Positions 1 to 38,409 of a stretch of DNA of 38,409 bases are shown here, in pieces. The DNA is taken from positions 1 through 38,409 of the forward strand of contig WFQE01000034.1 in assembly GCA_015487165.1 (NCBI GenBank), written 5' to 3'. The notes under the pieces are model-generated. The model saw nothing but the letters and a program-made list of their open reading frames with translations, made no database searches and had not been told where the DNA came from. Made by a program: the position numbers and the translations under genes. Positions within the stretch are counted from its first letter, which is position 1; the number at the start of each line of letters is the position of its first letter. This stretch comes from Paracoccaceae bacterium (GTDB lineage Bacteria > Pseudomonadota > Alphaproteobacteria > Rhodobacterales > Rhodobacteraceae).

Positions 1-326
1 ACGCGTCGATCGCGCGGGCCTTTCTGCTGTATCCCGACCCCTGGCCGAAAAAGCGCCATCACCGGCGCCGGTTCGTGAACCCGGAGTTTCTGGACCCGCT
101 GGCCCGCGTCATGCAGCCCGGCGCCATCCTGCGGGTGGCAACCGATATCGAGGATTACGTTCGCCAGACGCTGGAACAATTGATGCGCCACCCTAATTTC
201 GATTGGCTTGCCGAAGGCCCCGACGACTGGCGCCAACCCTGGGATGACTGGGAATCGACCCGCTATGAAAAAAAGGCCCTGCGCGAGGGGCGCAGACCGC
301 ATTACCTGACCTTCAGGCGCCTTTGA
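1..326 (+). CDS. trmB: tRNA (guanine-N7-)-methyltransferase TrmB, C-terminal part
   Basis: The window opens inside this gene; the frame is open from base 3 to the TGA at 324-326, and the N-terminal half, including most of the SAM-binding fold, lies outside. TrmB makes m7G46 in the variable loop of tRNAs, using S-adenosylmethionine. What is visible is characteristic: FLLYPDPWPKKRHHRRRF, containing the family signature PDPWPKKRHxKRR, then LRVATD (the late Rossmann strand) and a C-terminal stretch with TRYEKKALREGR, matching the family's usual TxYExKA.xxG ending. The last 14 bases overlap the end of the convergent tetR-family gene, so the two transcripts must share sequence at their 3' ends. No terminator was seen between them. 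Confidence 0.93.
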   Translation, partial: ASIARAFLLYPDPWPKKRHHRRRFVNPEFLDPLARVMQPGAILRVATDIEDYVRQTLEQLMRHPNFDWLAEGPDDWRQPWDDWESTRYEKKALREGRRPHYLTFRRL

Positions 327-966
327 CGGCAGGGGCAAGATCCGGTTCGGGTGCCAGAAGTCGCCGAAACAGGTCGAATGCCTTGGCATTCAGTTCGGCC
401 CGCTCATCGGGGGAAAGCTCGTCCCAGTGTTCCAGAAACCAGCGGTCGATCGACATTCCGGTTGTCATCAGCAGGTCGATCAGAAAACTTTCGGGCAGGT
501 CACACCGCAGCAGTCCAAGTTCCTGCCCCCGCCTGATCAGCCCAGTCAGCCATTTGACCGACAGGTCCATCACCCCCGACGTCAGTTCGCGCTCCAAGGG
601 GTTTTCGTGGCAGCGATAGAACATCCGGCCGACCAGAACCAGCTGTGGTGACTGGTTGGCCATGTCAGACATCTCGGCGGCCATCCTGTCGATCATGGGC
701 CAGAAGTTTTCTTGCGTGAGCTGAGCAAAGTCGAATGACGCTTGTGCCGCAAGAAACGGGCCAAGTGCATCGTCAAGGATCTGCGCAAACAGGTCCCGCT
801 TGTTTCTGAAGTAGTGGTAAAAGGATGACTTGCTCATCCCCACCGAGGCGATGATCCGGTTCAGCGATGCCCCCTTGAACCCGTGGGCCGCAAATTCCTG
901 CGCCGCAACGCGAAAGATGCGTCTGCGCCTGTCCTGCGGCAGTTTGCTGGAAGGGTGGTTTTCCAT
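313..966 (-). CDS. TetR-family transcriptional regulator
   Basis: 217 residues, a normal length for TetR. The N-terminal DNA-binding domain covers about residues 12-58, with the helix-turn-helix in LNRIIASVGMSKSSFYHYF, where GMSKSSFYHYF is the typical recognition helix and following turn. The remaining alpha-helical part would be the ligand-binding and dimerisation domain; its ligand cannot be read from sequence. The gene is divergent from the five-gene LolA/FtsX/ATPase/barrel operon starting at 1101, and an 18-bp perfect palindrome lies between them at 1004-1021, so it most likely represses that operon and perhaps itself. The ATG at 966 gives a protein starting MENHPSSKLPQDRRRR, as expected for the family. 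The 3' end overlaps trmB by 14 bp. Confidence 0.92.
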   Translation of the reverse strand: MENHPSSKLPQDRRRRIFRVAAQEFAAHGFKGASLNRIIASVGMSKSSFYHYFRNKRDLFAQILDDALGPFLAAQASFDFAQLTQENFWPMIDRMAAEMSDMANQSPQLVLVGRMFYRCHENPLERELTSGVMDLSVKWLTGLIRRGQELGLLRCDLPESFLIDLLMTTGMSIDRWFLEHWDELSPDERAELNAKAFDLFRRLLAPEPDLAPAVKGA

Positions 967-970
967 GTTC

Positions 971-999
971 TTGACAGGGCTCTGGTGGGCGACTACCTA
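971..999 (+). promoter_or_regulatory. Candidate promoter of the LolA/FtsX operon
   Basis: A perfect -35 TTGACA at 971-976 is followed after 17 bases by the weak -10 candidate TACCTA at 994-999. The predicted start near 1006 falls inside the palindrome at 1004-1021, so a repressor bound there would block initiation. The -10 match is poor, so the promoter may need other factors. Confidence 0.45.
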
Positions 1000-1003
1000 T
1001 TGT

Positions 1004-1021
1004 TTGGACCGGCCGGTCCAA
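1004..1021. promoter_or_regulatory. 18-bp perfect palindrome, probable TetR-family operator
   Basis: TTGGACCGGCCGGTCCAA is self-complementary over all 18 bases. It lies between the divergent TetR-type gene (start 966) and the operon start (1101) and overlaps the predicted transcription start of the latter. Length and symmetry suit a dimer of the TetR type. Assignment to the neighbouring regulator is inference from position. Confidence 0.7.
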
Positions 1022-1100
1022 TGCTGCTTGACTATTATGCCGACCTTCCCCCGTTGGCAAGCCCGACCCGCAAATTCAGGTTCTTCAAAGAGGAAATGAA

Positions 1101-1874
1101 ATGCCCCGCCATTCAAGAAAGACAACCCTTTCGCTGATAACCGCAATGCTTGCATGGGTGTTGCTGGCCGGCGGTGCGACGGCAGGGCAGGACGCGCGGT
1201 CGATCCTGAAAAAGGCCTATGACAACTGGCGCGCCGACAGCTCTTTTGCCGTGGTCGAGATGACCGTCAAGCGCAAGAACGGTATTCGCAAGATGACCAT
1301 GAAAAGCTGGACCAAGGGAACCGACAAGGCCCTTGTCCGCTTTGTCGAACCGGCCCGCGACGCAGGCAACGCCACGCTTCAGGTCGGCAATTCGACCTAT
1401 GTCTTCAACCCCAAGCTCAACCAGGTGATCAAGCTGCCGGCCAGTGCCATGTCGCAATCATGGATGGGGTCGGATTTTTCCTATAACGACCTTGCGCGTT
1501 CGCAGCGTGTGCTTGACGACTATACGCACAAGCTGATCGGCACAAAGGTCGTCAAAGGCAAGAAACTGTATGTGATCGAGTCGATCCCCAAGAAGGGCCG
1601 CCCCATTGTCTGGGGCAAGCAGATCATCACCGTTCGGGCCGATGGCGTGCTGTATTCGGTGGAATATTACGACCAGCTGGGCAAGCGGGTGCGGGTGATG
1701 ACAGCCGACAAGATCGGCAGGATCGGCGGGCGCCTTTATCCGATCGTGATGACGATGCGGCGCGACGACAAGCCGGGGCAATACACACGCATCAGGACGA
1801 TCTCGGCCCAATTCAACATCCCGATCCCGGCCTATGTGTTCACGCGCTCCAACCTGCGCAACCCGAGGGATTGA
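1101..1874 (+). CDS. LolA-like outer-membrane lipoprotein-sorting protein
   Basis: 257 residues with a signal peptide (basic MPRHSRK, a hydrophobic core to about residue 25, likely cleavage after the ATA near residue 28). The mature part belongs to the COG2834 / LolA-like family: predicted beta-rich half-barrel, with the family stretch SWMGSDFSYNDL near residue 117. LolA-type proteins carry acylated cargo across the periplasm in a hydrophobic cavity. This one is larger than LolA and is not next to the housekeeping lolA locus; it heads an operon with two FtsX-type permeases, an ATPase and an outer-membrane barrel, so it is probably the dedicated periplasmic carrier of that system. Start chosen at the ATG preceded by GAGGAAATGAA. 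Cargo is unknown. Confidence 0.85.
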   Translation: MPRHSRKTTLSLITAMLAWVLLAGGATAGQDARSILKKAYDNWRADSSFAVVEMTVKRKNGIRKMTMKSWTKGTDKALVRFVEPARDAGNATLQVGNSTYVFNPKLNQVIKLPASAMSQSWMGSDFSYNDLARSQRVLDDYTHKLIGTKVVKGKKLYVIESIPKKGRPIVWGKQIITVRADGVLYSVEYYDQLGKRVRVMTADKIGRIGGRLYPIVMTMRRDDKPGQYTRIRTISAQFNIPIPAYVFTRSNLRNPRD

Positions 1875-1877
1875 GCG

Positions 1878-3095
1878 ATGATTGCCTCGCTGGCATGGCG
1901 CAATATCTGGCGGCAGCCGACGCGAACCGCGCTCAGCCTGATTGGCATGGCCTTTGCGGCAATGCTGCTGGTGTTCATGTTGTCGTTCCAGTTCGGATCT
2001 TACGATTCGATGAAGGAAAACATGCTGCGCATCAATGACGGTTTCGGCCAGATTCAGCCGCCGGGCTACAAGGCAGACCCGGAAATCACCAAGGTTATCC
2101 ACGACCCGGACGGGTTGATAAGAGAGCTTGAATCCATCCCGCAAATCACCACGGCCAGTGCGCGTGCGAATGGTTTTGTCCTGCTCGCCAATGGCGAGCG
2201 CAGCTTTGCCGCAGCCGTGGCCGGTGTTGACCCCGCCAAGGAAAACCGCATCACCCGCATCCCCAGCCTGATCAAGCAGGGCCGGGCATTGCGGTCGGGT
2301 GATTCCGCCGCCATCGTGCTGGGCGATGCACTGGCGCGCAATCTGCGGCTGAAGGTGGGCGATCAGGTCACGCTTCTGGGCTCGGGGATGGATGGATCCG
2401 TGGCCGCGGATGTGCTGAAGGTCATAGGCATATTCCGCACCGGTGTGCCGGAAATCGACCGGCAGATCGCCCATATGCCGCTTGACCGTTTTCGCGAAAC
2501 CTTTGTGATGGATGGTGCCGTCAACGAGGTCGCAATCATCGGCCGCACGCTGGGTGACATCCTGAAAATCGAACCCCGCCTGCGCAAGATTGCTGCCCGC
2601 CATGACGCGGTTTACCTGAACTGGGGCGAATTGCAGCCAGCGATCAAACAGGCGATCCGGCTGGACATGACCACGGCGGCGTTGATGTATGCGACGCTGG
2701 TGATCGTCGTGGTCTTTATCATCCTGAACACGCTTTACATGTCAGTGCTGGAGCGCACCCGCGAATTCGGCGTGCTGCTGGCGGTCGGCATGAAGCCGGG
2801 CCAGATCGGGCGCATGGTGTGGATGGAGATCATCTTTCTGTCGCTGGTCGGTGTCGGCATCGGCATCGCACTGGGCATGGCGCTGGCCTGGTATTTCGGG
2901 CAGGTCGGCATCACCTTTGAAGGGATGGAGCAGATCTTTTCGCAATGGGGCCTGCCGTCGCGCATCTATCCGCGCATGACGCCATTCCGTGTGTTGGCCG
3001 GCCCAACGGCCATTCTTGTGCTGATTGCGCTGGCAGGGGTGATTCCCTATCGTCGCGTGCTTGGGCTGGAACCGGTCGAGGCGATGAACGCATGA
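1878..3095 (+). CDS. ABC transporter permease, FtsX/MacB/LolC type (first)
   Basis: 405 residues with the LolC/MacB layout: a membrane helix near residues 15-40, a periplasmic domain of about 220 residues, then three helices near 266-290, 312-340 and 372-392. The conserved cytoplasmic coupling stretch SVLERTREFGVLLAVGMKP and the terminal EPVEAMNA are typical of FtsX-domain permeases. Such permeases do not transport in the usual way; they extract a substrate from the inner membrane or transmit force to periplasmic partners. It begins three bases after the LolA-like gene and its stop overlaps the next start (ATGA at 3092-3095), so it is translationally coupled to the second permease and probably forms a heterodimer with it, as LolC does with LolE. 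Confidence 0.9.
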   Translation: MIASLAWRNIWRQPTRTALSLIGMAFAAMLLVFMLSFQFGSYDSMKENMLRINDGFGQIQPPGYKADPEITKVIHDPDGLIRELESIPQITTASARANGFVLLANGERSFAAAVAGVDPAKENRITRIPSLIKQGRALRSGDSAAIVLGDALARNLRLKVGDQVTLLGSGMDGSVAADVLKVIGIFRTGVPEIDRQIAHMPLDRFRETFVMDGAVNEVAIIGRTLGDILKIEPRLRKIAARHDAVYLNWGELQPAIKQAIRLDMTTAALMYATLVIVVVFIILNTLYMSVLERTREFGVLLAVGMKPGQIGRMVWMEIIFLSLVGVGIGIALGMALAWYFGQVGITFEGMEQIFSQWGLPSRIYPRMTPFRVLAGPTAILVLIALAGVIPYRRVLGLEPVEAMNA

Positions 3096-4321
3096 TGAAC
3101 ACGATCCGCATATTCGCCCCGCTGGCCTGGCGCAACCTGTGGCGCAACCCACGCCGCACGCTGATCACGCTGATCGTTGTGTCGGTGGGGCTTTGGTCGG
3201 TTCTGGCATTCAATTCCTTCCTCAACGCCTGGACGCAGGCCAGCAAGGACACGACACTGCAACTGTTGCTGGGGCAGGGGCAGATTCATGCGGCGGGCTA
3301 TATGGATGATCCGGGGGTCGAGACATTGATGCCGCCGCCGTCGGACGGGTTGCTGAAGGCGCTGGGCGACAAGCGGATCAGTGCCTGGGCCTCGCGCCTT
3401 GTGGTGCCGTCGGTTGTGCAAAGCGAATACAAGACCCTGCCGGTCATGATCGTCGGCGTTGACCCCAAGGCCGAAAGGCGGGTTTCGTCGATCCCTGGAA
3501 AGGTAGTCGAGGGGCGTTACCTGAACGGCCCTGGCGATGACGGCGTGGTGATCGGCAAGCATCTGGCCGAGCGGCTGAAAACAGGGCTTGGGCGGCGCGT
3601 GATCCTGATGTCTCAGGGCGCCGACGGCCTGCTGGCCGAGCAGAGCTTTGACGTGGTCGGCCTGTATGACGTCGATCAGCAGACCGAGGATTATTATGTC
3701 TTTACCGGGCGCGCTGCCGGGCAGAAATTCCTGCGCCTGAAGGACGAGATCGCCGAGATCGTGTTCACGATCCCCAACGATCAGGATCTTGCGCCGGTGA
3801 TACGGGCGCTGAAAGACGCCGCGCCGGATATGGATGTGCGGTCGTGGAAACAGTTGTCGCCGTTTCTGGCGGCAACCAATTCCTTCATGTCGGGGTTCAT
3901 CTATATCTGGCTGTCGGTGGTGTTCACGCTGATGGCCATCGGCATCGTCAACACCCAGCTCATGGCAGTGTTCGAGCGCACCCATGAATTCGGCCTGTTG
4001 CAGGCGCTGGGCATGAAGCCCCGCCTTGTGCTGATCATGGTGACGATGGAATCCACCCTGCTGATCGGGTTGGGCGTGCTGATCGGCATGGCCATGGCGG
4101 CGGCCTCGATCTGGGCGACCGGCGACGGCATAGACCTGTCGGGTTTTGCGCGCGGGCTTGAGCTGGTGCAGGGGGGGCAGGTTCTTTACCCGAAATTCGA
4201 TGCGGGCAGCTTTGTGCTGTTCTCACTGGTGATCTGGATACTCGGAATCGTGGTGGCGCTGTGGCCGGCGCGGCGGGCATCAAGGTGCAGCCCTGTCGAA
4301 GCCATGCGCATGGCCACATAG
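3092..4321 (+). CDS. ABC transporter permease, FtsX/MacB/LolE type (second)
   Basis: 409 residues, same architecture as its upstream neighbour: WRNLWRNPRRT at the N-terminal elbow helix, a first membrane helix, a large periplasmic domain, then three helices, with AVFERTHEFGLLQALGMKP as the coupling motif and PVEAMRMAT at the end. An open frame extends 49 codons further upstream, but that would lie inside the first permease gene; the ATG overlapping its stop (ATGA) is the natural start and places the conserved elbow helix at the correct distance. The two permeases are clearly related but diverged, consistent with an asymmetric LolCE-like pair served by one ATPase. Confidence 0.9.
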   Translation: MMNTIRIFAPLAWRNLWRNPRRTLITLIVVSVGLWSVLAFNSFLNAWTQASKDTTLQLLLGQGQIHAAGYMDDPGVETLMPPPSDGLLKALGDKRISAWASRLVVPSVVQSEYKTLPVMIVGVDPKAERRVSSIPGKVVEGRYLNGPGDDGVVIGKHLAERLKTGLGRRVILMSQGADGLLAEQSFDVVGLYDVDQQTEDYYVFTGRAAGQKFLRLKDEIAEIVFTIPNDQDLAPVIRALKDAAPDMDVRSWKQLSPFLAATNSFMSGFIYIWLSVVFTLMAIGIVNTQLMAVFERTHEFGLLQALGMKPRLVLIMVTMESTLLIGLGVLIGMAMAAASIWATGDGIDLSGFARGLELVQGGQVLYPKFDAGSFVLFSLVIWILGIVVALWPARRASRCSPVEAMRMAT

Positions 4322-4334
4322 AAAGGACGCAAGA

Positions 4335-5027
4335 ATGACGGATGCGATCGTAAGCTGCCGGGGCGTCAGCAAGATATTCGGAAGCGGGGAACTTGCCGTC
4401 CATGCCCTGCGCGAGGTCGATCTTGACATACTGTCGGGCGATTTCGCCACCCTTGCGGGGCCAAGCGGTTCGGGCAAGACGACGCTGCTGAACATGATCG
4501 GCGCGCTCGACACCCCGAGCAGCGGCCATGTGGTGATCGACGGGCAGGATCTGGGCAGCCTGAGCAAGGCGCAGCTGTCGGATCTGCGCCTGAACAAGGT
4601 CGGCTTTGTCTTTCAGGCCTATAACCTGATCCCGGTTCTGTCGGCGCGCGAGAACATCGAATTCGTGCTGGAACTTCACGGTCTGGAGCGCGACGAGCGC
4701 CGACAGCGCGCAACCGACATTCTGCGCGAGGTCGGCCTTGAAGGCATGGAAGATCGCCGCCCCGCCCAGCTATCGGGCGGGCAGCAGCAGCGCGTTGCCG
4801 TGGCTCGTGCATTGGTTTCGCGGCCGCGGATCGTGCTGGCCGATGAACCCACCGCCAACCTCGATTCGAAGACGACCGAGGAACTGGTGCGGCTGATGTA
4901 TCGTCTGAACCGCGAGATGGGCACGACATTTGTCATCGGCACCCACGACCCGCGGGTGATGGAGCACAGCAAACGCCATATCGAGCTGCTGGATGGAAGG
5001 ATCGCAAGCGATGAAAGGACCGGCTGA
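4335..5027 (+). CDS. ABC transporter ATP-binding protein, LolD/MacB type
   Basis: 230 residues, a stand-alone nucleotide-binding domain. Walker A is GPSGSGKTT, the Q-loop lies in FVFQAYNLIPVLSARENIE, the signature is LSGGQQQRVAVARAL, Walker B is RIVLADEPTANLD with the catalytic Glu, and the switch His is in GTHDP. The YNLIP..SARENIE segment and the short length are characteristic of the LolD/MacB/FtsE branch, which works with FtsX-type permeases. SD AAAGGA lies about 8 bases before the ATG, 13 bases after the second permease. The downstream barrel gene starts inside its last codons. It should power the two permeases by mechanotransmission. Highly confident as to family; substrate unknown. Confidence 0.95.
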   Translation: MTDAIVSCRGVSKIFGSGELAVHALREVDLDILSGDFATLAGPSGSGKTTLLNMIGALDTPSSGHVVIDGQDLGSLSKAQLSDLRLNKVGFVFQAYNLIPVLSARENIEFVLELHGLERDERRQRATDILREVGLEGMEDRRPAQLSGGQQQRVAVARALVSRPRIVLADEPTANLDSKTTEELVRLMYRLNREMGTTFVIGTHDPRVMEHSKRHIELLDGRIASDERTG

Positions 5028-6261
5028 TATACTGGTCGCAGCCATTGCGCTGACGTTGGCTGCGGCCGTTTTGGCCGCACCAGCCGCAGCAGACGGGTTG
5101 CGATTGCGCACCGAGCTTGGCGGCAACGGCGCCTGGGCTGCCCCGACAAGTCTGGATACCACGCTGGGATATGCCACGCGCCAGACAACGACCGCCAATA
5201 TGCGCCTGATGTATGAAAAGCAGGTCGGCGATTTCCGGTTTCAACTGCACGCCAACATCAATGGCGCGCAGGGTGGTGATGTCGGCTATCTTGCGGCGGT
5301 CAGCCCGTTCTTGCCAACGCAGCCCCCTTCGACCTTGTTCGACATGGAACAGACCTGGCTTTCAGGCGGAAACCGGCTGCTGACCGGCAGGGTCGAACGG
5401 CTGTCGGTGACCTACACCACACCCAATCTGGTGCTCAAGCTGGGGAGGCAGGCAATCACCTGGGGCAGTGGCATGGTGTTTCATCCCACCGATATCGTCG
5501 CCCCCTTTGCGCCGAACGCCATCGACAAAAGCTATAAGCCCGGCGCGGACATGGTTTATGCCCAGTATCTTTTTGACAATGGCGCCGATCTGCAGGCCAT
5601 CGCCGTGCCTCGGGGGCTGAGCGTTGGCGGGCCTGTTGCCTTTTCCAATTCGACCTATGCGCTGCGCGGCAAGATGAGTGCGGGGTCGCTTGACCTTGCG
5701 GCCATGTTCGCCCGCGATCGGGGCGACAGCGTGGCCGGAGCCGGGCTTTCGGGTGCGCTGGGGGGGGCAAGCTGGAACACTGAATATGTGTTGTGGAAGC
5801 TTGCGAATGGCGCGACCTACCCATCATGGGTTGCCAATATCTCGAATTTCAGCACGCTGACGGGGCGAAATATCTCGTGGTTTGCCGAGGTTTATCACAA
5901 CGGTTTTGGCGTCAACTCTGGCGTGCCCTATGCCGGCCTTCCGACCGATCTGGTCAAGCGGATGTCCACGGGGCAGGTTTTTGTTGCGGGCCGCGATTTT
6001 CTGGCGCTGGGCGGCCGGATCGAGCTGAACCCGGATATGAGTGCCTCGACAACATCGCTGTTCAGCCTGAATGACGGCAGCGCCTTTTCCACGCTCTCGG
6101 TCAACTATTCGCTAAGCGACAACGCCAATGTCGTCTTGAGCTACAGCCAGCCCTTTGGCGCGCTGGGCACGGAATTCGGCGGACGTGAGACGGCGACCGG
6201 GTCGGGCGTGTACATGCGGTTGCCGAAAACCTTGTCCCTCAGTTTCGTGCGGTATTTCTAG
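5011..6261 (+). CDS. Predicted outer-membrane beta-barrel protein of the LolA/FtsX operon
   Basis: 416 residues. The N-terminus (MKGPADILVAAIALTLAAAV followed by LAAPAAADG) is a signal peptide with AxA-type cleavage. The mature part has many short amphipathic strands and ends LSLSFVRYF, a C-terminal aromatic beta-signal as read by the BAM complex. The stretch GRQAITWGSGMVFHPTDIV resembles the GRQ.iaWG.g...NPTD motif of DUF1302-type barrels, which often accompany LolA-like proteins and RND (MMPL) transporters; the link is by recollection of the motif, not by search. The start at 5011 is preferred to an in-frame ATG at 4993, because it puts the signal peptide at the N-terminus; it overlaps the ATPase stop by 17 bases. 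Likely the outer-membrane end of the system. Confidence 0.8.
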   Translation: MKGPADILVAAIALTLAAAVLAAPAAADGLRLRTELGGNGAWAAPTSLDTTLGYATRQTTTANMRLMYEKQVGDFRFQLHANINGAQGGDVGYLAAVSPFLPTQPPSTLFDMEQTWLSGGNRLLTGRVERLSVTYTTPNLVLKLGRQAITWGSGMVFHPTDIVAPFAPNAIDKSYKPGADMVYAQYLFDNGADLQAIAVPRGLSVGGPVAFSNSTYALRGKMSAGSLDLAAMFARDRGDSVAGAGLSGALGGASWNTEYVLWKLANGATYPSWVANISNFSTLTGRNISWFAEVYHNGFGVNSGVPYAGLPTDLVKRMSTGQVFVAGRDFLALGGRIELNPDMSASTTSLFSLNDGSAFSTLSVNYSLSDNANVVLSYSQPFGALGTEFGGRETATGSGVYMRLPKTLSLSFVRYF

Positions 6262-6289
6262 GGCTTGCTGCTCTTGATCGGGTGCGCAA

Positions 6290-6310
6290 TTACCCATGGT
6301 AAGGTTTTTT
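6290..6310 (+). terminator. Possible weak intrinsic terminator after the barrel gene
   Basis: TTACC-CAT-GGTAA forms a short 5-bp hairpin, followed by GG and six T residues at 6305-6310. The stem is AT-rich and weak, but it stands 28 bases after the stop of the last operon gene. Confidence 0.35.
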
Positions 6311-6416
6311 CGGGTCCCCTCTTTGTCAGGCAGATATTGGGTTTTGACCCCCAGGCGCAGACATCACATCGTAATACTTCCAACTTGATCTGACCGTCAC
6401 CTCATCGAACGGCACT

Positions 6417-6444
6417 GAGGTGGCGAGCGGCGGCCCGCCACCTC
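6417..6444. repeat. 9-bp inverted repeat between convergent genes
   Basis: GAGGTGGCG (6417-6425) and CGCCACCTC (6436-6444) are perfect complements around a 10-base loop, 20 bases beyond the stop of the sensor kinase gene. It could act as a terminator hairpin for the kinase transcript, but there is no T-run on either side. Confidence 0.5.
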
Positions 6445-6464
6445 GGAAGAGGCCGCCTGCATTC

Positions 6465-9400
6465 TCAACCGGTCCGCCTTTCATCGTCCTGCTCTTCCAT
6501 TTCCTTGGCCACCATGATCGGCAGTTCCACGAAGAACTCGGTTCCTTCGCCCTCCTGGCTAATGAAACTGATCTTTCCATGGTGCAGCTCGACGATCGAC
6601 TTGGCGATATTCAGCCCCAGACCGGTGCCGCCTTTTTGTCGCTGGTCCGAAGAATCGGCCTGGGTGAACCGCTCGAATATCCGCTCGCGCGCTTCCTCGG
6701 GGATGCCAGAGCCGTAATCCTTGACCGAGATCACTGCGGCATCATCTTTGCCGATGACCGACAGTTCGACCCGATCACCCTGTTTCGAGAATTTCGCGGC
6801 GTTCGACATCAGGTTATCTAGAACCTGCCTCAGGCGGCTTCGGTCACCCCTGATCATGACATCCTCGGCAAGGTGTTTGGCGACGAACCTGACACCAAAC
6901 TGTTCGCCATATCCGTGGTTTGCCTCGATCGCTTCTTTCACGAGGTCAGCCAGATGAAGCGGTTCCATTTTCAGTTCGATCTTGCCGGAACTCAGCTTGT
7001 CCAGATCCAGCAGATCGTTGACCAGCAGGACAAGACGATCGCAGTTCGTGTTGGCAAGAGAAACCAGTTTGGTCGCCTTGGCTGGGAGCTCACCCCCCGC
7101 CCCGGCCTCCATCAATCCCAAGGCCCCCTTGATCGAGGTCAGCGGCGTGCGCAACTCGTGGCTGACAGTCGAGATGAATTCCGACTTGGCCTTTTCCGCG
7201 ATCTTGCGTTCGGTAATGTCCCGATAGATGGCCAGAAAGCGGGGTTTGGCACCCTTTGGGCGGACGAGATGCAGATAGACTTCGATCGTGCGCTTGTTCC
7301 TGTCAACCAACTCATAGGAAAAGCTGCGTTCCGGGCCGCGAAGCAATGCCTCGCATCGCTTTTTCAAGGCAGCAAACTGCGTTTCCGAGATGAGCTGATC
7401 AACACTGTGGCCACGCCAGTTGGCGCCCATGGATTCGGCCCGCGCAGCAGCGGATTCGTTCAGATAAACGAAGTCATAGCTGTCGGGCCAGAACAGATAG
7501 ATCTCGTCCTGTATAAGGTCGAGCGACTGCGACAGCAGCTTGGCCTCGTCCTGCGCCGCCCTCTTGTCCGAGATGTCCTTGATCGTCGCCACAAAACGTG
7601 GAGGATGCCCCTCGGGTTGGATATACTGGAGGGTGATCTCGGCGGCGGTCCAGCTTCCGTCTTCTTTCTGGAAATCGCGCTCGAAAGTTGCCGTGGTCAT
7701 CTCTCCGCGCATCATCGGCGCCAGGATCGAACGACATTCCTCGTTCGTCAGACCATCTTTCAGATCGGTCGGGGTAAGATACAGGATCTCGTCCTCGGTC
7801 AATCCGTTGCGCCGCAGCGCGGCCTTGTTGGCATAGAAAAAGCGCTTGCTGTCAGGCCAGAACATGTAGACCTCGTGCTCGAGGTAATCGAGCGTGAATT
7901 CAAGCTCGTGAATCCGTTCTTCCGATCGTCTCTGCTCCGAGATGTCCTGGGCGATGGTGATGATGCGGGCTTCGTCAGTGCCTGGTTTGACAATATGCAG
8001 CGTCACTTCGACTGGGTGGCCGTTCGCGTCAACCAGTTCGTACTGGACATGGCTGGTCTTGCCGGTGAGCAAAGGCGCAATCATGGCGCGATAGTTGTCC
8101 TCGTCAAAGCCGCTGAGCGCTTCGAGCGGGGTTTTTGTCCGATATGTGGCATCCGACCAGCCGAACCGCTTTTTCGCTGCCTGGTTCTGATACACAAAGC
8201 GCAGGGAAACGGGGTCGATCATGGTCACCGAAACGGGCAGAAGGTCCAGCGTATTGTAGATTTCGGTCATCTGGCGCTCGGCCTCGACCTGGTCCGAGAT
8301 GTTCCGGATGACGGCGACAAAGCGCGGCTTCTCGTTTTCCGGGCGCACCAGCTGGATAACGATCGATGCGGTTCCAACCTGGCCATTGGGCCTGTGATGT
8401 TCGGTGACGTAGGATATGCTGTCGGTCTCGCCACTGGTGATCGGGCGGATGATCTCGCGAAACCGCTCTTCGGTCATCTCAACGGTGGTATCGACCGGGG
8501 TCAGCTTGCAGATCTCTTCCTCGGACAAGCCCATCTGACGCTGTGCCGCCCGGTTGACATAGAAAAATTGCAGCGTATCGGGGTCGAACATGTAGACCTC
8601 ATCCTCGATGAAATCAAAGGATGCCGCCAGCTGGCGCTGTATCTCGGCTTCCTTCACATCGGTGATGTCGGTGCGCAGCGAGACATATTTCTCGATCTTT
8701 CCGTCCCGGCCCAGAAACGGCATGATCGTGGCCTTGACCCAGTAATGGCTGCCATCCTTGCGCCGGTTCCGGATCTCGCCGGTCCACGCCTTGCCCTGTT
8801 TCAGGGTGTCCCACATGTCGCGATAGAATTCGGGGCTGTGGTGACCGGATTTCAACAGCGCGTGCGTCTGGCCGATCAGTTCGTCCCTTTCATAGCCGCT
8901 GATTTCGATGAACTTGTCGTTGACGTAGATGATGCGGCCCTCGGCATCTGCAACGCTGACGATCAGATGCTCGTCCAGTGCCCGCCTCTGGAAACCCAGC
9001 TCGGTTTCGTGAATGGTGCAGAGTTCGTTGGTTCTCTGTCGCAGCAGGGCATTCTTGCGCAGCGCATAGATCGCCAGAACCAGCAATCCCGCAATCGTGC
9101 CGGCCAGGGCGAACAGCCAGCCCCAATAGGCCTGGATCAGCCCGGCAAGCGTGATCTTTCCAAAGTCCTCATATGGCGGCACCCGCAGATGCTGCATCAA
9201 CAGGTGTACTGATTGTTCACCTGTCGGAAGCGTCCAGTGAAAATACCCACCTCGTTTGGCCATGGGCGACTCGGGCGCTATCTGCAGCAGGGCGCCGGCA
9301 ACATCACGGGCAAGAGCAGGGTCTGTGCCGGCCATTACGGCAAGTTTCCATTCCGGGTAGAGATCGGTGGAGTGGGCCAGGGGAAAGCCTTCCTTGGGAT

Positions 9401-10142
9401 GTGATCTGATGATTTTCACATCCGACATGGAAATTTCACCCGCGGCGGCCATGCGTTCCAGCACACCCGTGCGCACGGCCCCGACATCGGCCTTGCCGTT
9501 CAGAACCGCCCGCACCACATCCTTTGGGCTGCCGCCGGCAAAGATCAGGCGGGAAAGATCATGTATTGGGTCGAAATCCTGTTCCAGCAACTCTCCCTTG
9601 ATGGTCAGCCAGCCGCCAAAGCTGTTGTTGGAAACCGCCATCAGGGTCTTGCCCGCCATATCGCGGACAACATTGATGTCCTTGCGCGTCGCGCTGGTGA
9701 ACAGCACGCCGCCCATCCGGGTCAGCGGCTTATCCTGCCAGCGGCCCACAAGATCCAGCAGGGCGCGCGCGCCTTGGCGCACCTCGAGCTGAACCAGAGA
9801 GGAAGGGCTTGTGATGGCGAATTCCAGCTGGCCCCTTTGCGCCGCGTCCGAAAGGGCATCAGGACTGGTGAAGGGAACCAAGCGAAAGCTGTACCCATCA
9901 ATCGCGCGGTCTAGATATTCAGTCGTCGCAGCCCATGCCGCGCTTTCTTTGTCTATCCCTTGCTGTGTCAGCAGGCCGATCCTGACCTCTCGGGTCTGTG
10001 CGGCTGCGATCTGTGCGCCCACAAGAGCCAGGCTCAAAAGGGCAATTGCAATCATTCTGTCAGGACTGAAGATGGCTGTCTTGATTGTCCGGATCGAAGT
10101 AACGGCGTAACGTGATAGTGATGATCCTGAAGTCTTGTTCAT
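6465..10142 (-). CDS. Sensor histidine kinase with PhnD-like periplasmic domain and five PAS domains
   Basis: 1225 residues. Order: N-terminal helix (about 29-48) acting as anchor or signal; periplasmic substrate-binding domain resembling PhnD/TtrS (about 50-325, with VRIGLLTQQG at its start and a repeated SPSSLVQL...GGSPKDVV core); membrane helix at about 338-361; PAS1 (about 385-495, RRKDGSHYWVKATIMPF); four further PAS modules of about 115-120 residues to residue 977; HisKA with SHELRTPL (His near 995); HATPase_c with N-box DNLMSNAAKFS, DYGSGIP and GGTGLGLNIAKSI. There is no receiver domain and no response regulator gene nearby, so it is an orphan. The ATG at 10142 is preferred to a TTG at 10163 because AAGG lies 7 bases before it. 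Ligand unknown; TtrS-type relatives bind small oxyanions. Confidence 0.9.
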   Translation of the reverse strand: MNKTSGSSLSRYAVTSIRTIKTAIFSPDRMIAIALLSLALVGAQIAAAQTREVRIGLLTQQGIDKESAAWAATTEYLDRAIDGYSFRLVPFTSPDALSDAAQRGQLEFAITSPSSLVQLEVRQGARALLDLVGRWQDKPLTRMGGVLFTSATRKDINVVRDMAGKTLMAVSNNSFGGWLTIKGELLEQDFDPIHDLSRLIFAGGSPKDVVRAVLNGKADVGAVRTGVLERMAAAGEISMSDVKIIRSHPKEGFPLAHSTDLYPEWKLAVMAGTDPALARDVAGALLQIAPESPMAKRGGYFHWTLPTGEQSVHLLMQHLRVPPYEDFGKITLAGLIQAYWGWLFALAGTIAGLLVLAIYALRKNALLRQRTNELCTIHETELGFQRRALDEHLIVSVADAEGRIIYVNDKFIEISGYERDELIGQTHALLKSGHHSPEFYRDMWDTLKQGKAWTGEIRNRRKDGSHYWVKATIMPFLGRDGKIEKYVSLRTDITDVKEAEIQRQLAASFDFIEDEVYMFDPDTLQFFYVNRAAQRQMGLSEEEICKLTPVDTTVEMTEERFREIIRPITSGETDSISYVTEHHRPNGQVGTASIVIQLVRPENEKPRFVAVIRNISDQVEAERQMTEIYNTLDLLPVSVTMIDPVSLRFVYQNQAAKKRFGWSDATYRTKTPLEALSGFDEDNYRAMIAPLLTGKTSHVQYELVDANGHPVEVTLHIVKPGTDEARIITIAQDISEQRRSEERIHELEFTLDYLEHEVYMFWPDSKRFFYANKAALRRNGLTEDEILYLTPTDLKDGLTNEECRSILAPMMRGEMTTATFERDFQKEDGSWTAAEITLQYIQPEGHPPRFVATIKDISDKRAAQDEAKLLSQSLDLIQDEIYLFWPDSYDFVYLNESAAARAESMGANWRGHSVDQLISETQFAALKKRCEALLRGPERSFSYELVDRNKRTIEVYLHLVRPKGAKPRFLAIYRDITERKIAEKAKSEFISTVSHELRTPLTSIKGALGLMEAGAGGELPAKATKLVSLANTNCDRLVLLVNDLLDLDKLSSGKIELKMEPLHLADLVKEAIEANHGYGEQFGVRFVAKHLAEDVMIRGDRSRLRQVLDNLMSNAAKFSKQGDRVELSVIGKDDAAVISVKDYGSGIPEEARERIFERFTQADSSDQRQKGGTGLGLNIAKSIVELHHGKISFISQEGEGTEFFVELPIMVAKEMEEQDDERRTG

Positions 10143-10316
10143 TTCCTTGCCTTTGCTGCCCAACGCGTGACACGCTGAAGCCTCTGATGATGCTGGATGC
10201 GTTCCTCCTGATTTTCTAGCTGCTTACGTGTGGACGGCCTGCAGGCAAAATATTCGGGGGGCCTTGGGATAGGCACCAAGGGGTCGTGCTTGTCCATTTT
10301 CTTGGGGGTAGTCTTC

Positions 10317-10343
10317 GTCGTGGTAGTCGTGGGTCGTGGTAGT
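10317..10343. repeat. Tandem 11-bp direct repeat upstream of the sensor kinase
   Basis: GTCGTGGTAGT occurs at 10317-10327 and again at 10333-10343, 16 bases apart start to start, with a related GTCGTGG between them. On the minus strand this reads as repeated CCACGAC. Closely spaced direct repeats are typical of response-regulator sites; there is no direct evidence of binding. Confidence 0.6.
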
Positions 10344-10359
10344 GCTCAGTTTTCCAGGT

Positions 10360-10378
10360 TGTGATGAAAATCATTATC
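10360..10378. promoter_or_regulatory. Fur-box-like sequence
   Basis: TGTGATGAAAATCATTATC matches 15 of 19 positions of the E. coli Fur consensus (repeated NATWAT units in inverted array). It lies about 220 bp before the kinase start. Many alphaproteobacteria use Fur as a manganese regulator (Mur) or rely on RirA/Irr, so function is uncertain. Confidence 0.3.
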
Positions 10379-10619
10379 AGAACGATCTGGGCTGAATTGT
10401 GTTCTCCAACGCCGTTGATGGTGCTTCTGGTGGCGGAAATGGTCCTCACATGGGTTCTTGGCGATGAATATGACCGCCGGCTGAAATTATACTTCATTGA
10501 AACAAAATCACTATTTTTTCTGGTGTGAGGTAATGTTGCAAAATTACAATAATCCATGAAAAATCTACGGATTGTTTCGAATATATAGATAAATCGCTGG
10601 GAACCCACCGTCGCATACG

Positions 10620-10654
10620 CCCCACTTAGTGGGGGAAACGCATATTTTCCCACT
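10620..10654. repeat. Three alternating copies of CCCACT/AGTGGG
   Basis: CCCCACT (10620-10626) and AGTGGGG (10628-10634) form a near-perfect palindrome around one base. The AGTGGG copy can also pair with CCCACT at 10649-10654, extended by AAA/TTT, around a loop of about 7 bases. The middle copy can thus pair with only one partner at a time. It lies 93 bases past the CoA-transferase stop and 480 bases before the kinase start. Confidence 0.6.
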
Positions 10655-10746
10655 CACACCTTGTCCGTTGCACCGCCTAAAATTGAAAGCAGATCATCCC
10701 CTTGTCTCGACTGTTCAGAGTCATCGGGGGCCGCCCCTCAGGGCAA

Positions 10747-11883
10747 TCAATCTCGGCCCAGAACCTCGTCATTATGTTCACCCAGCCGGGGCGATGGCCG
10801 GTCAAGGTTCAGCTCGGCATCGGAAAACAGCATCGGTGAACGCACCGACGGGATCCCGTCCAGATCGATTTGCAGCTTGCGGGCAATCACCTGCGGATCT
10901 GCAAAGACCTCGGCCATGTTGTTGATGGGGCCGGCGGGCACGCCCTGATCCTCGCAGGCGGCCAGAAGGTCGGCTTTGCTTCGCTGGCGTGTTGCCTGTG
11001 TCAGCAGTTCGGCCAGCACGCGCCGGTTTTTCACCCGGTCGGCATTGCTGCGATAGTCGGGGTGACGGGCCAGCTCGTCAAGGCCGAGGATGGCGCAAAG
11101 GCGCTGATACTGGGCGTCATTGCCGGTGGCGATGATGATCCAGCCATCGGCGCAGTCAAACACCTGATAGGGCATCAGGTTGGGATGTTCATTGCCCATG
11201 GCCACCGGGGGCGTGCCGCTGACCAGATAGTTCAGCGCCTGGTTGGCCATTGTCGCGGCCGCAACATCCAGCAGCGCCATGTCGATATGCTGGCCCTTGC
11301 CGGTGCGGTTGCGTTGCAGCAGCGCGGCCTGAATGGCGATGACCGCATATAGCCCGGTCAGGATGTCGGTGACGGCGACGCCCACCTTTTGTGGCTGGCG
11401 GCCCGGCTCGCCCGTGACCGACATGATCCCGCCCATGCCCTGCATCAGGAAATCATACCCGGCGCGCGTCTTGTAGGGGCCGGTCTGGCCGAACCCGGTG
11501 ATCGAGCAATAGATCAGCCGCGGATTCACCTTTTTCAGGCTATCGTAATCGAGTCCGTATTTCGCCAGCCCGCCAACCTTGAAGTTCTCGATCAACACGT
11601 CGCTTTCGGCGGCAAGGCGGCGCACCTGATCCTGGCCTTCAGGCGTGCGGAAATCGATCGTGACCGATTTCTTGCCGCGGTTGCAGGAATGGTAATAGGC
11701 GGCCGAATTGTCGCCATCGCGTTCGACAAAAGGCGGCCCCCAGCGGCGGGTGTCGTCGCCGTCAGGGCTTTCGACCTTGATGACCTCGGCCCCGAGATCG
11801 GCCAGTGTCTGGCCAGCCCAGGGGCCGGCCAGAATGCGGGCCAGCTCAAGAACCTTCAGCCCTTGCAGAGGCGCCTCGGCCAT
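10747..11883 (-). CDS. CoA-transferase family III (CaiB/BaiF) protein
   Basis: 378 residues, normal for the family. These enzymes move CoA between carboxylic acids through an acyl-aspartyl intermediate. Visible hallmarks: LKVLELARILAGPWAGQTLADLGAEVIKVE at the N-terminal Rossmann part (shown in function by the LADLGAEVIKVE stretch), NRGKKSVTIDF near residue 68, YCSITGFGQTGPY near 125, and VAVTDILTGLYA with the likely catalytic Asp173. The substrate cannot be read from sequence; family members act on formyl-, succinyl-, carnitine- and bile-acid CoA esters. It starts only 9 bases after the DsbA-like gene, so the two are probably cotranscribed although functionally unrelated; the ribosome site is weak (TAGGG), which fits translation after the upstream gene. 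Confidence 0.92.
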   Translation of the reverse strand: MAEAPLQGLKVLELARILAGPWAGQTLADLGAEVIKVESPDGDDTRRWGPPFVERDGDNSAAYYHSCNRGKKSVTIDFRTPEGQDQVRRLAAESDVLIENFKVGGLAKYGLDYDSLKKVNPRLIYCSITGFGQTGPYKTRAGYDFLMQGMGGIMSVTGEPGRQPQKVGVAVTDILTGLYAVIAIQAALLQRNRTGKGQHIDMALLDVAAATMANQALNYLVSGTPPVAMGNEHPNLMPYQVFDCADGWIIIATGNDAQYQRLCAILGLDELARHPDYRSNADRVKNRRVLAELLTQATRQRSKADLLAACEDQGVPAGPINNMAEVFADPQVIARKLQIDLDGIPSVRSPMLFSDAELNLDRPSPRLGEHNDEVLGRD

Positions 11884-11892
11884 TGGCGTGCC

Positions 11893-12591
11893 CTACTGTT
11901 TGGCCAGCAGTTCGTCGATTGTGGTCTTGAAGTCCGCAAAGGACATGTTGGGATATTTCTTGCCATTGATGATGAATGAAGGGGTCGAGTTTATCCCGTC
12001 CTTTTCGGCATTCTTCTGATAGACGGCGACAAGGGCGCGTGCCTTGTCGGCATCCTGCAGGCAGGCATCCATCTGCTTGTCTTCCATGCCGGCCAGACGA
12101 CCCAGCTTGCGCAGGTTCTCGACAATGCCTGCCTCGCTGTCGGATTTTGTCCACTCGCGCTGCTTGGAGTAGATCAGGTGGGAAAGGCCAAAGAACTTGG
12201 ACCCGTCACCGCAGCGTGCCAGCATGGCCGCCCACAGGCCAAAACGGTCGAAATACACGTCGCGCACGATGAACCGCACCTTGCCGGTGTCGATATATTC
12301 GGCCTTGATCTTGGGATAGACCTCGTTGTGGAAGCGGGCACAATGGGGGCAGGTAAAGGATGCGTATTCGATGATCGTCACCGGCGCGTTTTCGTCACCG
12401 ACGGCCATGTCCTTGATCTGGATTGTCTTGCCGGCGTCCTTGTTTTTGTCCGCCGACTGCACATCCTGGATATTGGTAAGCTCGGGCAGCTGAGCGATCT
12501 GGCTGGTGGTCTGGTTCTGAGCGGTCCACAGATAGGCGCCACCGGCAATGATGGCGATGAAGAAAAGAAACGAGATAAACTTGCGAAGCAT
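11893..12591 (-). CDS. DsbA-family thiol:disulfide oxidoreductase
   Basis: 232 residues. An uncleaved-looking hydrophobic helix (residues 4-22) anchors or exports the protein; a linker of about 40 residues follows. The thioredoxin-fold domain starts near residue 65 with the active site CPHC at 81-84 and the cis-proline loop in STPSF near residue 204. This places it with DsbA/DsbG-like periplasmic oxidoreductases that form or rearrange disulfides in secreted proteins. The ATG is preceded by AAGGG at good spacing. It follows the DUF721 gene by 20 bases on the same strand; this pairing, with mutY divergent, is a familiar Rhodobacteraceae arrangement. Whether it acts as oxidase or isomerase is not decided by the sequence. 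Confidence 0.92.
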   Translation of the reverse strand: MLRKFISFLFFIAIIAGGAYLWTAQNQTTSQIAQLPELTNIQDVQSADKNKDAGKTIQIKDMAVGDENAPVTIIEYASFTCPHCARFHNEVYPKIKAEYIDTGKVRFIVRDVYFDRFGLWAAMLARCGDGSKFFGLSHLIYSKQREWTKSDSEAGIVENLRKLGRLAGMEDKQMDACLQDADKARALVAVYQKNAEKDGINSTPSFIINGKKYPNMSFADFKTTIDELLAKQ

Positions 12592-12611
12592 GGATCTGCC
12601 CTTTGCGAATG

Positions 12612-13142
12612 TCAGTTTTGCTTGTGTGTTAGGATATTCCGCCCAAGCGCGGCAAGGGCGGATCTGAGATTGTCATCGCCGACATCGCCCACGACCTTTT
12701 CCACCTCGGCCACCTTTTGGGGGTCTGGCGCTGGTCGGGGCTTGTGGTCGAAAGATGCCGGAGCTTCGGAAAAGCCGGTTTCGGCGGTCTGCGTGATTCT
12801 GATTCTGGATATGGCCGCATAGCCATAACAGGCGTTTACCTTGTCCTTTATGCGCGGCAGATCGGCCTGCAACAGGGGGGCGTTGGCGCCGTTTGTCAGA
12901 ATGGTCAGCGTGGCGCCGATGCCCTGTTGGCCATAGCTGACCTTTACCGGACGCGAGACATCGGCCAACGCATCGCCAACGATTTCGCGCCAATGTGTCA
13001 ACAGGCGGGTTTCAACAAAGCCCCGTTTTTCGCTGGCCGTTCGGATATGTTGTTGAAGAATCCCGCCGGTCTGCATAAAGCCACGCGCCGCACGGCCACC
13101 CTTTCCCGCTTTCGAATGTATCTTTTGCGCGGTCATTTGCAC
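12612..13142 (-). CDS. DUF721 (DciA-like) protein
   Basis: 176 residues. The N-terminal part matches DUF721: GGILQQHIRTASEKRGFVETRLLTHWREIVGDALADVSRPV, of which the core WREIVGDALADVSRPV is the family's most recognisable stretch, followed by a KH-like beta segment (GATLTILTNGANAPLLQ). The C-terminal 60 residues are proline/acidic and variable. DUF721 includes DciA, the helicase loader that replaces DnaC in many bacteria, so a role in bringing DnaB to DNA is possible; alphaproteobacterial members vary in length and this has not been shown here. Divergent from mutY across 77 bp and followed on the same strand by dsbA. Confidence 0.85.
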   Translation of the reverse strand: MQMTAQKIHSKAGKGGRAARGFMQTGGILQQHIRTASEKRGFVETRLLTHWREIVGDALADVSRPVKVSYGQQGIGATLTILTNGANAPLLQADLPRIKDKVNACYGYAAISRIRITQTAETGFSEAPASFDHKPRPAPDPQKVAEVEKVVGDVGDDNLRSALAALGRNILTHKQN

Positions 13143-13219
13143 CCAATTCCGTTTGCGTCGCTATTCTAACGACGTGGGAACATGTTACCAGAACATTGAA
13201 CGTTGCGGAGGCATAAAGA

Positions 13220-14317
13220 TTGCGTGACATCTTGTCAGGGGGCCGGGTGGCCGAAATCGCGCCCGAAATCGGGCAATGCCTGCTTGCGTGGTATGACACA
13301 CATGCGCGCGAGCTGCCCTGGCGCGTGCCGCCGCAACTGTCAAAGGCGGGTGTCTTGCCCGACGCCTATCACATCTGGCTGTCAGAGGTGATGTTGCAGC
13401 AGACCACCGTTGCTGTTGTGGGGCGCTATTTCCTGGAATTCCTTCACCGCTGGCCAAAGGTGGAAGATCTGGCCGCGGCATCGGATGATGACGTCATGGC
13501 GGCCTGGGCGGGGCTTGGTTACTATGCGCGGGCCCGTAACCTGTTGAAATGCGCGCGTGTCGTGGCGTTCGAGCTGGGTGGACACTTTCCACAAACACGC
13601 AAGGGGCTGATGGCTCTGCCGGGGATCGGGCCCTACACATCGGCCGCGATTTCGGCAATTGCTTTTGGGCAGCCCGAAACGGTGGTTGATGGAAATGTCG
13701 AACGGGTCATGGCGCGCCTGTTTGCGGTGGAACAGGAACTTCCCGCAAGCAAGGCGCATCTTCACAAACTTGCTGATGGCCTTACGCCGGATCGGCGGGC
13801 GGGCGACCACGCGCAGGCGATGATGGATCTTGGCGCAACCGTCTGCACCCCGCGCAAGCCCGCCTGTGGTGGCTGCCCGCTGAGGGGGTTCTGCCTTGCA
13901 GCCGACAAGGGAATCGCCGCCGAATTGCCCAGGCGGGGCGCTCGGCTGCACAAACCGACCCGTCAGGGCATTGCCTATGTTGCCCGGCGTGTGGATGGCG
14001 CGGTGCTGATGGTGCGGCGGCCGGGCAGGGGGCTGCTTGGGGGCATGTTGGGCTGGCCCGGTGATCCGTTGGGCGAAAACGGTTTGGCCAGCCCCCCGCT
14101 GGAGGCCGATTGGCAGCCGGTTCCAGGCGAGGTGCGCCATACATTCACCCATTTTCACCTGCGCATGAATCTGTGGGTCGCCGAGATCGGTGCGGATATT
14201 ACCCCCACACAAGGCGAATTTTTGCCACCCGACACTTTTGACCCGAACCATCTGCCAAGCGTAATGCGCAAGGCATGGCAGATGGCCCGACCGGCATTGC
14301 AAGGCGTGGAATCCTGA
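13220..14317 (+). CDS. mutY: A/G-specific adenine glycosylase MutY
   Basis: 365 residues. Removes adenine mispaired with 8-oxoguanine, preventing G:C to T:A changes. The helix-hairpin-helix glycosylase domain shows SEVMLQQTTV with the catalytic Glu56, LPGIGPYTSAAI (hairpin, about 133-144) and VVDGNVERVMAR with Asp157. The 4Fe-4S ligands are Cys209, 216, 219 and 225 (C-x6-C-x2-C-x5-C). The C-terminal NUDIX-like domain (about 240-360) recognises 8-oxoG and includes GLLGGMLGWPG and HTFTHFHL. The start is TTG at 13220, supported by GGAGG at 13207-13211, 8 bases upstream; no ATG is available before the conserved domain. The stop is one base before the arfB ATG, so the two are cotranscribed. Confidence 0.97.
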   Translation: MRDILSGGRVAEIAPEIGQCLLAWYDTHARELPWRVPPQLSKAGVLPDAYHIWLSEVMLQQTTVAVVGRYFLEFLHRWPKVEDLAAASDDDVMAAWAGLGYYARARNLLKCARVVAFELGGHFPQTRKGLMALPGIGPYTSAAISAIAFGQPETVVDGNVERVMARLFAVEQELPASKAHLHKLADGLTPDRRAGDHAQAMMDLGATVCTPRKPACGGCPLRGFCLAADKGIAAELPRRGARLHKPTRQGIAYVARRVDGAVLMVRRPGRGLLGGMLGWPGDPLGENGLASPPLEADWQPVPGEVRHTFTHFHLRMNLWVAEIGADITPTQGEFLPPDTFDPNHLPSVMRKAWQMARPALQGVES

Positions 14318-14318
14318 C

Positions 14319-14741
14319 ATGATCCGCATTAACGACGACATCGCCATTCAGGACTGGGAACTTTCCGAAAGCTTTACCCGCGCCTCTGGCCCCGGCGGCC
14401 AGAACGTCAACAAGGTTGCAACCGCCGTCGAGTTGCGGTTCGAGGCCGCGCGCTCGCCCGCGCTTGCACCGGATGTGAAAGCGCGGCTCAAGCGTATTGC
14501 CGGCCGCAAATGGACAAAAGACGGCGCCATCGTGCTGCGGGTGGACAAGCATCGCAGCCAGGCCATGAACCGGGCGCTGGCCGAGGAAAGGCTTGCCGAA
14601 ATGATCAGGCAGGCGCTGGTGCGGCCCAAGCGGCGCATCAGGACACGCCCGACCCTTGCATCAAAACGCCGCCGGCTGGAAGGGAAGGCACGGCGCGGCA
14701 CCATCAAGAACCTGCGCCGCCCGCCGCCCGCGGATGATTGA
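14319..14741 (+). CDS. arfB: Alternative ribosome-rescue factor ArfB (peptidyl-tRNA hydrolase, YaeJ type)
   Basis: 140 residues. The catalytic motif SGPGGQNVNKV has GGQ at residues 26-28, as in release factors, and the protein lacks the codon-recognition domains of RF1/RF2. The C-terminal tail from about residue 105 is rich in Arg and Lys (RPKRRIRTRP...KRRRLEGKARRG), which in ArfB inserts into the empty mRNA channel of stalled ribosomes. It therefore frees ribosomes on truncated mRNA, backing up trans-translation; smpB lies 4 kb downstream. Starts one base after mutY. No frameshift or loss of key residues. Confidence 0.95.
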   Translation: MIRINDDIAIQDWELSESFTRASGPGGQNVNKVATAVELRFEAARSPALAPDVKARLKRIAGRKWTKDGAIVLRVDKHRSQAMNRALAEERLAEMIRQALVRPKRRIRTRPTLASKRRRLEGKARRGTIKNLRRPPPADD

Positions 14742-14757
14742 GGGGCCCGCCGGTTGC

Positions 14758-16047
14758 TCAGCTTTTCTGCACGATGAACTGTGCCACCCCGTCATCACCA
14801 TATTCGGGGTGGAACATCAGCTGGACGGCGGACAGATAGAAGATGAACATCCGATAGGTGGTGCGCGCAACCTTTTCGCGGTGTCGCTGGTCGCCGTCCA
14901 GTTCGTTTTGCAGAACTTTCAGAATGGCATCTTCGTTTTCCAGCAGGTTGGCCAGCCAGACCCGCAGCGTCTTGATGTAGTTCCATCCGTCATGGTAGTG
15001 GACCGCGCTTATCTTGAGCCCGGAACGCTCAATGCCCTGCACAACCTCGGAAATCATCGGCGCATAGCCGCCGGGGAAGATATACCGATCCACCCATAGA
15101 TTTGTTGACCCCGGCTGGTGCTTGACGATCGAATGAACCAGCGCCAGCCCCCCTGGGGCAAGCACCTTGTGAATGGCGCGGAAGTAATGCGCGTATTTCG
15201 ACCGCCCCACATGTTCAAGCATGCCGATCGAAACCACGCGATCATAGCGCCCGGCATTGTGTTCGCAGAAATGCCGATAGTCCTGCTTGTGGAAATTCAC
15301 CTTGACCCGCCCCTTGTCGGACAGGTTTTCGATCTGTGTGCGGGCATAGGCGATCTGGCCTTCGGAAATCGAAATGCCGTCAAGCTCGGCCTCGATATTG
15401 CGCGGGAAATAGCGCTCGAACGACCCCCAGCCGCAGCCGATGTCCAGAATGCGCGGGCGCTTGACCTCGTTCAGGCGCATGCGTTCGAAAATGGTGTCGA
15501 ACTTCCGGCGCTGTGCAGTTTCAAGATCGTCGCTGTCGCGTTCGAAGAATGCGCAGGAATAGGCCAGGTTTTCGCCGATCATCAGCTTGAACAGATCGGT
15601 GTTCACGTCATAGTGGCGCGCAACCTCGCGCGTGGCGCTGAAGGTGGCGATGAATTGCTTGTAATAATGGACCAGGCTTTCGGTCAGGCCCAGATTGATG
15701 CCGTGGTTCTTGAGCGCGCCACCCTTGGCCGTTGCCACCAGCAGCAGAAAGTCGAACAGCCGCCCGCGGCTGAGATACCATTTGCCATCCATGAAGGTTT
15801 CACCCAGCCGAAGGCCGGGATTTACCAGGATCGAGATCAGCGTCCCAAAACGCGGAGGGCAGAAATGCACGCGCGCCGGCGCACGCCCCAATGGCCGGAT
15901 ATCGCCGTTGCCAAAATCCAGCGCGACAGGAATTCCACCGAACAGGCGGCGCATCAATGCAGTTGTCAGATTACGTTCGAAACCCGGCGGCGTCGGATCA
16001 TAATCCGCTTTCAGGATTCCATATGTTTCACAAGGCGAAGTTTCCAT
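14758..16047 (-). CDS. cfa: Cyclopropane-fatty-acyl-phospholipid synthase-type SAM methyltransferase
   Basis: 429 residues. Adds a methylene group from S-adenosylmethionine across double bonds of membrane phospholipid acyl chains, changing membrane properties under stress. The SAM-binding motif is RILDIGCGWGSF (about 199-210), followed by GISISEGQIAYA and the late motif SIGMLEHVG; the N-terminal 150 residues form the lipid-facing domain with PGLRLGETFMDGKW. A C-terminal motif typical of the family, YIFPGGYAP, is visible. The ATG at 16047 gives METSPCETYG. Upstream lies a 360-bp intergenic region with an inverted repeat, an intrinsic terminator and a structured RNA element, so transcription may be regulated there. 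Closely related enzymes make other methylated fatty acids (e.g. UfaA), so the exact product is not certain. Confidence 0.9.
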   Translation of the reverse strand: METSPCETYGILKADYDPTPPGFERNLTTALMRRLFGGIPVALDFGNGDIRPLGRAPARVHFCPPRFGTLISILVNPGLRLGETFMDGKWYLSRGRLFDFLLLVATAKGGALKNHGINLGLTESLVHYYKQFIATFSATREVARHYDVNTDLFKLMIGENLAYSCAFFERDSDDLETAQRRKFDTIFERMRLNEVKRPRILDIGCGWGSFERYFPRNIEAELDGISISEGQIAYARTQIENLSDKGRVKVNFHKQDYRHFCEHNAGRYDRVVSIGMLEHVGRSKYAHYFRAIHKVLAPGGLALVHSIVKHQPGSTNLWVDRYIFPGGYAPMISEVVQGIERSGLKISAVHYHDGWNYIKTLRVWLANLLENEDAILKVLQNELDGDQRHREKVARTTYRMFIFYLSAVQLMFHPEYGDDGVAQFIVQKS

Positions 16048-16118
16048 GGCAGGCCCCCCACAAGCTCGCGATCACCACATGAAACCACAAAATGAGGCAT
16101 TTTTGCAAGTTTTTGCAC

Positions 16119-16137
16119 GTAAACGTGACCCGTTTAC
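16119..16137. promoter_or_regulatory. 7-bp inverted repeat upstream of cfa, operator-like
   Basis: GTAAACG (16119-16125) and CGTTTAC (16131-16137) are perfect complements around 5 bases, 72-90 bp before the cfa start and downstream of the terminator at 16151. Nearby, TTTTTGCA occurs twice (16100-16107 and 16110-16117), ten bases apart. Position suits a promoter-proximal regulator site. Confidence 0.45.
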
Positions 16138-16150
16138 CGCAAATGCCCAC

Positions 16151-16179
16151 AAAAAGGGCCGCGCTCGAAAACGCGGCCC
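16151..16179 (-). terminator. Intrinsic terminator between the aminotransferase gene and cfa
   Basis: Read leftward, GGGCCGCG (from 16179) pairs perfectly with CGCGGCCC (to 16156) around an 8-base loop, followed directly by TTTTT (16155-16151). The opposite strand also has a T-run (16185-16190), so some bidirectional action is possible. It closes the RNA element at 16201-16333 or the aminotransferase transcript. Confidence 0.85.
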
Positions 16180-16200
16180 CGGTATTTTTTCAAGAGCCTT

Positions 16201-16333
16201 GGAGGATGATCCACCGATTGTCAGTTCGGTCCGGGATCAGCGCCGTGGCGGGGATTCGATCGCTAGAATGCCCCTCTCTGCATTGATCCGATCACGTTCT
16301 CCAACATCTCTTCAGACACTGGACCACCTCCTT
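16201..16333 (-). promoter_or_regulatory. Candidate RNA switch: Shine-Dalgarno with competing anti-SD segment
   Basis: On the minus strand AAGGAGG at 16333-16327 precedes a GTG mini-ORF. About 110 bases downstream, TGGATCATCCTCC (16213-16201) is complementary to the SD and following bases (GGAGG.GGTCCA, about 11 pairs including one G-U). The same downstream segment can instead enter a local hairpin: TGATCC-CGG-ACCGA (16239-16226) with TCGGT-GGATCA (16217-16207), 11 pairs around an 8-base loop. The two foldings exclude each other. The segment also closely resembles the 3' end of 16S rRNA (TGGATCACCTCC). An intrinsic terminator follows at 16179-16151. Structure is read by eye; no promoter was identified, so it may be the aminotransferase 3'UTR, a leader of cfa or a separate transcript. 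Confidence 0.55.
16263..16319 (-). CDS. Possible 18-residue leader peptide
   Basis: A GTG at 16319 is preceded by the strong ribosome site AAAGGAGG (16334-16327) with a 7-base spacer, and the frame runs 18 codons to TAG at 16263-16265: MSEEMLENVIGSMQRGAF. I do not recognise the peptide. It has no run of a single amino acid that would suggest classical ribosome-stalling attenuation, though the peptide is acidic at the start and basic near the end. The quality of the ribosome site, and the complementary segment downstream that could mask it, argue that it is translated in a controlled way. Confidence 0.5.
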   Translation of the reverse strand: MSEEMLENVIGSMQRGAF

Positions 16334-16406
16334 TCGCTTGTTGCTGTCAGGGGGAATGGTGCCATATCTTGTGGATAACTCAAAACACTTTTTGTTGCGG
16401 CAGGGT

Positions 16407-17591
16407 TCAGACCCCCACGTCGATCAGCGCCCTGGCAAGGATCGGCACGGTGGTTTCATTGAGTCCGGCAATGTTGATGCGGCTGTCGCCCACCATGTAG
16501 ATACCATGCTTTTCGCGCAGCTCGACCACCTGTTCGGGCGTGGCCCCCATGCGCGAGAACATGCCCCGGTGCTGGGCGATAAAGGCAAAGCGGTCTGATC
16601 CCGAAAGGCGCTGCAATTCATCTGCAAGTTGCTGACGAATCGTCAACATGCCCAGGCGCACATCTTCAAGTTCGGCCATCCAGTCGGCGCGCAACTCGTC
16701 GTCTGACAGGATGATCGTCACCAGACGCGCGCCGTGGTCGGGTGGGAAGGAAAAGTTCTGCCGGTTCAGATGCGCAAGATTGCCCTGCGTTGTTGCGCGC
16801 GTGTCTGCATCGGGCGCAATCGCCAGGACGATGCCGGTGCGTTCGCGGTAGACGCCGAAATTCTTGGAACAGCTTGCCGCGATCAGCATTTCGGGCATGC
16901 GTCCGGCCAACATCCGTACGGCGGCGGCGTCCTGGTCCAGCCCGTCGCCAAAGCCTTGATAGGCGATGTCGATAAACGGAATGGCGCCACGTTCCAGCAG
17001 GACGTCGGCGACCTGTTCCCACTGGGTCTGGTTCAGGTTGGCGCCGGTGGGGTTGTGGCAGCAGCCATGCAGCAGAACCACATCGCCCGCCTTGACGGTT
17101 TTCAGGTCGGCCAGCATACCCTCGAAATCAACCGCGCGCGAGGTGTTGTCGAAATAGCGATACTCGGCCATCTTCATGCCGAGATGGCGGATGATCGAGG
17201 GGTGGTTCGGCCAAGTGGGGGCCGACAGCCAGACGGTGGCGTCGGGGCCGGCCATCTTGATGAGTTCCAGCACCATGTGGATCGCGCCGGTGCCGCCGGG
17301 TGTTGCCGCTGCGGCCACACGCTCGGGTGCAACCGAATCGGCCAGTACCAGTTCGCGCATCACCTTGTGAAAGCCCGCATCACCCGCCAGCGCGGTATAG
17401 GCCTTGGTGGTTTCGCTTTCCCACAGACGCTTTTCCGCGGCCTTTACGGCGCGCATGATCGGGGTCACGCCCTGGGCGTTCTTGTACACGCCAACGCCAA
17501 GGTCGATCTTGGTGTCGCGCGGGTCTTCGCGATACATCTGCATAAGTTGCAGGATCTTGTCGGGCGGTTGTTGTTGCAGATTTTCCAGCAT
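16407..17591 (-). CDS. Aromatic/aspartate aminotransferase, PLP fold type I
   Basis: 394 residues. It transfers an amino group between aspartate or aromatic amino acids and 2-oxoglutarate. Sequence marks: DLGVGVYKNAQG at the N-terminus, the cofactor residues in HGCCHNPTGANL (Asn near 183), IDIAYQGFG with Asp208 and Tyr211, and the PLP-binding lysine in SCSKNFGVYRER (Lys243). This is the subgroup Ia (E. coli AspC/TyrB) pattern rather than the Ib pattern common in other bacteria. AspC and TyrB cannot be separated reliably by eye. The sulfurtransferase gene starts upstream on the same strand, 23 bases away; both could contribute to cysteine breakdown, since aspartate aminotransferases convert cysteine to 3-mercaptopyruvate, the substrate of that enzyme. 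Confidence 0.93.
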   Translation of the reverse strand: MLENLQQQPPDKILQLMQMYREDPRDTKIDLGVGVYKNAQGVTPIMRAVKAAEKRLWESETTKAYTALAGDAGFHKVMRELVLADSVAPERVAAAATPGGTGAIHMVLELIKMAGPDATVWLSAPTWPNHPSIIRHLGMKMAEYRYFDNTSRAVDFEGMLADLKTVKAGDVVLLHGCCHNPTGANLNQTQWEQVADVLLERGAIPFIDIAYQGFGDGLDQDAAAVRMLAGRMPEMLIAASCSKNFGVYRERTGIVLAIAPDADTRATTQGNLAHLNRQNFSFPPDHGARLVTIILSDDELRADWMAELEDVRLGMLTIRQQLADELQRLSGSDRFAFIAQHRGMFSRMGATPEQVVELREKHGIYMVGDSRINIAGLNETTVPILARALIDVGV

Positions 17592-17614
17592 GTTCCTGGT
17601 TTCCTGATTTGGCC

Positions 17615-18466
17615 TCAGCCGGTTTCGACCTGCAGGTCGTTATACATGCCCCATTCGGCCCAAGAGCCGTCATAGAGCGCGTGATTCGGGTGCCCGAGGC
17701 GGGCAAGCGCCAGGTTGATGATGGCCGCCGTCACGCCGGACCCGCAGGTGGTGATCACGGGTTTTTTCATGTCCACCCCGGCGGATTGCATGATTTCGGC
17801 CAGCGCATCGGTCGATTTCATCGTGCCGTCGTCGTTCAGCAGATCGGTAAAGGGAATATTGACCGCGCCGGGAATATGGCCGCGACGCAGGCCCTCGCGC
17901 GGTTCGGGTTCTTCGCCCCGGAACCTGGCAGCCGAACGCGCGTCCAGGATCTGTGCATCGCGCAGCTTGCTGGCGGCGGCGACCTGGGTCACATCCTTGA
18001 TAAGGCGGGCATTGCGCTGCACCGTGATGTGGCGGTCGCGCATGACGGGGGGCATGTCCTCGATCTCGCGCCCTTCGGCCTGCCATTTGGGCAAGCCGCC
18101 ATCCAGAACGGCGCAATCCGTCTTGCCGAACAGGTGGAACAGCCACCACACCCGCGCGGCCGACAGCAGCCCCGCACCGTCATAGACGACAACCTGATGC
18201 CCGTCGCCAATGCCCATGGCCCGCATCCGCGAGATGAATTTTTCCGGTGGGGGAGCCATATGCGGCAGGTCAGAGCGCGTATCGGCAATTTCGTCGATGT
18301 CAAAGAAACGGGCGCCCGGAATATGGGCAGCATCATATTCAGCACGCGCATCACGCCCCATTGCTGGCAGATACCATGACGCGTCGATGACCCGGAGGTC
18401 GGGGTCGTTCAGATGTTTCGCCAACCAGTTGGTCGATACCAGAGTATGCGGGTCGCTATAGGGCAT
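17615..18466 (-). CDS. sseA: 3-mercaptopyruvate sulfurtransferase (tandem rhodanese)
   Basis: 283 residues with two rhodanese domains. The active-site loop CGSGVTA (Cys about 241) is the form found in 3-mercaptopyruvate sulfurtransferases, whereas thiosulfate rhodaneses have CRKGVTA. Other marks are LVSTNWLAKHL at the start, VIDASWYLP, HIPGARFFDID and the inter-domain LIKDVTQV region. The enzyme moves sulfur from 3-mercaptopyruvate to thiols or cyanide. The ATG at 18466 is preferred to one at 18481, because AGGA lies 7 bases before it and none lies before the earlier one. It is followed 23 bases later by the aminotransferase that may supply its substrate. Confidence 0.93.
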   Translation of the reverse strand: MPYSDPHTLVSTNWLAKHLNDPDLRVIDASWYLPAMGRDARAEYDAAHIPGARFFDIDEIADTRSDLPHMAPPPEKFISRMRAMGIGDGHQVVVYDGAGLLSAARVWWLFHLFGKTDCAVLDGGLPKWQAEGREIEDMPPVMRDRHITVQRNARLIKDVTQVAAASKLRDAQILDARSAARFRGEEPEPREGLRRGHIPGAVNIPFTDLLNDDGTMKSTDALAEIMQSAGVDMKKPVITTCGSGVTAAIINLALARLGHPNHALYDGSWAEWGMYNDLQVETG

Positions 18467-18571
18467 GGGTTCATCCTGCATCGGGCTGCATCGGGGCTGT
18501 GGGCCTTGACCGGATTATCCTTGTCACGGGCAGGTTGCAAGTTTTCCGGCACCAACAAACCGGATTTCAGG

Positions 18572-18838
18572 TCAGTTCCTGAAACGCATCTCGTTCAGTG
18601 CGCCCGCGACAAGCGTCAGCAGGAAAGCCGCCACCCCCTGAAGGGCCATCGACACGGCCCAGTGCGCGGGCATCATCTGCGTGATGGTTGCCGGCGCATA
18701 CTGGACGGCCAGCGCCCCGACCACCCCCATGATGCTGTTCCAGAGCAGGCCCAGATTGATACGGGGCACCAACACGGCAGCCAGATTTCCGGCAAGCAGG
18801 CCGATCAGTATTGCCGTGACATCGCCCCCGCCCATCAT
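18572..18838 (-). CDS. Small conserved-looking membrane protein, function unknown
   Basis: 88 residues, three predicted membrane helices (about 6-25, 32-52 and 62-82). The N-terminal half (ILIGLLAGNLAAVLVPRIN...GLLWNSIMGVVGALAV) has the glycine-spaced pattern of GlsB/YeaQ/YmgE-type small membrane proteins, but the match is only one of style and I cannot assign a family. It begins with an ATG overlapping the smpB stop (ATGA at 18835-18838 read leftward), so its translation is coupled to smpB. Confidence 0.7.
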   Translation of the reverse strand: MMGGGDVTAILIGLLAGNLAAVLVPRINLGLLWNSIMGVVGALAVQYAPATITQMMPAHWAVSMALQGVAAFLLTLVAGALNEMRFRN

Positions 18839-19317
18839 CAGCCGCGCTCTCTCAGCAGGCGGGCCTTCTGGCGCTGCCAGTCGCGCTTGCGTTCGGTTTC
18901 GCGCTTGTCGGCCTTCTTCTTGCCCTTGGCGATGCCGATCTTGAGCTTGGCAATTCCCTTTTCGTTGAAATACAGGCGCAGCGGAACCAGGGTCATGCCC
19001 TCACGCCGCGTGGCGTTCCACAGCCTGGCCAGTTCACGCCTGTTGACCAGCAGCTTGCGCTTGCGCCTCTCTTCGTGCGGAAAGGATTTGGCCTGGGCAT
19101 AAGCGGGGATATACCCGTTGATCAGCCACAACTCGCCATCCTCGATCGCGGCATAGCTTTCGGCGATGTTTGCCTTGCCGTTTCGCAGGGATTTTACCTC
19201 GGACCCGTGCAGGACGATGCCACATTCAAGGTCGTCCTCGATGGCATAGTCATGGCGCGCACGCCGGTTCTCGGCGACGAGCTTGAAATTCGGGTCCTGG
19301 TTCTTCTTCTTGGCCAT
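18838..19317 (-). CDS. smpB: SsrA-binding protein SmpB
   Basis: 159 residues. It binds tmRNA and takes it to stalled ribosomes for trans-translation. The OB-fold core is clear: [23 protein letters not shown] (of which [11 protein letters not shown] is conserved), [21 protein letters not shown], the EELWL-type [13 protein letters not shown], and the basic tail [20 protein letters not shown] that folds in the mRNA path. An open frame continues 41 codons upstream, but [10 protein letters not shown] is the usual SmpB start and the extension is unlike the family. Its stop overlaps the start of the small membrane protein gene. The ssrA gene itself is not in the window. Confidence 0.97.
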
Positions 19318-19445
19318 GAGGATGAAATAGGTGAGCGCCGCGGCGAAGTCCACCGGCCAGATCGCTGGCGCAGGCGTGAAAAAGCTTGCAAGAGCGGGAC
19401 AAACCCTTTCAATGCCTGCGGGTTGACGAAGAGGGGGCAACGTCC

Positions 19446-19892
19446 ATGTTCATACAGATCGCTCTAGGCACGGCACTGATCCTGCTGACGGTGCTGGGAA
19501 CGGGCCTTTCCTTTTTCCTGCTCGAAAAGCTGTTCTCCAGGGTCAACAACTGGCTGTTGCGCGAGCCACATCAGCCCAAGCTGATGATGATGCTGTCGGT
19601 AACGGTGCTGTGGGTTCTGGGAACGGTGACGGTTTCGGTCTGGGTGTGGGCGCTTGTGCTATGGGGGCTGGGCGTGTTCATAACGTTGGAAGGGTCGATG
19701 TATTTTTCCCTGACGGCGTTCACCACACTGGGTTTCGGCGACATCCTGTTGCCCCATCGATGGAGGCTGCTTGGCGGCATGGCAGCGGTGAACGGGCTGC
19801 TTAACCTTGGCCTGTCCACCGCCATGCTGGTCGAGATGCTGCGCTTTGTTCGGGTCAGCCAGCGCGAAGCTGCCGAAAAGAACCAAAGCTAA
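19446..19892 (+). CDS. Small two-pore-helix-type ion channel protein (Ion_trans_2)
   Basis: 148 residues: a helix at about 4-26, a second at about 40-72, a pore segment with [13 protein letters not shown] (about 88-100), then a helix at about 107-130 and a short charged tail. TLGFGD is a variant of the potassium selectivity filter T-V/I-G-Y/F-G-D. There is no regulatory RCK or cyclic-nucleotide domain. The ATG at 19446 is chosen, since an in-frame upstream ATG at 19386 adds a hydrophilic, non-channel stretch. Potassium selectivity is plausible but not certain. It is divergent from smpB and converges on dapA with a 12-base gap. Confidence 0.8.
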
Positions 19893-19904
19893 GCCGTCAA
19901 ACGA

Positions 19905-20777
19905 TCAGTCCAGCACCCCGGCGATTCGCATGGCCTGCTCGATCGCCACCTTGGTTTCAGGCAACAGGTCGGTCAGAGGCGAGCGCACCTCTGTTGAACA
20001 TTTACCCAACAGCGACAGCCCGTATTTCGCGCCGACAAGGCCGGGTTCAAGGAAGATCGCCGTATGCAGCGGCAGCAGAAGATCCTGCAATTCCAGCGCG
20101 CGTTCCCAGTTTCCCGACAATGTGGCCGCCTGGAATTCGGCGCATAGTTTCGGCGCGACATTGGCCGTGACCGAGATGCAGCCATGCCCGCCATGGGCGT
20201 TGAAGCCCAGCGCCGAGGCATCTTCGCCCGACAGCTGGATGAAATCCTTGCCGCAGGTGGCGCGCTGCTTGCTGACGCGCACGATGTCGCCGGTCGCATC
20301 CTTGACACCGATGATGTTTTCCAGTCGGGCCAGTTCGCCCATGGTTTCGGGGGTCATGTCCACGACTGAACGGCCGGGGATGTTGTAGATGATGATCGGC
20401 AGGCCAACCTCGTTCAGCGCCGTGTAATGCCGGATCAGCCCGCGCTGGGTGGGCTTGTTGTAATAGGGTGTGACAACAAGCGCGGCATCGGCGCCCACCT
20501 CTTTGGCGTGTTCCACCAGCTCGATCGATTCGGTGGTGTTGTTGGAACCTGCGCCGGCAATCACCGGCACGCGCCCCGCTGCCGCCTTGACCACGACCTC
20601 GACCACCAGACGGTGTTCCTCGTGGCTGAGGGTCGGGCTTTCACCCGTGGTGCCGACCGGGACCAGGCCGTTGCTGCCCTCGGCAATCTGCCATTCGACA
20701 AGCTGTTTGAGCGTATCGGTATCCACCTGGCCGTTCTTGAACGGGGTCACCAGTGCTGGAATGGACCCTTTGAACAT
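19905..20777 (-). CDS. dapA: 4-hydroxy-tetrahydrodipicolinate synthase
   Basis: 291 residues, a TIM barrel. It condenses pyruvate with aspartate semialdehyde, the first committed step to diaminopimelate and lysine. The pyruvate Schiff-base lysine is Lys159 in [10 protein letters not shown]; Tyr131 in IIYNIPGRS and the GTTGESPTL loop (Thr44) complete the active site. The ATG at 20777 has AAAGGAG at good distance; a longer frame upstream (to 20825) adds 16 unrelated residues. It is divergent from the lytic transglycosylase gene, a pairing typical of Rhodobacteraceae. All catalytic residues are present. Confidence 0.97.
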
Positions 20778-20906
20778 GACACGCTCCTTTCCTTGGTTGT
20801 CTGTATCAGTGAATCGAGCCCCCAATAGCAGGGAAACGGCGACAGCGTAATATCGAAAATCACGCTTTCCAAGCCGGGCTTTGATTCGACGCCCCGTTAA
20901 GGTAGG

Positions 20907-22898
20907 ATGAACGGGGTAGAGCAGTATTGGAATTCAGGTGTGTTTGACGGGTTGAAGGCAATTCTTGCCGCGTTTCTGGTGGTGCTGATCGGCGCCGCCT
21001 CTGGCCATGCGCAGGCCGTTTCGAAACAGGCGGATGTGCTGGCACTGGCGCTGGACGCCGCCGAACGGGGCAAATGGGACAAGGCCGAGGCGCTGGCCCG
21101 TCAGGTCGGTGATCCGGCTGCCGTTGATGTCGTCATATGGATGCATTTGCGCGATGGCTCTGACGACTGGAACGCCTATCGCGCGTTTCTTGGGCGTAAT
21201 TCCGACTGGCCCGGTCTGGGGCTGCTGCGCATCAAGGGCGAGGCTGCTATCCCGCAGGGGGCGGACCCGGCGCAGGTGATCGCCTATTTCGCCCATGCGC
21301 GCCCCCGAACGGGAACCGGCATCACCCGGCTGGTTCAGGCGCTCAAGACCACCGGCCGGAACAGCCTGGCCGAGAAAGAGGCCATCAGAGCATGGCGCGG
21401 CTTTTCCCTGAAAAAGGATGAACAGGCCTGGATACTTGCCAATTTCGGCAAGTCCCTCGCCAAGCACCACCAGGTGCGGCTTGATATGCTGCTGTGGCGC
21501 GGGTTGCGCAGGCAGGCCGAATCGATGTTCCCGCTGGTGTCAAAGGATTATGTGCGTCTGGCAAAGGCCCGTCTGGCACTGCGTGGCAATCGCCGCGGGG
21601 TCGATGCGCTGATCGCGGCCGTGCCGGCCAAGCTCAAGGATGATCCCGGCCTGGCCTACGAGCGTTTCCTGTGGCGCTATCGCAAGGGTCTGTACGACGC
21701 GGCGCGCGATCTGCTGATCGAGCGGTCGGTTTCGGTTGCCAAACTTGGCCGGCCCGAGAAATGGGCGAACAGGCGTCGCGCGATCGCGCGCCAGGAAATG
21801 CGCGACGGCAGGAACCGCAAGGCCTATGTGATCGCGGCAAACCATTTTCTGGAAAAGGGGTCGGATTACGCCGATCTGGAATGGCTGGCAGGCTATATCG
21901 CGTTGCGCAAGTTCAACAACCCCGAACGCGCATTGATGCATTTCAAGAATTTCCGGGCCGCCGTTGCCACACCCATCAGCTATGGCCGGGCCGGCTATTG
22001 GCTGGGGCGCGCCTACGAGGCGCTGGGCGACAAGAAGGCCGCACATGAGGCCTATGCCTTTGGCGCCCGCTATCAGACAAGTTTTTACGGCCAGCTGGCG
22101 GCCGAGCGGATCAACGCCCCGCCGGACCCACGGCTTGCCGGGCATCAAAAGACACCCGGCTGGCGCAACGCGTCTTTTGCCAACAGCCCGCTTCTGCATG
22201 TGGCGATGCTGTTGCATAAGGCCGACCGCCCCCGCCTGGCCGAGATGTTCATCCGCAAGCTGGGCGCAAAGCTTGACGCGCAGGGTTTGCAGCAGCTTGC
22301 CGACATGGCGATGGATATCGGGCGGCCGAACATCGCCGTGCGGCTGTCCAAGCAGGCTGCCCGCAAGGGCCATGTCCTGCCGCGCACCTATTTTCCGGTG
22401 ACCGATCTGGCCAGGCTGGAATTCGATATTGCCCCCGAGGTTGCCATGGCCATCGCCCGCCGTGAAAGCGAACTTGACCCGCTGGCGGTTTCGCCTGCCG
22501 GCGCACGCGGCCTGATGCAGGTGATGCCACGCACCGCGCGCAAGATGACCAAGGCGCTGGGCATCCGCTATTCGCGTTCGAAACTGACGGATGACTGGAA
22601 ATACAACGCCCGCATCGGCACTGCCTATCTGGCGCAGCAGCTGAAGGATTTCAACGGTTCATACATTCTGGCCTTTGCCGCTTATAACGCCGGCCCGCAC
22701 CGCGTCAAACGCTGGATCGAGCTTTACGGTGATCCCCGCCGCGACGATGTCGATCAGGTTGACTGGATCGAACATATCCCGTTTCGCGAAACCCGAAACT
22801 ATGTGATGCGGGTCATTGAATCGCTGTATGTCTATCGGGCCCGACTTGCCGGCAAGACGCCGCCACACCGGATCAGCAAAGACCTCAAGCGCGGCTAG
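20907..22898 (+). CDS. slt: Soluble lytic murein transglycosylase (Slt70 type)
   Basis: 663 residues. Cleaves peptidoglycan between MurNAc and GlcNAc, leaving 1,6-anhydro-MurNAc. A hydrophobic export segment ([14 protein letters not shown], about residues 18-31) leads into a long alpha-helical superhelical domain (to about residue 490) and a C-terminal catalytic SLT domain: [20 protein letters not shown] with catalytic Glu520, MPRTARKM, then [13 protein letters not shown]. Start: ATG at 20907 with AAGG just upstream at short spacing; GTG at 20940 is an alternative that would give a more usual signal peptide length. The stop overlaps the convergent DMT permease gene by 14 bases. Confidence 0.93.
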
Positions 22899-23778
22899 CA
22901 GATGCGCGCCCCCTGCGCCGCTGTTCGCGCCAAAAGGTAAACAGACCGGCAGCGACAATCATCGCCGCCCCCAGCGCGACATTTGCGCGGATGGTTTCCC
23001 CAAAGGCCAGAACGCCGACAAAGCTGACAAAGATCAGCTGGAAATAGGCAAAGGGCTGGACAACGCTTGCTTCGGCCACGTCGTAACACTTGATCAGCAG
23101 AAAATGCCCGAAAGCGCCGGTAACGCAGAGCAGGGCCATCCAGGCGGAATCGGGGGCATTCATCGGTTCCCAGAACCAGATGCCGACGGCGGTCATCACC
23201 ACGGCACCGCTGACGCCCGTCCAGAAAAAGCTGGTCATGGCATCGTCGTGCCGGGCTGCCAGACGGGTGAGCAGGCCATAAAGGGCAAACATCATCGCCG
23301 CGACAACCGCGATCAGGGAGGCCGGCGAAAATACCGAAACCCCTGGCTGCAGAATGACAATCATGCCGGTGAACCCGGCACCAACCGCTGCCCAGCGGCG
23401 CCAACCGACGCGCTCGCCCAGCACCGGCCCGGCGAGTGCCGCAATCATCAGCGGGTATGAGGCAAAGATCGCATGGGTTTCGATCAGGCCCAGATAGACG
23501 AAGGCAAGAACGGTCACGCAGATCTCGCCAGCCAGCAGCGCGCCTCGCAGGATCTGCAGGCCCTTGTGGCGGCTGGCAAAGGCCCCGCCAATCCCGCCGG
23601 TGCGGCGCCAGGCAAGCCACAACACGAATGCGGCAAAGAACCAGTAGCGGATCATCACCACCATCAACACGTTGTATTCCGAGGCCAGATGCCGCGAGAT
23701 GCCATCCTGAACCGCAAACACGAATGTTGCGGCGATCATCAGCCATATGCCCAGGCGTGGGTTGGAACTGCCGCTCAT
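22885..23778 (-). CDS. DMT-superfamily transporter (EamA, two repeats)
   Basis: 297 residues and about ten membrane helices in two EamA repeats; LIETHAIFASYPLMIAAL and LGERVGWRRWAAVGAGFTGMIV style segments (of which GERVGWRRW is the usual first-repeat end) and the second half ending in GETIRANVALGAAMIVAAG. Substrate unknown; relatives export amino acids or other metabolites. Start at 23778 is chosen because GGAGG lies 5 bases before it and it overlaps the mnmD stop (ATGA); the open frame extends upstream only into mnmD. The gene is thus translationally coupled to mnmD. Its stop overlaps slt by 14 bases on the other strand. Confidence 0.9.
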   Translation of the reverse strand: MSGSSNPRLGIWLMIAATFVFAVQDGISRHLASEYNVLMVVMIRYWFFAAFVLWLAWRRTGGIGGAFASRHKGLQILRGALLAGEICVTVLAFVYLGLIETHAIFASYPLMIAALAGPVLGERVGWRRWAAVGAGFTGMIVILQPGVSVFSPASLIAVVAAMMFALYGLLTRLAARHDDAMTSFFWTGVSGAVVMTAVGIWFWEPMNAPDSAWMALLCVTGAFGHFLLIKCYDVAEASVVQPFAYFQLIFVSFVGVLAFGETIRANVALGAAMIVAAGLFTFWREQRRRGRASASRA

Positions 23779-24461
23779 CTTGCCTCCAGAAAACCCCGGG
23801 TCATGTGCCTTTTTCGCCCAAAGCCGGGCATCCGTTCCACCTTGAAACCGGCACCTGACAGCGCGCGACGGACGTGACCCGCCGCGGTATAGGTGGCAAA
23901 GCTTCCTTGCGGGCGGGTATGGGCGGCAACTTGCGCCATGAGCGCGGGCCCCCACAGCTCGGGGTTGCGGGCAGGTGAAAACCCGTCAAGAAACCACGCA
24001 TCGGCCTTGCCCGACCAGGTGGCAAGGGTTTCGCGGGCGTCACCGATCATGATTTCGGCTTCCAACCCGTTCAGCCGGAAACGGTGCAGGCCCTTGTCCC
24101 ACACGCCCAGAAATGCGGTAGCAAGGTTTTTTAGCGCCGGAAATGCAGCAAGTGCCTTTTCCATGTCATCTGCCGACATGGGGAAGGCCTCGAAACTGGT
24201 AAAATGCAGAACACCGTCATGCCCGCTATCCAGCCAGGCCTGCCACGCCGCCAGCATGTTCAACCCTGTGCCAAATCCCAGCTCGGCGATATGAAAGCCG
24301 GGTCTGAAGCGCGCCGGAAGGTCGTTTCCGGCAAGAAACACATGCCGCGTTTCGGCCAGCCCGTCCTGTAGCGAAAAATAGGGGTCGTCAAAGCGGCGCG
24401 CTACGGGAATCACGCCATCGCGCCAGTCGATTTCTGCCACTTGATGCTGGTCGCCCTTCAT
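23775..24461 (-). CDS. mnmD: tRNA 5-aminomethyl-2-thiouridine methyltransferase MnmD (DUF752)
   Basis: 228 residues. It makes the last methylation toward mnm5(s2)U34 in tRNAs, equal to the N-terminal domain of E. coli MnmC. SAM-binding motif IAELGFGTGLNML (about 74-86) and the family signature WFLDGFSPARNPELW are clear, as is SFATYTAAGHVRRAL. Length equals the stand-alone MnmD proteins known in other bacteria. The oxidase half of MnmC is encoded divergently at 24521. ATG at 24461 is preferred to an in-frame start at 24527, which would run into the divergent gene; its ribosome site is weak, so it may be nearly leaderless. The stop overlaps the DMT permease start. Confidence 0.93.
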   Translation of the reverse strand: MKGDQHQVAEIDWRDGVIPVARRFDDPYFSLQDGLAETRHVFLAGNDLPARFRPGFHIAELGFGTGLNMLAAWQAWLDSGHDGVLHFTSFEAFPMSADDMEKALAAFPALKNLATAFLGVWDKGLHRFRLNGLEAEIMIGDARETLATWSGKADAWFLDGFSPARNPELWGPALMAQVAAHTRPQGSFATYTAAGHVRRALSGAGFKVERMPGFGRKRHMTRGFLEAR

Positions 24462-24520
24462 GCCTTGTCCTATAGCTGAAACAGCCTTTCCGTCAGCGAC
24501 AATGAGCCGGGAGCAACAAG

Positions 24521-25573
24521 ATGACAATGCCGGAAATCGAGGTGTTCGGCGCGGGGGCGTTTGGCCTTGCCACCGCCTATTGCCTGCTGCGCAAGGGCGC
24601 CCGCGTCAGGGTGATCGAGAAAAGGCGCGTGGGCGCCGGATCTTCTGGCGGTGTGGTGGGCGCACTGGCGCCGCATACGCCCGATAACTGGAATGAGAAA
24701 AAGCAGTTTCAATTCGACAGCCTGATCGCCGCCCGCGAGTTCTGGGCCGAGGTCGATGCGCTTAGCGGGGTGCGGTCGGGTTATGGGCGCACCGGCCGCC
24801 TGATGGCAATTTCTGACGACCGGCAGCTGGAACTGGCCCGCGGGCGCAGCGAAAGCGCACGCCAGTTCTGGCAGGGCCTTGCAGAATGGCAGGTGATCCC
24901 TTCGGCCGAGGCAGGCCCGTTCAAGCCGGTCAGCCCCACGGGCCATGTCGTGCGTGAAACCCTTTCGGCGCGCATGTCACCGGCGGGCGCATGCGCAAGC
25001 CTTGCAGGCGCCATCCGTGCATTGGGCGGCGAAATCATCGAAGGAACCACCACGGGCAAGGGCGGTGACGCGGCAGTATATTGCACGGGCTATGAGGGGC
25101 TTGAGGAACTGTCGGCCGAGCTCGGCGCGCCCATCGGCAAGGGGATCAAGGGGCAGGGGCTGTTGCTGGCATTCGATGCTGCCGGCCAGCCGCAGCTGTT
25201 TGCCGAAGGACGCCATATCATCCCGCATGAAAACGGCACGGTAGCAATCGGTTCCACCACCGAAAACGAATGGGATGATCCGGTTTCTGTCGATGACCAG
25301 CTTGACGCCATTCACGAACACGCCTTGCAGATCTGCCCGCTGCTGCATGGCGCAAAAGTATTGAAACGCTGGGCAGGTGTGCGGCCGCGCGGGCGCCGGC
25401 GGGCACCGATCCTCGATCGTCACCCCCTGCGCGAAAACGTCTATATCGCCAATGGCGGGTTCAAGATCGGTTTCGGCATGGCCGTCGGAGTCGGTCGCGC
25501 CATGGCCGATCTGGTTCTCGAGGGGAAGGCCGATATTCCCGACAGCTTTACGCTGGCGGCCAATATGGGGTGA
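24521..25573 (+). CDS. FAD-dependent oxidoreductase, MnmC2-like
   Basis: 350 residues of the DAO family. The dinucleotide-binding site is VFGAGAFGLATAYCL with GxGxxG at residues 9-14 and the acidic residue in VIEKR at the second strand; GTTTGKGGDAAVYCTGYEG follows and the C-terminal part has GVRPRGRRRAPILDRH and NVYIANGGFKIGFGMAVGVG. Head-to-head with mnmD across 59 bp, so the most probable role is the MnmC2 step, oxidative removal of the carboxymethyl group from cmnm5U to give nm5U, the MnmD substrate. Amino-acid oxidases of the same family would look much alike, so the call rests mainly on context. Ends 35 bases before the convergent FMN reductase gene. Confidence 0.75.
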   Translation: MTMPEIEVFGAGAFGLATAYCLLRKGARVRVIEKRRVGAGSSGGVVGALAPHTPDNWNEKKQFQFDSLIAAREFWAEVDALSGVRSGYGRTGRLMAISDDRQLELARGRSESARQFWQGLAEWQVIPSAEAGPFKPVSPTGHVVRETLSARMSPAGACASLAGAIRALGGEIIEGTTTGKGGDAAVYCTGYEGLEELSAELGAPIGKGIKGQGLLLAFDAAGQPQLFAEGRHIIPHENGTVAIGSTTENEWDDPVSVDDQLDAIHEHALQICPLLHGAKVLKRWAGVRPRGRRRAPILDRHPLRENVYIANGGFKIGFGMAVGVGRAMADLVLEGKADIPDSFTLAANMG

Positions 25574-25608
25574 TGTGGCCGCGTGGCGGGGCGGGGCGGG
25601 CGCGGGTG

Positions 25609-26148
25609 CTACCCGATCGCGTCGCGCAGCCTTGCCATCAATGCAGCGACTGCCTTTTCGCGTGATGCCTCTCGCAGCCGCCCCTGTTCGTCGAATGCGT
25701 CGTCCGACCCGGGGATCACCACCGCCGGCCCCTGCAAGACATGGGCGCCGAACGGGGCCAGGGCATGGCGCAGGGTGAACTGGGCAACCTCGCCGCCCGT
25801 CCCCCCGGCCGAGGCCGACAGGATTGCCAGCGGCTTGTCCTTCATTGGCGGCGGGGCGTCGCGACTGATCCAGTCAAGCGCGTTTTTCAGCACGCCGGGG
25901 ATCATCTTGTTGTATTCGGGCGTCACCATGATGATGCCGTCAGTGGCGCGGATCTGGGCGACAAGCCTTTTCACCTCGTCCGGCAGGCCGACGCGGTCTT
26001 CCAGATCGCCGTCATAGAGCGGCAGCCGCAGGTCGGCGATTTCGGCGTCACAGTCGCCAAACAGCCGAATCGCCTCGTGCAGCAGGGCGGTGTTGCGTGA
26101 TTCCCGGCGCAAAGAGCCCGAGATACCCAGGATTTTCGGGTTGCTCAT
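25609..26148 (-). CDS. NADPH-dependent FMN reductase
   Basis: 179 residues with a flavodoxin-like fold. LGISGSLRRESRNTALL is the FMN phosphate loop and TPEYNKMIPGVLKNALDWIS the family's main signature; GTGGEVAQFTLRHAL follows. It reduces flavin with NAD(P)H, and similar enzymes act on azo compounds or chromate. The ATG at 26148 with AGGGA upstream is preferred to an in-frame GTG at 26184, which would lie inside the cobO gene. It sits 22 bases after cobO on the same strand. CobO needs cobalt in the Co(I) state, so a nearby flavin reductase could feed it with electrons; this is inference from position. Confidence 0.9.
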   Translation of the reverse strand: MSNPKILGISGSLRRESRNTALLHEAIRLFGDCDAEIADLRLPLYDGDLEDRVGLPDEVKRLVAQIRATDGIIMVTPEYNKMIPGVLKNALDWISRDAPPPMKDKPLAILSASAGGTGGEVAQFTLRHALAPFGAHVLQGPAVVIPGSDDAFDEQGRLREASREKAVAALMARLRDAIG

Positions 26149-26170
26149 TTCGTGTTCCCTGATGTGATGC

Positions 26171-26779
26171 TCAGTATTCGACACCGATCTGTGCCTTGAT
26201 GCCCGAGCGGAACGGATGTTTCACAAGTTCCATTTCGGTCACAAGATCGGCAATTTCAATGAGTTCCGGTGCCGCATTGCGCCCGGTCAGCACGACATGG
26301 GTCATTTCCGGTTTTTCCGTGGTCAGGAATTCGACCACATCATTGATATCGACATAGCCATAGCGAATGGCGATGTTGATTTCGTCCAGCAGCACCATCC
26401 GGTTTTCGGGGTCGCGGATCAGTTCCTGCGCCTTGCGCCACGCGGCCTGCGCCATTTCGGTATCGCGGGTCTTGTCCTGGGTTTCCCAGGTAAAGCCCTC
26501 GCCCATCGTATGAAATTCGCAGATGTCGCTGAATTTCGACAGGATCAGATCGCGTTCGCCGGTGGACATGCCGCCCTTGATGAATTGCACGACACCACAT
26601 CGCATGTCATGGGCAATGCAGCGAAAGATCATGCCGAAAGCAGCCGAGGATTTTCCCTTGCCCTTGCCGGTATGCACGATGATCAGGCCCTTTTCCCCGG
26701 TCTTGGTGGCCATGATCTTGTCACGCGCGGCCTTTTTCTTGGCCATCTTCATTGCGTGGCGGTCGGTGTCGTCGGTCAT
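26171..26779 (-). CDS. cobO: Cob(I)yrinic acid a,c-diamide adenosyltransferase
   Basis: 202 residues. Transfers the 5'-deoxyadenosyl group of ATP to the cobalt of corrinoids. The characteristic P-loop is TGKGKGKSSAAFG (about 37-49); VVQFIKGGMSTGE, LDEINIAIRYGY and VVLTGRNAAPELIEIAD follow, all typical of CobA/CobO. Start at 26779 is preceded by AGAGGG six bases upstream, preferred over the longer frame from 26830. It follows cobN on the same strand, but a 480-bp region with a terminator lies between, so it has its own promoter or is reached by read-through. Followed closely by the FMN reductase gene. Confidence 0.96.
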   Translation of the reverse strand: MTDDTDRHAMKMAKKKAARDKIMATKTGEKGLIIVHTGKGKGKSSAAFGMIFRCIAHDMRCGVVQFIKGGMSTGERDLILSKFSDICEFHTMGEGFTWETQDKTRDTEMAQAAWRKAQELIRDPENRMVLLDEINIAIRYGYVDINDVVEFLTTEKPEMTHVVLTGRNAAPELIEIADLVTEMELVKHPFRSGIKAQIGVEY

Positions 26780-26881
26780 GAAGGCCCTCTTGTTGCATGA
26801 TCTGGCGTATTGGAACGGAAAACCCGTCATACGGTGCCCCTGTCAGGGCCGTCTGACTGCCGGTTCACAATGCTGGTTGCG

Positions 26882-26909
26882 CAGAATTGTTGCAAGGGGG
26901 CAAATTCTG
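26882..26909. repeat. Hairpin upstream of cobO
   Basis: CAGAAT-tg-TTGC (26882-26893) pairs with GCAA-ATTCTG (26900-26909) around a 6-base loop AAGGGG: ten pairs with a 2-base bulge. It lies 12 bases from the terminator T-run and about 100 bases before the cobO start. No T-run follows on either strand. It may belong to a cobO leader. Confidence 0.45.
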
Positions 26910-26920
26910 TGTAAACTCGC

Positions 26921-26949
26921 AAAAAAAGAGGGGGACCCGAAGGCCCCCC
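26921..26949 (-). terminator. Strong intrinsic terminator with UUCG loop
   Basis: Read leftward: GGGGG-CC-TTCG-GG-T-CCCCC (26948-26930; one bulged base), then TC and seven T residues (26927-26921). The UUCG tetraloop, GC-rich stem and long T-run make it the clearest terminator in the window. It ends the candidate small RNA that starts near 27156. Confidence 0.9.
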
Positions 26950-27156
26950 ATTGAAGTTCGGGGTCATAGGCCCCTCAGGGAAGATCTTTTCTGTCGGCGC
27001 GCCGCCCTTGATGCGCGAGGGAGATTCGACATTCGCAAGGGCGGTGCCGAGGGAGAACAGAACCCGACAGAAGCTAATCGAAACAGTCTTGGTGGCCGTG
27101 CGTGTCTATCCTTTGTTTTCTGGCGCCTTGATTCTTGCGCCGGTCAACTTGTCTGT
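26922..27156 (-). ncRNA. Candidate FnrL-dependent small RNA, about 235 nt
   Basis: From the predicted start at 27156 (A) to the terminator at 26921 no convincing coding frame exists on the minus strand: the longest frame lacks a usable start codon. The sequence folds well by eye: GGCGC/GCGCC (27141-27137 with 27126-27122); TTCTGTCGG (27072-27064) with CCGACAGAA (26997-26989), nine perfect pairs; nested inside it CCGCCCTTG (27044-27036) with CAAGGGCGG (27010-27002), nine perfect pairs; then GGGG/CCCC and the UUCG terminator. The 9-mer TCTCCCTCG occurs twice, in the inner loop (27024-27016) and in the internal loop (27056-27048). C-rich unpaired segments of this type can bind Shine-Dalgarno sequences. 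I do not recognise the RNA family. Confidence 0.65.
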
Positions 27157-27162
27157 GTGAAC

Positions 27163-27204
27163 GTATAGCCGCGATTCACGACCCATATCTTTGACTTAAG
27201 TCAA
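27163..27204 (-). promoter_or_regulatory. Class II FnrL/Dnr-type promoter reading leftward
   Basis: TTGACTTAAGTCAA at 27191-27204 is a perfect 14-bp palindrome of the FNR-family form TTGAC-N4-GTCAA. On the minus strand exactly 22 bases separate it from CTATAC (27168-27163), the spacing expected when the site is centred at -41.5 and the hexamer at -12 to -7. The predicted start is A at 27156. There is no gene to the right on the plus strand, so leftward action is the sensible reading. Which Crp/Fnr protein binds (FnrL, Dnr or another) is not decided by sequence. Confidence 0.72.
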
Positions 27205-27260
27205 GAATCTGGCAGGTTTTCCGGCTTTTTGCACAGAAATCCGATCATGATTTCGTGTAG

Positions 27261-30200
27261 TCAGCGAAATTTTTCCAGCGACAGCCGCGCGGAATTCGAT
27301 TTCGGGGTCCACAAGCCCTTGTCGATCGCTTCCAGCAGGCGCTGGGTGATTTCCTTCAGCGCCGGTTCATTGTGGTCTTCGATAAAGCGCCGGGTGTCTT
27401 CGTCTTCCAGGAATGCGGTATAGACCAGATCGAAATGGTGTGACTTGACGGCCCCGGTCGTGGCGGCAAAGGCAAACATGTAGTCCACCGTCGCGGCGAT
27501 TTCGAACGCGCCCTTGTAGCCGTGGCGCTTGACGCCTTCGATCCATTTCGGGTTGACCACGCGCGAGCGCACCACGCGGGCGATTTCCTGCTCCAGCGTG
27601 CGAATGACGGGGCGTTCGGGGCGCGAGTGGTCGTTGTGATAGATGGGGCGGTCGGTGCCTTGAAGGGTTGAAACGGCCGCCGCCGCGCCGCCTTCAAACT
27701 GGTAATAGTCGTCGCTGTCCAGCAGGTCGTGTTCGCGGTTGTCCTGATTCTGGACAATGGCCTCGACCTGGGAAAGCCGGGCCTCAAGTGCCTCGCGGGC
27801 ACGGGTGCCTTCATGTCCTGCACCATAAGCGTAAGAGCCCCATTCAAGATAGGCCTCGGCCAGGTCCGACTTGTCGCCCCAAAGACGCTCGTCGATCATC
27901 GCCTGCAAACCGGCCCCATAGGCGCCGGGCTTTGACCCGAACACCCTGTGCTGCCCCTGTTCGCCCTCGGTCCGAGCGCGCGCGGCGGCGGGGTTCATAT
28001 CGGGGGCCTCATCCAGCGCCATGACGGCACGCGCGGCGCTGTCGAACAGGTCGATCAGCTGGGGAAAGGCGTCGCGGAAAAAACCCGAGATCCGCAGGGT
28101 CACATCCACGCGTGGCCGGTCGAGAACCGAAAGCGGCAGGATCTCGAACCCCGTAACGCGGCGGCTGAAGCTGTCCCATGTCGGTTTCACCCCCATCAGG
28201 GCCAGCGCCTGGGCGATATCGTCGCCGCCCGTGCGCATGTTGGCAGTGCCCCAGGCGGTGATCAGCATGGCGCGCGGCCAGTCACCGTGGTCTTGCAGGT
28301 GGCGTTCTATCAAAAGGTTCGCCGATTTCCACCCCAGTGCCCAGGCGGTGGGGGTGGGCACGGCGCGGGTATCGACACTGTAGAAATTGCGCCCCGTGGG
28401 CAGAACGTCCAACCGCCCGCGCGTCGGCGCGCCCGAAGGGGCAGGGTCGATGAACCGCCCGTCCAGCGCGCGCAGCAGATTGGCCCCCTCATCAGGCCCG
28501 CAGGCCCGCAGGGTCGGCAGCACATGGTCAAAGGCCTGATCCAGAACCAACCGGGTCTGGGGCCAGTCGCCGGGATCGGCCCCATCCAGCAGGCGTGCCG
28601 CCAGCAGCTCCAGCCGTTCGACGGTGTCGCCGGCGCTGCGCCAGCGGTCGTCGGACAGATCGGCCAACACATCCGGGCGCGGCCCCTGCCACGGCGCTGC
28701 CATGTCGCAATCGAGCGGGTCGAATTTCAGCCCAAGATCGGCGGCCAGCGCCCGCTGTAACGAGGCATTTCCCCCCTTGCCATCACCCCGCGGCACCCGC
28801 AGCAGCGCCTGCAACAGGTCGCGCTCCAGCCTTCCTTTGGGCGATTGGCCAAAGATGTGCAGCCCATCGCGAATCTGCGCCTCTTTCAATTCGCACAGCC
28901 AGGAATCGAGCTTTGCCAGGTCGCTTTCCTCGTCGTGGCCCGAAAGCCCGGCATCCTGTGCAATACCCGTGGCCGAGGTCAGGGCCAGGATCTCGCCGCG
29001 CAGGTGGTTGATGCGGCGGGGGTCAACGCCGGCGGCCTCGTAATACTCGTCCACCAGCGATTCCAGATCGCGCAGCGGGCCATAGCTTTCGGCCCGTGTC
29101 AGGGGTGGTGTCAGATGGTCGATGATGACGGCCTGCGCGCGCCGCTTGGCCTGTGTGCCTTCGCCAGGGTCGTTGACGATGAAGGGGTAGATATGTGGCA
29201 GCGGGCCAAGGGCGGCCTCGGGGAAACATTCCTCGGACAGGGCCAGAGACTTGCCCGGCAGCCATTCCAGATTGCCATGCTTGCCCATATGCACGATGGC
29301 ATCGGCCCGGAACTGGTGGCGCAGCCAGAAATAAAAGGCAAGATAGTTATGCGGGGGCACCAGATCCGGCGAGTGATAGCTGTCGGTCGGGTAGATATTA
29401 TAGCCGCGTGCGGGCTGCACCCCGACCACCACATTGCCGAATTGCAGGACCGACAGCTTGAAACGCCCGCAATCGACCTCGCCACGCTGAAAGAAGGGGT
29501 CGCCTTCGGGCGGGCCCCAGCGCTCTTCGATGCGCGCGCGCAAATCTGCGGGCAGCTGGCCATAGTCGATCTGGTATTCCGCCAGCGAAAGATCGACGCC
29601 GCCTGTGCGCGAGAAACGGTCGGCCAGCCAGTTCGTTGGCCCCTCAAGGATCATCTGCATCAGGGCATCGCTGTCGTCGGGCGCGCCGTGCAGGCGATAG
29701 CCAGCCTCCTTCAGCAGTTTCAGCACATGAACGGTGGCGGCCGGCGTGTCCAGCCCGACGCCATTGGCAAGGCGGCCGTCCTTGTTGGGATAGTTTGCCA
29801 GCACCAGGGCAACCCTGCGATCCGCCGGGTTCTTGCGCCGCAGCGCCGCCCAGCCTGCGGCCAGACGCGCCACAAATTCAACGCGGTCCATTCGCGGCTG
29901 ATAGGATGCAATGGCGCATTGCGTTGCCTCGTCATACCAGGCCTGCCCCTTGAAGCTGATCGCGCGGGAAAGAATCCGCCCGTCAACCTCGGGCAGGGCG
30001 ACATTCATGGCGATATCGCGGGCCGACAGCCCGGAAAGCCCGTCATTCCAGCCCTCTTCGCTGCCCGATGACAGCACCACCTGAAAGACGGGGGCATCAT
30101 TGGCAGCCCCGCCTGCAAGCGGGTTGTGCGCGCCATCATCCCCCGCATGGGGCGTGCCAGTGGCAAAGCTGGTGCAGTTGAGGATCACATCCGGCGGGGC

Positions 30201-30968
30201 CTGTTCGAACAGCCCTTCCAGCGTTGCAACCGACAGCGGATCCTTCAGTGAGGCCACGAAAACCGGCAGTGGGTTCAACCCTTGCGCCATCAACGCATCA
30301 ACCAGCGCGTCGATGGGTGCCAGCCCTGCCCCCTGAACCAGCGCGCGATAAAAGACGACCGGAACCACAGGCGCGTTATCTTGCCAATGTGCGCGCAGCA
30401 CATCCATATCCGTGGAATCCGATCCCGGCCAGTACAGCCCGGATCTGAGCAACGGCCTGGCCGCGGGCGGGCGCTCGCCCTTGCCCAGCATGGCCTGACA
30501 CAACCGCAGGAAATTTGCGGCGTTCTCCGGCCCGCCCTCGACCAGATAGGCCCACAGCATTTCCCATTCATCACGCTGGATTGTTGACAGGCGCCAGAGT
30601 TCCTCATCCGGCTTGTCGTCGCCCGGCAGCAGGGCCAGCCTGACACCGGCCTGCGCCAGCTGAATGGCATATTGCTCGGCCCCGTATTTCCAGTAACCAA
30701 GCCCACCCAGCAGACGGATCACCACCAGCCGCGCATGTCGCGCACATTGATCTATATGCAGATCCACCGACATCGGATGCGACAGATGGGTGAGATTGGC
30801 CAGACGCAGGCCGGGGGCCTTTTCCCCCAGCGTCGAGCGCGCCTGCGCCAGCGCGGCCAGCTCGGTATCAGCGGCCGAAATCACCACCACATCGGCAGGG
30901 CTCTGGTTCAGGTCGACGGGTTCCGAGCCGTCGCTGACCATGCCGGGCTGTGCCGCAAGCAGATGCAT
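27261..30968 (-). CDS. cobN: Cobaltochelatase subunit CobN
   Basis: 1235 residues, close to the family's usual 1250. The large subunit of the ATP-dependent aerobic cobaltochelatase (with CobS and CobT, which are not in this window) inserts Co2+ into hydrogenobyrinic acid a,c-diamide. Family stretches include RLLGGLGYWKYG near the N-terminus, LVLANYPNKDGRLANGVGLD in the middle, HMGKHGNLEWLPGKSLALS, PFIVNDPGEGTQAKRRAQAV and, near the C-terminus, GGAAAAVSTLQGTD and WIEGVKRHGYKGAFEIAATVDYM (its core HGYKGAFEIA is diagnostic). Start at 30968 is chosen: GGAGG lies five bases before it, and the 63-codon upstream extension of the open frame runs through the intergenic inverted repeat and into the GNAT gene. 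Confidence 0.97.
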   Translation of the reverse strand: MHLLAAQPGMVSDGSEPVDLNQSPADVVVISAADTELAALAQARSTLGEKAPGLRLANLTHLSHPMSVDLHIDQCARHARLVVIRLLGGLGYWKYGAEQYAIQLAQAGVRLALLPGDDKPDEELWRLSTIQRDEWEMLWAYLVEGGPENAANFLRLCQAMLGKGERPPAARPLLRSGLYWPGSDSTDMDVLRAHWQDNAPVVPVVFYRALVQGAGLAPIDALVDALMAQGLNPLPVFVASLKDPLSVATLEGLFEQAPPDVILNCTSFATGTPHAGDDGAHNPLAGGAANDAPVFQVVLSSGSEEGWNDGLSGLSARDIAMNVALPEVDGRILSRAISFKGQAWYDEATQCAIASYQPRMDRVEFVARLAAGWAALRRKNPADRRVALVLANYPNKDGRLANGVGLDTPAATVHVLKLLKEAGYRLHGAPDDSDALMQMILEGPTNWLADRFSRTGGVDLSLAEYQIDYGQLPADLRARIEERWGPPEGDPFFQRGEVDCGRFKLSVLQFGNVVVGVQPARGYNIYPTDSYHSPDLVPPHNYLAFYFWLRHQFRADAIVHMGKHGNLEWLPGKSLALSEECFPEAALGPLPHIYPFIVNDPGEGTQAKRRAQAVIIDHLTPPLTRAESYGPLRDLESLVDEYYEAAGVDPRRINHLRGEILALTSATGIAQDAGLSGHDEESDLAKLDSWLCELKEAQIRDGLHIFGQSPKGRLERDLLQALLRVPRGDGKGGNASLQRALAADLGLKFDPLDCDMAAPWQGPRPDVLADLSDDRWRSAGDTVERLELLAARLLDGADPGDWPQTRLVLDQAFDHVLPTLRACGPDEGANLLRALDGRFIDPAPSGAPTRGRLDVLPTGRNFYSVDTRAVPTPTAWALGWKSANLLIERHLQDHGDWPRAMLITAWGTANMRTGGDDIAQALALMGVKPTWDSFSRRVTGFEILPLSVLDRPRVDVTLRISGFFRDAFPQLIDLFDSAARAVMALDEAPDMNPAAARARTEGEQGQHRVFGSKPGAYGAGLQAMIDERLWGDKSDLAEAYLEWGSYAYGAGHEGTRAREALEARLSQVEAIVQNQDNREHDLLDSDDYYQFEGGAAAAVSTLQGTDRPIYHNDHSRPERPVIRTLEQEIARVVRSRVVNPKWIEGVKRHGYKGAFEIAATVDYMFAFAATTGAVKSHHFDLVYTAFLEDEDTRRFIEDHNEPALKEITQRLLEAIDKGLWTPKSNSARLSLEKFR

Positions 30969-30985
30969 CAATGCCTCCGCGGGGT

Positions 30986-31062
30986 TTCTTCTTTGTTCAA
31001 ATACTCGCTTGCACCGCGCTGGCCTAACGCGCCTCCGGCGGGAGTATTTGTGCAAAGAAGAA
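30986..31062. repeat. Long imperfect inverted repeat between the GNAT gene and cobN
   Basis: The 21-base arms at 30986-31006 and 31042-31062 are complementary at 19 of 21 positions (left arm ends CAAATACTC, right arm begins GAGTATTTG and ends CAAAGAAGAA). The 35-base centre contains the smaller inverted element CGCCTCCGGCG. Elements with GAGTATTT and AAGAAG arms are frequent between genes in Rhodobacteraceae genomes. It lies inside the cob operon, only 18 bases before the cobN start, so it may act on RNA stability or termination within the operon. Confidence 0.75.
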
Positions 31063-31071
31063 GCCGGATGC

Positions 31072-31530
31072 TCACAATTCCTTCTCCATGAAGATGCTGC
31101 GCGGGTCCTTGCGGTATTCGCCGAAGGGCGCGCATTCGCGGTATCCGTGGCTGGCATAAAGTCGCCGTGCCGCTGTCAGCGTGTCGCCGGTTTCAAGGCG
31201 CAGGATGGTCAGCCCCTTGTCGCGCGCCGCCTGTTCAAGCCTTTCCAGCAGGCGCGAGCCGATTCTGCCGCCGCGTCGGGCGGGGTCGACGAACATGGAC
31301 TTGATCTCGCCATATCCGTCTTTCAGCACCAGCGCGCCGCAGCCTGCGACATGGCCGTCGAGCTGTGCCAGAAAGAACAGCACACCGGGCGCGGACAGAT
31401 CGTCGGCGGTCATGTAGTGGTTCGATTCCGACGGAAACAGCGCATCCATCAGGGCGTGGCTGGCTTTCAGCAGGGCCTGCGCCTCGGGGGCCCTGGGGTC
31501 GGCGGGGGATATCTCGACGCTGCGGCTCAT
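31072..31530 (-). CDS. GNAT-family N-acetyltransferase
   Basis: 152 residues. The acetyl-CoA binding motif is VDPARRGGRIGSRLLERLE (R/Q-x-x-G-x-G/A form), preceded by the beta strand GYGEIKSMFV and followed by LRLETGDTLTAARRLYASHGY, an arrangement close to that of PhnO/YafP-like acetyltransferases. The substrate is unknown. Its ATG overlaps the cobW stop (ATGA), so it is translationally coupled to cobW and belongs to the cobalamin operon, though no GNAT enzyme is a known part of the pathway. Then follows the inverted repeat before cobN. Confidence 0.9.
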   Translation of the reverse strand: MSRSVEISPADPRAPEAQALLKASHALMDALFPSESNHYMTADDLSAPGVLFFLAQLDGHVAGCGALVLKDGYGEIKSMFVDPARRGGRIGSRLLERLEQAARDKGLTILRLETGDTLTAARRLYASHGYRECAPFGEYRKDPRSIFMEKEL

Positions 31531-32567
31531 GTGGTCAGGGCGGCATGGATTGCCGCGCGGTCAAGCCCAGCCTCGCCAATGACCACAAGGCGGGTTTCGC
31601 GTGGTTCGTTCATTCCGAAGGGGCGGTCAAAGTAATGTTCGACACGCGGGCCGACTGCCTGCACCGTCAGGCGCATGGGTTTGCCCGCAACCGAGGCAAA
31701 CCCCTTGAGGCGCAGGATATTGAACCGCCTGATGATGTCGGAAAGCTGGGCAACCCATGCTGTGGGGTCGTCGATTTCAGGCCGGGTCACGACAAAGCTT
31801 TCGAATTCGTCATGGTCGTGGTCATGCTCGCCCGCTTCCGAATCGTGATGGGGGGCGGCGCGGCCGGCCATGTCGGTTTCGGCGCCGGCATTCATGCCCA
31901 GCAACACATCGACCGGCAACCGGCCCATGGTGCTGCGCACGACCTGCACGCCGTCGCGGGCCTGTTCGCGCAGCCGTGTGACCAGATGGTCGGCTTCTGC
32001 CTGTTCCAGCAGGTCGGTCTTGTTCACGACAATCAGGTCGGCGCAGGCGATCTGGTCGTCATACAGCTCCGACAGGGGCGTTTCATGGTCGAGCATCTCG
32101 TCGGCCTTGCGCTGGGCATCGACGGCAGCCGGGTCATGGGCGAAAAGCCCCTCGGCCACGGCCTTGCCGTCAACCACCGTCACCACGCCATCGACGGTGA
32201 CGCGGGTGCTGATCTCGGGCCAGTTGAAGGCGCGCACCAGGGGCTGCGGCAGGGCCAGCCCCGAGGTCTCGATCACGATGTGGTCCGGGGCGTCGCTGCG
32301 GGCCAGCAGCTTTTCCATGGTGGGGATGAATTCCTCGGCCACCGTGCAGCAGATGCAGCCATTGGCCAGTTCGGTGATGTCCTCGTCGCGGCAGGTGGCA
32401 TCGCCGCACCCCTTTAGGATTTCGCCATCGATACCGAGGTCGCCGAATTCATTGATGATCAGCGCGATGCGCCGGCCGTTTGCGTTTGCAAGGATATGGC
32501 GGATCAGGGTCGTCTTGCCTGCACCCAGAAAGCCGGTGATGACGGTGGCGGGGATCTTGCGGGGCAT
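31527..32567 (-). CDS. cobW: CobW-family GTP-dependent metal chaperone
   Basis: 346 residues. G3E-family GTPase: Walker A GFLGAGKTT at residues 12-20, the metal-binding CxCC motif in NGCICCT (71-74), ETSGLA (switch II area), and NKTD for guanine recognition near residue 183. A histidine-rich segment at about 240-252 (HHDSEAGEHDHDHD) is an added metal site. The C-terminal CobW_C domain follows. CobW is thought to deliver Co2+ to the CobNST chelatase. Start at 32567 with AAGGA ten bases upstream; a longer frame to 32645 passes through the palindrome at 32591-32604 and is less likely. Placed between the cobalt transporter genes and cobN, as expected of its role. Confidence 0.95.
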   Translation of the reverse strand: MPRKIPATVITGFLGAGKTTLIRHILANANGRRIALIINEFGDLGIDGEILKGCGDATCRDEDITELANGCICCTVAEEFIPTMEKLLARSDAPDHIVIETSGLALPQPLVRAFNWPEISTRVTVDGVVTVVDGKAVAEGLFAHDPAAVDAQRKADEMLDHETPLSELYDDQIACADLIVVNKTDLLEQAEADHLVTRLREQARDGVQVVRSTMGRLPVDVLLGMNAGAETDMAGRAAPHHDSEAGEHDHDHDEFESFVVTRPEIDDPTAWVAQLSDIIRRFNILRLKGFASVAGKPMRLTVQAVGPRVEHYFDRPFGMNEPRETRLVVIGEAGLDRAAIHAALTT

Positions 32568-32590
32568 GGGGCGATGTATCCTTGGTTCTG

Positions 32591-32604
32591 TGTGACCTGT
32601 CACA
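32591..32604. promoter_or_regulatory. Palindrome upstream of cobW
   Basis: TGTGAC-CT-GTCACA is a perfect inverted repeat 24-37 bp before the cobW start, in the 147-bp gap after cbtA. It resembles a Crp/Fnr-family site but has 4 rather than 6 central bases between TGTGA and TCACA. It may allow separate control of cobW-cobN within the riboswitch-led operon. Confidence 0.4.
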
Positions 32605-32714
32605 TATGTCGTTGGCCTTGTCGGCGGACAAGTCGGCGAGGTCAAGCTTGTTCACGTGAAAGTCAGGAATGCCGGGGCCACATCACATGCAGCCCCAGAC
32701 AGGTTTTTCCGTTG

Positions 32715-33428
32715 TCAGGCAGCGCGATTGCGGCTCCAGAACCACCCGGCCAGAAACCCGAGCACCGACCAGCTGAGCGCGGCCACCGCGATGGAGCGTC
32801 CGGCAAACAACCCCTCGAGTGACGGGGGAACGACGCCGGAAAGTTCTTCCAGATGGGGGGCGCCGATGACATGCGGAATCACGATCAGCACCAGCGCCAG
32901 CGCTGAAAGGGCCAGGCTGCGGCCAAAGGCGATCAGGGCGATGCCGACGCCGGTTGCCAGCGCCGTGCCGATCCACCACATTTGCCGCGCGGTGATGTCC
33001 GCCGCCGGAATGCCCGGCGTTTCAGGTGGAAGGCCCGCCGCCGGTGCCACATGCAGGGCCAGAAATCCGGCCAGCCCCCATAATATCCCCTCGCGCGCCG
33101 TTACCTGATGGCCATATCTTTCGGCTACCGCAAACAGCGCGATCAGGATCAGCGCGAATCCGGTATAGGTGATCAGCTCCATCCCGAAGGTCATGATGCC
33201 GCGATGCACCGGATCGGTGTCGCGATGCCAGAGCGATGTGTCGGGCCCGTCATCGGCGGCGGGTTGCGCCGCGGTATCTGGCGCGGCGGTGAAGTGGGTC
33301 AGTTGACCTGATTCATATTGCTCGGCCTCAACGATGATGGGAACGAGCATGGCGAAATGCAGCACCGAGGCAACAACCCCTGCCGCAAGGCCAGCGAACA
33401 GCGCGCTGGCAACCAGTTTTTTCAGCAT
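32715..33428 (-). CDS. cbtA: Predicted cobalt transporter subunit CbtA
   Basis: 237 residues with about five or six membrane helices: ALFAGLAAGVVASVLHFAML at the N-terminus (with the conserved His), ITYTGFALILIALFAVAE, EGILWGLAGFLALHVAPAAG with the typical LPPE(T)PG motif right after it, WIGTALATGVGIALI, ALALVLIVIPHVIGAP and the last near the C-terminus ending WFWSRNRAA. CbtA is always found with CbtB behind a B12 riboswitch and is predicted to bring in cobalt; biochemical support is limited. It follows cbtB by 15 bases on the same strand. Confidence 0.93.
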   Translation of the reverse strand: MLKKLVASALFAGLAAGVVASVLHFAMLVPIIVEAEQYESGQLTHFTAAPDTAAQPAADDGPDTSLWHRDTDPVHRGIMTFGMELITYTGFALILIALFAVAERYGHQVTAREGILWGLAGFLALHVAPAAGLPPETPGIPAADITARQMWWIGTALATGVGIALIAFGRSLALSALALVLIVIPHVIGAPHLEELSGVVPPSLEGLFAGRSIAVAALSWSVLGFLAGWFWSRNRAA

Positions 33429-33443
33429 GTTTCAGACCGATTT

Positions 33444-33626
33444 TCAGTGACAGGCAAAGCCGATGGAGTGGCGAACGTCATGGGCGCTGTCATGCAGCAC
33501 GGGGACGTGGGCAAAGCCGGTGATGAAAACCAGGCCCAACCCCATGAAGGCCACAAGGGCGATGGTCAGAAGATCGGTGTTCGAGGCGGTCTGTGCCCGC
33601 GTCGTCGTATTTGTTGTCGTGTTCAT
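33444..33626 (-). CDS. cbtB: Predicted cobalt transporter subunit CbtB
   Basis: 60 residues with one membrane helix (about 19-40) and the diagnostic His-rich end VPVLHDSAHDVRHSIGFACH (positions 41-60), whose His residues would bind cobalt. The start at 33626 has AAGGA six bases upstream. The open frame extends 87 codons further, but those overlap the B12 riboswitch and are not coding. First gene of the riboswitch-controlled cob operon; a small hairpin (33640-33655) directly upstream could mask or expose its ribosome site. Confidence 0.93.
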   Translation of the reverse strand: MNTTTNTTTRAQTASNTDLLTIALVAFMGLGLVFITGFAHVPVLHDSAHDVRHSIGFACH

Positions 33627-33639
33627 TGTGCTTCCTTTC

Positions 33640-33655
33640 CCGTCACACCCGACGG
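33640..33655 (-). promoter_or_regulatory. Hairpin next to the cbtB ribosome site
   Basis: Read leftward, CCGTC-GGGTGT-GACGG forms a 5-bp stem directly before GAAAGGAAG, the cbtB Shine-Dalgarno. Its place between riboswitch and start codon suggests part of the expression platform, acting on translation; no terminator was seen there. Confidence 0.45.
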
Positions 33656-33663
33656 ATATTGGG

Positions 33664-33874
33664 TTTTGCGTTGCGCAGGGCTGGTCTCCTGGCTTGCGGG
33701 TCGTTGCGCTTCGCCGCCTTCCCGGGTCGGTTGGCCCAGTGGCATATTGGCGGGCGCTCTCCGCATACAGTCGCGGGGGCGGCTGCGGCTTTGGGCCCCT
33801 CTTTGGGTCATCCCCTACCGCATTCCCATTTGATCCCCGGCCGCTTGGCGGCTGATGGGGAACCTTGCGCATTC
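33664..33874 (-). promoter_or_regulatory. Cobalamin (B12) riboswitch
   Basis: All conserved blocks of the class are present in order on the minus strand: GGGAATGCGGT (33827-33817), GCCGCCCCCGCGACTGT (about 33783-33767), the B12 box GCCACTG (33743-33737), CCCGGGAAGGC (about 33724-33714), and AGCCAGGAGACC (33694-33683) closing toward GCGCAAC, which can pair with the 5' GCGC (about 33872-33869) as P1. It controls the cbtB-cbtA-cobW-GNAT-cobN operon: bound adenosylcobalamin should reduce expression. Outer limits are approximate. Confidence 0.93.
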
Positions 33875-34016
33875 TTATTGGCAGCAAACAGGCCGTCCGG
33901 TCAAGGCATCATGCGACCCCGGCGCACGCGATTGCGACGTTGCGTGCCGGGGGTGGCGGAGCGGCGAAAAAGGGGGCAGTGTCCTGATCGAACCCTTTCA
34001 AGGCGGCTGTAACATC

Positions 34017-34901
34017 GTGACCAGGCTTTCCGACAACATGCGCGGCGCGCTGCTGATGATGCTGACAATGGCCGCCTATACATTCAATGACGCCTGCATC
34101 AAGTCGGTCGCAAATGATCTGCCGCTGTTTCAGGCGGTATTCCTGCGGGGGGTGATGACGTCGGCCATGCTGGCGGGATTTGCGCTGTGGCGGGGCGAGT
34201 TGCGACTATATATACCCCGCGGCGATCGACTGACCCTGTTCTTGCGCCTGGCCGGCGAGGTCGGGGCGACGATCTTTTTTCTTCAGGCGCTGTTCAACAT
34301 GCCGATTGCAAATGTGACGGCGGTCATGCAGTCGCTTCCCCTGGCCATAACCCTGGCGGGTGCGGTGTTTCTTGGCGAAAGGGTTGGCTGGCGGCGCTAT
34401 GGGGCGATTGCCATCGGTTTTGCCGGCGTCATGCTGATCGTGCGCCCCGGTGCGGACGGGTTTGACGTCTATTCCCTGTCGGCACTGGTTGCGGTGGGTT
34501 TTGTCGTTTTGCGCGATCTGACCACCCGGCGGCTGAGCGGGCACATGCCTTCGATGACGGTGGCGCTGATGACGGCGCTGTCCATCACCGCGCTGGGGGC
34601 GGTTGGATCGCTTTACGGGGGGTGGCAGCCGGTATCGGGCCGCTCGATCGGCCTATTGGCGCTGGCGGCTGTTTTCATCTTTGCCGGATATCTTTTCAGC
34701 GTGATGGTGATGCGTGTGGGCGAGATCTCGTTCACGGCGCCGTTTCGCTATACCGGGCTGGTCTGGGCAATCCTGCTGGGAATCGTGGTGTTCGGCGAAA
34801 TCCCCGACACACTGATGCTGGTGGGCAGTTTTGTCGTGGTCGGGATGGGAATCTATACCTTTTATCGCGAACGCCGCCTTTCTCGGGCCACAGGGGGCTG
34901 A
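34017..34901 (+). CDS. DMT-superfamily transporter (EamA, two repeats)
   Basis: 294 residues with about ten membrane helices. First repeat ends GERVGWRRYGAIAIGFAGVM, second has GYLFSVMVMRVGEISFTAPFRY and ends VGSFVVVGMGIYTFYRERR. The N-terminus MTRLSDNMRGALLMMLTMAA (GTG start at 34017) is the form usual in Rhodobacteraceae relatives (xxLSDNMRGAL); ATG at 34038 is the alternative, and the frame open from 33855 overlaps the riboswitch region. Substrate not known. It is divergent from the cobalamin operon and read in the same direction as the str operon, whose promoter begins 26 bases after its stop. Confidence 0.9.
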   Translation: MTRLSDNMRGALLMMLTMAAYTFNDACIKSVANDLPLFQAVFLRGVMTSAMLAGFALWRGELRLYIPRGDRLTLFLRLAGEVGATIFFLQALFNMPIANVTAVMQSLPLAITLAGAVFLGERVGWRRYGAIAIGFAGVMLIVRPGADGFDVYSLSALVAVGFVVLRDLTTRRLSGHMPSMTVALMTALSITALGAVGSLYGGWQPVSGRSIGLLALAAVFIFAGYLFSVMVMRVGEISFTAPFRYTGLVWAILLGIVVFGEIPDTLMLVGSFVVVGMGIYTFYRERRLSRATGG

Positions 34902-34927
34902 ATCCGCCAAACACGGCGTCGCACCTG

Positions 34928-34956
34928 TTGACAAGACTCGCGACTCCCCATATACG
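34928..34956 (+). promoter_or_regulatory. Promoter of the str operon
   Basis: Perfect -35 TTGACA (34928-34933), a 17-base spacer and -10 TATACG (34951-34956). It is the best sigma-70-like promoter in the window, as expected for ribosomal protein genes. Predicted start near 34963. Confidence 0.8.
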
Positions 34957-35158
34957 CGCGTCACTTGCCGGAAGGAATCCATGCTTTCCGCGCATCGAAA
35001 GCCACAATCGGGCGGTCAAGATCCTGGTGCCTGGCACCACGATCCTCTGGAATTCCACCGCGGCGATTCCCGTAACAGGGGACGCTGGCGGTTTTGGTGT
35101 GTTGCCAGCCGGCGGCGCGCCAGTTCGAGTTTGAAACGGGTAGAACGGGGTAAGCCGA
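34957..35158 (+). other. Leader of the str operon transcript
   Basis: About 195 bases of untranslated leader between the promoter and rpsL. GCTGGC (35084-35089) and GCCAGC (35104-35109) form a hairpin about 50 bases before the rpsL start. No conserved gene was seen; several overlapping open frames here run into rpsL in the wrong phase. In E. coli, S7 represses the str operon at the rpsL-rpsG junction, not here. Confidence 0.5.
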
Positions 35159-35530
35159 ATGCCAACGATCCAACAGCTGATCCGCAAGCCGCGGCAGCCG
35201 AAAGTAAGACGCCAGAAGTCCATGCACCTGCAGGCATGTCCGCAGAAGCGTGGCGTCTGCACGCGTGTTTATACGACGACACCGAAAAAGCCGAACTCGG
35301 CCATGCGGAAGGTTGCCAAGGTGCGCCTGACCAATGGTTTCGAGGTGATCAGCTATATCCCCGGTGAAAGCCACAACCTTCAGGAACACAGCGTTGTCCT
35401 GATCCGCGGCGGTCGTGTGAAAGACCTTCCCGGTGTTCGCTATCACGTCCTGCGTGGTGTGCTTGATACCCAGGGTGTCAAGGACCGCCGCCAGCGTCGT
35501 TCGAAATACGGCGCCAAGCGTCCGAAGTAA
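35159..35530 (+). CDS. rpsL: Small ribosomal subunit protein uS12
   Basis: 123 residues. Sits at the decoding centre and affects accuracy. Nearly every conserved segment is visible: [50 protein letters not shown], and the C-terminal [16 protein letters not shown]. Lys43 (in TTPKKPNS) and Lys88 (in GGRVKDLPG), whose changes give streptomycin resistance, are both wild type. First gene of the str operon; its ribosome site is weak (GGGGTAAG). rpsG follows after 12 bases. Confidence 0.99.
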
Positions 35531-36013
<483 letters not shown>

Positions 36014-36034
36014 AATCTTAAAGGCGACAAGCAG

Positions 36035-38152
36035 ATGGCACGCGAATATCCCCTCGAGCGATACCGGAATTTCGGGATCATGGCGCATATCGATGCAGGC
36101 AAGACCACCTGCACCGAGCGTATCCTTTATTATACCGGCAAATCCCACAACATCGGCGAAGTTCATGACGGCGCCGCCACCATGGACTGGATGGAGCAGG
36201 AGCAGGAGCGTGGCATCACCATCACCTCGGCTGCGACCACCACCTTCTGGGAGCGCACCGATGATGGCAAGACTGCCCAGACGCCCAAGCATCGCCTGAA
36301 TATCATCGACACCCCCGGCCACGTCGATTTCACCATCGAGGTCGAGCGCTCGCTTGCCGTGCTCGACGGTGCAGTTGCAGTGCTTGACGCGAATGCCGGT
36401 GTCGAACCCCAGACCGAAACCGTCTGGCGCCAGGCCGACCGCTACAAGGTGCCGCGCATCGTATTCGTCAACAAGATGGACAAGATCGGTGCCGACTTCT
36501 TCAACTGCGTGAAGATGATCAAGGACCGCACCGGTGCCACCCCGGCGCCGATCCAGATTCCGATAGGTGCCGAGACGGAACTCGAAGGCATCGTTGACCT
36601 GATCACCATGAAGGAATGGGTCTGGGCCGGCGAAGACCTTGGCGCAACCTGGGAGCTGCGCGAAGTGCGTGACAGCCTCAAGGAGCTTGCCGAAGAATGG
36701 CGTGCCACGCTTATCGAGACCGCCGTCGAAATGGACGACGAGGCGATGGAAGCCTATCTCGAAGGCGAAGAGCCCGATGTGGATACCCTGCGCAAGCTGA
36801 TCCGCAAGGGCACGCTGGAAATGGCATTCGTTCCGGTTCTGGCCGGCTCGGCCTTCAAGAACAAGGGCGTGCAGCCGCTGCTCAACGCGGTGATCGACTA
36901 TCTGCCCAGCCCGCTTGACGTCGAAGACTACATGGGCTTCGAGCCGGGTGACGAAACCGAAACCCGCAACATCCCGCGCCGCGCGGATGACGACATGCCG
37001 TTCTCGGCGCTGGCGTTCAAGATCATGAACGACCCGTTTGTCGGCACCCTGACGTTCACCCGCATCTATTCGGGCACCCTTAACAAGGGCGACCAGATGC
37101 TGAACGCGACCAAGGGCCGGAAAGAGCGCGTCGGCCGCATGATGATGATGCACTCGAACAACCGCGAGGAAATCACCGAGGCGTTTGCCGGCGACATCAT
37201 CGCGCTTGCGGGCCTCAAGGACACCACAACCGGTGATACGCTGTGTGATCCGCAGCATCCGGTCGTGCTTGAAACCATGACCTTCCCCGATCCCGTGATC
37301 GAGATCGCGGTCGAGCCCAAGACCAAGGCCGACCAGGAAAAGATGGCCGCCGGCCTTGCACGTCTTGCAGCCGAAGACCCGTCTTTCCGCGTCGAAACTG
37401 ATCTGGAATCCGGTCAGACCATCATGAAGGGCATGGGCGAACTTCACCTCGATATCCTGGTGGATCGTCTCAAGCGCGAATTCAAGGTCGAGGCCAATAT
37501 CGGTGCGCCGCAGGTGGCCTATCGTGAAACCATCAGCCACAAGGCCGAAGTGGATTACACCCACAAGAAGCAGACCGGTGGTTCGGGGCAGTTTGCCCGC
37601 GTCAAGATGGAAATCGAGCCGACCGAGCCGGGCGAAGGTTACAGCTTTGAATCGCTGATCGTCGGCGGGGCCATTCCCAAGGAATACATCCCCGGCGTCG
37701 AAAAGGGTATCGCAAGCGTCCTGGACAGCGGTCCGCTGGCGGGCTTCCCGGTGATCGACGTCAAGGTCAAGCTTGTTGACGGCGCCTATCACGACGTTGA
37801 CTCGTCGGTCATGGCCTTTGAAATCGCTGGCCGGATGGCCATGCGCGAAGGTCTGCGCAAGGCGGGGGCCAAGCTGCTTGAACCAATCATGAAGGTCGAG
37901 GTCGTGACGCCCGAGGAATATACGGGCAACATCATCGGCGACCTGACATCCCGCCGTGGCCAGGTTCAGGGGCAAGAGCCCCGTGGCAACGCCATCGCGA
38001 TCGATGCGCATGTGCCGCTGGCCAACATGTTCGGCTATATCAACACCCTGCGTTCGATGTCATCGGGTCGCGCGAACTTCACCATGCAGTTCTCGCATTA
38101 CGAACCGGTGCCGCAGAATATCAGCGAAGAAATCCAGGCCAAATACGGCTGA
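36035..38152 (+). CDS. fusA: Elongation factor G
   Basis: 705 residues, normal length. Drives translocation and, with RRF, ribosome recycling. GTPase motifs: AHIDAGKT (17-24), ERGITITSA (switch I/G2), DTPGHVDFT (G3), NKMDKIGAD (G4), GSAF (G5); domains II-V follow with [24 protein letters not shown] and, near the C-terminus, [17 protein letters not shown] and [11 protein letters not shown]. It is the EF-G1 type with the expected active residues; no fusidic-acid-resistance change can be judged by eye. Spaced 21 bases from rpsG and 61 bases from tuf. Confidence 0.99.
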
Positions 38153-38162
38153 TCGAAATCCT

Positions 38163-38189
38163 GCGTGCCGGCCATGAACACCGGCACGC
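38163..38189 (+). repeat. 9-bp hairpin between fusA and tuf
   Basis: GCGTGCCGG (38163-38171) and CCGGCACGC (38181-38189) are perfect complements around a 9-base loop, 24 bases before the tuf start. No T-run follows, so termination is unlikely; a processing or stabilising element that allows tuf to be made in excess over fusA is a reasonable guess. Confidence 0.65.
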
Positions 38190-38213
38190 GCCAGCAATAC
38201 CAAGGAGGCCATC

Positions 38214-38409
38214 ATGGCAAAGGAAAAGTTTGAACGCACGAAACCGCACGTAAACATCGGCACGATTGGCCATGTTGACCACGGGAAGACGACGCTGACG
38301 GCGGCGATCACGAAGCAGTTTGGCGACTTCAAGGCGTATGACGAGATTGACGGCGCGCCTGAAGAGAAGGCGCGCGGGATCACGATCTCGACGGCGCATG
38401 TCGAATACG
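38214..38409 (+). CDS. tuf: Elongation factor Tu, N-terminal part
   Basis: First 65 codons only; the window ends inside the gene. EF-Tu carries aminoacyl-tRNA to the ribosome with GTP. Visible: [19 protein letters not shown], the P-loop GHVDHGKT (19-26), [13 protein letters not shown] (switch I end). The start is fixed by AAGGAGG just upstream (38202-38208). Many proteobacteria have two tuf genes; whether this is tufA or tufB cannot be judged, but its place after fusA is the usual tufA position. Confidence 0.98.

Follow-up and report, generated by a model that had tools for sequence, protein, structure and literature searches.

The window, that is the whole stretch of 38,409 nucleotides analysed here, carries cobalamin genes, among which cobN and cobO follow each other on the minus strand. 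Between the two, a predicted small RNA gene with its own promoter and terminator was located (Table 1). A preliminary description of this DNA had pointed to a TTGAC-N4-GTCAA palindrome, a CTATAC element at the class II distance of 22 bases with an A at the expected start, and a UUCG-loop terminator with seven T residues, and all of these signals were found at their places, the palindrome being a perfect dyad and the terminator being recovered independently by a terminator scan. The proposed lack of a usable ORF was also confirmed. Indeed, closed ORFs on the sense strand of the predicted RNA do not exceed 24 aa, a length without counterpart in the homologs, and on the plus strand an ORF of 93 aa starting with TTG (26887–27168) is not kept as a single frame in two close relatives, G009 and G008. 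A cobalamin riboswitch, with the same orientation as the cobalamin genes, was the sole element of the window to reach an Rfam gathering score, and no match to it was found within the RNA segment.

Table 1. Position of the genes and features at the cobN–cobO locus, and of the related modules 3' of uspA
Feature	Position	Strand	Remarks
cobalamin riboswitch (RF00174)	33662-33882	minus	114.1 bits
cobN	27261-31157	minus	upstream gene, outside the RNA gene; TIGR02257, 1633.6 bits
FNR-type box TTGACTTAAGTCAA	27204-27191	minus	perfect 14-base dyad
-10 element CTATAC	27168-27163	minus	22 nt past the box, class II spacing
candidate start A	27156	minus	putative 5' end
predicted small RNA, about 236 nt	26921-27156	minus	from box-to-start offset and terminator
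outer 9-bp stem, TTCTGTCGG / CCGACAGAA	27072-27064 / 26997-26989	minus	5' arm / 3' arm; G000, G009 and G008 only
C-rich stretch TTCTCCCTCGG	27047-27057	minus	accessory, anti-Shine-Dalgarno-like; also in G009, identical in G008
inner 9-bp stem, CCGCCCTTG / CAAGGGCGG	27044-27036 / 27010-27002	minus	5' arm / 3' arm; two pairs lost in G008
second C-rich stretch TCTCCCTCG	27016-27024	minus	also in G009
seed CTTCCCTGA (anti-Shine-Dalgarno)	26975-26983	minus	invariant in 6/6 homologs and in the uspA 3'UTR module
hairpin GGGG-CCTATGA-CCCC	26960-26974	minus	after the seed; no two-sided changes in the helix
Rho-independent terminator, UUCG loop, seven T	26921-26949	minus	stem 26949-26930; T run 26927-26921
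cobO	26171-26779	minus	downstream gene, outside the RNA gene; NF004637, 277.4 bits; start codon by eye
uspA 3'UTR module L041	G004:C51:77588-77651
uspA 3'UTR module L054	G006:C64:23844-23911
uspA 3'UTR module L051	G003:C145:733-799

Conservation of the unit within the genus

The genus set was made of ten genomes, the query (G000) included, of which G001 and G003 are 77% and 83% complete. By DNA search the segment was retrieved in G009, with 94% identity, and in G008, with 83% identity across the 3' 177 nt. The covariance search over relatives, as suggested in the preliminary description, added weaker matches in G002, G004 and G007, the best of each lying 3' of cobN and having its own FNR box. 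The unit is present 3' of cobN in six of the ten genomes (G000, G009, G008, G007, G004 and G002), with one extra gene, GNAT-like by eye, interposed in G004, and is made in order of FNR box, -10 element, CUUCCCUGA, hairpin and covarying terminator. The predicted RNA ranges from 67 to 237 nt (235, 234, 237, 138, 108 and 67 nt, the shortest in G002, computed with one fixed box-to-start offset). In the other four genomes the stand-alone gene was not found by DNA, covariance and pattern searches, and no copy of either kind, stand-alone or in the uspA 3'UTR (see below), was seen in G005.

The box conforms to TTGA(C/T)N4(A/G)TCAA in all six genomes, where it lies 5' of the RNA core, and is followed at about 20–22 nt by -10-like TA-rich hexamers, the weakest being that of G004. 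Since TTGAN6TCAA is rare, with 17 occurrences over 1.65 Mb of the G008 genome, or one every 97 kb, its presence in front of the core in 6/6 genomes is not expected by chance. In the G008 stretches, the RNA gene itself being excluded, none of the seven CTTCCCTGA sites had a TTGAN6TCAA within 260 nt upstream.

The conserved part of the RNA corresponds to its 3' 60–70 nt, comprising the anti-Shine-Dalgarno stretch, the hairpin and the terminator. CUUCCCUGA, which is the complement of the Shine-Dalgarno-like UCAGGGAAG, is invariant in the six homologs, with varying flanks and length, and its mean unpaired probability of 0.61–0.86 across homologs indicates that the seed is mostly unpaired. In the core alignment of the six homologs, 97.2% of the pair cells are standard pairs, and eight cells changed on both sides were counted against a shuffled mean of 2.7, none of 500 shuffles reaching eight. 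The terminator is strong and covarying: two-sided changes occur in five of its eight stem pairs, with 100% of the cells paired, and five such pairs were reached by 7 of 500 shuffles.

That the signals came together by chance, or belong to a decayed promoter, and that no functional RNA exists would be in accordance with the weak folding of the full-length RNA (z -0.96, no better than shuffles, 37 of 200 being equally good) and with its occurrence, by the present searches, in one genus only. However, box, seed and terminator are kept in six genomes against strong drift elsewhere, and the terminator covaries, so that we consider this explanation very improbable. A real, stand-alone FNR-controlled small RNA gene is very probably present at this locus, as judged from the sequence comparison.

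On the contrary, the two nested perfect 9-bp stems, which the preliminary description had taken as a defining feature, are present as described and yet confined to the three closest genomes (G000, G009 and G008); none were seen in the more distant homologs G007, G004 and G002, which keep the box and the terminator. Compensatory changes, looked for in the stems of the three genomes, amounted to one in the outer stem (T-A to C-G) and none in the inner, and covariation received no significant support, 175 of 500 shuffles being as good with three sequences. In the MFE folds of the query and G009 the inner stem forms with none of the nine outer pairs, and in that of G008 the outer stem forms. As the stems occur in three genomes only, the 5' part is regarded as accessory; the G002 gene consists approximately of seed, hairpin and terminator. 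This 5' part would represent a fast-evolving extension, to which the closest species have added C-rich stretches.

The gene 3' of the unit also varies, being cobO in G000, G009 and G008, a rhodanese-like gene in G007 (41.6 bits) and G002 (20.7 bits on a fragment, just below the cut-off), and a GFA gene in G004. In G006 and G003, cobO comes after cobN without such a unit between them, and in G005 it follows directly. A low-oxygen FNR-box promoter serving cobO, with terminator and nested stems acting as a conditional stop in a long 5'UTR, would fit the three genomes where the unit is followed by cobO in the same orientation; the nested stems could also permit alternative folds, and the MFE folds of G000 and G008 do differ. 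Nevertheless, box, seed and terminator stay where a rhodanese-like or GFA gene comes next, the terminator is strong and covarying, and G006 has cobO after cobN without any such element. The variable next gene thus indicates that the unit is not a cobO leader, and we hold this alternative to be improbable. Nor was the initially suggested link in function with the cobalamin cluster sustained, cobN being just the usual upstream neighbour.

A separate observation regards loci L019, L025 and L033, where a structured-looking, conserved element (GCAGGCA...GCGGTA...TGAGCCTGA...GGCGA) precedes a terminator 3' of a gene ending in ...NYTLVRNGTCMKCNTCGGTSGCS, a C-terminus which we take to be that of the B12-dependent ribonucleotide reductase NrdJ. 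The element lies at about 1500–1630 in L025, at about 1530–1660 in L033 and on the minus strand in L019 and L023, with similar ones by eye in L021, L024, L026 and L004; no match at the element reached an Rfam gathering score in the six loci scanned (suhB, 22.7 bits, in L025).

Distribution in the family and the uspA 3'UTR module

The pattern CTTCCCTGA-N27-55-TTTTT matched in nine of the ten genus genomes, the reversed-pattern control giving three matches in two genomes. By eye the module is present in eight of them, twice in G004; both matches in G001 and one in G002 lack it and were discarded. Family-wide, the exact seed pattern was found in 37 of 394 genomes, and its reversed control in 11 of 394, many of the matches to the seed pattern having no hairpins by eye. 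A nucleotide search of the segment against 149 family genomes returned, besides the query genome, four weak matches; by eye, three of these fall in coding-like, unrelated sequence, and the fourth is a similar terminator. Matches of the first covariance model (R1) rested mainly on sequence, and those elsewhere in the family were inspected and not accepted as homologs. A second model (R2), built on the shorter core, gave many terminator-like matches in 394 family genomes (196 genomes at E up to 0.05); among 30 loci inspected, besides the query (L068) and G007 (L069), only L073 shows the exact seed with the hairpin, and the rest were not counted. When run on 83 loci (1.61 Mb, nearly all G008 stretches plus the cobN locus), R2 found the known copy only. 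The seed module is not of wide occurrence among the family genomes searched.

L073 (G380:C1:1527766-1527830) belongs to another genus and has the seed-hairpin-terminator module 3' of the stop of a LysR-type gene. Similar elements with altered seeds were noticed in L071 and L072, their upstream coding sequence being related by eye to that of L073.

Named cobN loci were also checked, up to 1500 nt after cobN, some ending at a contig edge. The best 80 of a longer list are 70–80% identical over the CobN C-terminal part and bear labels such as Amylibacter, Marinosulfonomonas and Rhodobacteraceae; among these 80, box and seed occur together only in L109 (Rhodobacteraceae bacterium isolate MAG_49), which is probably the same record as G004. 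FNR boxes after cobN in L119 and L126 (both 444 nt after the stop) and in L134 (600 nt) precede a protein gene, not an RNA. The gene, similar in these three Rhodobacterales loci, has a membrane-protein look, and the L119 protein matched no Pfam family at E up to 0.001. The RNA promoter of the genus may have descended from a promoter of this kind.

The CTTCCCTGA-hairpin-terminator module was also detected directly 3' of uspA (Usp family) in G003, G004 and G006. An FNR box, TTGATACAAATCAA, stands in front of uspA in G004 and G006, and in G003 box and module are on two contigs carrying overlapping uspA pieces. The box is present in G001, where the gene is at a contig edge with its 3'UTR out of view, and neither box nor module was seen at the uspA of G005. 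At E up to 1e-30, uspA of that type was found in G001, G003, G004, G005 and G006 and not in G000, G002, G007, G008 and G009; the stand-alone RNA occurs in all five genomes without this uspA and in one of the five with it (G004). Such exclusion is suggestive only, because two of the genomes, G001 and G003, are incomplete and genomes related to each other do not count as independent cases. The uspA 3'UTR module is probably a processed sibling of the RNA, and the two arrangements offer a natural comparison for the birth and swapping of regulatory RNAs. In a broader version, the RNA would be a genus-specific member of the FnrL regulon with a movable anti-Shine-Dalgarno module, stand-alone or in the uspA 3'UTR, the two forms having been swapped in evolution; it would complete a haem switch, with hemN turned on directly and hemF turned off via the RNA, and possibly limit the redox regulator PrrA/RegA. 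We regard this version as speculative and unlikely to hold as a whole.

FnrL and comparison with known RNAs

FnrL is encoded in the genome (G000:C299), the protein scoring 420.3 bits with the equivalog model NF045989 (cut-off 300) and having four N-terminal cysteines arranged as CxxC-x7-CxxC. The fnrL gene adjoins hemN (TIGR00538) and a uspA-type gene (PF00582, Usp family), with FNR boxes upstream of both. What stands of the FnrL-controlled small RNA first proposed, leaving aside the stems as defining feature and the cobalamin tie, is a stand-alone FNR-box gene with its own terminator in a genome having a true FnrL.

Several other CRP/FNR-type proteins are encoded in the genome, and the same RNA gene might be read by one of them, e.g., of the NO-sensing Dnr/NnrR type, in which case the signal would be nitrogen oxides and not oxygen. 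This would agree, apart from the availability of such proteins, with the half-sites TTGAC/GTCAA in place of TTGAT/ATCAA. On the other hand, among the homologs G007 has the box TTGATTCACATCAA and G004 the box TTGATCTGGATCAA, and the sibling uspA box has the form of the FnrL consensus. We consider another regulator unlikely, and infer that it is FnrL that reads the box.

In agreement with the statement that the RNA was not recognised as a described one, no Rfam gathering threshold was passed by the segment. The best match of the stretch was suhB (RF00519), with 24.2 bits and E 0.0082 for 501 bases, the gathering score being 41. Scores of 23.7, 19.7 and 22.4 were obtained for the G008 copy, the G009 copy and the G004 uspA 3'UTR, respectively, all below 41, and no suhB match was listed for the stand-alone copies of G007, G004 and G002 at E up to 5. 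The 10-mer core of the alpha-r8 RNAs is given as UUUCCUCCCU in the available excerpt of PMC12559287. That the 3' module is a diverged alpha-r8 (suhB/MmgR/SisA) RNA would account for suhB as top match and for the shared layout, a C-rich stretch and then a terminator; the score far under the gathering value, the three unmatched copies and the absence of that core at the seed, which reads AUCUUCCCUGAG, render it hardly probable. As a class, alpha-r8 (suhB RF00519, MmgR, SisA-D) resembles the window RNA in being an alphaproteobacterial sRNA in which a terminator follows a C-rich anti-Shine-Dalgarno stretch, and differs in the score (24.2 vs 41 bits), in the core, CUUCCCUGA being found here instead of UUUCCUCCCU, and in the FNR box promoter of the window RNA. 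The latter may work like alpha-r8, by its anti-Shine-Dalgarno stretch, though it is not filed there.

FNR-controlled sRNAs are well described in enterobacteria, and Sphingopyxis granuli is an alphaproteobacterium. The Rfam scan at E up to 10 gave six matches, none of them named FnrS, with a library that we take to include an FnrS family; the FnrS seed presumably differs from that of the window RNA. E. coli FnrS is described, in the available part of PMC8139620, as a stand-alone sRNA activated by FNR, which represses mRNAs of proteins dispensable without oxygen. The window RNA resembles it, from its sequence, in the FNR-type box at activating distance 5' of a stand-alone unit, and differs in length and neighbourhood, its targets being predicted ones. 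By analogy, it would work like E. coli FnrS while being apparently unrelated to it. An FnrS-named RNA is listed in S. granuli in the accessible portion of PMC13414033.

Other likenesses are by description and not by sequence. In Rhodobacter sphaeroides, belonging to a related group, PcrZ is a low-oxygen sRNA forming an incoherent loop with PrrA/FnrL (PMC8307010, PMC8139620, both in excerpt); it depends on PrrA, and FnrL control may be indirect (PMC8139620). The promoters of RSs0019 and RSs2461 of the same species are bound by FnrL in ChIP-seq; the excerpt of that study gives them no sequence similarity to FnrS and reports that the effect of FnrL on them could not be established there (PMC4263372). 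NarS-type sRNAs are FNR-linked RNAs derived from an mRNA 3' end, as far as the excerpt of PMC8139620 goes, and share with the proposed uspA sibling this 3'-end origin, host gene and organism being different.

Proposed mechanism and candidate targets

We consider it probable that the gene encodes a stand-alone trans-acting sRNA, which FnrL, or else an FNR-type relative close to it, switches on when oxygen is low, and which represses by pairing with Shine-Dalgarno regions, hemF being the best target guess. At low oxygen, FnrL or such a relative would activate transcription through the class II promoter, and the transcript would end at the gene's own terminator. The RNA would then act in trans, possibly making use of Hfq, through the mostly single-stranded CUUCCCUGA located just 5' of the hairpin and terminator; this seed would pair with Shine-Dalgarno regions holding (U)CAGGGAAG and block translation, thus reducing the target protein under oxygen limitation. 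Repression by Shine-Dalgarno pairing appears likely. FnrL would raise the oxygen-independent enzyme HemN directly and lower hemF via the RNA. If true, the decision whether haem is made by the oxygen-independent or the oxygen-dependent route would gain an RNA layer, and the locus provides a sequence-defined gene with a conserved seed and a testable target. The open-licence literature searched yielded neither an FnrL-controlled RNA beside cobN nor, for this group, a case of hemF being controlled by an RNA.

When the six genomes were searched for TCAGGGAAG-N1-13-ATG, 17 rows were obtained, two of them corresponding to the opposite strand of the RNA gene. Three matches were in G000 and one in G009, and the one in common is hemF (oxygen-dependent coproporphyrinogen oxidase, NF003727), where TCAGGGAAG-N7-ATG is found in both genomes and 10 nt of the leader are complementary to UCUUCCCUGA of the RNA. 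This exact 9-mer search gave no hemF match in G002, G004, G007 or G008. The G008 hemF leader reads ACAGGGAAG-N7-ATG, with an 8-nt complementarity (CAGGGAAG) at equal distance and with different flanks, so that three hemF leaders are complementary to the RNA; the G008 match is a weak confirmation, because orthologous Shine-Dalgarno sites share ancestry and are not independent. The remaining matches concern hpaR (TIGR02337) and one short frame in G000, PhyH, a TsuA/YeeE-like gene below cut-off and three similar genes in G004, cysE and one frame in G007, and short frames in G002 and G008.

In the 1.65 Mb of G008 sampled, where genes were called by a hexamer-score caller, CAGGGAAG occurs within 25 nt 5' of the start in 6 of 1415 genes. 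Besides hemF these are an ABC transporter, PIG-L, a cupredoxin-like, a BoxR-like and a PrrA/RegA gene, the last two being assigned from 150-aa pieces with scores below the curated cut-offs. By duplex energy among the 1415 genes prrA ranks 7 and hemF 39, many unrelated genes scoring better than hemF, and energy alone would therefore not single out hemF. As a target, hemF is our best guess from the sequences, a tentative one that we would expect to fail more often than to hold.

Some further leaders of G008 were noted. That of prrA/regA contains TCAGGGAAGA; in L291 (minus strand, about 12760–12800 in strand count) it reads UCAGGGAAGAAC, which matches the G008 RNA over 10 nt, and 12 nt of the leader (GUUCUUCCCUGA) would match the G007 RNA. 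Several genes with CAGGGAGGA-type leaders (L243–L334, e.g., L310:3434 on the plus strand and L255, minus, 10852) have a better duplex energy than hemF, and are possible further targets by sequence. Finally, the cupredoxin-like gene (L320, plus strand, about 17330–17362) has an FNR box, TTGACACATGTCAA, followed a few bases on by CAGGGAAG and then by the start.
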